Of a stretch of DNA of 64,000 nucleotides, positions 1 through 64,000 are shown piece by piece (the stretch's first letter is position 1; every line of letters begins with the position of its first letter). The position numbers were made by a program, and so were the translations under genes. The stretch lies in the NCBI RefSeq assembly GCF_019649055.1, contig NW_026570269.1:186001-250000 (forward strand), read 5' to 3'. The DNA comes from Paramacrobiotus metropolitanus (Eukaryota > Tardigrada > Eutardigrada > Parachela > Macrobiotidae). The notes under the pieces were generated by a model that saw nothing but the letters and a program-made list of their open reading frames with translations, ran no database searches and was not told where the DNA came from.

Positions 1-74
1 CTACAGGTGCTGTAGCATCTTTGTAGGCACTCCGCGTTTTTTAGCCGAAAAATACTATTTTACTTCACTGTTAG

Positions 75-1224
75 GTGCGAAAAAGCTGAAGGCTGAAACG
101 CCGGACACTGAGCAGGAGCCGGAGCAACACTCGGTCTTGAGCAATCTTATTTTTCCTTTGCTGCCGGATTTTTTTCGTGGACTTTTTGCATATCACGATA
201 TAACACCCAACCTTGTACAGTTGGCGCGTGATTCCAGTCAAATGGTCTTTATGCTGCCGGAAATTCTTGTGGAAATCGTGTGCTATCTCGACGTAACTAA
301 CCAACAGCGATCCCGTCGAGTTTGCACAACCTGGAATCGTCTGTTGATTTCCAGTTCTGTAGTGATCAAAGTTGAAGTCGACTTGAAAGTGTATACGGCT
401 CCTGATTCGTATGACCGTGTATATCAGTATGAGAAGTTACCCTTGACTCTTCTTAAAATGGTCAACCAAAGGACCAGAGCGCTGATAATCACCGGACGGC
501 TTTATGATAAATGGACGTATACGCCGTTTCGCGCGATCGTCGCCATGCTAAGAGCCATGAATGTGCGCGTTCCCATGATCGTCATTAACAAGCGCACAAT
601 TTGGGCGAATGATCTTCTTGACTATTCCGATCCGCTGCGCGTAAGTTTCCGTTCAGGATGGCGAGACGTGTGTGGGAAGTTGGCGCTGATCGACGCTGAA
701 GTACGCTCACTGATGGAATCGCAGGATCTTCTCAGCAAGGATTGCTATGGTTCGAGCGATCGCGTTCGCGAGAACTGTTTTGGAGTACAGCTGAAACCAG
801 CAAACCTCGTAATCCGTACGATGGACACGGACTCCTTTTTGAATGAGTTAGATAGTTTGTGCCCGGAAATGAGTTCCCAAGATTTGCGTTCACTTCGTCT
901 GCAGTGGAAAACAAGATCGAAAAGGGCGAGGAAAATTCTGCTGCAAGTAAGTGTACAATCCATTTGTAGACTTTGAATACTGCTGAGCAGCAAGACGTCA
1001 TTTGAGTGACGTTTAGCTACGTTAAATATTCAAGACTTACGCCAATCAAATCCAGTCGGCCAGTTTTATAACTATTTTTACTGTCAATGCAGGTATTGCA
1101 GAAGTGGCAGCTGGACGAGCCATTGTTAGCAGAACAGCACAAAGCGAACTTCAGATATCTCAAAGTGACCTCTCTGCGGAATATCACCTTGTATGCGCTG
1201 CAATATCGTCTCCGTCTCAGTTGA
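75..1224 (+). CDS. F-box protein, 3' part (paralog of the FMRP-like/F-box fusion gene)
   Basis: C-terminal part of a gene that begins left of the window. Exons are 75-946 and 1093-1224 (TGA). The first follows a TTAG acceptor in the same phase as the matching acceptor of the paralog at 42.5 kb, and the 947 intron is also in the same place. An F-box (LPEILVEIVCYLD ... VCTTWNRLL) is followed by about 230 residues shared with the paralog, with blocks such as MIVINKRTIWA, YSDPLRV, FGVQLKPAN and KWQLDEPLLA, ending ITLYALQYRLR. F-box proteins usually bind SKP1 and present substrates to a cullin ligase; the conserved tail would be the substrate-side region. Whether this copy has the FMRP-like N-terminus cannot be seen. 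Bases 1-74 look like intron. Sure of the F-box and the paralogy, less of the first exon's exact start. Confidence 0.8.
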
Positions 1225-2202
1225 TACTATGGTAGTTATGGAATTCCATGGGATGCATAGAAGTACGCTTTGTGCTCGAGATTAGGCAGTTGTTTCCGGA
1301 AGTCGACAACGAATGCACGGGCTTATGGGCACCGGCTAGCAGGTTCTCCGTTTCTGTTTAATTGTGACTGGGCAACTTAAAAATTACAGTTGTTCCGTGC
1401 TGTGAAAGGAATGCGTATGGCAGTAGACGGTAATAAGGGATTCCTCCTATAGAATCCGCTTTCTTGTCCCTGTACAACCAGATTGATTTCCAATATGAAC
1501 ATGCAGTGCCATGCGCTGACCGGACGAAAAATCAGCGACCTATGGATTATTTTTTTATATCGTACACAAAATGTATTGGCGACCGTTACAGACGGTCAAC
1601 GGATATGCCTGGTTAAGGGAAAACGGTATTGTAGCACTGAATATCTCTTGCTTCTTCGCACTGAGTTGGAATTTCGGAATGCTGTTTTCCCTGATTGCAA
1701 ATTTGTGATTAAACTTGGTCATTGCTAAATATTGTGCTGCCGAAAATAGGCTGTATTCAAATTCAGCAGTAGAATTTTGCTGCCATTGTTGTGTAAAGTA
1801 TTAGCCGCAGTGAACCGGTGGATCAGTTCGTCACGTATAGCATTGATTGGCTGGATAGTTTGTTCATTAGTTGACCTGTGAACCGCAGCAAACCCATAAA
1901 AAATCCAATAAATCTGCCAGTGTACGTTTCTGCGAAAACATTACCCATGATGAGCATATAAAAATCATTTCAAATTCAAGCTCACGGAAAACATCCAAGG
2001 AGGAATATGTGCACCACATAAAGACATAAAGACGATCTAAAAGAGATTGCACCGGAGAAGAAGATCATTACAATCCGTCTTCACATGACGGAAACGTGGC
2101 TCAGCAGTAATTACGTCGATAAACCTCGTCCCAAGGTTGAACCACCCGGCATAAAAAGAGCCATCAACGGCGCACCGCTTCCGATATTCCCAGTGGAGAC
2201 CG
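1225..2202. other. Gene-free stretch between F-box gene and GT31 gene
   Basis: No ORF here has splice-linked coding features or a recognisable domain. An 81-codon open frame at 1483-1728 has no homology that I can recognise. The two flanking genes converge, so the stretch should hold both 3' UTRs. Confidence 0.5.
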
Positions 2203-4466
2203 TCACACATAACAGCCGGCGCGCACCGCTTTCTGCCAATAGTGAATGATATTTTCTTTGCCCACGCCGTTGACACTGAGGACATGGACTGGCAAGCAGG
2301 AGAACATCTTGCGCCACAGCGACAACTCCCTCTCCATCTCCACACCCTCCACTTTTATGCGCAGCACCTGACCGGCATCCGCACACGATCCGGTCAGGTA
2401 GACTTCCTCCAGGGAAATGGGACGCACTCGCTGACAGGCTTCCACGAGGCGACGAAAGGCCGGCCGGGTAATAATATAGAACGAACCCAGGACGAATTTC
2501 GGGAAGTTGGATGTGTCAGCCACACCCTCCTCCTCAATAACGTCACCTGCAATGCCAATCACATTTATTAAAAATAAAGTAATTTCCACAGAAACGTAAT
2601 GGACATTTGTAACACTGTAAACATATTGGTGCATTAAATTTCAGAAACTAATCTGATGCTCAGCTTGATAACCGATCTACAGTTTTTCAAAAGTAATAAG
2701 ATCCATTCAAAAGTGTGTTATTGTAAAAAAAACGTTAATCTGATTTGTTCACGGACATAAATAATGGCCGATGATTCGCGACGAACTTTCATAAAAGAAC
2801 GAGCTATTGCCGGTTTAAACATATTATAGAAGGCTGCATTTACTATGAACATTTCTAATAAAATCAAAGCTGTAGAGGCTCTACACATAAGCAATTTAAT
2901 TTTCACGTTCCTTTAAATTAAAATTACCCAAAATAGCTGCTGCGTGGTCCAAGCGCTTATTTAGCGCGTTGTCCAGCATCGTTTTCAACGATTCCACTTG
3001 CACCAGCACATCGACATTCATCCGCAACATAAACTTATGCGGGCAGTTTTCATCTGCCCACTGCAGTGCAGCGAGGGTCTTGAGGTATTTCTCTGTAGAA
3101 CTGGTCGGCGTGTTCAGTTGCAGAATATCCCCGTTCTGCAACGCTTCCTGCTTAATAGTTTCTTGAATGGTAGGCACGTGTGAGACCGCTAGGAAAAACA
3201 CCAGATTGCCGGAGATATAGGGAAGATACTGATTCCAGATGTGCCGGTATTCGACGCGCAGAGCGCTGTCTTCCGGTTCGGTGATCACGGCCAGAAGCAC
3301 GACATCGCTGCCGTTGGTGGATGTATTTTGCGTGCAGAATTTGTGCGGGTAGATGGTAATATCGGGAAGGATTATGGTCGGCTGTGGCGGGAATGTGGTG
3401 ATGTCGTGCATCCGACGGACGGGGACGTTGGGCACCGCTGGCGTCCAAAAAATTATGGGAGTTACGGCTTCAGGTGCCCCTCCGGAAGTGTTCACGCGCT
3501 CACTGCAATATAACGGCCAACTAAAGATTTACTGGAGATTGAGACAACAGAGAATCGGAAATGTGAAAAAAATACGGCTCTTTACAGAGGAAGCACAGTC
3601 GTTACAGTCACTTTCATAGCAGTACCGTACTACAGTATGTACTCTTACTCTTCAGTAACAGATTAGCACTTTAGCAGCTAATTTCGCATTGCAGTTTTAG
3701 TTTTAATTAGCTAGTCAGTGCAAAGTGCGATCACTACAATGTTGCCGTAAATCACTAACTTTAATTATAAGTATCCTAAAACTCAAAAAGTTGCAGATAG
3801 TATTATTGGATAATATCGATACAGATAATTCCCTGTAGCAGTTCCTACCGTAGATCTTCTACCAAAAGGTAGATACACTGATACACATACACATAACGGT
3901 AGATCGCCATAATTATAAATTATGTACTGCATTGTAAATTGCTACACTCCGCTATGATGCGTTTGGAATAACTTAATGGACCCGGTCAACTGATCCTTAA
4001 TACAGTCGATAATTACGCATACAAAAACAGATAACTAAACAGATAACATTGCAAATTATGTTTTACAAATTATATTCATTAAATTTGGACGCTGATTATA
4101 AAAAAAGTTTTCTAAAAATTCTCACTTCATGGTATTGTTTACTCCCGTTGACGGTAGAGCTTCGCTAGTGTGCGTCGCGTATCCAAACGTGCCATTTAGC
4201 CACAGCGCTAGTACCGTTATGGCGGAAGCCGTTATCACAGCAACAAATACAACTGCAAAAATGATCAGTTTCTTCGTCCGCGATGCCGGTAGCGGGAAGG
4301 GATACGTGTAACCCACTCCCGCATCGTGAGTATCGTTATCGTCCTGCAGGGGAGCACTGGCAATTGGCAGCTGATTACCAACGCTTCCATCGGCAACAGC
4401 AGCAGCGTTGTCGTCGTCCTTTACGCTTACCGGTCGTCCTCGACTGAACCGTGTTTCTTCCATCAT
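2203..4466 (-). CDS. GT31-family glycosyltransferase (beta-1,3-galactosyltransferase-like), type II membrane protein
   Basis: Three exons read right to left: 4466-4126, 3502-2928 and 2546-2203, phases 2 and 1, total 419 aa. Exon 1 encodes a ~70-residue cytosolic tail and a membrane anchor (LIIFAVVFVAVITASAITV), the usual Golgi type II layout. The luminal part matches Galactosyl_T: a VLLAVITEPEDSALRVEYRHIW block like the family's R-x-x-x-R-x-x-W region, SGNLVFFLAVSH, ENCPHKFML, then FVLGSFYIIT and ISLEEVYLTG, the counterpart of the ED-V-Y motif. The metal-binding DDD position reads N-V-D (RMNVDVLVQV), so the DxD is degenerate. Such enzymes transfer Gal or GlcNAc from UDP-sugars to glycoproteins or glycolipids in the Golgi. 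Acceptor and donor cannot be told from sequence, and loss of activity is possible. Confidence 0.8.
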
Positions 4467-6024
4467 AAAATGACTGATGCCTTCACAGCGGTTGGTGTCT
4501 CCAGATACTTGCTGTGTTTAGATTAAAGAAAAACAATTTGATGATTATTCGGCATAGTTTGGACGAGTAAATGTTGCTTCCGCACTGCCGATGTAGTCTC
4601 ATAGTAGAAATCAATAGTGGTGCCACAAGCTAACTATGTACATTTACATTTGCGCTTGAATTTTCCTGTGCACTAAGCGTTTAATTATTCTTGTGCGCTT
4701 GGGAAAAAAGAGAGTCTGGTTTGGTTTCTGTACACCTGTTTGAGGTAGAAGGAAAATCTTTTATCGAAGTGGCTTTGAACATTTTATTAATTCCGGAAGC
4801 TCTGATAATACACGTTTATGCAGCAGCTTTATGGGTGTTTCAAGGCACGACCTTTGAAATAACGATAAGATAAGCAGCACGACTGCCATGTACGTAATTA
4901 AACTTTATGAGACGGTAACATTCAAAAATTTTGTGGAGAATGTGATGCAAATAACCATAACCAAGATTAATTAACTCCCGAATTAAAATGTTGGTCATGT
5001 TGACTTGAGTAAAACTCACCAATGCATACGCTCAGTGCGCCACGGTAACTACTGTAGAGTAGCTTATAAAAGTATTGTTATTTTTGCATTTTGGTGCAAT
5101 AACCTACGTAGGGCTTGTTACAATTTTTCTGTTTTTGCGCATGCAGTTAGTATGGTTGCATGAGTAAGTAAGTTCATACATAAATTAAAACAATGCTTGT
5201 TTTAATAAATCTGAAGTGAAAATGCTTGAGTTACAGATTTATAAACACATGATTCAATTCAGTGTTCACATGGACTGCTGCTCAACAAAAACCTCGAACA
5301 TGAAAACGATTGTTATACTGTTGTAATTATTGTCCTGAACTACTAAAATCATTAATGACATAATCTGTACTTGGTCCATACTGCAGATACAGTACACATT
5401 AATCATAGCAGTGATATTCATAATGCAAATTACCTATACCAACTGTGTCTGGAACCAAGTGGAGAAAGTATGCCGGTAACGTATTCATTTGATCAGTGTT
5501 CATGAAACACTGTCCCAGTATTGAAAATTTTGTTAATGTCACGAATGTGGTATTAAATTAAATACTGCACGATCCAGATTTGAGATTCAAAAATTAAGAT
5601 GACGAATGTGTGTTATTTTCTAAAAAGCTCATAAATTGTTATATGGTACAGGGCGAGTGCGACCGAAATCTTGACAGAGCCGTGGTTTGTGGTTTGTGAT
5701 GAGTTCGGCACAGCGGACTATACAACTTATAAATATAAAGTGGTTTGGCACAACCAAGAGAGTCGACGTACTTCAGGTAAGCACATACAGATCAGTGTAT
5801 TAAAAGCCGATTTTATCGCCATATAAGTAGATTGTGATGAGTCAAAATTAAATCGAGTTTTCTTGATAAACCTAAATATTTTAATTTACAGATAAGGATC
5901 GATTAGAGATCAAACTTACTTGGCATAGCTTTCTTTAATTTATCTAAATCTGCAAGGCCGAATGCGCATAGCTGCACTGTAAAAGTACAGCTGTAATACA
6001 CCCATTCCGTCGTTTGCTGCGCGT
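4467..6024. other. Intergenic; possible upstream promoter near 5.73 kb
   Basis: No coding gene seen. A TATA-like TTATAAATATA lies at 5728-5738, and CAG|GTAAGC, a good 5' splice site, follows at 5774. This could be an alternative noncoding first exon for the thyroglobulin-domain gene downstream, but no transcript evidence is available. The rest is AT-rich with no gene I can support. Confidence 0.35.
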
Positions 6025-6060
6025 TATATATAAATTAAAGCCAAAGAACTATTATCAGTT
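6025..6060 (+). promoter_or_regulatory. TATA box plus Initiator of the thyroglobulin-domain gene
   Basis: TATATATAAA at 6025-6034 is followed by ATCAGTT, an arthropod-type Initiator, at 6054-6060. The spacing from the first T to the Initiator A is 32 bases, as expected for a focused TATA/Inr core promoter. It leaves a short 5' UTR of about 80 bases before the ATG at 6139. Confidence 0.7.
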
Positions 6061-6138
6061 CTGTAGACATTCAGCAGACATATATAACTGGCCATTAAGC
6101 ACTGTAATATAGAATTATTCAATTTTTAATTCGCGAAA

Positions 6139-6806
6139 ATGAAGAGTGGCATGGCTTTAGTCTTTTTCGGGGCGCTTACATTGAGCGTCATGGCAGCAGC
6201 TGAGCGCAAATGTTTTACTTTGACTAAGGTTACCCTACCGGGAGAGAATTTAGAAATCACCGGATGGAAAAACATTGGCCAATGCACCTGCCACGAAGCT
6301 AAAAGCGGTGCTGAAGCGGTCGGCGGTACGTTGTGTTGCTATCACTTAGTAGTCAAACATTGATTTCTGTTTATGTAATTTCTAACTTATCCTTGACTTA
6401 TTCAATTGTAAAAGATCGAAATTTGTTGACCTTTCATTTGCAAAATATTAAAATTGTAGAAATCACTCAGACAGTTACCAAGCTGAAGAAGGCTTATATA
6501 ATTATTACGCAAAACATTCAGCGCAGCATTAATGCGTATTATTAATTAAGACTCCGCAAGCTGATTAGACTGTGTCACTGTAAGGTAGCTTGCATATTTT
6601 TGGTGAAACTGTAACCGTTAAATTGAAATATAATTTAAAATGTTTCAGCTCCCGGGACGTACATCCCGGCATGTGACTCGGATGGAAAATACAGTGAGCG
6701 GCAATTCTCCGCAAGTAGCGGACAGTCGTGGTGTGTTGATAAGGAAACCGGCCATCAAATCAAAGCATTCGTTAATCCAGGATCGCCCACTCCCGATCAC
6801 TGTTGA
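6139..6806 (+). CDS. Small secreted protein with a thyroglobulin type-1 domain
   Basis: Two exons, 6139-6325 and 6649-6806 (phase 1), give 114 aa. Residues 1-21 are a signal peptide (MALVFFGALTLSVMAAA). After it come three cysteines, then a thyroglobulin type-1 repeat: PGTYIPACDSDGKY, GQSWCVDKETG and a terminal PDHC. The family hallmarks C-D-x-D-G-x-Y and W-C-V-D are plain. The cysteine normally in Q-C is Phe and the first cysteine of C-W-C is Ser, so the third and fourth cysteines, which pair with each other in this fold, are both gone. Tg1 domains often inhibit cathepsin-type cysteine proteases or bind growth-factor partners; which applies here is unknown. Read-through of the intron would instead give a 74-aa form ending at 6363. 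The promoter just upstream supports a short, highly expressed gene. Confidence 0.78.
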
Positions 6807-7796
6807 ATGGATTACGCTGCACCTGTATGGTGTTCCTGTTACCACGAATCGCGCAAACGTGCTTTGTTTGTCTGAATGCTGCACGTTGGCGTTGCAAACA
6901 AAATAAAACCTCCATGAACTAAATTACACCATATAGCGTTAGGTGGGCGCTGCAGCAGATCATTTTCATGAAATGTGACTGTAATGAACAAAATCCGTGC
7001 ACCATCTCTTCCTGTACGTCCAGTTCGAGAACTCATCTCTAATTTGCTTTAGTTACAGAAGTCATTTACTACAGGACCATTCTCTGTGCTGGAAAATAAA
7101 GAAATTTGCGTGTGCAGCCACTTTTTTGTTACTAAACGGCCGAATAACTGCTATGTTGCTTTTTGAAAAATGCTATGGAAATGTTTTAAAAACGTCATAA
7201 AACCTATGGCAAGATATAATATAAGAAAACCTAGAGTATGCTGCATATGATTAATTTGCCCTGAATCGCAGTTATCGTTAGGCGCAGGCGGTTCAACGTG
7301 GCCGCCGCAGCATATATACGTATCGCGCAAACGTTGGTCATGTTCCACATAACTTCTCCACAACGAACCATTTACGCAATAATCCCGCTGATTTCAATCA
7401 TTACTCTGTCTTTAGACTCGTAAACATTCATTAACACTATCGTTCTTCGCCATTTCCAGCATATCAGTAGCAAATCGGAGGCTTTAATGATAGGATTATC
7501 CGAATAGAAACCAATTGATTAGCGGGATAAATGTAAAGACGCTTGGCCGGCAACTGTGACCCGGGTGATTAAACGATTAACTTCCTCGCAATATCGCATC
7601 CCGCGCCCGTGCAGGATCATCGTCACCAGCTTGCGCAGAACAAGATGCGCCAGACACACAAGAGATTGCGTCAGGAGACGCCAACTGTTTCCGATGATGT
7701 CTTAACGGCGCATTCGCCCACATATACGCGCTGGTGTTGCCAGTCGCCACAGACTTCGCGATCCGTATCTCTCTTATTTCGTGTGAAAAAAGAAAA
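6807..7796. other. Intergenic, no gene seen
   Basis: Short open frames here lack signal peptides, domains or linked splice sites. The last ~100 bases are open in the frame of the downstream peptide gene but start before its signal peptide, so they are probably 5' UTR. Confidence 0.45.
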
Positions 7797-8665
7797 ATGT
7801 CGCTATGTTCCCTTGTCATCATGGCTGGTGTGATTTGCTTGGTCACGCTAGAAATGTCAGTAATGCAAGCGCTGCCACTGACCTACAGTCAAGCCGTGGC
7901 CATGAGTAGCCATCACGGTGTTTTTGTGAATGGCGGACCTCCCGTGGGAAACGGGAAGATCCAGAAGCGAGATGTGTGGTCAGTGGTGGATGGACAGTAC
8001 GCTCCCTTCAGCAGTTACGAATCGGATCTGCCGGCTTATGAAGACTCCTTTGGCTATGGATTTGATGGTACGTGTTTGGTGTCTGTGGCATCAGTGCGGC
8101 TCATTTAAGAACAAATTTATGTGCATGACCTTTAAGCAATATCAGTGAAGAAACCGTATACTTAATTCGCGCTCCCAGTTGCTGTCATTTGTGCCATCTG
8201 TGACATACACTTCCTGCGCAAGGCACATGTACAATGTGCACAGCCTTTTAATTCTTATACGTATACTTAATTAAGTATACCTAATTCTTATATGCCTGAG
8301 CAATTCTATACGAAAATCTGTGTAGTATCATATATAATAAACGCTGTGTTTTGGGTTAAATTTTGAAACGTACTTCTATAATACGAACCGTTCTTGTGCC
8401 TTTAGTGTTGCTAATATAGCACTCATGTGGCACTCATCCATCAAATTTGTATTTGGTGTGGTTTATAGATATTCATGCAGTGCCGCAGAAGCGTTTGCGG
8501 TTTGTCTCTCAAAACATCCATCCGGGACGCCGATTGGCGACGGGAGGATTAGCCAGTAATCCATCGGCGCGTGGTTCTTCCACTCCCGGCACACCACAGA
8601 CAACAAGAGGATACGCCGCATTATCTGGTTTAAGTGGACAAAAATTCAGATTTCACCGCGGTTAA
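7797..8665 (+). CDS. Putative secreted peptide precursor with dibasic cleavage sites (unrecognised)
   Basis: Exons 7797-8067 and 8481-8665 join in phase 1 (donor G|GTACGT, acceptor ATGCAG) to give about 151 aa. The N-terminus is a signal peptide (MSLCSLVIMAGVICLVTLEM..QA). Prohormone-type sites follow: QKR before DVWSVVDGQYAPF, PQKR before LRFVSQNIHP, and GRR after it, which would leave an amidatable C-terminal glycine (..NIHP-G-RR). The acidic aromatic stretch YEDSFGYGFD faintly recalls orcokinin-like peptides, but I would not assign a family. The chain ends GQKFRFHRG with no cysteines in the mature part. It may be a neuropeptide or a secreted structural peptide. The reading frame and splice are well supported, the function is not. 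I chose ATG 7797 over an upstream in-frame ATG at 7734 because it begins the hydrophobic signal. Confidence 0.6.
8261..8280. repeat. Perfect 20-bp palindrome in the peptide-gene intron
   Basis: GTATACTTAATTAAGTATAC is its own reverse complement. It could form a small cruciform or bind a dimeric factor, or be chance in AT-rich intron DNA. Confidence 0.6.
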
Positions 8666-10003
8666 CATCGACTTATCTATGAATTCAAGCTTATCTTTGA
8701 TATAGCACGGTTTTGTAAATATTCGTATTTTGAATAGGATTTGGTGATATCTGCTTCAGTTTTTTCTTATCCGGCTTAATACAGAGTATTTACCGTTACC
8801 TACCTTACTTCATGACTTAACGGAGCCGATTGATTGCAGTAAAGTGTATGTAAAATTCGCCATAAGTGTACGTCATTAAATTTTTTATTACCATCGACCA
8901 GGAATATTACGTTGAAGCAAAGTTGCGTGAAAGAACATTACGTAAAGAAAAATTTAGTATCACGTGGAAGAGTAATTAAGTAACAAAATCAGCCCTCTGA
9001 TTTATGCAGTAACTTTACTAACTTACAGTTTATTCCAGTTTAAACATTGTTCTGCTGGAAAATTTACCAAGAGCGGCAAACCGAACGAAGTAATAATTGT
9101 TAGCCTTTTCATTAAATGTTTGAGCTTAATCGAAGGACTTTGACACCTTGCCCAGTACGTACAATACACTGGCTTAGCATACGCCAGCCAGTGTACTGGG
9201 TATTCATGCGCACCTGATGGCGAGCATCAGGTAGCGTGTTCCCGCTACTTCCGCTACGCATTTCCGACTTTCCGTCACAGCGCTTTTCGTCATACACTTA
9301 CGCGCAAGGTGTATTGTACGTGCAGGCTTTACGAGTGGAGCATCTCGGCACAGACGGTGTTCGTTTTGTCAGTCTTTGCACAGGGCATATTTAGATTTTC
9401 CCACGATTTATGCAGCAGCGTTTCCCTTATACGATAGAAGTTTCCCTTTTGTCGTAATTTACACATTCCCGGTAGAATTTAGATTACAAAAGCTCATCCT
9501 TGTGTGGCGGCACTCTTTAATTAGAAGAGGGTAGTTATCTTTACACATATGTTAATTACAAAATATGTTATTTGTATATGCATGGCCATTGGCATGGATT
9601 CCGTGTACTTTTTGTTAAGTTGTGACGGCGACTAAGCTCAGGCATTGAAAATTTTTATGTATATCAATAATGCTGCGTACTGTATACTTTTTTATGTTGA
9701 TAGAATGTAGAAACCTTCGATTTCAATTAAGCGAACAGATCCGGTTTTTTACGTGCCCTTAAAGTTGTACGCATCAAGAAAGTTTTACGTTCTTTCTTTT
9801 CACAAACTTTGACGTGTTTCTGATTCTTCGGTTTTATGGCACTGTTTTTATGGCACAATATCAAAACTGCAAGATGCAGGAGCGCAAGAATAACAAACTA
9901 GCAGAGGGCAATAATAACAAAGTTCCATGTTCAAGACATACAGCAGTGTTGAAAACGATAATATAGTTATTACATTTTTCAATTGTTGCCAGTCAGTGAG
10001 CCA
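8666..10003. other. Intergenic with an imperfect hairpin at 9151-9200
   Basis: No gene is supported. At 9151-9200 the arms CCCAGTAC..ACACTGGC and GCCAGCCAGTGTACTGGG are partly complementary, giving an interrupted stem. The rest is AT-rich. Confidence 0.4.
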
Positions 10004-12615
10004 CTATATTAAATCTTTATAAACAGCTCTCAACGTTTCCTTAAATTGCAAAATTAACCGTTTAACCGCTTTGGATGCATCCGGCAAACAGAAGGGAGAT
10101 TTGTTGGCCGTTAACGTGTAATAGCTGAAGACCGAATTTGGTTGCGCCCGGTTTGTCTCTACATTGAATCCCAAAGTGGCACAGCTGCTATTCGCGCAGG
10201 AGCTGCATTCGCCTTTTCGAAACTGCAATTAAAACACATGCATCAACCTGCACAGTCCACAGACCATGCACTGCCGGTGTACTGATTAATGCTCATCTTA
10301 CTTTTTCATAGTTTTCACACCGATGAGAGGTCATGGAACATTTCTTTGCATTAATGCTTTCTGTACAACAAAGTCACAATTTTACAAATCTTACACTGAA
10401 TTTGTGCAGGTCCGTTCCGCAGTTCAGTTTCATGTACCGTACGTCAAATGCCAATAGTTCTATGCCCGACGATTCAAACAGTGACAACACAATCAACACA
10501 AAATTTACCTGAGTAGAGGGCGATAGCTCGAGCGTGATTACACGCAAACAACTCAAACGTTGTCGCTTCCGTCACTCCAATCAAATCTGTAAAATACGCC
10601 TTTTTACTGGTGCTGTGTTGTAAGAAAAAATAACAAAAAGTGATTGCCTGATTGGATTTAGAATGCCGTTTTACACTTTTCGATTAGAAGCTGGTAGTTA
10701 AGTACTCACTGAAAGTGCTTGTGTTCATTGTCGCCGGATGAATGGTTCTGAAAATCAGATTGAAGGAAATGAGAACTTGAATTACTTTTGCATGCGTTAT
10801 CTGATTCATACCCTTTATCGCAGCCAGGTTGACGCAAGCCACCATTAGGAAAAAAATCTGCCAAACAATTTTTGAAATTAATTAGCTTAATTAACCTCGG
10901 AAATGTGGTTATCCAATAACTACGTACTTAAGTGCCCCATCCCTTGGGGAGATCCGAAACTAGCTTGAAAGAGGGATTCACCATCCGTTGCAATCTGCGT
11001 GATATAAAATATTTCACCATAAACTTTTCTCCCACTCACTGTGTAATTCGCGCTGCATGCGAACAGCAGCGAACAGTTTGCTGCTGTTTTGCTCACTAGA
11101 TCTAGAACTGACTGTACGAACCGTATCGATGAATTTTGCATCAGTGGGATCTAGCCGCACAACTGGGTCCGTATTGGTGAAATATGGACCTAATACAAAA
11201 ACTAGTATATCAATTTTGATCCAGCAGAAATTTATTTAAATTATGTGGCTAAATAACTTAGCGGCTACTGGCTAGTAACCATTACCTGCGGGGTCAAGTC
11301 CAGTAATGCGCCCGAGAGCGAACCCTTTGCTGCGCAGAATTGCTCCCGCATACCCAGCACCATGGGTACGGAGACTACAAATGGGTCCGTGACTACAACT
11401 GGGTCCGTATTGGTGAAATATGGACCTAATACAAAAACTAGTATATCAATTTTGATCCAGCAGAAATTTATTTAAATTATGTGGCTAAATAACTTAGCGG
11501 CTACTGGCTAGTAACCATTACCTGCGGGGTCAAGTCCAGTAATGCGCCCGAGAGCGAACCCTTTGCTGCGCAGAATTGCTCCCGCATACCCAGCACCATG
11601 GCACGGAGACTACAAATCACGTTGCTTGATAAAGCACAATGAATGCTGCGATTTTTTATGCAAAGAAGCTGGACCCGAAAAATTTTAAAATACTAGCGTA
11701 ACTGCGTACCTGTGGCCGACCAGATGAACTTTGTCACCGTTTGATGGATCCACTTTGTATTGCGATTGTAGATGCAGAAGAAACTTGGCTACGTATGCAC
11801 CCACTAAGCGGATGTTGGCTGTAGCCTGCACGTATGGCGCCTGATTGCCAGCAGCTGCAATTTCAACAAATTAACTTTACCAAAGCACTTTAGAGGTGAC
11901 CTTCCAGCTATCACAGAGACAGCTTCATATACAGGAGCTTACACCAATCCATTCTTAAAACGTTGTAGTCGCCGTTTTTTAATAATTCCTCCACAATTTC
12001 CTGGAATGAAATTTTGACATTAATTTTAGTATCTTTACCGTGGGTTGTCGATTACTTGGCCTATGTTCAAAGTAAACCATTAATAGATACCTGCCACCAA
12101 GAAAACTGAAAATTGTCAGCAAAGCCGTGAATTAGAATGTAGGATTTTTTCGCAGGATCAAAGTAGGACTGCTTAATGGTTTTCGTGTCATCGGGATTGA
12201 GAATTTGTGTCTGCAAGCTGCCGGGATTTTTTCTTGTACTTAGGCGCATTTTCAAGAATTGAGTCAGGAGACAAACAGGAAGAACTGTTATTGGTCTGCA
12301 AAACGCTTATTATATAGCAGCAACAGTGATTACAATGCATTCATACCTTATTTATTTCTGGCTTTATTAATATTGTTCTGCCATTACTAACCTGTTGACA
12401 ATATCGAAGAATGGACCAGCGGCTTCAAAGCACCCGAGGTCACCACAGCACATGCTCATTTTGTTAGTTGAATCGGCGGCAGTGTTTACTTCTGGTGTCG
12501 CCGTCACTGTCAGTGGTCGGGACGTAAGCGTTACGGCAGCGCTTTCCACATTGCTAAGATTCATGAGGAGTATGGTCATAACGACAAATGTTACAGCGAC
12601 CTTTAAAACATGCAT
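10004..12615 (-). CDS. Pancreatic-lipase-family secreted lipase, copy 1
   Basis: Twelve exons on the minus strand: 12615-12392, 12295-12091, 12000-11943, 11854-11710, 11374-11286, 11189-11122, 10994-10928, 10857-10812, 10747-10710, 10586-10509, 10360-10302 and 10222-10004. Total 431 aa. A signal peptide (MHVLKVAVTFVVMTILLMN) is followed by CCGDLGCF, the N-terminal block of pancreatic lipases, then ILIHGF, MDWSAGN and the catalytic triad: Ser in VHLVGHS, Asp in GRITGLDPAG, and His in ELFACNHARAIALY. The lid lies between PGCDKG and FACNH. The family hydrolyses acylglycerols or phospholipids outside the cell. The C-terminal ~70 residues are Cys-rich, with no full PLAT domain seen. The exon encoding LDPAG occurs twice; only the copy at 11286-11374 keeps the frame. 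Tandem paralog of the next gene, with the same exon plan. Confidence 0.88.
11161..11616. repeat. Tandem duplication (~220 bp, period 236) inside lipase copy 1
   Basis: 11161-11381 recurs almost unchanged at 11397-11616. Each copy holds the 'SL..HGAGYAG..GLDPAG' exon and its flanking intron, plus the start of the next exon. The exon is 89 bp in the left copy, the same size as in lipase copy 2, but 88 bp in the right one (11522-11609), which breaks the frame. Only about three bases differ overall, so the duplication is very recent or an assembly artefact. Confidence 0.9.
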
Positions 12616-12685
12616 GTTGAAAAGATTAGAAAATTAAAGGGCAAACTCTTAACAGATGGCGAAACAATTGTGAGCGGGGACAAAG

Positions 12686-12718
12686 TGCAACTCTTAAACA
12701 AATCTGCGCTTTTATATA
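12686..12718 (-). promoter_or_regulatory. Core promoter of lipase copy 1
   Basis: On the minus strand TATATAAA (12718-12711) stands 32 bases before a CA step at 12686, about 70 bases upstream of the start codon. Confidence 0.55.
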
Positions 12719-12750
12719 AAATTAATAGAATAAACGGCAATGCTACACAC

Positions 12751-12788
12751 GTTCGTGGAGTACAACTGGCGTAGACGTTTCAAGTGGA
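12751..12788 (-). promoter_or_regulatory. Conserved upstream block, lipase copy 1
   Basis: A 38-bp block that matches 31 of 38 bases upstream of lipase copy 2 (16746-16783) without gaps. Both sit 30 to 70 bases upstream of the TATA box, while flanking DNA has diverged. The plus-strand core is AGACGTTT, then AAGTGGA. A shared enhancer-proximal element is the simplest reading. Confidence 0.5.
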
Positions 12789-14163
12789 TCGGAAAGTTGC
12801 GGTGACAAACTGCTGACCACAGGTAATTTAAGTAAGTATAACATGCTACGATATTTCTACACCGCTGACGGTCACGCTGATGGAAATTTCGAAGCCAAAG
12901 ATGTCGTGCGCAAGTACACGCGCAACGTAGATTTTAATAACTCGCGAGGGTGTATCACGTGTATGAAATTCGAAAAAGGGCGCATTAAGTGTCTCTTTTA
13001 TAGAAAAACGTTTTATGTATCGTAGCTTTGAAAATAAGGAGTTTTTACAGTTTCCCACCTCGAAATACGGTTATTGTTGTATGTACATGAGTGATATACT
13101 GTGAAGAATTTTTTTTAAAAATGCATGCCATGCAGGTTCACGGATTACCGATTTATTCCACAGTTTCTTATTCCATGCAGTCAAAACAGCGCAAGAATTA
13201 CGAATAAGGCTCTAGAGGATGGCCTTATCCAGAAAGATTTTTCCGCAAATATCTGTGCTCTGTAATACGTTGCAAAAGGTAGTGCATCTAGAATCCCAGG
13301 TCTAAAAAATCTTTAATCGTTACATTTTTTTAGCTTGACAATTATATGCCACCGTATATGTGCGTACTTTATAATGTTGAAAAATTAATGGCAATGATAA
13401 TTGTGCTAAATTGAAGTTTTATTGGAACGAACAGGTTAATTTTACTTAATTGCAGTAATCACTTCAAAGTTAATCCATCAATGGCAAATTTTATAACTTA
13501 AAGCCGTTTATAATGAAGTTAGAACAAAAGCGAAGGTGGCATACCTTTTCAAGTAATGCCTGTGTGATAATTCATGCATTTGGCTACGTAAGAATTTTTT
13601 GTGTCTGAGCAATCTTTCCGAAATAAGCAGATACTACTGCTTAAATATTGCGCAATGGTTTAGTTTCCTTACTTTTTTGTTATATTTTTCTCTTATATAA
13701 GTATTTTCCGGCACTTTACTACAGATACTCGCTAACACAGTTTTATAGTTTTGCTGCTTTTGGTTTTGTGCATGCATCTTTTAACCAGATCGCGCTTAAT
13801 TCCCTATGTCTGGGTACAAAGCTTGGAGAAAATCATGTTTTTTTGTGTAATTTCTTACAGTAGATATTTTGAGGGACGTTTGGGGATGATACCTAACATA
13901 AAATGTTGTACGGGAACGAACGAAAAGTACATAAAGTACGTGCTTTGCGTTTTCCGTAGTAACGATGCACAAAAATGAGAGATTCGCCTATAATCTCGTA
14001 TGATCGTCATTTACAGCCATTAATGGACAGATATGATACTCGCAATTCGTAATACTGCAGCCGTGAGAAAAGAGTACTTAACTAATAAGTAAACAGCGCA
14101 CTGAAGCAAAATGTTTTACACCAATTTCAGTAAATACTAGTCAGGTAAAATTTAAGGTTTCTG
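12789..14163. other. Spacer between the two lipase genes
   Basis: No gene is supported. Open frames at 12843-13025 and 13648-13978 have no domain, signal or splice partner. It holds the upstream region of copy 1 and the 3' UTR of copy 2. Confidence 0.45.
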
Positions 14164-16554
14164 TTAATTCTTTAACCTTTCATAGATCTGCCGCAATGTT
14201 TGTCGCTCAGTTTTTGCTGCATCGGATAAACAGAAAGGTGACTTCCTGGCAGTAACAGTGTAGTAATTCAGAATTGAGTTGGGCTGTGCCCGGTTTGTTT
14301 CCACGTTGAATCCCAGCACGGCGCAGTTGTCATCCGCACAGGAATTACATTCGCCTCTCCGAAACTGGAACAAAGAAATGTGAAGTTACAAACAGCCTTT
14401 CTCAGCTTTAGTTTCCAGTGAGACCTTTTCGTAATTGTCGCACCGGTGAGAGGTCATGGCACAGGTTTTGGAATTGATGCTTTCTGAAACGTACCAATTA
14501 CGGTCATTAGGTGTACAAGAATATACATAACGTAAAAAATTACTACAAATGTTAGCTGTTTAGAAAGCAGTTTTGCAAGGAAAATGCCAACATTTTGTAC
14601 CTGTGTATAGAGCAATGGCCCGAGAATGACTGCAGCAAATCAGTTCGAAAGCGGCTGCTTCAGCCAATCCAATTAGATCTATTAATTTTGACACACTTAA
14701 AAATTTAGAGTTTGACAATATTGAACAAATTTTGTTGATTTTTGTCATAATATGGAATCTGTAATTATGCTGATTGAGATATCACTTACTAAAAGTGCTG
14801 GTATCCATAGTTGTAACGTGGAACAATCTAAATCGAAGAATTTGTTTCGATTCAGATGAAAAAGTTGCCATTATTTTATTTTCCCATTTAGGGGCAACAT
14901 TTTTCAGTGGAAAATAAAGCTCTATCTGTCCTGCTTTAGCAGCTTGCACTCGTACCCTTTCTCGCAGCCAGGTTGCCGAAGTCCACCATTAGGCAAAAAA
15001 TCTGCAAGTCGAAACGCCTTCTGTAACTATATTACCTGTACAGTATTTCAGTTCAGAAAGTCCAGTTTTGTATACTGACTTATGTGACCCATAGGTTGGG
15101 GCGAGCCATAGCTGCCAGTTAGGATAGTCGATTCCCCATCCGTAATTATCTGCAGCACCATATTTTTGGTACTCTTGTACGATCGATTATATTCAAATTT
15201 TCTTAAAATGTTGGCATATTACCGTGTCGACAATCATAGCGTCAGTGGGATCCAACCGTACGGCCGCATCAGTATTGGTAAAATATGGACCTAAATTTAC
15301 ATATTAAAAAAGGCTGGAGCTTTTGACATGGGAAAGGTAGTCGGAGTACCACAGAGCAGAAATACTACGTATTATACAGTACGTACCTGCCGGATCAAGT
15401 CCCGTGATGCGACCAAGAGGAAATCCCTTCCTTCGCATAATACTTCCTGCATATCCGGCGCCATGTGCACCGAGACTATATAAACAAATAACAATCAATT
15501 CAAAGGTACGAGTAATTAATGACTTGTGTACATCGTGCACAAGCAGAAAGAAATTATCATGATCTAATTAGCCCCTACTGCCACCGAAATACTGTAGCTA
15601 GAAGTACACAAGCGCCTTGTTCTGTCTGCTGGGGGACCTTGCATGGATGCGCAATATAAACTGTGATTACCTGTGTCCCACTAAGTGGACTCCGTTTGAA
15701 GGATCGACTCGGTACTGTGATTGTAGATGTATGAGAAATTTGGCCACGTACGCTCCCACTAAGCGGATGTTGGCGGTGGCTTGAGCATAAAGAACTTGGT
15801 TGCCGGCAGCTGCACGAAAACCGTTTATTCCAATTCAGTGTTACCATTCAAATTGGGCTTTGCCGCAAATAAAGAGTTGAGCCATTTCAACCACTTACAC
15901 CAATCCATCCTCATAACGTTGTAATCTCCGTTTTCCAGCAGCTCCTCTACGATTTTCTGGAACCATGTTAAAGGTCACAGGATGCTTATGCGTGAAAACA
16001 CTTTCAAGGTTACCTGCCACCAGGCATAGTGAAAACTATCGCTAAATCCGTGAATCAGAATGAAAGTCTTCTTAGCAGGGTCAAAAAAGGATTGCTGAAT
16101 GGTCTTTGTATCGTCAGGATTCAGAATTTGTGTTTGCTGACTATCGGGATTCTTTCGTGTGCTCAGTCGCATTTTCAAAAGCGGGGTTAGGGAGCAGAGC
16201 GGGAGAGAGCTTACTGGTCTGCCCAGATAAGCAGTTCATTATAATATAGCTAGTATCGTACGGAAATACAGACCGAATTTTGAAAATTTCTTAATGTTTT
16301 CTTATTCTCGCATTCGTTCCTGATCAACGAAGCTAATCCATAGCGTACCGGTTGACTGCATCGAAAAAAGGGCTGGCTGTGTCAAAGCACCCAAGGTCAC
16401 CGCAGCAAGCGCTCGCTTTGGTGGTTGCGTTAAAGAGGATGCTATCGGCCAACAACATTGCCGAAATAGATTGATCAGCTGCGCCTCCCGCATTATGCAA
16501 AGTTCCTAGCTGGGCAAGGACAATAAAATTTAAAACGAACTTTAAAGCGTACAT
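14164..16554 (-). CDS. Pancreatic-lipase-family secreted lipase, copy 2
   Basis: Twelve exons: 16554-16349, 16218-16014, 15956-15899, 15809-15671, 15475-15387, 15290-15223, 15149-15080, 15001-14956, 14827-14790, 14678-14601, 14483-14425 and 14364-14164, giving 418 aa. Intron positions and phases match copy 1, and most exons have identical lengths (205, 58, 89, 68, 46, 38, 78, 59 bp). The signal peptide begins MYALKFVLNF; an in-frame ATG four codons earlier (16566) is possible. Catalytic Ser is in HLVGHSLGAHGAGYAG, Asp in GRITGLDPAG, His in CCSHSRAIALY. All coding exons are intact. Substrate cannot be read off; the family acts on neutral lipids or phospholipids in secretions. The two copies clearly arose by tandem duplication and are well diverged. 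Confidence 0.9.
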
Positions 16555-16703
16555 GCTTGGTAGCACGTAAAAAATTTAAGAGCAAACTAAAGTACAATAA
16601 ACTAACCAATACCAGGAAAAATTCCTTTATTTACTGGACCGATCATAGAAAAAGCGAATCAGTCTTACCTTAGATAATGTGTATGTCAAAACTCAAAAGT
16701 ACG

Positions 16704-16713
16704 CTCTTATATG
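16704..16713 (-). promoter_or_regulatory. TATA-like box of lipase copy 2
   Basis: The minus strand reads CATATAAGAG, about 155 bases upstream of the start codon and in the same place relative to the conserved upstream block as in copy 1. Confidence 0.45.
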
Positions 16714-16745
16714 CAAAACAGTTATTGCCATCTTTTGTTACGGAC

Positions 16746-16783
16746 GTTCATGGAATACATCTATCGCAGACGTTTTAAGTGGA
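16746..16783 (-). promoter_or_regulatory. Conserved upstream block, lipase copy 2
   Basis: Counterpart of 12751-12788 with 31 of 38 bases identical. It also lies in a short plus-strand open frame (..MEYIYRRRFKW..), so an old coding exon shared by both copies is an alternative to a promoter element. Confidence 0.5.
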
Positions 16784-17269
16784 ATGACGCGCTTTGTGGT
16801 GCACTTATGCTGACGACGGCAATAACGCTCCAGGGGAGGGTGCACGCAGGTTTGTTTGCCACTGACCGCTACACACAACATACATGGTTTTGTATTCCTG
16901 TCAGTTCTGCAATATTAGTGCAATGTGCGAAATTCATTCAGGTGTGTTAAAAAAACCAAAGCGCTTGTGCTGAAAAAGTGTACGACCATGACTAAGTGCA
17001 ATCGCTGTTAATTTTTATCCATTATTGCTTTTTTTACAAACTATGACTTCAATATAGATTTCTATATATACTGTAAATTCGAGAGTCTGTGCGCAGTTGT
17101 CGGTTGATTTGATTTTTTATTGAGCAATCGCAACTGGAGATAATAAAATTCTAACATAATTCAACAGAATTAATGTCTCACATTGTCAGTAATTAATTTA
17201 CAAGATCTTCAGTCACATATGCACATCACAGCTTTAATTTTTAAAGGTACAGTTCAAACTGGTTGTTTA

Positions 17270-18891
17270 TTAGTGTTTCAACAGAAGCCACAATCCCAGC
17301 ACAGATCCAGTAATGACCAACGCCGAAGCAAAATCGCGTGCGGCCGCATTTCCCTGTATGGCACGGGCGGCGACCGGCGCCTTATTCTCCTCTGTCCCCT
17401 TCGGTGCCTCCTGCAGCTTGATCAGATGCGTTAGATCATCCACATCCACATACTGTATTCCAGATTGCCAGTAGCAGTCACCACTCTGACACAGATACAA
17501 GCGCCCATTGTCCGCTAACCGCAACTCCGAATTGGGTCGCCCGGTTTCACCGTACTTGAACTGTGGCTCCTTAAACCACATCTGGATACTGCCCCATCCG
17601 CCCATGTCGCCATAGTAGATGAATTCCCCGCGCGACGTCACCGTCACGTTATCGGGCGTGGCCGAGTGGGTGTAGGAGCTGAATGTCGGCGTGGAATCGC
17701 AGTCGCGGTACACCACCATGTTCCCGTCGTCTTGGAGAATCAGATAAAAGTTCTTATTTGGAGAGTAATACTTTTTCCCTGGAGTAAGAACTTGGCCCCT
17801 TTGCAGTACCTCTGCATAATAAAAAAACTTTTATAGCATCCTGTAAGTGGCACTAAAAACTGGAATGGTAAAAATGCTAATGGAATAATAAAAATGCACA
17901 CAGTCTGTGTGTGCGTCATACGTTTGGTGACTTAAGTCTGCATACAGTTTTTATTTTGGCAGTTCGGAAATTAGCAAGCCAATTAGAAGCCAAAGCTAAG
18001 TAATAAAATAACCCTGATGACCATATTCAACCGAGTTTAACATCAGCCGGTGGTGACGAAAAAATAACCTCCCAAATAATAATTGTTAGACCTACAAACT
18101 GAGTGATACGATCTGACCGAAAACGAGCGCAAAGTTCAGTCGAGATTTATAACGTATAGATTTTAGAATTTTTAATTGGCTGGCTATCCCAGTTACCTGC
18201 AGACCTATTGGAAAGTGAAGCATTATTCAGGCACGCATATTCCCTTAATCCAGTCGACTCCCAGTAGACTTCGCCATCGATACTCAACTGCAGATATCCG
18301 TCATCGGTCAGCGAGAGAACGGGCTGGTACAAACCGGTCCGGGTCAGCGGCGAATTAGACCGCCACAGCGTGGCGTTGTTGCGTTCGTCCATCGTGCCCC
18401 ACAAATACAGATTTCCCCGTTGCGTCAGCTCCAGACGGCTTACCGAATGCCCATCGGCCATCGTGCTCCACACCACCGTGGAGGACAGCTTTTTCGAATT
18501 AACAGGCAGTCGCATAACCATCAAGGCATAGCTCGACACCATAACTTTGTATTTTCCGGAGGGACTGTAAATGGGAGTACTGTACGGCCGTATCTCTCCG
18601 CCTGCTTCTAGTACCACTGAAATAATCAAACAAAAACTTGGGCTACTTTATAATATAGTATTACAATGTAGGTACAGTGCTAATAACATGGCATAATTAA
18701 ACTTGCTAGTTTTATTATGCCATGCTAATACTGTAACAGAACGAAAATACGTAATACGAACGAAACTGGGCGTACGTACACGTTGAATCTCCAGGGTCAC
18801 TCCAATACACTGCTTGTGCGTGATTTCCTATCCAGCACATGCACAAAGAAACAAACTGCAGTACTGAAATGTCCAAACTTTGCTGCATCAT
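17270..18891 (-). CDS. Secreted or GPI-anchored protein with two bulb-type lectin (B_lectin) domains
   Basis: Three exons, 18891-18780, 18616-18197 and 17811-17270, both introns phase 1, total 357 aa. A signal peptide (SVLQFVSLCMCWIGNHAQA) leads to domain 1, which starts GDSTLVLEAGGEI and runs to GEVYWESTGL. Domain 2 starts EVLQRGQVLTPGKKY and contains LILQDDGNMVVYRD, the Q-x-D-x-N-x-V-x-Y mannose-binding signature of monocot-bulb lectins. The matching site in domain 1 is degenerate. The C-terminus is hydrophobic (FASALVITGSVLGLWLLLKH) after small residues, as in GPI signals. Likely role: cell-surface glycan binding, possibly defence. B_lectin domains are patchy in animals, so origin by transfer or selective loss is open. 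An upstream in-frame ATG at 18939 is a possible earlier start. Confidence 0.8.
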
Positions 18892-21092
18892 GCCTGGATT
18901 GTGTAGCAGAAAACAGAACAATTCAAGATTTAACAACAATCAGTTAGTGGGAAGTAAAGGACGCCGGACCTCGTTGTGGCATCTACAGGTGACAAATCAC
19001 AGTGACAGAGAATCAAGACTTAATAGTTGATAAATTGTGAATCAATAAGTAAACTTAGTTTGTTTATGGTCGCAATGACTGAAAACATACACCAACCAAT
19101 TTTTCCAGATTAATCAGGTGTGATTGTTGTGTACATGGAAGAATGATGTTTATCTCATGTGGACTTGCACACTTTAACTGTATACATATCCCGCAGGCAA
19201 CATTCACATTAAACACATGTGACGGAGGATATTCTCCGTGTGGAGTTACCGGTTTCTTCGCAAACACGTACTAACATCCCTCATATCGCGGTAAAACAGG
19301 AAGAATAAGTGGTAAATTTTGCCGAAATTCTGCTTACCGCTAATGTCTAGTTTGTACACTGCATAGCGGCATATCGTTTGTCTCGGGAACATGTAATTGT
19401 CAAGAGTTACAAATTTTACAAAGTAATTGAAACCGGTTGTTAAAGGCTACCCGGTAACACATTTGTCATTTCCGAATTACTCGTGCCCGTCATAAAAAAA
19501 TTTATCAGATTTCTTAATTTTATTAATTCAAATGCGCCATTTATCTATTTCGGTTTGGTAAAGCTTTGCTGATAAAGTTTTGAAGTTTTGGCTCGACTGT
19601 GCCATATTTTAAACTTACCATTTTCTATATACAGAATTGTACCCGTAATTGTTAGCACAAAATTGTACATGTAGCCATCACAATTTTTTATCTTCATTAT
19701 TAGCCAGCACTTAACAACGTGCTTCACCTAAGGCGTACACAAACGTACACAGATTAATGTCTTGTCCTATCCGGTCTGGAAAATGTACCGTAGTCAAGCC
19801 AGATGATAACTGGATGTAAAAACCAGCAAAATTTCGCAAGTCAGCATGCGCAGAGCTATTTCAATGACTATTTTCTTAATGTGAATTTGATGGCACAATG
19901 AAAAATATTTTCAGGTGAAAATGCCTGTAAATATTGGTGTTTAAGCAGTACACAAGTGCTGCGCAATTTAAGCACGGCAACCATAACAAACTTTGTATTT
20001 ATTGAGTCTCGCAGATCGAGCTGCAATGGTACTGTAACAATGGATCTCAGCGTACTAGCACTGTAATTGGTTTCGAAGATTCTAAATAGTTAATAAGCAC
20101 AAAAGCATAAAAGTCTACGATAATTGTATAAGTAACGATGATAACGATACATAGCACATTAGCAGCCAATGTCGGTTGCCGAGAAAGTAAATTTGAAATA
20201 AAAATACTTTTGATTATTATATGACAGCTTATAGCCGGACTTGGATGAAAACTCTCGATCGTGTACTGTTTTATTTTGCTTTTATATTTGAATCTATTAA
20301 TTTAAATAGTGATAGCGCTAGAGAAGGTGATATCTTTATCTATCCAACTGGTTTTTAACTAAGCAAATTCTGCAAGGTATTAACTGAAACAGTTGCGATT
20401 GTATACCAGTTAATTACTCTCATTTATGACCTTTCATAGTTTTTGTTTTGGTACTACAATAATTCGGGTTAGGTGGCTTGCAGATAACGAGCTCAAAAAG
20501 CACGTTCCAAGATCCTAAGCACTAAAAGCAAGAAAAAATGATGCAAAGTAATAATATTTTGAAAACTTTTGACAATAGCTCAAATTTCTAATGCACAGAA
20601 CAGCAAATGCCGCTTTGACAACATTACAGACGATAACGCATCTCTACACTGCATAAAATAAAAAGCGGTTTTTAAATCCCCGGGAGGTTACTGAAGCGAT
20701 ACAAATAACTTGGTGTATTAAAAATCGACTTAGTATTTGCACTGTGGCACATAAAAAAGCTTGCTTTCATCCAAAGGTCACAGTGCGCAAGATGTTGGTA
20801 AACTGCTGCATAAGCTGGCCATTAAGCTGCGACAACGCAGAATATTGATTGTGGTGTGCAGTTTCATTCTTATACGCTTAAGATTTATTGCTAAACGTCA
20901 CAACTACAACATGTGCAACTTTCCTTACGTATGTATAAGGGCCAAACCGTATCTATTTGTGTACATGCAATGGAGATGCGTTTTATTTTTGACAACAGAC
21001 AACAATGAAGCATTTCATGCACCAGTTAGTATCTTTGAACAACCGGCAAAGAAGAGCGCGCCTTCATGAACATAGTTAACCTGCGTGTCAGG
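18892..21092. other. Long gene-free AT-rich stretch
   Basis: About 2.2 kb without a supported gene. Open frames at 19064-19267 (-) and 20761-21069 (+) have no family resemblance or splice linkage. It contains the upstream region of the lectin gene and the 3' side of the next gene. Confidence 0.45.
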
Positions 21093-22200
21093 TTACGCTC
21101 CACGGATACAGCGGCGTAGGGAACGCAGCGCACGTAGAGGAAGGGGAAATGCCGTTTTTGCGGCTCTGGCGTTGCGGACGTAGTAGGTGCGCGGGTACAC
21201 CTTAACCTCTGGGTCCATGAAGTCACGCACCGGTCGTAAGCGTAATCGGTTTAAGCCGTTCAAGGTTTGAAAGCGCGTTGAGAGCACAGCGTACACATCT
21301 GTAACAACAAAAGGTTTCCTGTTGTAATACTCTGCCCATAGTATAGCGAATGTGATGCTACAATATGAGATCATGCATAAAAGCGCTAATGTGATGTTTA
21401 CAATGTCTGACGCGCGTTCGAAAATGGGTTTCGCAAAAAAAAATTGAAATGATAGCATATCCTTTGCTATTACCCGGTGACGAGCGTGCGTCATTCTGTA
21501 GAGCGGATGTGTGACCTCTCAAGCGGAAGAAGGAGCAAGAAAAGTAAAGCCGTTAATATAAAATAATTTTATTCGCGATAAATTTATTTAAATATTACTA
21601 AAATATCACAAGCGCTCTAACAAGCAGCTGCAAACATAATTACAAAGAACTGACTTATCTGTACTTTGCCTACTTATGGCGGTAGTAGTATATGCCCATT
21701 CGTATACGTAATACATACAATGCACTAGCATATTTTTTTCACTGAGAATTTTTGACAAGAAAATTAAAAAGATTAGCAATTCAAAATGACATTTTTCGGC
21801 AGAAAAATTTTTTCTAAATTATGCAGATAAATTCTAGGCAATTTACGACTCAAAAGCTGATGACATACGTACCGCGTTGATCTTTGTTTTGCTCTCCGTT
21901 GCCAAAACTGTTCTGTGCTAGCTCTTCCTGTGTTGATTCGTTATCACTTGCAGGTTTATCCGGCGCGAGAATTTGACCACTGGGCAGGATACATGGCTTT
22001 CGGATGTTGGCGGTGTTTGGTGAGGAATACACCGGATAGTGGAACAACCGTTTCTCCACTCGAGGCTGTTCAACTACGTTTTCACCGGCATAGTCAACAG
22101 TCAAAGAATCATCGAGGTCACTCTTGAGGGAGGCACCACAACAATACCGAAACAGAGCAAAACAGAGAAACCCAGTAGGAAGATGATTAATCATATGCAT
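21093..22200 (-). CDS. Unknown secreted basic protein with a KR processing site
   Basis: Exon 1 (22200-21873, donor G|GTACGT) and exon 2 (21298-21093, acceptor GTTACAG) join in phase 1 to give 177 aa. The start MHMINHLPTGFLCFALFRYCCGAS looks like a signal peptide; the second ATG (22194) is equally possible. After ~30 acidic residues comes VEKR, a prohormone-type site, then LFHYPVYSSPN, a Glu/Asn-rich linker, and an Arg-rich tail (LNRLRLRPVRD, LRSLRRCIRGA). Two cysteines remain after the signal, enough for one disulfide. I recognise no family. It may be a propeptide for a basic secreted factor. An alternative reading, in which the last exon extends upstream to an ATG at 21494, would give a one-pass membrane protein but ignores the splice pair and the promoter. 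Confidence 0.55.
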
Positions 22201-22288
22201 AGTTGTGTCGTAGAACCACTCAAAGCAAAGTTAAAACGAAAAAAAGTTCGTGTTGAAAGTTGCACTAAGATGGCAGAAGCAACTCATC

Positions 22289-22321
22289 CGTATGCAACTG
22301 GTTACGCGTCGCGGCTTTATA
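22289..22321 (-). promoter_or_regulatory. TATA box of the secreted basic protein gene
   Basis: The minus strand reads TATAAA at 22321-22316 within TTTATAAAGCC, about 120 bases before the start codon. The expected start point is near 22289. Confidence 0.5.
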
Positions 22322-22324
22322 AAT

Positions 22325-24364
22325 CCCAGTTGTGCGCCGTACAGATACACATGCGGTCTGCAGATACGCATCCACTTCTTACATAAAGGACTAAAAGGAG
22401 CGTAAGTATATATGACCGGACACAAACGTAGCGGGAATCCCAGTTAACCGACACAAACAATTCTTATGCATGTGTATACAGCTTATCCTCGGCTATTATG
22501 CATACAGAGTCGTTCCGCTCTTCCAGATTTTCGTAATTGGTTTTTGCCGACTGATCCATCAGTTACGCTCGCATACATGAGCACGTATAAATTTAGCAGG
22601 GCACCCACGTCAAAGACCTTTACATGTGTTGAATCTGGCGGCTTCCTGTAGCGGTTGGACATCGTTTGGCAGGGTTCAGTATTTACAATGCTCTGTCGCT
22701 TTGGTCGTCAGCTAATCACCGGGGCTTTGTGGGGTTTCCAGGTACAATCAGCTGGAACATACCGATTAGGCGGCGGCCAATTAAACCTTTTGTGCTTTGT
22801 GTCTGTTTCTTTTGACTATGCGACACCTGCCGGTTTTACGCAAGAATTAATTTGCACAAAGGTTACATGAAACCACACCTAGCTCGGTTATAAAGTGTAC
22901 CGGTAATTACGGCTGTTCTGCAGTATATCTTTCATAATTATTTGTAATAACCCACGTACTGTACGAGTAGTTAGTCTACCCGTACTACCGTACTGTGAGG
23001 CGAAACTGGCCGGATAATCCAGCTTGGATTCCCTGACTTTTAGATTCTAATTAGCACAAAATCTCTTTGGAACTTATTAATCATTAAGTTAGTTCGTAAG
23101 AAGAACTGTCGCGCGTACTGATACTTTTCCATCAAACACAATTTTAGCTATAAAATTTTTTTGCTTCGTGTATTGCAAGAAAAATAGCAGACATTTCGCA
23201 ACATTGCATGCGTGTGCAGTAGTCGTGCGTAGAACCCGCCAACTTGTTGAAATGTTCATGACTGTACTTCACCGACATAAAACATCCTAATATTTGTATT
23301 ATCCTTTCAGTACTAATATTATCATTAATATCCGTGAAAGTAAAGACTAGCAGCGCAGTGCAGTGGAAACTGGCAATAACAGAAACTTGTAAAGCACTGA
23401 TGGTATATACGGTACTCTGTCGTACTCACGACTGTATTGTCGTCAGTACTGTACCAACATGCTAAATCTGCAAGGGACAAATCAATCAGTAGTTAAACAG
23501 ACGACTGTTTCAAAAAATATTTACTGTTTCTTGCAAATGTATTGGACCAAAAATAAGTAATATAAATAATGTTGTTCTAATTAAGAAATTGCCAACTGCA
23601 TGGAACCCAAGAAAGCGTGACGGGAACACCGGGTACACAAATCAGTCGATCCGTTGGCGTCAAACCGAAAGCCAACCCAGCTTTGATCAACTCAGCTAGA
23701 GTAGTTGATTTTGCACCCCAAAAATTTTGTTACATCCGCTTGCATTTTCGTAGCGCACGGTAATTATAACATAATCCTACTTAACCTCTGCAAAATGCGT
23801 GAAGCAAATCTCTACCTTTCGTCATATTACTCGATTAGAGCTGTAATTCATCGAAAAGGGCGCTTTGCCTTTGAACATGCACTGATAGTGAACTAACTAA
23901 ATTATTAGATCAATTGTGGCTGTAGAAGTACAGGACCATAATAAATACTCGAAGTGCTAAAATATTCGGCTGCTTTCGCCGCTTTTGTTATGCAATTTTT
24001 TCTCAAATTGCGCTATGATCAAACACTTGCAAATGACGATCATAAATTTGAGCTGGATATGCTTCTTTCCTTAGAACCTATTCGCACTTACTGTATCAGA
24101 ATTTATCCGTAGGCTACAGTTAATGCACATCTATAATACCTTTTACAGCAGCAACAAAATGCTGTTTTTACCCTTTCAACCACCAGCGTAAACGCAGCGG
24201 CAGCCAAAAACGCTCAACACAAAGTCAATTGTTTGAAGCTAGTTGTACTTGTGGTAAGAATAATTCTCACACTGTTATGCCTGTCATTTATCGGCTTGTT
24301 TATGCACGCCTGTGGACAACTTGCAGTGAAACTGTTAGCTTATCATCACCAATTTATATTCCAG
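22325..24364. other. Intergenic between divergent genes
   Basis: About 2 kb. A TATA-like TATAAATTTAG near 22587 on the plus strand has no convincing gene after it. GTAC-rich motifs such as GTACTGTA recur, as elsewhere in the window. The last 130 bases are open in the arylsulfatase frame but lie before its signal peptide. Confidence 0.4.
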
Positions 24365-27300
24365 ATGTCAAAACCTATCACGACCTTTTGTACGCGGATT
24401 GCTGTCCTGATAGCATTAACGATTGCATTAAGTGACTGTAGCCGGAGACATAACGCAAGACACCCAATTAGACGACGTTTCCGGTATGGACAAGCGCAGG
24501 CCTGGAATCCGGGGGCACAAGCACAGGCGAGGCATGTTGACCGGATTGAAGCTGAAGAAAAAGCCACCACACCCAGACCCAACATTGTCCTTTTTGTTGC
24601 CGATGACCTGGTAAGCTATTGTGATAATTATATGATCCTGGTAGAACAACAACAATAAAGTGAAAGTTTATGCATGGAAGCAAAAAGAGAATTTTTCATG
24701 TCAATATTTAAGCGCTTTCAATAGTTACTGGAATTAAAGCTGATATTATTATCATAGTCATAAGCTGGGTGACGTTGCCTCTTGTTTTTTTTGTATATTT
24801 ATATTTATATATCAGTGTCTTGTCGCACCCGAGTTAAATTCGGTAATATGTCGACGCAATAAAAATGTATCGTGGATCCATCAACAGCATTACTTTTACC
24901 ATGGCAAATAAATCTGAGAAACTGCGCTACGCTAGTATTAATTTGCAATGCTTTTACTAATTAATTTTGCGGTGTTGTCTTAAATTGTTAGCCGATCGCG
25001 ATGGCATTGCACTGCCATCGCGATATATGACATTTCATAATTTTCTAATTCAGTAACAATAATCCAGGTGCCAGCGTGACCTTGCGTAAATGTTTCATAT
25101 ATAGAGTTGCGTAATTGTTTCATATACTTATTAAATTTTGGGATCACTCTATAATTCACAGGGGCATGCGGATATCAGTTACTCGGAAGGCAACCTCCAG
25201 ACACCAACACCGCACATTGACAAATTAGCCTGGGACGGCATCATCCTCAATCGTCATTATACCAACCCCATATGCTCACCGACGCGCTCAGCCTTAATGA
25301 CCGGCAAAGACGCTTGGAGAGTTGGTACGTCTTTTGATATAACTACATTAGGACGTAAACGTATCCATGATATCCTATGTAAAGTGCAGCTAAAACGGCA
25401 AAACCTTAATTTTGGCAAGCTTGAGTTTCAAGTTTTTGTTGATAAATACGCTTTTAATCGAACTAAATGTTCTATATATATATATGATCGTTCATGAGTA
25501 CGAGAAAGTCTGGACCGGAAATACACCTTTGTACATGGTTATACAGGAATGCAATCTAGTGTGATTAGCGAAGGGGAACCCTGGGGACTTCCAGTACAAT
25601 TCAAGATTCAACCGCAGTATTTCAAAGATCTGGGATATAAGACATTCATCGTCGGAAAGGTACGGCTGTTCTTAATTTTTCTTTATATTTTTTTGGTTTA
25701 GGTTTTACTTTCGATCACTGTTCTCTTTTTCTATTAGTGGCATTTGGGCACATACTCTCGGGACCATTTTCCTAGTGAGAGGAAACACAAGTTAATGGAT
25801 TATGTCTTTTGGTTAATCATTACAGCGTGCGGTAATTGATTGCAGATCATCGTGGTTTTGATTATTCGTTCTGGTTCCATGGTGGTGATATCAACTGGTT
25901 TAATTACACTGCTGGATGGGTAAGAAATACGACTGCTAAATTATGCTTATTGGATCCATACCATAACCAGATTTCAGATTTATTGTTTTCATTGTTGCAT
26001 TTTTATCATGTCTGTTATTATATCAATCATCAATCGTTTATAATTATCGATCCAAATACTCAGTGCCATACGGACGTAACAAAATTACTGTCAAGAAACT
26101 TGGCCTTGGTCAGAAACCAAGATTTTTTAATAGCTGCGCACCATTAATAAGTCAATTCAAAAGTGATACACTTTCGAAATGCGCATGAACTGGATACTTT
26201 TATGATTTATGGTAGTTTAACCGGCGTGCATATCAACTAACCATAAATCATTACCACCATTAAACCAAAAAACCGTCAACGACGTTTAGATTACGCCGGT
26301 TCCGAACAACGGACGGGCATTTCGCGAGAACGACAACATGGTGTTTGCCAATATAACGAACAATTTCTACTTTCCGGAGATGATGACGGCCAAGGCCGAG
26401 CAAATCATACACGATCAAGACCCCAGTCAGCCGTTCTACCTCTACTTCACCACACCCGTTCCACATACCGGAATTGATCAGTTCGGAGCAGTATTGCAGG
26501 TGATGCCCAAATATCAACTGCGTCCACCAGTTCGCTCGTTCACTGACAAGTTTCCCGAGCGGAAAAAACAAATTGGTACGATCGTATGGCTACAACATGG
26601 TACAATTTTTCTGAAATCACGCGCACCGATGACCTTCAGCATTATAGTTAGCATTACGCGTTGTACAGCAAAACCAAACCTTAACTAAAAAATAAAGCTT
26701 AAAGGTCACGTTCGTATTTGAAATTTGACTTTCAGGGCTTATTCAAGTCTTGGATGAACAATTCAAACGCATAGTGGACGCCTTGGCGTACACCGGCGCC
26801 ATTAACAACACCATTATAGTTTTCATCGGTGATAACGGTGCGCCGCTTCTGGGCACGTCCGCAATCGGACGGGGCGCCAACCGCGGCAGTAACTGGCCGT
26901 TGCGTTTGGGCAAGGGTTCGCTGTTCGAGGGAGGAGTGCGGACGTTGTCCTTCATTTGGTCACCATTACTTCAGCGCTGCGGTCACATAACCAACCAGCT
27001 ATTCCACATCACCGATTGGCTGCCGACGTTGTACGAGGCAGCCGGTGGAAACCTGGCCGATCTTGATAAGAACGACATTACCGGCATGAGCCAGTGGACA
27101 TCCTTGACGCAGGGGCAAAATTATGGGCCAAGAAGGGAACTGGTGAACAACATCGATTCAAGAGGGGGGTCATACGCCATGATTTACCAAGACCAGTACG
27201 GCGGAATGTATAAAATTTACGGTCAGTCTTGACTGAATGACAATTAATCTGTGCTCCATCTCCATTTGTATTTGGCCAGTCATGCCAAAATCACGAGTAA

Positions 27301-27954
27301 TATTAATGTCGTTTCAGGCGGGAACCTTTACATGAATAATTATTTCGGATGGTAAGTTTAAAAGAAGCCGATCCGACGTAGTCCGATTTTGTTTATGTGG
27401 TACAGATTACAAGGTTATTGGAAATATCTGTACTTAGAACCTTAAAGAACAATTTTCAATCTGGACAAGCCTCCAAAAAGTGTTCGAAAGGAACACGACC
27501 ATACGGAGCCCGGTTTACTCATCTCGCCTGGAATTCAGTACCGCATTCACGGTTCGGTAGTAAATGGCAGACTTATTGTAGGGGAGTTACGGAAGGCACC
27601 ACTCTGGACAACCCGATGAAAGTGTGGACACCCACATCGGTGGAATGCAATTTCCCCGAAGGTACGGAAGTTACCCAATGTCGACCGTACCTCAGTGACT
27701 GCTTATTCGATCTCATTAACGATCCATGCGAGACCAACAATATCGCCTCATCTTATCCGAATCTACTACAAACGCTAAAACAGAAAATCAGTGTTTATAA
27801 TCAGTCAGTTTTCCCCTTCCAAAACAAGCCCTTCGATCCCGCCTCCCACCCTGACCTGCATCAAGGATTGTGGACACCCTGGCTAGATCCTAGCGAGGTG
27901 TACGACGCTGATCCGTTGACGTACAGCACCTTCATACCGACATCGTTTTTCTAA
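24365..27954 (+). CDS. Arylsulfatase (ARSB-like), with one frame-breaking base
   Basis: Nine exons: 24365-24610, 25162-25324, 25547-25659, 25738-25774, 25846-25919, 26290-26575, 26736-27221, 27318-27351 and 27561-27954, about 610 aa. A signal anchor (IAVLIALTIAL) precedes the sulfatase core: RPNIVLFVADDLGH with metal-binding Asp-Asp, ICSPTRSALMTGK with the C-x-P-x-R site whose Cys becomes formylglycine, IVGKWHLG, TPVPHTGIDQ, and FIGDNGAP before GKGSLFEGGVRT. It removes sulfate esters in the lysosome or secretory route; N-acetylgalactosamine-4-sulfate is the ARSB substrate, here only a guess. Exon 3 has one base too many in a T run (25620-25623); the coding total becomes a multiple of three only without it, so a consensus error is likely. 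The junction into the last exon gives Cys rather than the expected Trp and is the weakest join. Confidence 0.82.
24995..25024. repeat. Perfect 12-bp-stem hairpin in arylsulfatase intron 1
   Basis: ATCGCGATGGCA, loop TTGCAC, then TGCCATCGCGAT. It is GC-rich compared with its AT-rich surroundings. Confidence 0.7.
26203..26250. repeat. Inverted repeat in arylsulfatase intron 5
   Basis: TGATTTATGGT at 26203-26213 is exactly inverted at 26240-26250 (ACCATAAATCA), a possible stem or a small mobile-element footprint. Confidence 0.5.
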
Positions 27955-29568
27955 AATCCTTATGGTCTTTATCCGGACCGGTTGTGTGAGACTCTAAGTT
28001 CCTAAAGCGTTATCAAACCGGAGTCAGCAGGAAATCAGAGAATGTCGGCCACAAGTACTTTCACAGATGTACAATAGCCATGGTATAATTAATTTTTTTA
28101 GTACACGAACGTAGTACTTACTTTAAGTATGTACGTACTGCACTGTGAACATCCCTGATCAAAAGCTGCCGTTGCATTTTAATTAACCTCAAGCTCAAAA
28201 TTTGGCAAAACCGGCGTTTATATTTTATAGCAACACGAATGCGAAATTCAAGATTTAAATGTTAATATCTCTGTAAATGAGTTTAGTTACAGTCTTACAG
28301 AACTCAAATTCATTTGCTTATATTAATTCTATAGTCTGCAGACACGGTCGAAAAAAGCAAACTACATACTGTAGTAAACAATTCTGAAATCCGGGATCAC
28401 GTACTACTGTAGGAAAATATTAGTACTGTAAAGTACTGTTCGTAATGTTTTAATCCTGAAGTACAAAATCTTTGAAAATTTTTGTTGATAAAGTGCATAA
28501 GTGGGCCAAACAAGGCAACCAAAACAAAATACTGCCAAGTTTTCGCCTTCAACTTGAAGTGCTGCGCTCGAAAGTGCCAATGTGCACAGTTTGATGCATT
28601 TTGTAGTTTTTGTTTGCATCTAATACAACACAAACCCTGTAGATGGCTTCAGTCGCTTTGAGCGCATATTATTAAGACGGGAAGTGATATTCATAATTAT
28701 TGTTACAATGTTTCCAAATGCGTCATGCCACCAATTTGAGATAAATGGATACCGAAAACCGTTTGGCAGAAAAGGGGTAGAAAAGGGGTATCAAACAATA
28801 AAATTAATAAGGAATATTTTCAGCAAATAAACTGGTGGATATTTTAAGTTCAGCAGCAGACCGTCGCTCTAAAAATATTGGCTATTCTACTTTAACCAAT
28901 TAAGCAGCAATAAGCACTTCATTTTGTAACAAAAAATATTATTATTATGGACTTACAGTACTAGTACTTTTAAAAAAAACGGAATAAGTATCGGACATCG
29001 GATACAAACTCAGTACCAAAAACAAAGTAATTATTATAACAGGAACACTTCCTCTATGCTATCCTGATCGGGGATCGTGCCCATTACACAAATCGCGTTT
29101 CCCCGTTGTATTTGGATAGATAATGGCTGCTTAAAAAACTCTTTCGTCAGTGGAAGTCGCTGTACCGCTTCCAACCTTCTCCACTAGGGTAGCCTTTTAG
29201 TTGCGCCTCCACAAGGTCCTTAAGTACTTTCATACTGGACCGAATGACCGCTCTATCCGACATGTTGTCTGTTTGCCTTACCGCTAGAGGTGGCAGATAC
29301 CAAGGAGCAGCAAATCGATGGGATATCGTTGCGAGTTACCGTTACAGTGATTTTTTCGTTTTCGATTGATTGTACAGGTTTTACCTTACCATTAGTTCTA
29401 AACTTCGCATAGTATAAGCTCTTTAGTCGCCAATTTAGACTGACATAATGCAGATCGCAGATTAGTGCTTAAAACAGAGTACGGTTTCCTAATACTGCCT
29501 AATAAGTATTGTGTCCTGCCTTGCATTGCACAGCGAGTTCTTGGCAGCCAGTAATCCCTACCGTTCAT
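27955..29568. other. Intergenic between arylsulfatase and RNPS1
   Basis: About 1.6 kb with no supported gene. Two overlapping minus-strand frames at 28397-28633 have no family features. A GGGGTAGAAAA repeat pair lies near 28775. Confidence 0.45.
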
Positions 29569-31519
29569 ATGGCACCACCATCAAAGCAGCGCACGGACAG
29601 TGTCTCCTCTTCGGGATCTGAGAGTGGATCGCGGCGTAAGCGTCAAGACAGTCCTCCGCCTAAACCTAAAGATGCCAAAGAGAAAGAGAAAGATAAGCCC
29701 ATCCTGCCCGCGACCAAACGCGGACGCAGTCGTTCTGCATCTTCCAGTGGCAGTTCGCGTTCCAGTTCGTCGGGTTCATCTGGTTCCAGCAGTGGCAGTG
29801 ACGGATCGGGCTCGGATTCTAGTTCGAGCAGCAGTGGCTCGGAAAGCGATACCGAAGGCAGCGGCTCAGTATCGCCTCATGCGAAGGCAGCGCGCGATGC
29901 ACAGGCAGCCGGAGGGGATGGCGTGAAAGCGGACAAGGAGCGCAAAGAGAGGAGATCGGGGTCGCCACGCAGCAAGCCAAAGGGAAAATCTCCATCGCCG
30001 TCCTTGCAGGTTGGCGTAACTTTTCGATATTTCATCGCGGCTTATCTATTATGAATTAAGTGCAGTACGACAATTATTGTCGTTTTAAGTTAGCAGTAAA
30101 TTTTTTGAAATTTACTTGGCTTCTTTTTTTATGAAATAACTGGCTATTCACTAGTGACTAGTGGAAGTAGTAAAAAAATGTATCTAGTCAGCAGGTTTTT
30201 TTTTTAAAAATATGTAATTCAGTCAGTATTCAGTCAGCTGGATATATAACTGCGGCATATATTGTTTATCCTAAATTCGTTTTTATAAATTTAAGAAGGC
30301 TAAAAGGTATCTGCAAAACTGTTGACTTTAGAAAGCGCATTACCAGGCATCGGAAACCTGTTCCAGAATTCATTAAGGGCATTAACCTGTTTAAATTGAT
30401 TTGGATATTTTAATAAAGACAACATGCCAGAGCATCGAATCTGTTTTTAGTTGCTGTAAGACAGTCATCCAGATCTGCACACATGGCAGCATTTTACGTG
30501 TTAAGTCACAATCAGTTTTTCTGATATGAGTGAATAAATTTGTCGTCTTTATTATTATTTTGATTTACAGAAGGATCGCCAAGCCGCACAACCAGAAGTC
30601 ACATCTCCCACGCAGCCTGCTCGCCTCTTTGTTAGCCGCTTGACCCTCAACGTGACCAAAGACCACGTCGTAGAAATATTCGGCAAATTTGGTAAGCTAA
30701 AGAATGTGGATATGCCCATGGATCGCGATCATCCTACCCTGCACATCAAAATAGCCTACGTCGAGTACGAAAGCCTTGGAGATGCCAAACAGGCGCTGCA
30801 CTACATGAACGGCGGACAGATTGATGGTCAGAGTATTGATGTTCAGTTTGCGGATGAATTTGAGCGCCGAGGTGGCGTCGGGATGAGACGTTTCGGTGGG
30901 GGTGGACGAAATCGATCAGGCGGCTATGGAGGATTCGGTGGAGGTCAGTAGTCTGCGAGATTTTTTAGGTGTTTTGAATTTGAAGGTTTGAACTACGGAG
31001 GTTGCGAGCTGCACGAATTTTTTCGAATCCGAATAATTATTTCCCCGGTAGCGTTTTGAAACTTGAGTAGTGGCACAGTAGTGAGTTGGTGTCCGGAGAT
31101 TTCACATGTGTATTATGAGTTTTCTTAAAAAGCTAACAGTGTTGAATGCATTGGTGAGAGTTTTTCGGTTTGTATTGTATGGGTTTGATGATAAATTATG
31201 ACGGTAAAGTCGACTGAGAGTTTTAATTAGACAATGTGAATCCCACAATTTGGAAGATATGTAGATTGGTGAACTGAAAAATAAGACGGTAGCGAAGTGT
31301 ACCGTACCCAGCGTTATGAATTATGTGCGTAGTACGTACGCAAGCGTTGTTAATACTAACATTTTCTTACATAAATCATTGATGTTTGATATATTTATAT
31401 GATCAGGTCGCATTGGGCGGCGTAGTCCTCCGGGAGGCAAGGGTCGCTCGCGCAGTCCCGCTGGCCGCTACAATGATCGGCGTCGGTCGCGAAGCAATTC
31501 CCCCCGTGCGCGTCGCTGA
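29569..31519 (+). CDS. RNPS1: RNA-binding protein with serine-rich domain 1 (exon-junction/ASAP complex)
   Basis: Three exons, 29569-30009, 30571-30943 and 31407-31519 (phases 0 and 1), encode 308 aa, close to the human protein's length. The first ~145 residues are Ser/Lys/Arg-rich low complexity. An RRM follows at about 155-235 (RLFVSRLTLNVTKDHVVEIF, VDMPMDRDHP, YVEYESLGDAKQALHYMNGG, QIDGQ), matching RNPS1's distinctive T-x-N-V-T-K-D-H and M-x-G-G-Q-I-D-G-Q blocks. A Gly/Arg and RS tail ends SRSNSPRARR. RNPS1 works in the nucleus with the exon junction complex and with Acinus and SAP18 in splicing and RNA export. I chose the ATG inside a longer open frame because APPSKQ starts the Ser-rich region. 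A single-copy housekeeping gene, no oddities. Confidence 0.95.
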
Positions 31520-32089
31520 CTCTTTTTCCGTTTTCTCATGGATAAGTCTTTGTACCATAAAATGAAGTGGATGTGTCGTTTTGTTTCATTAATTTTTATT
31601 GTGCGTTGTATTTGCTGTATTATCTCTGCACTGCAGTTTTTGGCTTGATGTGTTTTGAATCGGAACATTACTTAACTGACTGGTCTCTGCTACGGGAATT
31701 TCGTTCGCTTTTTCTTGACGGCGTTATGCAAGTTATTTTAATCGTATTGCACTTCAAATCATAAGTTTTTATGGTCTGCTCGCGCAAAGTTTCGTACTTA
31801 CATATATATACAGCGTTACTCAAAAGCGATACACTACTGTATACAACCGATATGCAATACTTCAGTCCTGAGAGAAAGTTACTTTTCGCTTTATTGGTTT
31901 GAGCATGAGTTAGAAAAAGCAAATTTCTGGACTATTGAAAGTCAGCAGTAACAACCTTATGGTTAGAGACATGCGGTACAACACAGTGCGAAAATTGTAC
32001 TTATGTAAACAATTTCAACTGCATCAAAGGCATTACCGTTTTATTAGTTGCATTAGATCTTTAGATCATTCTATACCTCGTCGTCAGTA
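31520..32089. other. RNPS1 3' UTR and intergenic stretch
   Basis: The neighbouring genes converge here. Small open frames at 31567-31764 and 31668-31922 have no support. It probably contains both 3' UTRs. Confidence 0.5.
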
Positions 32090-32903
32090 TCACACCAAGT
32101 TATCATGCAGTTCGAGAGGTGGACGATCGTTCATCGGTTGATAAAACCTTTCTTCATCGTGCTTTCCTTTATGTACAGCCACGTCATTATATTGCTCCCA
32201 CTTTCGATCATTTATTGCGTTGACTTCCGGGTGTTCTGCCCGAACCGGATCCTCTCGGTTAGGGATCAGCGCTTGCGAACTCTCATGGCTGATGCTGCGA
32301 TTGTGCGATCGATTCAGTGGCCAGGGCAACGAAGATTCCGGAAGATAATGTATTAGAGTGAGCAGCACGATTGTCCAGAGGAGTTTGGTCACAATGAAAA
32401 TCCTAATAAACTTCCATGTGCAGAATCGGTTGTAAGGTGCTTGGAGAAACTCTGGGATATATATTTGAACAGGTACCAATCGCCAGCTGCACCGCATCGG
32501 ATTAAAGCAGTGTATCAAGCCGAGCACAAACGCAGTATGGCTAAAAAAATTTGTTATTATAATTATAATAATTGCTGATGCCGTAGTTCTTGAGATTTCC
32601 ATGCAAAGTTCGCATAAACCTCTTATGAGTTTATGTATAATTCATTCACTGATCAGAAAAGTTTTACTCCATGACTCAAATCACGTACGGGTAGTTTATC
32701 TTGCCCATTAGAAGAAATACCGTATTAGTGCAATACGACTGTACGACAATCGAGTAGGGGCAGACAAGCAAGTGGAAGCAACACAGGCTCAAGCTGTGAA
32801 GTTTGCACCGGAAACCGCAATTACGGCTACGATACCGCTCGTTTATATTACGGAACAACGCACACGCATTAAACGCTTCTGAAACCGGTATTTGAAACTG
32901 CAT
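32090..32903 (-). CDS. Unknown multi-pass membrane protein
   Basis: Two exons, 32903-32689 (donor CC|GTACGT) and 32540-32090 (acceptor TTTTTTAG), join in phase 2 to give 221 aa. Three hydrophobic segments are visible: around LCCFHLLVCPYSIVV, VFLLMGKINYPHTAFVLGLI across the splice, and FIRIFIVTKLLWTIVLLTLI. The N-terminus is Cys/Arg-rich, and the last ~85 residues are hydrophilic and acidic (NDRKWEQYNDVAVHKGKHDEERFYQP) without hydrophobic runs. I recognise no family. A single-exon start at 32602 is possible but would begin inside what looks like an intron. Confidence rests on the length of the open frames and the matching splice phases. Confidence 0.5.
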
Positions 32904-33241
32904 CGAAGTAAGTAGTAAGTATATAATAACTTACTATAAAAACATAACACCTCTATTGTAAGTGCAGCTGTGTGTAAAGACCGAATTCAATCAATTCAGC
33001 GCAACATTTCGCAAGCAACGTTAACTACCGACGGCGGCGTGATAACTACACGTGCTGTACATGCAGAGTACAGTCTGCACAACATAATTATGTAGGGCAT
33101 TAACAAATGCATTTCAGAGCACACCAAAACACCAGGCCAAATTATCACAAATTATTTTCAGCTTTCTGGATACGTAACAATCATATAACATGAATTAACA
33201 ATCGAATTATCACAAAAACAGAGCACATGGGAAATGTCACA

Positions 33242-36146
33242 TCATGCCAGATCGGAAACGATACTGTCCGAACGTGGTCTTCCTCCTGGTTCGCCATCCT
33301 CGGCCTGAGAGTGCGAAATGAGTGAACTTCTGGAGGAGTACAGATCGTCTTCGCCGTAGCCGGACTCTCGATGGACGCGCACATCCTGTCCAAGCAGCTG
33401 CTTCTCCTGCGAGACCACGCCCAAACCGAGCAGCTTCAACACGGCGAAGATCAGCGCGGTGACGCCCATACTCCATGCCGTGATGGCCACCAACCCCGCC
33501 GTTTGCCATCCCAGAATCTGCATTGAACAAAGTAAGTACGTAATCAAAATAGGGCAAACGTGACGAGAAGTTTCGAGTTCAGCTTTTAAGATAAAAGCGG
33601 TTACTACCAAATATCAACTACCCGGGTAGGGTGGCGGTAAAATCGTCCTTCTAACATTTCACGTTTCAAATCTTCCACTCGGAACATGGTTATGCCATCA
33701 TGGGCTTCAACAGCTTTAACTTTGTAAATTTCTATTGACCACCCTGGAGTATATCCTTTTTCCATTGCCGTCTTCTTCAAAGACAGACGCACAAAATCTC
33801 CTAATTTTGGAATTTCCGTGCTGCTTATCAAATCTTTATGGAAAACATACACAGCGAAACGTATTCGCTTCTTATTTTAACCTATGCCCAGGACAGTAGT
33901 CAACGGTTACAGTTGCTGCAAGCAATTATTAATAATAAAAATGTGGTTTAAAAGGCGGAATGGGCAACCCGGTACATAAAAGATCGTCAAAATCGGACAT
34001 TTAGCGAACGTTTTGTTGCGATTGCTTGCGTAGAAATGCGTTTTGTACAGCGTTTTGCCTTATGTATTTTGATAACCGCACCAGAAACGATTCTTTGCTC
34101 CAATTAAGCAGAATTCCATCATCAGCAAAAATAGCGTAGGCCATAACGCCCCATGAGCCTCCTCCCAGATGCAGCGCAATGGCATCTACGGGATCATCAA
34201 TGCGGACGCGGGGAGTGACTTGACTATAGAAATAATAAACAAATCCAGCGATAATCCCCGTACAACAGCCCGCCCACGGGTGCATGGAGGCGCATCCGGC
34301 ACATATGGCCACCTTAAAAATGCACTCTCATCAAAGAATGACAAACTGCTGTTTTAGTTGTTTTAAAAGTCAAGCCCGTGTTAGTTTTCTTGAAATTATT
34401 ACCATTCCCGCCAAAGCTCCGTTTAATCCCTGCATCAAACTCCATCGCTTTTCCTTGATTTTCACTAAAAATGTCAACGCCCAGCCACCGGAGCATGCCG
34501 CAACGACGGTGTTGACCACCGCCCGGCCGACGATGGCCCCGTCACCCGGTTGTGAAATACTCTTCTGCGACCCGGCGTTAAAGGCCAAAAATCCGAAGAA
34601 CAGAATCAAGGCGCCCAGAGCGGTGAAGGGCAGGTTATGGCCTTTCAGCTCTTGTGAGGCACCGTTGTGATCAAAACGTCCCATGCGCGGCCCCACGAAT
34701 AAACTGGCCACTAGCGCACACGCACCGCCGACGACATGGACACACCCACTTCCGGCGAAATCGGTGAAGCCCACGACGCCGTCGCCGTTGATCAGCCACC
34801 CATCCGGTGACCACACCCAGTGTGTGACGATGGGATACACAAATCCTGAAATCAGAATGGAACTTTGATGAGCATGCTGTGAGAAGCAAGAATCGGGAAT
34901 GGTACTGTAACTTTTTGAATGACATCCTGCACAAAGTTTTTCATTCAAAGTGAGTAATTAAACAAGTATTTTCGCAGTTTGATTTGCAGACTACCGACAA
35001 TTACTTACAGCTATAATACTTATTTTTTTGTCCTTAGGTGGCAAAAATCTGTTTTTAAATCCTGGGCCTAGCACTGCGCTACGATCAGCCCGTAGAAGAA
35101 ATCCTAACAATAATTATTCACTAAAACACAGAGCCATGCAACATTTCCGGGTTACTCAACGGTTACTCAACGCGAGGAACGAATCACCATTATTGCTGCA
35201 GCCATTGTAATTCTGCCTAAGATTTGATTTCCATATTTTGTTCATCCGGCTTCGGATAACAGAGATGATCCTTGACTCCAAAATATTAATTTCAGATAGC
35301 ATGCTTTAAGTTAAGCTGTGCAAAAATTGAAAAGGGCATTTAAAACTGCGATTTAGGAGATTAACAAGCAAGTTGGATTAAATACCTGTGACCATAAAAT
35401 TGGCAACAATATATCCCAGGGAATTGGCTCGCTCGGCCACTGCACCGGACATAATGGTGCCGGCGGCTTCACCGAAGACCATTTGGAAGAACCACATGGC
35501 ATACTCCGTCGTGGACACCCAGGCCAGTGCGAAATAGCGGGGATCATGGCCAACAAAAGGGTTACCGGTATTGCCGAACGCCAGACCGTACCCGAACAAC
35601 CAATACGCTGTCCCGCATATGTCTGCATCGGAAAACACCGCCGCGCATAATTAGTAAAAAAATAAAAAAAAGTGCTCGAGAGACATTTCCTACACACGTG
35701 CAGTCTCTACTTACATAAATCCATAAAATTTCGAAATAAACTGTTCACAACACTTTTCCGTCGCACCGCGCCGGCTTCCAAAAAAGCAAATCCAGCTTTC
35801 ATAACTGTAAATACCAAGGAAACATGCGTATTTCACTGATCAGTAAATTTCAAATGATCATGACATTAGTTTGACAACAAAAAACTTCGAATTCGAACGT
35901 AATCGTTATTTACATAAATAAACTTGTAAGGATTCATTAAGTCTGCGTAGCTGTTATTAATTCCTGACCGGCGGTCTTTTGCACGTACTTACAGAATATA
36001 AAAAAGCCACAGATCAGCAGAAACATAACATCGACATTCTCCTGCAGTCCGCGCAAGATTTGCACTTCCGTCCATGGAAAGGTCTCATTGTTGCCGCTGG
36101 AGTTTTGGTAAGTGTACGTCCGATGCACACCGTTTTTGAAAATCAT
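33242..36146 (-). CDS. AMT-family ammonium transporter
   Basis: Six exons, 36146-35993, 35804-35715, 35622-35386, 34845-34403, 34312-34082 and 33517-33242, encode 476 aa. The AMT family is clear throughout: [15 protein letters not shown] and [14 protein letters not shown] in helix 1-2, [41 protein letters not shown] with the conserved Asp and first pore His, GQKS-type [20 protein letters not shown], and [12 protein letters not shown] with the second pore His. The cytosolic C-terminus is long, Ser-rich and acidic ([14 protein letters not shown]). It moves ammonium or ammonia across the plasma membrane for nitrogen excretion or uptake. The donor of exon 5 (CTG|GTGCGG) is weak, but the phase and the alignment favour it. 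Intron 5 contains a Polinton integrase relic on the same strand. Confidence 0.9.
33604..33852 (-). mobile_element. Polinton/Maverick integrase fragment (fossil)
   Basis: A short relic of about 80 codons in intron 5 of the ammonium transporter. It resembles the C-terminal part of Polinton-type integrases ([10 protein letters not shown], then [13 protein letters not shown] and [16 protein letters not shown]). Only this piece is visible, with no catalytic core, polymerase, capsid or terminal repeats nearby, so the element is broken and reduced to a remnant. The similarity is still easy to read, so it is perhaps not very old, but no age can be measured from one fragment. Confidence 0.7.
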
Positions 36147-37448
36147 TTTTCACAAAAATAATGACTAGCTAGCACTAGCACTGATAATGACGAGTTTCCG
36201 ATCCACAAATAACAAAACGAAACGATAATTCAAACCGGTGCATAAATTACGGTGCATAACCTTCGGAAGCGATTTTTCTTCAGTTCTCCTGATTACCACC
36301 GTTCGCCAACTACAAGGTTCTGTAGAAGTATGAAAACTGCATCATATTAATCTCCTTCAGACCCTCCCGTATCGAACAATCATTTGAGTATTTTAATTTT
36401 AAATGAGTATTTTAGAAAGCCATCACCTCCCTATGTGTATAACCAATGCGGTGTAAAGGCTTCCATCAATCTAGCTCGCACTTCCGCAAACACATACCCA
36501 CGACGGCACTTTAAAATACAAACTGCAGCAAATACTTGTAATATTAACTAGCTTAGAAAATATAAAATAATCGTAACGAGTTAACGAGTTCAACAACACT
36601 TGACTGTATGTGTCGCATTATGCCAACTTTATCGCCCGCAGAATATACTGATATGATAAAAATTATTCAATCTTTTGAAATAAAGAAGAAACAACACTCA
36701 TGTGACCACATACACACTGGCTGCGCACGTAATTAATAAACCGATATAGGTTTACTAGATTTCGCTAACGTCCGATAAACACCTTCTCCGCTAAATCAAA
36801 GCACGAAATTAAAAAAAAATTTTCCGTAACTACTTCTTCGATGGTGCAGCATAATAGTCAAAATTGAGAGCTGCACGGCGTGTCTGTAATAATTTGTATA
36901 CGCCGTGAAACTGTGGATTAAGCATTCCGATAAGTACACTGTACAGTCATTCCCACTTCCGCATTGTCGCTCAGCATCAAAATGATTCAAGGAAAACGAA
37001 CTCTCTTTATGACTCAAAAATTAGTTTGTGACGCAGCGGAGCAGAGTGAGCAGACTATACAGATCGGTTTCTAAATCAAATATTTACGGCAAATTTAAGT
37101 CATAAATCTGTAGCATGAATCCGCAGCTACAACAGTCATGACTGGACACGGAAACGTTGCCGATAGTTTTGTTTTGCTTTTTAACCATTCGTTTAATTCT
37201 AGAAACGTTAAATAAGAATACAAATTCAAACAAAGTTATCCAGATAAATTCCTTTGTCAATCACCGAGACAGTTTGGTACGAGTAAAAACAGCCCCTTAA
37301 AACGACACCCACCCGACACCCAAAACATAGCCGTCCGTAGAAGACCCGCATGAGTTTCCAGTAAATTTTAGAAATTCAAAGCAGTAGTACTATATATTCC
37401 ACGTAACAATCCGTTGTGCGGCATGCCGAGGAAGCATTGACAAAACAT
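36147..37448. other. Upstream region of the ammonium transporter; no gene seen
   Basis: 1.3 kb of AT-rich DNA between the transporter start and the DGAT1 end. The open frame at 36796-37017 (-) has no support. Confidence 0.45.
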
Positions 37449-40400
37449 TCAGGCCAATATCACATCATGTCCACTTTTAGTCTCCAGAATATAGTAATCA
37501 TGGAAGTACATGAGAATGGCCAGTGGCTGACCGACAATCAACGACATCCACACAGCCATGTTACCTAGTGGGCCCTTCATGAAACGCTGCACGAACATGG
37601 CGAAGGGGATCTGCATCAACATTCCCATGAAAGCCCATAACCGGAAGATCCCCAGCGGAATACTCACAACGTACTGCAAGAGGAAAAAAATTTTACAACA
37701 GGGAAATGCCAACGAATAGGTTCACAGACCCACGTCCAATACGCTGTTAAAATCACACAAGTCACACATAAGTGGACTTTCAGTCTTCGAATCTTCGAAA
37801 GATTTTAGAAATCTTGTTTTTCTTTTCGATTATTTTCACAAAATGATTTTGTGCTACACTTTCATTGAAATCTCAAGAATAAACACAAGGAAGTATTGTA
37901 ATCATCGCAGGTTGAAAGTGCGCCATTTAAACCACACTGGTGCAATTTCAGTGCAAAACCAACCGATCTGCCTGTACGACATACAGAAATATGCAACGTA
38001 AACTCAACATTAAATATCCCTCGTAAGACGTACTCTGTACATCCGAATGCGATCATTCTGCAGAACCTATCATTTCTTTTAGCCACCAGCGTTATCATAC
38101 CTCCTGCCACGTCTTGCATTAGCTTTACGCTTTACCATATTTTTAAAGCCAAACTAAAAAACTTGCTGCCCTGAAAATGTTAACTGTAAGTAGTTGCATT
38201 CAGGTGTGATTTTAAACGATTACGTACGTACCTCGTGAAAAAATGCTGACACCAGAAACACGAACAATGCCGCTTGCCACTTCTTAAAACCGTTGTCAAG
38301 AAGCGGAACAAACATGTGCCTGTAAAAATTAAAAGGAATGAGGAACCCCATAGTGATTTTTCAAATCCAGCATATGAGTGTTTGGCAACCTAACTCTACG
38401 TAAAACAATTTTCAAGCCTGCAAACTGACGAGCAACCCCCACTCACCTCGAGGCCCACCGATGGACCGGCATGTTCCAGTTCCGCCAGAAATCCTGCACC
38501 GTTTCCGCGTTCCACCAATCTTTATAGAACTGTCTATCCGCAAAGCGCATCACTTCCGCTATAGCGTTCATTGCCGAGTGGAAAAACAGATAGAATCCAA
38601 TCAGCCACATGCAATGATTTGGAATCTAATCAAAACGCCTCATGAATACCGCACAACATACATGTAATGGAAATAAAAAATCAACAAAATACCGCCAGCT
38701 TTAAGAGACGTTCCATGATTTTCGACCAATCGGAATCGCGCAGGGGTGCCACAGAATTCTGCATGATTGGAAGTAGCCACTGTTGAGCCAGTGCTAATTC
38801 CAGTTGTGTCAACAACAACTAAAACATAAACGATATTATAATCCTGGGGAATTAGGTATAAACATAAGTAATCTGGCTTTGACAAAAGTTCTATAAAAGA
38901 ATTTAAACAGGGTTGGCATTTAAAAAGTTGGCATTCTATCCTGAAGTGAAACCTAATCAGGACACTACGCTGGCACATAACCGCTCAATTTTACAAGCAC
39001 CTTTAGCACGGTTTGCACACGTTACATTTAAAAAAACCCCCAATTATAAGTATTCTCCTTAATTCAATATATCGGTGCTTGGTCCTCACTGAATACAGTT
39101 ACTAAAACAGTCAACAGATAGCAGGACACATGCGGGATTCTGGGCGGACAGAGTGCTAATACAGTGGAATACTGTGGGATTCGGAGCTAACAAACGTGTA
39201 AACAGGTCTTGGTATCCTGCACACAAGCAACACGTATTCTGCATTTGCTTTTTTGTTTAATGTGGTCTTTCCTTTTAACTGCCGTATTCCACAGTATTTT
39301 TACAGTATCCTTCTGTACATCCTTTGGTGTTCCCAATGTACCCTTACGGTTTCCGTCGGGAATCTATCATGCGACACGTTAGATTTCTTGGGTTTTTAAC
39401 AACTGCTACGGGTAGGGGAACACATGTCGGATTCAAAAAAACAGTGCTCAAAGACGGTGAGTATGGCAAATAAATAAGGTTGTCATAAATACTTGAACCG
39501 GCATCTGGCCGCTTCTACGTTGAACAACTAATACGCACTGAATTCATCGAGAGTACATGGTTTGAAAAATATCGTCCATATGCGCACAACAAACGTATGA
39601 AAAAGCTCACCAGCAATGTAGCTTACAATTTCGCCAATTCTTTTAGCCAAGTAGACCTTCCTTATTCCAGGCGTTCGTGGATAATTCAGTTCATAGCACA
39701 GAGTAGGCGCAGCATAAAAATAATAAATATTCCGAGCCGTCAAATTATCCGGGTAGGCCACTTCCGGTTCATCGTAAGCACCAAAGGAAGCTATGAATCA
39801 TTCATTTGTTAAGCGGAGAACACAGTCAACAAGAAATGCTCTCTTACAGTTAGACCATTTCTCGCGCAGCTGTTGTGGGTTGCTGTAAGGGTGCTGGAAA
39901 TGCTCCGGGGAGATCTTCCCCCGCCTGGCCAATCGATACCATCGATTAACCATGACGTAGGATGTTAATTTCATGAATAGACACGAGTAGATGATCATTG
40001 TGGTAAAGGCGGCCACTGAAACGATACGTAAAAATAATGTACAGCACTAGTCCACTTCCCTTAATTACGGTCCGCAAAATAAATGCGGAATCTTATTCGG
40101 TAGGCAGTTTTTCGGAGACAGTATTTCGGTAAATGTATATACATTTACCGACGATATCAAAATTTTCAATTAAACTGTTTATCCTTTTGTGTAAACACAT
40201 TTAACTATTAATTCTGCCGTTTGCAAAATTAACAGAAAGCCTTAAAATTCACAACTATGTACTTATGACACTTATGTTATTTATATCAAATATTTATTAT
40301 TTCTTACGCAGATACGAATGCAGAAACCATACAGCCACAGCGGGAAATATTAAGACGGATGACAGGTTAGCAATCTGCAGGCCGGTTCCCATCCGTTCAC

Positions 40401-41768
40401 TCACAGCACCCTAAAAATATGATAATCCTACACCAGAACTGATAATATGTTCAACGGCCAAAAAGAATTTCGAGAACTTGTATTACTGATAAGAGGCGCT
40501 ACATTGTATAATGCCATTACTGTATGTGTAACTGCCTTCGAATCGTGTTATATGTAGCATTCGTTATATGTTAAAACTAATTATCGTTTACACTTGGAGA
40601 ATTTCTCCGCCACACCGAGCAACAATAATAAATTCTGCAACTTGTTCTGAGTTTTGCGATTTTAAATTTTTATCCAAAACTCTAACCAATTACTAATTAG
40701 GGAACTAAAAAGAAGGTAAAAACGGCTTTTTACGTACTTGGCACAGTTTTTGCTCTATCTTGAGCGCGATCAATACAAAAATATTGGACGCCATACAAAC
40801 GGTGAAACAAGGCCATCGATGCGGATCGGCCAAGATGACGGTGATCCACTGAATTGGATCAACAAGAATGCCGTATCTGCAGGCAATATCAGTAGTTAAC
40901 GCCAGTAACATCTGCGACTAAATAAACTACTCCGCATTACTTCATTACGTTCTCCAATAATAATCGTGCATTTGACAGAATCTGCAAAATAAAACATCGT
41001 ACGTAAGAAAAAATTAATGCGATCCGAATGCAATACAAAACTGGCAGATTAAATACGTAGAAATAAGTGTAAACACCAAAATGTAAAGAAACAACAAAAT
41101 GGCAAATGCTCACCAACAAGACGATGCACAAATTTAGGAAACCTCTGTAATTGTTATATCCACTGGCGACACTGAACAGGGACTCCCGGGGCCTGTGGAT
41201 TCTGTTTCCGGAAAAAAATAAACTGAATATTCCCTGGTAAGATAGGCATAACAAGAAAGCAACCAGCAAAACATGCGATAAGTCATACAAGATATAGTGT
41301 GCATAAATGATAAATAAATACTGCTGAACGATCGTAATAATTGATTTCATTTCACCAAATTGTACTCGCCAGTTGTAGATTTTATTTTGACGCTACAAAA
41401 TGTTTCAAGCCAAAAGCTACTACGCATGCAAACAAACTAGCAGTATTAATATTATTCCTGTTGTAATATAAATTCAACTGACAATCAGTCAGCAGCTAAC
41501 TACCGCATTTTTTATTCGGTAACATTTGGAGAATCGAAAAAACGTTTTAAGGATCCAACGCCACCAGAAAACGTGAGCGTCTGTCAAGACATCAGACCAC
41601 TTACGGCTTGTCAAAGATTCGGAATCTGGGCTCGCTGTCATCTTTCTGCTGGTTTTCTTCCTCTTGGCTGACTTCCGCTTGTCCATTCGGAACCGTCGCC
41701 TCGTCAGAACTGGAGCTATCGAGGTTTTCCTCCGATTTTTGAGATTTACCTACGAGTTTTCGCTGCAT
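37449..41768 (-). CDS. DGAT1: Diacylglycerol O-acyltransferase 1 (MBOAT family)
   Basis: Eleven exons: 41768-41605, 41201-41114, 40981-40941, 40876-40738, 40410-40308, 40015-39848, 39790-39627, 38818-38693, 38625-38447, 38319-38232 and 37673-37449, all phases consistent, 494 aa (human about 488). After a polar N-terminus come [66 protein letters not shown], the MBOAT motif FYKDWWNAE, and [14 protein letters not shown] with the catalytic His, ending [16 protein letters not shown]. It joins diacylglycerol and acyl-CoA to triacylglycerol in the ER membrane. An in-frame ATG at 41903 could extend the N-terminus by 45 residues. All exons are intact. Head to head with the FMRP-like/F-box gene. Confidence 0.96.
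40127..40150. repeat. Perfect 24-bp palindrome in DGAT1 intron 5
   Basis: A self-complementary 24-mer with arms CGGTAAATGTAT and ATACATTTACCG. It is too long to be expected often by chance, and no function is visible. Confidence 0.7.
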
Positions 41769-42501
41769 CGTGGCGAAGGTAGAGGACGTTTTACACAAAG
41801 TAGTCCGTGCGCAAGAACCGCCAAGGTTGACTGGATGAGATCGCACAGTTCCGACGCGAAGCGAGATAGTTTCAACTGGAATGCTGCCAAGATTCCCGTT
41901 CAAGATAGTAAATTAAAAACACCGAAGGATAAGTTGCACAAAATAAAATGCAAACTGATTGTGAGATGACGCTTCTGGCATTGCTAGTGCGTATTCGGGA
42001 GTTTTGCAAAACGGAAGAACAATAAAGCAAAACAAAAGAAGGAGTCAGACGGGAATCTAGCTTTTCAGAACGGGTGAGACATCACAACATTACAGTCTCA
42101 TAATTTGTTTTCCGGAAAAATTGAAAAACGTAAATACAAGTAAAAGTTGCAACAGCGGTTTTGTCCGTAACAACGAGGGCCAAAGGCGAAATCAAGACAA
42201 AATCTTCCGGTGGGCTGGCTTAGTAAAAACGGAACACAAGATGCGCTGCTCGTGGCGGTCACAAACACTTTTACTGAACCTTAAGACTTTCTGCCACAGT
42301 GTGGTGGTTTCATGAATTGCCGCTGTTGTTTGGGCCTCTGAGGAGTAACACGAGTGGATTTTCCGGTACTGTAATCAATGTAATGGTGAAACTTGAGTAG
42401 CTTCTCAGGTTACTTTTTCATTCGCCACCTTTGCTGGCGTGAATATTTTTCTGTTTGATTTAACCAAAATATTGTTGAATTTGTGAATTTACTATCTGAA
42501 A
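41769..42501. other. Shared upstream region of DGAT1 and the FMRP-like/F-box gene
   Basis: 733 bp between divergent start codons, so it should hold both promoters. No TATA box stands out. The DGAT1 side is open in frame up to 41903. Confidence 0.5.
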
Positions 42502-44651
42502 ATGTTCAAAAAAGATGTTTGGCGCGCTGGTGCCGTTGACGTTTTGGTGGAAACAAACGGGATCCGCTCACTCCACCATGGATTTATCGCCGACATGGAT
42601 CCCGAACACCTCGTGATTGATTTCGGGTTCCCCGGTCACCGTTCCGATGTGATCCCTTTTAGCAAGTGCAGAGATCGTGGCTACACCGATAGCATTTTTG
42701 TTGGAAACAAAGTACGAGCGTTGTCTCAGCGATCGGCGGACCAGCCGTGGCGCTGGTATCCAGCAAAGCTGCTCGCCTACGAGAGGCAGGAGTTCGCGTT
42801 TGTTGAAATGGAAGTGGATGGGGTGCTGGTTCGAGATGTCCTGCCGACGGACCGAGTGGAGAATGCGGTTGAACTGGAAAACTTCCAGTCTGAAATGCGG
42901 ACTTACTACAAATATAGTGTTGAGTTGCCCAACGACCAAGAACTGATTTCTTTAACTGAACGTCCACGATTCGGAATCTGGTGGAACCGGGAAGCAGATA
43001 CTATTGCGGTGAAGCGTATCGCTGGAACATTGAGCTACCTTACTGTGAACGAGACAATGCTCTCAACAACGCAGTGCGTAAGTGAAAATGCGGTTACCCG
43101 TGGTGCACGGGACATGGCGGTATCCATAACTTGAATTGAAATGACGTCACCAGGGTTCATCAGTTGTTAGTTCCACTCCTGACACAGATTATCTCATTTG
43201 CTAGATTTTGTAATTTTGTCCCTTGTCATAAATCAAATAATTACGTGATTCCAAGGCAGTGTGAGCTTTGTGAACTTGGTAATAAAATGAAAGATGTCCT
43301 AATTGTATAATTTCAGACCAGCTTTCTTCATGCCGTGCGTGGCCTGTTAATCGGACCTGATGAATGGAAACCGGCCAAGCGACCCTTCCAGGCAGCATTT
43401 CCTCATGGTATTTGCATTATGGTGTTGCTTGCTTGTTTCGTTATGGAATGATGTCAATGCATTTTGGGGTAGGTAAGAAAAGGTCAAAGTCTGAAGTGTT
43501 AATGCCCATGGCTCTGCCACCTGCGAACATACAGGGATTCACTATTGCTGATGTGTTGCCGGAAGTTGTTCTTGAAATTTTGAGCGATATCGATATAACA
43601 AACCAGCAGAGGTGCCGTCGAGTCTGCCGAACCTGGAACCATTTGCTTACCAGTCCTGTGGTGATCAAAATTGACATTGACAATCTTCCGATGCGTTCTC
43701 CTGCCGTGTTCGGCAGTGGTTGTCAGCGCGAAAATGTGCATATACCCTTATCACTCTGTAAAACGGCCGGCCCAGCTACCAAAGTTTTAATCATCACCGG
43801 ACAATATTTTGGCAAATGGCAGTATGCACCTTTTCGTTCCGTAACCGCCATGTTGAAAGCTATGAACGTGTTCGTTCCGATGATTGTGATTAACCGGCGC
43901 ACAATTTGGGCTAGCGATCTGTTGGAGTATTCCGATCCGCTCCGGGTGTACTTGCGTCCCGAATGGCTTGATGTTTGTGGCAAGCTGGCTTTGATAAACG
44001 TGGATGTGCGGGCTTTGGTGGAATCGCAGGACCGCCTTCCGGTCGTACCGGGGTTTCCAGTTATTTTTAAATGCGACCGCCTTCTCGAGAATTCTTTTGG
44101 AGTGAAGCTGAAGCCAGCCAATATTGTTCTCGATGCGATGAACACGAAGTCTTTGCTGGATGCGTTGGATGGTCTGTGTCCGGAAATGAGCAATCAGGAT
44201 TTGCGATCAATGGAGACCGAATTGGCGAAAAGATTACCGCAATCAGATGAGCTTGTTCTGCAGGTGGGTTGATGTCTAGGGTAGACGAGCTTCTGAATAA
44301 GTGGCACTGCATAGTGCGCCGTACCTACTCGTACATTGTAGTAGTCCAGTGAGACCGATACTACACACAAAACAGGCTCTTGCTCTCAGCGTTCGTTGTA
44401 TGTTAGTGCACGAAATGTTATCGTTTTTTTGTCTCGATTTCTCCTTGATGCTACATGATCGAAACTTGCAGGTGTTGAGAAAGTGGCAGTTGGATGATCC
44501 CTTGTTGGCTCCAGAGCAAAATGGCTCATTTAAATGTCCAAAGTTAACCTCTTTAAGGAAAATCACCTTGTACGCACTGCAATACCGTCTCCGTCCCCGA
44601 CCGACAGGAGGCGTACAGGTCAATGGCATGAACTTTCAACTCCCATTTTGA
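42502..44651 (+). CDS. FMRP-like tandem Agenet/KH0 module fused to an F-box protein
   Basis: Four exons, 42502-43077, 43317-43407, 43473-44263 and 44472-44651 (phases 0, 1, 0), give 545 aa. Residues ~10-60 (AVDVLVETNG, ADMDPEHLVIDF, DVIPFSKCR) and ~65-125 (VGNKVRALSQRS, WRWYPAKLL, FAFVEM) follow the two Agenet/Tudor repeats of FMR1/FXR proteins. Residues ~130-215 (YKYSVELPNDQEL, RFGIWWNREADTIAV, FLHAVRGLLIG) follow their KH0 region. After a basic linker (GKKRSKSEV) comes an F-box (LPEVVLEILSDI..VCRTWNHLL) and the ~300-residue tail shared with the gene at the left edge. The 65-bp intron 43408-43472 carries the join and matches the paralog's acceptor phase. Read as two genes, the first would stop at 43451. 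Inferred role: an SCF-type adaptor whose reader module selects methylated or RNA-bound targets. No KH1, KH2 or RGG is present. Confidence 0.8.
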
Positions 44652-45480
44652 CTTGACCTGTTTGATCTTGAATGCGACCTGTATTGGGATGCAGGTTCCG
44701 GTGTTAAACTTGTCGGCTTCTGGTTACCAGTGTGTTTGTCCACAGATTTACGCACCTTTGCACGGCTTGCGCCTGGTTGATAGAATCTAGAAATACTAGT
44801 TTGGATACTCTATTGTCGGCTTTACCGCTTTAGTATGAAAATACGCGCTTTACTTGTTTAAAATTGTATAAAAGTTGTCTTGTATAAAATATATAAATGC
44901 GTGTATAAAGTGCTTGCTTGTATAAAAGTTGTCGGCTTTAAGTGGTGCTTTGAATTTTTTAATTGTTTTGTGAATTCTGCGTACCTTTATGGAAATAATC
45001 AACGGCTGCCCTGATGAACTTGTTCCTTTAAACGATAGCGCATGGCTGGAATGGCAACTAAAGTGAACTAACCATAAGCTTCTGTTGATCGATGTCTTGA
45101 TGTCCATTAAAGCAACATTTGAACAATTAGTCAACAATCTCGTAAGGATGGATGTCGTGCAGATCGGATGGATGAGTGTTTTCATGATAAAGGACACAAA
45201 ACCAATATAGAATGGTCAAGATCTTCGTATTTTTTTCTGAACTCTCTTAAGTTGTTTCGTACATGTACATTTGCTTATCAGTTTGCTATGTCGCGAAAGC
45301 CGAAACAAGACAGTAAAACACTCCGTCCGTAAGTCATAAAAATAATACCACTGCCGCCTGCACTCTATACAGAATAGAGAGTACAGTAGTACACTGTATA
45401 TAATATTGTAGTATTATTGTAGCGCGTTTTGTATAAAGTATGTACATAATCACTACATATCCATAGCTCAGTGTTCACAT
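44652..45480. other. Downstream intergenic; target site of the foldback element
   Basis: No gene seen. A GTATAAAA-TTGTC motif repeats at 44865-44930 (three diverged copies). The stretch ends with GTTCACAT at 45473-45480, the left copy of the element's target duplication. Confidence 0.5.
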
Positions 45481-45689
45481 GGCTTCCTATTGTTTCGTCC
45501 ACCATTCATTTTGTCCACCATTCATTTTGTCCACCGTTCATTTTGTCCACCATTCATTTTGTCCACCGTACGTTTTGTATACACTGTAAGCGTACTGCAG
45601 TGCAAATCGAATTCCTTGACGTGATACGTCGCGTGAACGAGTTCGATTTATGCGGCCCACAGCGCACACTGAACTGCAACTGCAAACTT

Positions 45690-45854
45690 AGGCCTTGGCT
45701 CAAATTCGAACCGTATCTCGCTACGGTACGGTAGCTCCACCGCACGAAGTAGCTGCTTGCAGTTGCCACGCCTGCAGGTACAGTTCTCCAAGCCACCTCG
45801 TGCGGTGGAGCCACCTACCGTAGCGAGATACGGTTCGAATTTGAGCCAAGGCCT
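45690..45854. repeat. Long inverted repeat (~55-bp arms) inside the foldback element
   Basis: The left arm at 45690-45748 and the right arm at 45799-45854 are nearly complementary (AGGCCTTGGCTCAAATT / AATTTGAGCCAAGGCCT, and TCCACCGCACGA / CGTGCGGTGGA), with a ~50-base loop. A strong hairpin is expected in DNA or RNA. Confidence 0.85.
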
Positions 45855-46362
45855 TACACTAGTGTCTTAAGTCAAACTGGCTTCTTACAACCAGTAAGGA
45901 AACATAAGAAAACAAAAAACCTAAGAATAAACAAAAAGACGTGCGAAGATATAAGAAAACGTAGGGAAACATAAGAAAAGGAGAACATTAGACTTAAGAA
46001 ACCTAAGAAACCACAAGCTGGAGAACATAAGAAACATAAGAAAACCATAAGAAAACATCATCAAGCTTAAAAATTCTTAGGCGAACAGATCAATACAGCC
46101 TAATCGTTCAATACAGTTTTGTGTGGTACAAGCAGATTGGCAGGGACAAGTCCTGAGCGCTTTCACGGTCGGGTTCTGCCAGCATCCGCCACTGGAGGCT
46201 CTCTAGCACCCGTGTAACATCTCACTTCGCCATACTCATCTGCTGGATCTGATTCGCCTTGTTCATCCGTCTCTCATATCATGGAGTTGAATCGGTTCCT
46301 GAATTCATCCCGCGGAGAAGACTTCGTCGGCCCTGTTGGCGGGAAGCTCGGTGTTTCTGAAC

Positions 46363-46957
46363 GTTGTGCTCGATGTGATCTGGGGCGAGTATTAACCCAA
46401 GGCGCTTCGGCGCATTTTCGCCATTCAACCAGTGACCTAGTTGGTGCAGCGTTCGGGGATTCTGCTGTTTTTGCTTTTGGGAACGGTGAGGTTGGAAACC
46501 GTGGATGTGCGCTCGGGAGCCGCGCTGACTCCGAGACCTGCCGTCGCTTGCATACGTCATTTTCGCATTCCGGATTCATGCGGCCTGAGGGTGGGGAGCC
46601 TGGGGTTTCTGGATGTTGTGCTCGATGTGATCTGGGGCGAGTATTAACCCAAAGCGCTTCGGCGCGTTTTCGCCGTTCAACCAGTGACCTAGTTGGTGCA
46701 GCGTTCGGGGGCTCTGTGTTTTCTGTTTTCGGGGACGCATGGATGTTCATTCTGGAAGCTGTCGTTTCGCTCACATTGGACCGTGGAGTGGATCTCCCCG
46801 AACCCTCTGGATGGGTGGATGGGACGTGGAGGTGTAAATTCGGAGTCTCTGTGTGTCATGCCCGATGGGATCTGGGGCGAGTATTACCCCAAAGCGCTTC
46901 GGCGCGTTTTCGCCATTCAACCAGTGATCTAGTTGGTGTGGCTTGTGGAGATTCTGA
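46363..46957. repeat. Three ~100-bp tandemly arranged repeats with long open frames
   Basis: Units begin near 46363, 46615 and 46853 (spacing 252 and 238) and share GATCTGGGGCGAGTATTA, GCGCTTCGGCGC and TTCAACCAGTGA..TAGTTGGTG. A 237-codon frame (46281-46994, +) and antisense frames run through them because the GC-rich repeats avoid stops. The protein is repetitive and unlike any family, so I do not call it a gene. Confidence 0.75.
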
Positions 46958-47204
46958 GTTTTATGCTGATATTGTTTTGTCTGACTGTCTTTAGTGTTCG
47001 GTAGATTTACGAATGTTACACGTTGTCTTTGTCATGCTATCATCGTACTTCACTGTACTTGTACTGTTGCTGAATTAAAGTCAGTATAGCAGTCAATTAA
47101 GCTGTAAGACACGTTGTAAGCGGATGGTGGACGAAATGAATGGTGGACAAAATGAATGGTGGACAAAATGAACGGTGGACAAAATGAATAGACACGGTTC
47201 ACAT

Positions 47205-47690
47205 CGTGTCACATTCGTGTGTGCACTGTACAGACATGCAGAGTTTGTTTTGACATGCATTCTGCCTTTTTAAAGATTTCTCATTTGTTTTGGAAACAGG
47301 TGAAACTTGTACGTATTATCGTTTTTTCAATATTGGAACAGTCGTTTTGGAAGGTGTAATCTGGTCGACTGTATTGGTTTTAAATGTCTCGTAATCGTCA
47401 CGATACTTGACCGTACTACACTTATTTTGAGCGAAAGGTATGATTATCTTACAAAACAGATGCATTTCAGGGTTTGCGAAAGTTTTGCAGTTTGTTACGT
47501 ACTGTATGTTGCCCTTTTTGGCGTTCCGTAGTGTAACTTGTGTTGCATCCACATTCACAATCACACAACGATCTGTTTCTTCGATCTTCTGCGCTGTTTG
47601 ACGCTAGCAGACTGCGGAGCACTGTAGCGCTCTTTAACCTGTGGTGTGGATTCAGTGCATATCTGTCGGTTGTCATTGCAGTCTGCCGCA
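47205..47690. other. Upstream region of STRIP; no gene seen
   Basis: Begins just after the right target duplication. Open frames here are short and unsupported. It should contain the STRIP promoter and 5' UTR. Confidence 0.45.
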
Positions 47691-50600
47691 ATGTCCGACG
47701 AGAACGACGGCGCCCGCAGTCCCCCCAGTCCAGGCATCTACACACGCCAGCTGGCCCATGCGCCCGTCTTCCAGTTCGAGCCGCTGACACTGACGACGGT
47801 GGACAGTGGGGATGCTGGGGAGGACAGCACCGACGCCGTGGGTGTCAGCACCATTTCGGGCAGTGTGGCGGCGGGCGAGCGGACGTTGCCCATGTCCAGC
47901 AGTCCGTTCGGGGGCGCTGGGGCCGTGCCCGAGATTCCGGATATTGTGTCCAGCAGTAGTGGATCAGCACGCTTCAGTATCGGCGGATCTTGGGGCTCCA
48001 GTCGATCGAGTCGGGACTCCAATAACGGGGAAGCTGACTATCAGGTGGGATTGCTCGAGTGGTTACGTCATTCACTCCACGTTCTGATTCAGCGTTTTGT
48101 TCTCGCAATAATATTACATGAGCCATTAGCCGAAATCTAAATCAGACTTCACAAGGTGCTAGTTTGCTCCGCATCCTGGGTTTGCTTTCGAAAAAGGCAG
48201 TTTCCGTTTTTCAAAAATGTTCGACTAAAGAATTCTGTTCAGAGTTCTTTTTGATTTGTATTGCACGAATATTGTAATTCTGGAAGTGTACCTCCTGCTG
48301 CATTTACGTTAAAATTAATTACTGTACCATTATTTTCAACTTATGTGAGTGTTAATATTTTTCTATCGGTATCCGAAACTTCATTTTGTCAGAGAAGAAA
48401 AATAATGAAAGTGTGCCTTCGGTTTGCAGAACATTGGCTCAGAAAGCGAACCAGATTTGGTGTACGCTTATGACGATGCCGATGTGTTGTCGGTGGAGCT
48501 GGGTGGTAAGATGACTGTAGATTATCTCGCTTGGGAACATTTTTGAATGGCAATTTTTGTGCAGAATTGTACAGCTATTCCGAAATTGGTGATTTCCTTC
48601 TAACGGAACATGCTTTCTTTGATATCTGGACTAACTGGTGTTCCGGCCGTCAGTTTGAAAACTGCGGAGAAATCAGACTCTCGAACAGCGGATCGTTAGA
48701 CAGTCCTGTCAAAATCGGTAAACATCTCCGTATTTGCTGCACTTGACGAAAACTTTTTATACCTTGCGCTCTACATTAATTATAAATTTTTCGTAGAATA
48801 TGCATGGGATTTTTTGAATGCCAAAGAAAAGGACTGCTTTGCTGAGTTTCTTCTGGAGCAGTGCGAGCGGTCGGAGCCGGCCGTTCGGAATAAAGTGCTA
48901 AAAGCGGTACTGCATCTTCTTCAAGGTACTTTGGCAAGATGATGTATAATTTTAAGGTACTTCACGTGTTTCCGAACAAAACTTGCAGACTGATATTGTG
49001 TAGGCTGTTTTGTGATTCCGCATGGTCCTGACGTTTTGCAAGTCGGTCGTGACAATGCTTTCCGATTCTACCGTCTTGGAGCGCTCCAGACTTTTGTCCA
49101 GCTGTTGTTTTTGGAAGCTGAGTGCGTGTTCCATGAAACCATTATTTTATTTCTCCCTCCTTAATGAGGTTTTGTCGTTTAGTGCTCCGCGAAATCTGCT
49201 TCGCACGCCGGCTCTTTCCATTGCTGATAGTCATAATCTCCGCATTATCTGCAACATTCTCTATCACATGATTGAACTGATTCGTACGCCAAGCACAAAG
49301 GATACTCCTATGGATATTCAGCTGCGAACGGATTTTGCGGACGACCTCGGCAGCGTGGTTTTCGGGAAGACTATCTTTATTGGCCACCTGTTTGATCTTT
49401 TTATGCGCTACGCCAGTGGTCTAGCTCCGCATTTTCCTCTAAAGAAAATACTGTTATTGATTTGGAAAACTCTTCTGGTACTATTCGTTTTATTGGAAAT
49501 ATTTTTGGATGGTTAAGAGCGCAGGTTTTGACAGATGACATGTGGCGGTGCTGATGAATTAAGGAGAGTAAAGAACGTTGCCCGAAAGAAAGCCGGACTT
49601 CCTCCCGTTACTGAAGATACCCTGGAAGTGGCCAAGCGTCTTCGCGCATGCACCCCGCCGCTTTCGGTTTCGGACATGATGGAAGGTGGGAAGGGCCGGC
49701 AAGCGCGGTCTCTCGCGAAATACAAAGTTAGTATAAAATCATGTTTACCTGGATTTTGTTAGCCTTTCTCATTTTATCTGCATCTTCTCGTTGGATGTTG
49801 CAGTGGATTTGAAACTTTTCGCAGACATGCGGCTTTTTCGATAATTCCTGTGTTTTGCATCGCCGCATTTTTAAGATAAGGTTGTATGTTTGTCGTGCGA
49901 CAGTTTTTACGACCTTTGTGTACTGTCTTTGAAGTGTTTACTTTATTGTTTTGGCATCATTGTCATTTAGGGGCAACCGGCGAAGGATGCTGATGGAGCG
50001 TTCTGGTTCACGAATGTTTCCGAAAGCGACGATCCACCCGGCATAGATGCCACACTGGAAGATCGTGACGATAAAGAAGACCTGGAGGTGAAGCACATTG
50101 AACATCCAACAAAGCGGACCGATTCGCATCCGGAAGCATTTACGCCTCGCCCCGAAACTGTGCTGTCCAAATGTCTTCCATGGACACCGAAAATTCGAGA
50201 GGAAGATATTCATCGGTTTATCTATCTGTCGCGGGAGAAGTATGTGGGTTTAAATTTACCAGAAGATACCCGGACGTTGATTGGATTACCTAAACCGATT
50301 GAAGAGAGTATTCAAGTCATGCAGAAATATGTTTACACCTCCTCAGCGATGTGCAGACTCGCAAGGAGGAAGGAATTTCTAAGTATCCCATGTCACAGGT
50401 AATTCTGCTAGCGACTTGCTGTTGTGGTAGTGGATAAGGCTTCGCTGATTATCGAAGCTTTTGTGAGTGTTTAATATCTTTAATTTCCGATTACGCGAAT
50501 AAAAAAATTTAACAAAGTGCAGTGTGCTTAACCTTAGATTTACTTGGTTGAATTATCTTTGAGTATTCATGGGTCGGCAAGAATTAGTAATTTCCTTTAA

Positions 50601-52605
50601 GTCACAATTCTCAGTTTGTAATAATTCTGTACTGTGTGATACCGCCATCGACTTGTGACTTTAAGCACCAACATTATTTTTATGTTAAGCACCAATTAAC
50701 ATAAAAAATAATGTTAAGCACCAATTAACATAAGCAGCACTAATTAAGCACCGACACCAACATTTTGTTTTCCAGCCAGGTTTAAAATCCCATGCTAGAT
50801 GTCATCCTAGCCGGATATGGGCTGCCTGCACTGACTCAAATTAAATTAAATTAAATGTACGAGTACAGTCTGTAACAGTCACGTCGTTCGAATTCATTAG
50901 TGTCGCACAGTATAATGTTGACTGCTAACCATAAAGTTGTTTGAATTAAAGAAGGAGGATGTTTTTGAAGAAACTCCTGTGGAACGTATTTACCAGGCAT
51001 TGCTCCCACAAATTGGAAACCAAATTGTACGCCAGTGAGTATGTGCTGCTGTTCGTTTTTTTATGTCTGAGTTTTGCAGATCGGACTACTGAAGGTGTTA
51101 CTGGCTTGCTCACCAACAAGCAAACCCAAAACAGAATCTCTGAATGTTCTCACTGACGTGATGCCTGAGACGATGCCGTAAGAGTTTCGTTCAGCATGTG
51201 ATATGTACTCATTTTTCCAGAATCTTAAATTCGTATTGCATTTTGCATTTTGGCCATAAATAAGCGCACATACCATTGATTTTTCATTGTTGAGAAGTGG
51301 CACTGTGGCAGGGATTTTGGACTAGTTCTTTATTGTGGTTATAGCACAACGATGATCCAAACAATGAAAATGGGAATGGATACCAACCGGCATAAGGAAA
51401 TCATCGTTAAAGCTATAAGCAGTACGATATTGTTGTTGTTAAAGCATTTTAAAATCGGCCACGTTTATCAGGTATGGATAAATTGGTACCTTCCGGAATG
51501 GAGCGGTTTTTGTAGCTAATTTTACGTGAAGTGTTTAAAAATCGGTAAATATTTTTTGCAGTTTGAAACGGTGTCTCAGCATCTGGTTATGGCTAACTGC
51601 ATGGCGCTGATACTCAAATTTTTGAACCAAAATATCTTGGGATATGTTTTGGCACGTAATGAGTAAGTAAATACTGAAATAAACTAGAATGTTCTCTGTG
51701 GCACTGCATTTTTTAATTGAGTTTCTGCTTTTCCTTTTCAATTTTTTGTTTCGTAAACGTTTTTAGGCATGATTTTTCTGTTTGTATAGGATCCCAGTCT
51801 TGAGCTATCCATCGATGTTGTTTATGGCAAGCTACGAACTGACCAAAGAGGATATGGAGGCATCTGACCAGAGCTTGTCGTGGCGGAACCTGCATTCGTG
51901 TATTAATCTAATTCGAATTCTGAATAAAATTGCCAAATGGAAACGTTCGAGGATTCTCGTACTGGTTTTGTTCAAATCGGCGGCCATTTTGAAAAGAGCT
52001 CTCCGTATTCGTCATCCTGTGATGCAGCTGTATACACTGAAGGCTTTAAAAATACAGTCTAAATTTCTTGGACGGCAGTGGCGCCGGTTGAATATGAAAA
52101 CCATGTCGGCCATTTATGAGAAAGTCCGCCATCGGTTAATGGATGATTGGGCGTATGGAAATGGTAAGTATAACCTTTGCATAATTTGCGTTTCTATGTG
52201 AGCATCACACAGACACAACAATGTTTTTGTTAATATTGAAAATCACAGAAAGCTTCACCGTTTCCATTTTTTATCTCCTATTGAAACTTGATTCCTCTGG
52301 TTTTTATAGTTCCCGAGCACGAAGTGAAGAAGGTGGACTGCCAGTTAGAGGAGCGAAAGATGCGCGTGACCCTGGATATTTTTAATAATCGCCGCTATCA
52401 TGATCTCCTTCGTCCCAGTGTTGCTTATGTTCAACCAGGTTTGGAAGAATTTCAACCGGTGGATTCGTCTTTGTCCCGGGCGTTGTCCATGCGTGTCCGG
52501 CTGCCTGTGCATTTCCATATGGACTACGAGGGCTGGTTGGAACGAGAGGTTTTCCAGTCTGAAATCGATTGGGATCAGCTCATTGATGCTCGATATATCG
52601 GTTAA
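47691..52605 (+). CDS. STRIP1: Striatin-interacting protein (STRIPAK core subunit), one frame break
   Basis: Fourteen exons: 47691-48044, 48430-48505, 48565-48717, 48797-48925, 49004-49127, 49183-49477, 49535-49726, 49971-50398, 50952-51026, 51080-51177, 51345-51471, 51562-51662, 51790-52163 and 52310-52605; about 940 aa. STRIP1/2 (FAM40) landmarks: DLVYAYDDADVLSVELGELYSYSE split over exons 2-3, ALSIADSHNLRII, GLAPHFPLKKILLLIWKTLL, LPWTPKIRE, NRHKEIIVKAIS, LLLLKHFKIGHVYQFE, LKRALRIRHPVMQLY, KTMSAIYEKVRHRL and DDWAYGN. It scaffolds PP2A, striatin and MST-type kinases in the STRIPAK complex (cytoskeleton, Hippo signalling). Near 50340 exon 8 is one base short: VMQKYVYTS is followed by DVQTRKEE and KYPMSQ in the next frame, and the coding total is a multiple of three only with that base. 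Consensus error is likely. Intron 5 is just 55 bp with a weak donor. Confidence 0.94.
50672..50713. repeat. Hairpin plus tandem motif in STRIP intron 8
   Basis: CATTATTTTTATGTTAA, loop GCACCAA, then the near-exact inverse with one extra A. The motif TTAAGCACCAATTAACATAA recurs just downstream. A small foldback footprint or simple local duplication. Confidence 0.6.
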
Positions 52606-53586
52606 GATATGCGCTTTGTCGATTATGGTATGTCTGTTCACCGTCTGTTGATTGGTATACTTCCTGTTACTGCCCTGGGTTTTTTCTTTTTGTTTATACG
52701 TTACCGTAAGTTAATTATAATTTTCATCCTATCTTGTGACCTTTCAGAAATTCAGTTACCTTATTGTAAAAAGACAGTTTTTCCACCTGTATTTTATTGT
52801 GTGCTAGTCTGTCTTGATAAAGTTTATATTGTATAGTTTCGCTTTGGCTCACTCCACCAAATGAAAAACGTTAATTATTTTGCCGTATGCCCAATATAAT
52901 CACGAGCAGAAATGCCCCGAAAAGTGAATATCCGCTGCTAAGTGTGTTTATAATTTTACATTAGGAGTTGGTGTGATAAATATAAATTTTAAGTAATACT
53001 GGGAATGAGCAAGTCTGTCACTACCTCGTAAAACTGCAAACCCGGTTTAACGGTTACCGGTGTAGTGACCTATGGTAGTCATCATATTGTTGATTTGCTG
53101 ACCTATGGAACGAATCAGAAGTAGAAAACTATTCCGCAGACTGGCTGTAATGATTTTTGTGCAGCCGATTTTGTCATTTTTGTGAACACTTTCAGATAAT
53201 TTGAGATTACAGTCTGCACACATCATTTGTATCAGGCAAATCGGCGAAATCGCTGAAATAGCCACATTTGTTGGCTACTGCCCCGTGAGTCAGTTGGGCA
53301 ATTTTATACCGGATTCGGTATAGAGCGTGTGTGTGTTCAGTGAGGGAATTTGGTCAGCTGAATCACTCGCCTTGGTACGAAGTTCTCAAGTCTATTTTCA
53401 TTTTTGAAGTTTCTAAAACTGCATCGAATTTCTGAAAACTGTTGGACAGTGGACGCAGGTGTAGCATTAGTGTTCTTATGACGCGCTAAATTGATAATAT
53501 ATTTATCACAGTTCATACTTCATATAGTTTTATTCGTGCACATAAATAAGTAGTTAGTACTCTGTAGTACACTTACAAATTCGGGA
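52606..53586. other. Intergenic between STRIP and FATP copy A
   Basis: No clear gene. On the minus strand a TATAAAAT (53308-53301) lies upstream of a 72-codon frame at 53265-53047 starting MAISAISPICLIQMMC. A small secreted protein is conceivable, but the signal peptide is poor and there is no homology, so it is not called. Confidence 0.35.
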
Positions 53587-56500
53587 ATGCTGAACATTAC
53601 GGTTTCCACCCGTGCAGTAAACTTGGCGCTGTATTTCTTGTTGCTGGCCATACTGGTTCACTGGAAATGCTATTTCACTGTTTTGTGCATTTGGCTTAAT
53701 CTCCTCTTTTGGAACTCATCATTCAACAAATTTGATGGCTTTTTACCGGAAAGAATTGCCATATTCAGACGACGAGAGTGCAGGTACTTTAAATTTTGCA
53801 TGATCTGAAATCAGAAAAAGATTATTTACGAGTATATACTGATGACACGTTGTAAGCATCCTATGAATTAAAATATGTAATAGTGCTCAACTTCTGCCGT
53901 ATGTATTGTACACTGTATGACAGTTACTGCTTTATGCCTTTACCAGCAGGTAATAACATGCATTTGCCTATTTCGGTTTTCGTTATCTTGTTTTTTCCGT
54001 CATTCGACTGCATGAGTATGGTCGGCTATGCAGCCGATTTTCTTCTGAAACGTGGAAACATGAAAACATGTTGTTTATAGAGCGTTCAAAGGTGTCGTGG
54101 CCGTGGCCATCCAGACCTTCTTACGGGCTAAACGTAATCAGTCGATATCCCGAGTTGTCGAAACTGCTGTTCAGAGATATGGAAAAAAAGCCATTTTTCG
54201 CTACGATGGCAAAGAGTGGACACTGGAGGAAATTGATCAGTACGCCAACCAAGTTGCACACTATTTCTCCACGGTGGAAAAACTGGAGAAAGGCGAATGT
54301 GTGGCGCTTTTGGCTACCGCATGGTAAAGGTCAAACTCCAACATAAATGCACGTGGTTCATGTTGGACGTTACGCAACGCTAGAAGAATCTATCATTTCG
54401 AAAAACTTGTTTTCAATATGATCAGGGATTTTTTATAATTTTATGGTGTTGGTATTTTTATAGTCCTCAGTATGTGGCAATTTGGTTGGGATTGAATAAA
54501 ATTGGCTGCATTACCGCGCTCATTAACTGCAACCTGAAAGACGAACCGCTGCGCCATGCCATCACCGTCGCCAAGTGCAAAGCAACCATTGTAGGTGTGG
54601 ATTTGTTCTCCACGTATTGGCGTTGTGAATCAACTTCCCGGTGTACGGACCATGGTTTTCTCCGAAGGAAAGATACTTCCAAAAACCTTGCCGGCTACGC
54701 AGTTTGAATTATTCCTGGTTCGATAAGGAGATTGAGAAGATGCTGAAGACCAAGCCGGTAGTGGACAATCCACCGGGATATTTCGATACAGTTTGCTATA
54801 TTTTTACTTCGGGAACTACCGGCTTACCGAAACCCTGTGTGATAACTTCGCATCGGATGTATGCGTATATTATATCGCACCATTATATTCTAGACGTCCG
54901 AAGCGACGATGTTCTGTATTGCACACTGCCGCTGTATCACAGGTCAGTATTTAACGAAATTCAAAGTGGCTTTGTAAAGTGTACACTGTACAATACAGTA
55001 TAGACCTGCAACTGTTTGCTGCACGCTACTAATATTGAAAAGAAACTTTTATTCACCTTAGTTGTCGAACCATTTTTTTAATCGATCGAAAACTTCATAA
55101 TTCCTTAATTACTTTTCGTGATAGTTCAACTGCTCTGTATTATTGCGAAATAGATAGACGAGCATGGTCTGGCTAGATGAAGGCGTGTGCGAGTGCCAAA
55201 AGGTCAAGGTTTATGATCTATATCGTGAGCGTTCACAAATTCGTTGTACCGCGCACCATGGTGAGAAAGAACAAAGTTCAGAAAAACTTACGTTGGTATG
55301 CTGAGACTTTGTCTTGTTTAGATGCCGAGCAGAGTGGAAATAAGTCATAATATTTGAGCTATAGTTTTAAATTTGATTATGTGGAAAGCCAGCTTGTTTT
55401 GTTAACACGCTGCTGTCATCTGGTTAATATAATTTATATCGCTGTATAATATACGAGTACAATGACGTAGAATGGTGTACGTTTGTTATTTATTTTGTGT
55501 TTTTTTTAGCGCTGGAGGAGTTGTTGCCGTAGGTCAGGGTTTGATATTTGGCACGACGGTTGTGATGCGAAAACAATTTTCGGCTTCAAAATTTTGGCCG
55601 GACGTGGTCAAGAATAAATGCACCGTGGGTTGTATTACTTTAACGGAGTTCGTAACGATATTATCGGTATTTCTAAAGGTTTAGTTTTGCAGGCATTCCA
55701 GTATATTGGTGAACTGTGCCGATATCTGCTAGCGCAACCATTTCATCCCGCCGAAAAGGAGCACTCGCTTCGCTTAGTTTACGGTGTCGGTCTGCGTCCG
55801 CAGATTTGGCGGGAATTTGCCGGGCGTTTCAGTATCCCGCGCATCATCGAATGCTACGGCTCCACGGAAGGCAATACCGGCTTCACCAACATTGATGGTA
55901 GGCCGGGCGCGGTGGGCTTCACATCGCGCATCGTGGAAGCGGTCAAGAAACAGTTCTTCATCAAAGTGGACGCCGTCACCGGGGAACCGATTCGGGACGC
56001 TGAAGGCTTGTGCATCCGGTGTAAAGCCAACGAACCCGGAGAACTAGTGGGTCAGATCACGAGCGGGAAGTTCAATTCATTTGACGGATATTTGCAAAAA
56101 GACGCGACACAGAAGAAATATATCGAAAACGTGAAAAAACCTGGGGATGTGTATTTTCGAAGCGGGGATATTATGGTGTACGATGACCTGGGCTATGTGT
56201 ATTTTATGGACAGAATCGGTGATACGTATCGATGGTAAGTTTTGGATTTGGATGGCTGGATGACAAAATTGCGTAATGTAATTCGTTGACAGTTTTCTCA
56301 ACAAAGCGTGCATTATTCTCTTGGAAAGCATACACTTTGTGTGTACCAAGTGCTCATACTAACACATTTATTGCAGGAAAGGTGAAAATGTGTCGACATC
56401 GGAAGTGGAAGGTGTAATAAGCCGGTTGTTGGATGATGTCAACGTGGCCGTTTTTGGCGTAGAAATCCCGGGTAAAACCCTTAATCTACTCGAATTTTGT

Positions 56501-56964
56501 GGTACTAATAAAATTGAGTATGTGTGTCGATGTGCCGATTTATTTTACCAGGTTGCGAAGGACGGGCGGGCATGGCCTGCATCGGGTGCAGTGACGCCAG
56601 AATTGATTTGCGTACGCTTAGTGAGCAAGTAACCAAACGCTTGCCGGCGTATGCCCGTCCATTGTTTTTGCGGTTCTTATGTGAATTAAGCACAACAGGT
56701 AATAACTTCAGTTTCTAAAAAATCAAATAAATCAGATTCGATTCTTTCTTTGTACTTTTGCCGTTTAGAATGATTGCAAATGTGTGATCATACGAATATG
56801 TTTTAGGTACGTTTAAAATCCAAAAAGCCGCTTTGAAAGACGACAGTTACAACGTGACTCGAACCGCTGATCCTGTTTACTTCTGGAGTAATAAATCTGC
56901 GAATTACGAGAAACTCCATTCCGAGCAATACGAAGAAATACTACGAGGGCGAATCCGATTCTGA
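53587..56964 (+). CDS. Fatty acid transport protein / very-long-chain acyl-CoA synthetase (SLC27), copy A
   Basis: Eight exons: 53587-53783, 54081-54323, 54464-54942, 55510-55624, 55693-56234, 56377-56471, 56552-56698 and 56807-56964; about 657 aa. A hydrophobic N-terminus ([13 protein letters not shown]) precedes [14 protein letters not shown], the ATP/AMP motif [31 protein letters not shown], the FATP signature [20 protein letters not shown]-x-GDTYRWKGENVS (exons 5-6), and the C-terminal ADPVYFW. It activates long-chain fatty acids to acyl-CoA at the plasma or ER membrane and drives their uptake. Exon 3 is two bases too long: the frame slips after STYW (near 54620) and again near 54707, between QFE and YSWFDKE. 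Two insertions return the length to that expected. Either consensus errors or a decaying copy; all other exons are clean. Tandem paralog of copy B. Confidence 0.88.
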
Positions 56965-57805
56965 TTAGAAATAGTTTTGACCACTATTGCGAGACAGTAC
57001 TGCTGTTTTTGTACATACCTATTTATAGCAACCTTGTCATTTCGCAAAAGGAAACATCTAATTCGCACTAGTTATTGTGTTGTTTCAAGTTGTTAACATT
57101 AGGAAAATTGCAAAATTGGTTCAAATGGGGACCAAATTTGTTGCATTGAGCTGTACGAAACTATGAAGATCGCTATTTCCATGAGCACCACCTCGCAGAA
57201 GTATGCCGTTGCTTACGCAGTTGACCTTTTCGGCATCTATTCGTTTTAAACCTCTCTTACGTTCGTTCTTCGTTTTACAAAATCTAGAATTTTTTTGTAT
57301 CCGTATACATATAATCCTAAATCTGCTTGCACGATGTTGATTTTGCATATGCTTGACACACGCGACAAACGCTTATCATCAGATCGGCTAGAGTAGCCGG
57401 CGTGCGCGATTACGATGCCGTGCATTGACACAACGTCGCCGTTTCCTTTGTTCAGCATGCGCTGTCCAGTCCAAAGTGTAGAATTTGTTGCACTCCTGAT
57501 AAGGCTATAAAAATGGGTTGATACGAGGTCGGATAGTGGCAAATACTTTATCACAAGACTGGAATAAAAACGATAATAGCTCCAGGCTACTTGGAACGTT
57601 AATACGATGCGTATTGTTGTGCTCGATGCATTCACATTGCCGCAGCACATGCATGCAGCCTGTGCAGCGCTTAAAGAATTTCTTGCAAGTCACTTGAACT
57701 TGAAAAATTGTATTATTGTTTCTAAAATTAACATTTGTATCAGTGATTGTTTTACGGGTGGTTGTGTTACCCATTTACTTTCATCTTTTATTTTATTCCG
57801 CTAAA
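56965..57805. other. Spacer between the FATP genes
   Basis: No gene is supported. A 134-codon minus-strand frame (57246-57650) has no domain, signal peptide or splice sites. The last 90 bases are open in the frame of copy B but precede its start. Confidence 0.45.
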
Positions 57806-60800
57806 ATGGAAACAAGTCAGTTGACAATATATGTAGCTGCTGCGGCGCTTATGCTGTATTTTCGGTTGTACATCGCCCTGACTTTTTTGCTGCTACCGGT
57901 ATTATATAACTTGGCAAAACAATATGCACCTGAGCGCATCCATCGGCTGTTCCGGCGCGAGTTACGGTAAATGCCTAATATTTAGTTCTGGCGGCCTTTC
58001 GTTTTGTCGAAAGATACGAGGTATATATTTTTAAATTAGGAATTATCTGTACTCATGAGTTTCTGCACTCTGTATGCGCAAAGCTAGAGGTTATTATTAA
58101 GTGTATAATTCTTTTCGTGCTGTTGTGCTACTGTACATGTTAGTTAGACTTCCTAGCCCGTGATATTAGATGCAAGGGTAAATACTGTGTCCAGCGCCAC
58201 TTTACAGCCAACCTATTCAGATTTACCATACGGAAATTTATCAGGTTACCTTTTTGTTTTGTTTAGGGCGTTAAAAGGCATTATTATTGTTGCTATTCAG
58301 ACGTTTATAGCGACAAAACGTAATCGACCGGTATCACACTATTTCCAAGATACAGTACGACGCCATGGAAAAAGGCTATGTTCCGTTATGAAGACAAAGA
58401 ATGGACGTTCGAGGAGATCGGACATTATGCCAACCAGGTTGCCCATTACTTTTCCACCGTGGAAAAACTCCAGAAAGGGATACTGTGGCCCTTTTAGCAA
58501 CTTCCTGGTACGACTAGAAATGCCTCGTAGTTTTGCGTGTTACTACCAATAACTCAAACGGTGCCTTATTATTACGCTACCACTATTTTGCATCTTCCTC
58601 AACATTATTCTCCTAAAACGGGCAATTTTATAAAACTTTTTGTTTGTAAGTAAACACAAAGTAACAGCTCCGATAATTATCGAGTAGTGCGATGACTATC
58701 TGTGCTCTACGTACTGTATATATTTTGTGTGCACATCCTAACGGCTCACGCACGAGAGCGAGCGTAATGCACCGATTACTTTGTACAGAGTAGTATACGT
58801 TCCGGGAACAAATTTTGTTGCACGTAAATATATTGACCGAATACAGTTTATTTTACCCTTTTCCAGGTTTTTTAGCCGAATAATTTTTATTTTTCAGCCC
58901 ACAATATGTGGCCATCTGGCTGGGCCTGAACAAAATTGGCTGCATCACGGCGCTCATAAATTGCAATGTAAAAGACGAAGCCCTGCGCCACGCCATTGCT
59001 GTGGCCAATTCCAAAATCGTCATCGCTGGGACAGACGTGATCACCAATTATCTGGAGATTATGAATAATCTTCCTGAAGTGCGCAATTCCTTCGTCTTCT
59101 CCGAAGGGAAAGAACTGCCGAGTTTCCTCAAGTTCGACTCGGCTAAAGTATTTTGGTTTGATGAGCTGATCAAGAAGATGCCGACGCATGACCCGGTAAT
59201 GACCAATGCGCCGGGATACTTTGATACGATTTGTTATATCTACACATCCGGAACCACTGGCCTGCCGAAACCCTGTGTGATCACTTCGCACCGGATGTAC
59301 GTGTACGCCATCGCACATCATTACATTCTGGAGTTCAGCAACAGCGATGTACTTTACTGCACGCTGCCGCTCTATCACAGGTAACCGATTCCTGCAGTAG
59401 CGTTTGAAGTAATTATTTATGGAAGCACTAGTTATAAAATTTTTGTGCCATAAATTTAAATGCACGAATTATGATATCCAATCGAATCCAACTGCGTTCT
59501 TTGTGAGGCAGAAAAATTACAGGGCGGGAATCATTTTATCTTCAGTATTTCAATTCGATAATTCCTATTAAGCTGTACAAGGCGAGCATTAACAATTCCG
59601 GAAAGGCCTGTTTAAACCGCCTGTGTATGTTACTGCAGTGCTGGCGGCGCCATCTGTGTTGGTCAAGCCATCGTGTTTGGAAATACCATTGCTCTGAGGA
59701 AATCGTTTTCAGCGTCAAAATTCTGGGATGATGTAATAAAATACAAATGCACGGTAAGATCACCAGTTTGGAAATTGTATGCAAAATTTATTGCAATCGA
59801 ATGATTTTATCCGCTTTTTTCCCATCATTACTTTTGAAATGATAATATTCCAACAACTTCATGCGAACATTGAGTTGGTTTTTACCGTACATATTGCTGA
59901 TCGGAGCTTAAGATCTTCGTTGAGTTAGGGCACTTAAAAATTCTAATGCTGATTCCGATTCTAAGTGAAAACAACCGCAGGAAATTAAAAATCTGCAAGG
60001 AATTGATTGCATCAAGTGTCGATACTTATAAAAATTAATAAGTTAATTTATCGCTTCGGCTTTCGCATATAAACTATACTAACGCAAATGAATTTTCAGA
60101 TATTCCATTATGTCGGCGAACTCTGTCGATATTTGTTAGCCCAGCCTGTCAGTCCCAAAGAGACCCAGCATTCGCTGCGCATTATCTACGGCGTCGGTCT
60201 GCGCCCCCAAATCTGGTCAGAATTCGTCAGCCGCTTCCGCATTCCCCGCGTCTGCGAGTGCTACGGTTCGACCGAAGGCAATGCCGGTTTCTCCAACATT
60301 GACGGCAAACCCGGCGCCATTGGCTTCACCTCAAAGGTCGTGGAATACACCAAACAGCAGTACTTTATTAGAGTGGACATGGTCACCGGCGAGCCGTTAC
60401 GTGGTCCGAATGGCTTGTGCGTTAAGTGCAAAGCCGGCGAACCGGGTGAACTAGTGGGCAAAATCAGCGAAGGGAAGTTCAGTAGTTTCGACGGGTATCT
60501 GCAAAAAGATGCTACAGAGAAGAAGTATCTGCGGGACGTACTGGAGAAGGGCGATTTGTTCTTCAGGACAGGGGATATTTTGTACTTCGATGAAGTGGGC
60601 TATGTGTATTTTGTTGACCGGACTGGAGACACCTTCCGATGGTGAGTGCCGATATGGTGCATTATAAGGTTACTGACTGCCTACGAGAGGACCACATATT
60701 ATTGGTGTGAACAGTTTCTCGTTTAAATAGTTTCAGTAATGAGTAAGTAATAATTTCCTGTATTTTTGTTCTGGCAGAATAGCAATGAAATATTTCAGTC

Positions 60801-62138
60801 ATGTGCTTACCTGTGAATGATTACCTGATTTGCATGGATAACTGTATAAAAATTGTAATTATCAAAAGCAAACTGCACTTTAAGTTCAACCTGCAGTTTT
60901 GCAGTATAAAACTAATAAGCAATACCTTACGTTACAGTTTTGATTCTTACTGACAAATCTAAATTTTCTAAACGTTATAAACTCGTTAATTTGCCACAAA
61001 TATACGAAGTAGTAGAAAATCAGGCAACATCCGAAAACTGGCCCTCCTTATTACAGGAAAGGTGAAAACGTGTCGACTACGGAAGTGGAGGGTATCATGA
61101 GCCGGCTGTGCGGCGACGTAGACGTTGCTGTTCTGGGCGTCCAAATTCCCGGTATGACCAAAAGTAGTACTGTAATTTTTATAGTAATTTGTAGTGATTG
61201 AAATAAATGTATCGTAATGTTTGTGCTATGTTGTTTATCACAGTAAAAATGTGTTTTTATTTATCGCTTTGTACAGTCGACAATCTGAATATACGTAGTA
61301 CACACAATAAAATTAACGGTACCGCTCTTGCCTTGCAACTTGTGAGTGCAATTCGAGTGTCTGTACGTTGTAGTCTGTACAACTATGGACTACTGTACAT
61401 CACTAGAGCAATAGTTTATCACGAGTACAACAAAAATTATACCCTAAACGTGAAACTTGTTTTGGAAATTACCGTTGGCAATCTGCGTGACGGATCACAC
61501 ATCTTGTAATACGAAGCTTATTATCATTCTTTCCTTACATTAATATGTATACGTATAATATTTTAAATGCTTATACTCTATGTTCCGCTTTTAAAAGTTC
61601 ATTGGTTAATAGAAGAGGATTGGTCAGCAAAGCGTAATGCATCTGCGCTAGTCCAGCAACAAAAATTGCATACAAGTAATTACTTGTATAATTTAATGCA
61701 GAACACTTTGCTATTTGTTTAAGGATGCGAAGGACGCGCCGGAATGGCATGCATTGGTACGTCCGCTGCGAATGTGGACTTCAACAAGCTTACCGCCGGC
61801 GTCAAAGAAAAACTGGCATCTTTTGCTCGTCCATTGTTTCTACGGTTCCAAAGCGAGCTGCAGATCACAGGTAACATATGAGCTCATGGAACGCAAATAC
61901 AGGCTACGAAACTATACTTAATACATTTAAAATTGCGCTGCTTTCATTATAAATGCTGCCACAGTGATGCTGCATTTCAGGAACTTTCAAAATTATGAAA
62001 GCCGCTCTAAAAGAAGATGGATTTAATGTGGAGAAAGTCACAGATCCACTTTATTTCTGGAATCCGACCAATGCTCAGTATGAACCGCTCAACAAAGAAT
62101 CCTATGACAAAATTATGAAAGGTCAAATTCGGTTTTAA
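57806..62138 (+). CDS. Fatty acid transport protein / very-long-chain acyl-CoA synthetase (SLC27), copy B
   Basis: Eight exons: 57806-57966, 58267-58507, 58898-59380, 59639-59753, 60100-60641, 61057-61151, 61724-61870 and 61981-62138; about 647 aa. Exons 4 to 8 have exactly the lengths of copy A (115, 542, 95, 147, 158 bp). The N-terminal membrane segment is [17 protein letters not shown]. Motifs: [55 protein letters not shown] and the end KGQIRF. Same reaction as copy A. Exon 2 is two bases short: once in an A run (58368-58372, after RRHGK) and once in a G run (58479-58481, LQKG); both are homopolymers, which points to consensus errors. The large exons 3 and 5 are fully open. Confidence 0.88.
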
Positions 62139-64000
62139 CCAAAATTTTCTTCAGTTGTTCCTCGTATTAGAAATCGGCAACTGCAGTGACAAATAATTCC
62201 TCATTTGATAACTGTGAAATGCACTTATAATGTACAATTTTTGTATTGGCGCATGGTTTATCCAAGATGTCCGTAATACTGTATCGTGATCTTTGTACCT
62301 TGAATAGTTTCTAAATTTTCTGCTTCACGGTTAATGAAACAAAATGAATGTCTGCACAAAGAGTATTAAAACAAACAAATTACAAAAGCAGATTTATCTT
62401 GATACATCACATGGTGGCTGCAACACACTTGCCGAATCCAGCAACCGTGTTTGTGGCAATCAGCAGCGGAAAAAAGCGGATGCATGTCTGCAGACTCCGC
62501 ACATGCTGCCGCTAAATTCCCCTTTCCGGCCCACTAACAGCGCAATTGTCCACGTAACAAAAGATACAATTGGATTAATGTTATTTGAATTTCATAAGCG
62601 CCGATTCGGCAACATGTCTGAAAAGGACTCCTAATGGACTCAGCTGGCACAGATACCCGTCATTCGACATCGATTATTCTTCCGCCATGCGCTCCCGCAA
62701 GCCGCTGCACTGGCTGTCCTGTGCAGTGTACAAAAATACCGTAAAATGTATATACAACACCAAGATCCGCATATACGAGTAACATCATCGATTACAGGAA
62801 CTGAGCAAATACAACTTTATTTTCATCACTTGAAATTCGGCATCCGGTTCGCCCTGCACCAAAAGGTCATCAGCGGAATAAGTTATGACCTTTTCCTAAC
62901 TTCGTCATGTTAACATTCACTGCACCGCTTGGATAAAACCTTCAATCGCATAAAAAGGTACTGAAACCCTATAGTAACGCTATATATCTTTTTTTTCTAA
63001 CAAACATGAGCATGCGCATGAGAACTTTAATTTATTCGTTTTCACTGTGCTGAATGAGATTCACATAACCTGCAGGCTGCAGGTTGTACCTATACTAGTA
63101 ATTAAAAGGCAGTAATAAATCACTAAGGACTGGTTAACAATAAACAATAATTTATTATGATTTTCATGCGTTGGAGTGCGTTTGTAATTAGTTAACACAT
63201 TTTACTTAAGTATAAATTTAAAACTTTGCAGCTGAACTCTACGGTAAAGTTGCATGTGCGGTTCAGCCATTTCTAAATAATTAAGATTTGGAGGGTTTTT
63301 ACCCGCGAGGCCCCCTACAAATCAAAGTAGCCCGGTTGGTGCGTCGGATTGCAGAAAAGTAGAAAAAAGAGAACAGCTTCGGCGTTGTTGGCCGTTATCG
63401 ATCGCGTGGATATCACAAATAATCGGCAGCTGCCGTATATATAACGAGGCAAATTGCCTGCTTCACAGGTTCTCCTCGGTTTTTAATTCACTTTTTTGTT
63501 CCAGCTCGTTACGTCCCAGTGTCAGGACGCATGTGTTGCCGTGGAACGAATTGCCCATATGCTGCCACATGAGCACAAACACACAGTCGCTGCAGCATCA
63601 GCAGCGCAATCTCCTTTGCGAAGCACACTGCGCATTCTCAATCCTCAATTGCTTTACTCATTTATGCCGAAACGGAAGTCACCCGTTTAGAGAAGCATCA
63701 GTCAGGGGAAATGGCCATCATAAGCGATTAAAATGAGGAGGCGCGGCTGGAGAGAAAAACACACCACACGTACACACGCTTAGTACGGCAGCGACGCGCT
63801 TGTTTTTTGCCGATCGGATGTCGAAGAGTTTAGTGGGCTCTTCGGCGCGCGTGTGTGTGATGCTGCTGCGCCCAAGTGCGTAATGCATCCTCGGAATACG
63901 ACTGGATTCGCGGAATGCGAGTGATGCCCGCCGGATAATCCGATACAGAAATAGAAACGTTTGAAAAAACAAATACACAACGAGGAGCGCAAATCGACGC
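62139..64000. other. Right edge: no clear gene
   Basis: Open frames at 62344-62634, 62585-62782, 63496-63690 and 63718-63978 lack any recognisable domain or signal. The last 600 bases are more GC-rich and sit after a promoter-like site, so a first exon or 5' UTR of a gene running off the right edge is plausible. Confidence 0.4.
63436..63468 (+). promoter_or_regulatory. Possible core promoter of a gene leaving the window
   Basis: TATATATAA at 63436-63444, then TTCACAG around 63462-63468, about 31 bases later, like the promoter at 6.0 kb. The gene itself is not identified. Confidence 0.4.

Follow-up and report, generated by a model that had tools for sequence, protein, structure and literature searches.

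A tardigrade gene predicted to place a diverged FMRP-type tandem Agenet module ahead of an F-box

Docking on SKP1-CUL1 is established for the F-box family, in which target choice usually falls to repeats, LRR or WD40 for example; in the LRR F-box proteins, the F-box is followed by a long tail. The N-termini of FMRP, FXR1 and FXR2 (PDB 4qvz, 4qw2, 4ova, 3kuf and 3h8z) carry Agenet repeats and a linker in the same order and with the same spacing as the protein described here. Fxr1 has been reported to be ubiquitinated by SCF-Fbxo4 (PMC5688124), and SCF ligases therefore do target the FMRP/FXR family, by a mode of recognition different from that considered below. In FBXO4, too, an F-box adaptor is associated with a protein of the FMRP type, but according to the same report this protein is a separate substrate recognised via Fxr1 residues 173-192 (PMC5688124), whereas at the present locus the module is built in. 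A fusion of FMRP-type Agenet repeats with an F-box was not named among the titles and abstract openings listed from the literature searched, a scope outside which most subscription journals lay.

The window, i.e. the whole stretch of DNA analysed, comprises 64,000 nucleotides of the genome of Paramacrobiotus metropolitanus. The proposed gene is composed of the following parts.

42502-43077, + strand: exon 1, with the start codon, Agenet 1 (about residues 14-58 of the product), Agenet 2 (about residues 60-122), the linker and the beginning of the KH0-like region
43078-43316, + strand: intron 1, 239 bp, donor GTAAGT, acceptor TTTCAG
43317-43407, + strand: exon 2, 91 nt, open in frame, proposed end of the KH0-like region, TSFLHAVRGLLI...
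43408-43472, + strand: intron 2, 65 bp; the acceptor is GGGGTAG and its pyrimidine tract is weak
43473-44263, + strand: exon 3, with the F-box (product residues 252-284) and most of the conserved tail
44264-44471, + strand: intron 3, 208 bp, at the same position as an intron of the paralogue (between LQ and VL)
44472-44651, + strand: exon 4, with the end of the tail and the stop codon; a 45-residue tblastn segment is 67% identical in the paralogue

Joining the four exons in frame gives 545 amino acids and a stop codon, as the earlier note had proposed, provided that intron 3, which was absent from that note, is removed. The 65-bp intron placed there ahead of the F-box exon was borne out as a splice prediction, the phases on its two sides agreeing so that the frame is kept. 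An in-frame stop precedes the start codon at 42502 by five codons, and thus the protein would begin roughly at FMRP's own start. Exon 1 is open over 192 codons without introns, encodes the whole tandem Agenet module, and has its highest codon-usage score among the six frames in the frame used. In intron 1 the coding score was negative whichever of the six frames was read. For exon 2 the codon score was not decisive, as one reverse frame scored higher and 18.6% of 5195 random open 90-mers reached its score.

Sequence comparison supports well the assignment of exon 1 to a diverged FMRP-type tandem Agenet module, the relation to FMRP being clear but distant. When the N-terminal 223 amino acids were searched against PDB with phmmer, all five matches at E ≤ 10 were FMR1 (three constructs), FXR1 and FXR2, with a best E of 0.0092 (0.0078 for exon 1 alone), and the reversed protein generated no FMR1/FXR match and a single unrelated match at E 1.5. 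Residues 14-150 were collinear with chain positions 5-142 of the FMRP structure 4qw2_A. A BLOSUM45 local alignment to FMRP contained 34 identities in 168 aligned residues (about 20% identity), and the shared positions were spread throughout exon 1. Smith-Waterman alignment to FMRP residues 4-213 gave z values between 9.1 and 11.4 for the three matrices used, the score being reached by none of 3000 shuffles in each case. Agenet 2 alone gave strong z values of 5.5-6.5 against FMRP (0, 3 and 0 of 3000 shuffles reaching the score with the three matrices), and Agenet 1 alone gave moderate values of 2.5-3.7 (74, 84 and 16 of 3000). Against FXR2 alone, the best of 2000 shuffles equalled the real score (67; fitted P 2e-5), and against FXR1 alone it exceeded the real score (68 against 66; fitted P 4e-5). 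In hhalign, exon 1 matched a three-sequence FMR1/FXR1/FXR2 profile over 122 columns (P 6.2e-5, probability 64.8) and FMR1 alone with P 0.0011, probability 20 and a score of 28.5, the best of 60 shuffles scoring 21.3. Among the 841 ORFs of the window scanned with the human FMR1/FXR1/FXR2 profile, exon 1 ranked first (E 0.016; next 0.89).

Pfam searches of the N-terminal half, whole and as four overlapping pieces, found no Agenet, Tudor or KH family; weak matches in this search were mostly discarded by the HMMER filters, and the best sub-threshold matches were SIS for the N-terminal half (E 0.063) and CCAP for the 545-aa product (E 0.071). The earlier note had held that the lack of a profile match would speak against an FMRP-type module: Pfam indeed gave no Agenet or KH match, but the FMR-family profile did match. 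AlphaFold2 modelling of exon 1 alone gave a mean pLDDT of 38. Foldseek with this model yielded 430 matches at E ≤ 10 (best E 0.095), and FMRP was absent among the best 50 of them; as the model is poor, this outcome was counted neither for nor against an FMRP fold.

A KH0 continuation after the Agenet pair is only suggestive. The full-length alignment continues ungapped to the FMRP residues 'NE' within KH0, and MAFFT placed ..LHAVRGL of exon 2 on ..MHFRSL of FMRP. The KH0 stretch by itself gave shuffle z values of -0.2 to 2.4 against FMRP in nine settings, ranging from chance to 2.4 SD. Since KH0 of FMRP itself is described as having no GxxG (PMC9603430), this motif is no test for KH0 here. In contrast to FMRP and its relatives, the module at this locus is followed by an F-box, and neither a KH match nor an RGG box accompanies it: Pfam detected no KH family (KH1-KH2) in the 545-aa product at E ≤ 10, and the product contains no RGG, RG occurring twice.

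The F-box model PF00646 matched residues 252-284 of the 545-aa product with 26.1 bits (E 7.6e-6; curated cut-off 20.5) and the F-box half alone with 27.2 bits (E 3.3e-6), and its sister model PF12937 reached 23.1 bits, under its cut-off of 24.3. No further Pfam or PDB relative was found for the tail, and the F-box half searched against PDB generated only three chance-level matches to CRISPR proteins (E 1.2-1.4). When the F-box exon was modelled with the paralogue by AlphaFold2, strands alternated with helices at very low confidence (mean pLDDT 37). The F-box followed by a long tail is similar to the LRR F-box proteins, as is this alternation in the very low-confidence model, but unlike in those proteins no LRR family was detected in Pfam at E ≤ 10.

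A paralogue lies at the left edge of the window.

75-946, + strand: paralogous F-box exon, Pfam F-box E 1.9e-5, 24.8 bits; upstream exons cut off by the window
1093-1224, + strand: last exon of the paralogue, through the stop, by tblastn similarity to exon 4

The paralogue is 53% identical to exon 3 over 239 columns, and the two genes have in common the F-box, the tail and the intron between the last two coding exons. By a simple Nei-Gojobori calculation over 233 codons, dN was 0.33 and dS 1.37 (near saturation), with dN/dS of about 0.24, which indicates purifying selection on the F-box and tail. Upstream of the shared region, the best ungapped 8-residue match between the two (GAKKLKAE / GKKRSKSE) begins at the proposed intron-2 acceptor in the proposed phase, and the best 9- and 10-residue matches lie on the same diagonal (acceptor diagonal 74/43472) but begin one residue earlier. 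Within the window, the paralogue's frame has no Met upstream of GKKRSKSE; its coding sequence is therefore likely to continue in from an exon further upstream. Within 1-74, a possible paralogue donor is present at position 7, between ctacag and gtgctg, which would give a 68-bp intron if the paralogue's intron were as short as intron 2.

No second copy of the FMRP-like N-terminal half was found in the window. No relative was confirmed in a viral contig collection (three scans with 2, 66 and 90 pattern matches) or in prokaryotic genome contigs (43 pattern matches), collections that say little about animals. Of the earlier reading of two consecutive FMR1/FXR blocks and a third, followed by an F-box and a long conserved tail, the two Agenet repeats are upheld by shuffles and profiles and KH0 is weak when taken alone; the F-box passes the curated cut-off in the product, in the F-box half and in the paralogue, and the tail is common to both genes and under purifying selection there. 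The lineage-specific family suggested with it is seen in part: the F-box and tail recur in one paralogue, while the FMRP part is seen once, the N-terminal half of the paralogue lying off the window.

Judging from the splice signals, the FMRP-like half and the F-box half are probably parts of one fused protein, and one gene is a better reading than two. The donor and acceptor of intron 1 are consensus, exon 2 is open and its phase fits exon 3, and the similarity to the paralogue at the proposed intron-2 acceptor points in the same direction, weakly on nucleotides alone, where the junction match was equalled in 13 of 200 shuffles. Against the fusion, 18 donor/acceptor pairs preserve the frame, and the intron-2 acceptor is weak. 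The locus is unlikely to consist instead of two adjoining genes, one for a short FMRP N-terminal-like protein and a separate one for the F-box protein. Exon 1 is open for 18 codons beyond its donor, the FMRP-like ORF could end at 43132-43134 with intron 1 retained or at 43449-43451 with intron 2 retained, and in-frame ATGs (e.g. 43502) are located just ahead of the F-box; these features, the weak acceptor and the modest junction match suit two genes, but the consensus signals of intron 1, the matching exon phases, and the coding-like sequence common to the paralogue at the acceptor, in a paralogue frame with no upstream Met, argue for one. A decaying or non-functional chimera, in which a captured copy of the FMR1 N-terminus lies before an F-box gene and the fused part has no conserved role, would account for the high divergence from FMRP and for the N-terminal half being single-copy within the window. 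It is nevertheless very improbable, given that the 192-codon exon is open with the used frame the best of six for codon use, that the positions shared with FMRP are scattered through exon 1, and that comparison of the paralogues indicates purifying selection on the F-box and tail. The arrangement is regarded as real and unusual, and as a putative single protein.

If the halves are fused, the Agenet module could read methyl marks and select methylated substrates for ubiquitination, a role for which FMRP offers a precedent, its Agenets being reported to bind methyl-lysine (PMC4259889). In the hhalign alignment to FMR1, F32 in the Agenet-1 pocket is conserved (F41 here), as is E7 (E17). The Agenet-2 residues Y96, T102 and Y103 are replaced by M103, L109 and V110, respectively, so that one of the four residues linked in FMRP to the binding of methyl marks or nucleosomes (F32, Y96, T102, Y103) is kept; E66, the Agenet salt-bridge residue, is R72 here, and R138 is E147. 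In FMRP, nucleosome binding is reported to be disrupted by T102A, Y103L and R138Q (PMC4259889), and binding of FUS and LSM14A to be weakened by Y96L and F32L (PMC5430443). With the Agenet-2 residues replaced, methyl-lysine reading, which the earlier note had brought in from FMRP, is disfavoured, and a protein that selects substrates by methyl marks is improbable despite the conserved F32. In the same report, FMRP 1-200 with F32 or Y96 mutated had a similar affinity for FXR1 (PMC5430443). The Agenet-2 residues linked to methyl or nucleosome binding are thus gone, and the ability to bind itself and FXR1 may remain.

Besides these two F-box genes, Pfam matches in the window include an ammonium transporter, a sulfatase, a galactosyltransferase, an RRM, and STRIP-type DUF3402 and N1221; together with the AMP-binding matches described next, these suggest an animal genome. 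Rfam and tRNA scans of the window gave no matches. Tandem duplicated AMP-binding genes at 54456-61159, about 4.4-4.7 kb apart and 71-79% identical in four repeat pieces, matched Pfam with 25.6 and 28 bits, under the 29.9 cut-off; we take them to be fatty-acid transport protein-like. On the - strand, 10923-16575 apparently contains two tandem copies of a putative secreted lipase-like gene, presumably lipase-like by the motif FILIHGF, with an exact 207-nt duplication at 11159/11395, and 17273-18647 contains lectin-like exons of the bulb (mannose-binding) type, whose B_lectin matches (E 1.1e-6 and 0.017) are each under the curated cut-off. At 46218-46991, three 163-nt direct repeats, the second and third 85% and 71% identical to the first, are flanked by inverted repeats (45504-45575 and 47118-47189); this repeat stretch is open on both strands (258 aa on +, 193 aa on -) and had no Pfam match at E ≤ 0.1.

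Returning to the single-gene reading, there is about an even chance that the product is a substrate-recruiting SCF ubiquitin-ligase adaptor with the diverged FMRP tandem Agenet module, probably together with KH0, as an N-terminal bait. From the known biology of the two families, the F-box would serve to attach the protein to SKP1-CUL1, and the other, FMRP-like half would select whatever the FMRP N-terminus normally binds, and the recruited partner would be ubiquitinated. FMRP homodimers are reported to form via residues 1-134, and FMRP 1-160 to bind itself in pull-down (PMC5823917). With the Agenet-2 pocket lost, and given that the N-termini of FMRP associate with one another, an adaptor that uses the self-association or partner surface of FMRP as bait is favoured over a methyl-lysine reader: its ligand would most likely be an FMRP/FXR-type protein, bound via the predicted N-terminal self-association surface, or the protein partners of FMRP, and less likely methyl-lysine histones.

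The Agenet region is divided among several exons in human FMR1 and is a single exon here, and one idea is that the FMRP-like part originated as a retrocopy. A further, doubtful possibility is that this lineage captured the FMRP self-association module as bait for an F-box protein, which would act as a dominant, built-in degrader directed against the lineage's own fragile-X protein or against partners in FMRP granules. If so, the level or the complexes of FMRP would be under the control of a protein partly copied from the one it targets, in an animal with a dedicated ligase controlling FMRP-type complexes. Such a protein would be a natural counterpart of engineered targeted-degrader designs, with the partner-binding end of FMRP as the ligand module, and would mean that the FMRP N-terminal module works without the RNA-binding half.
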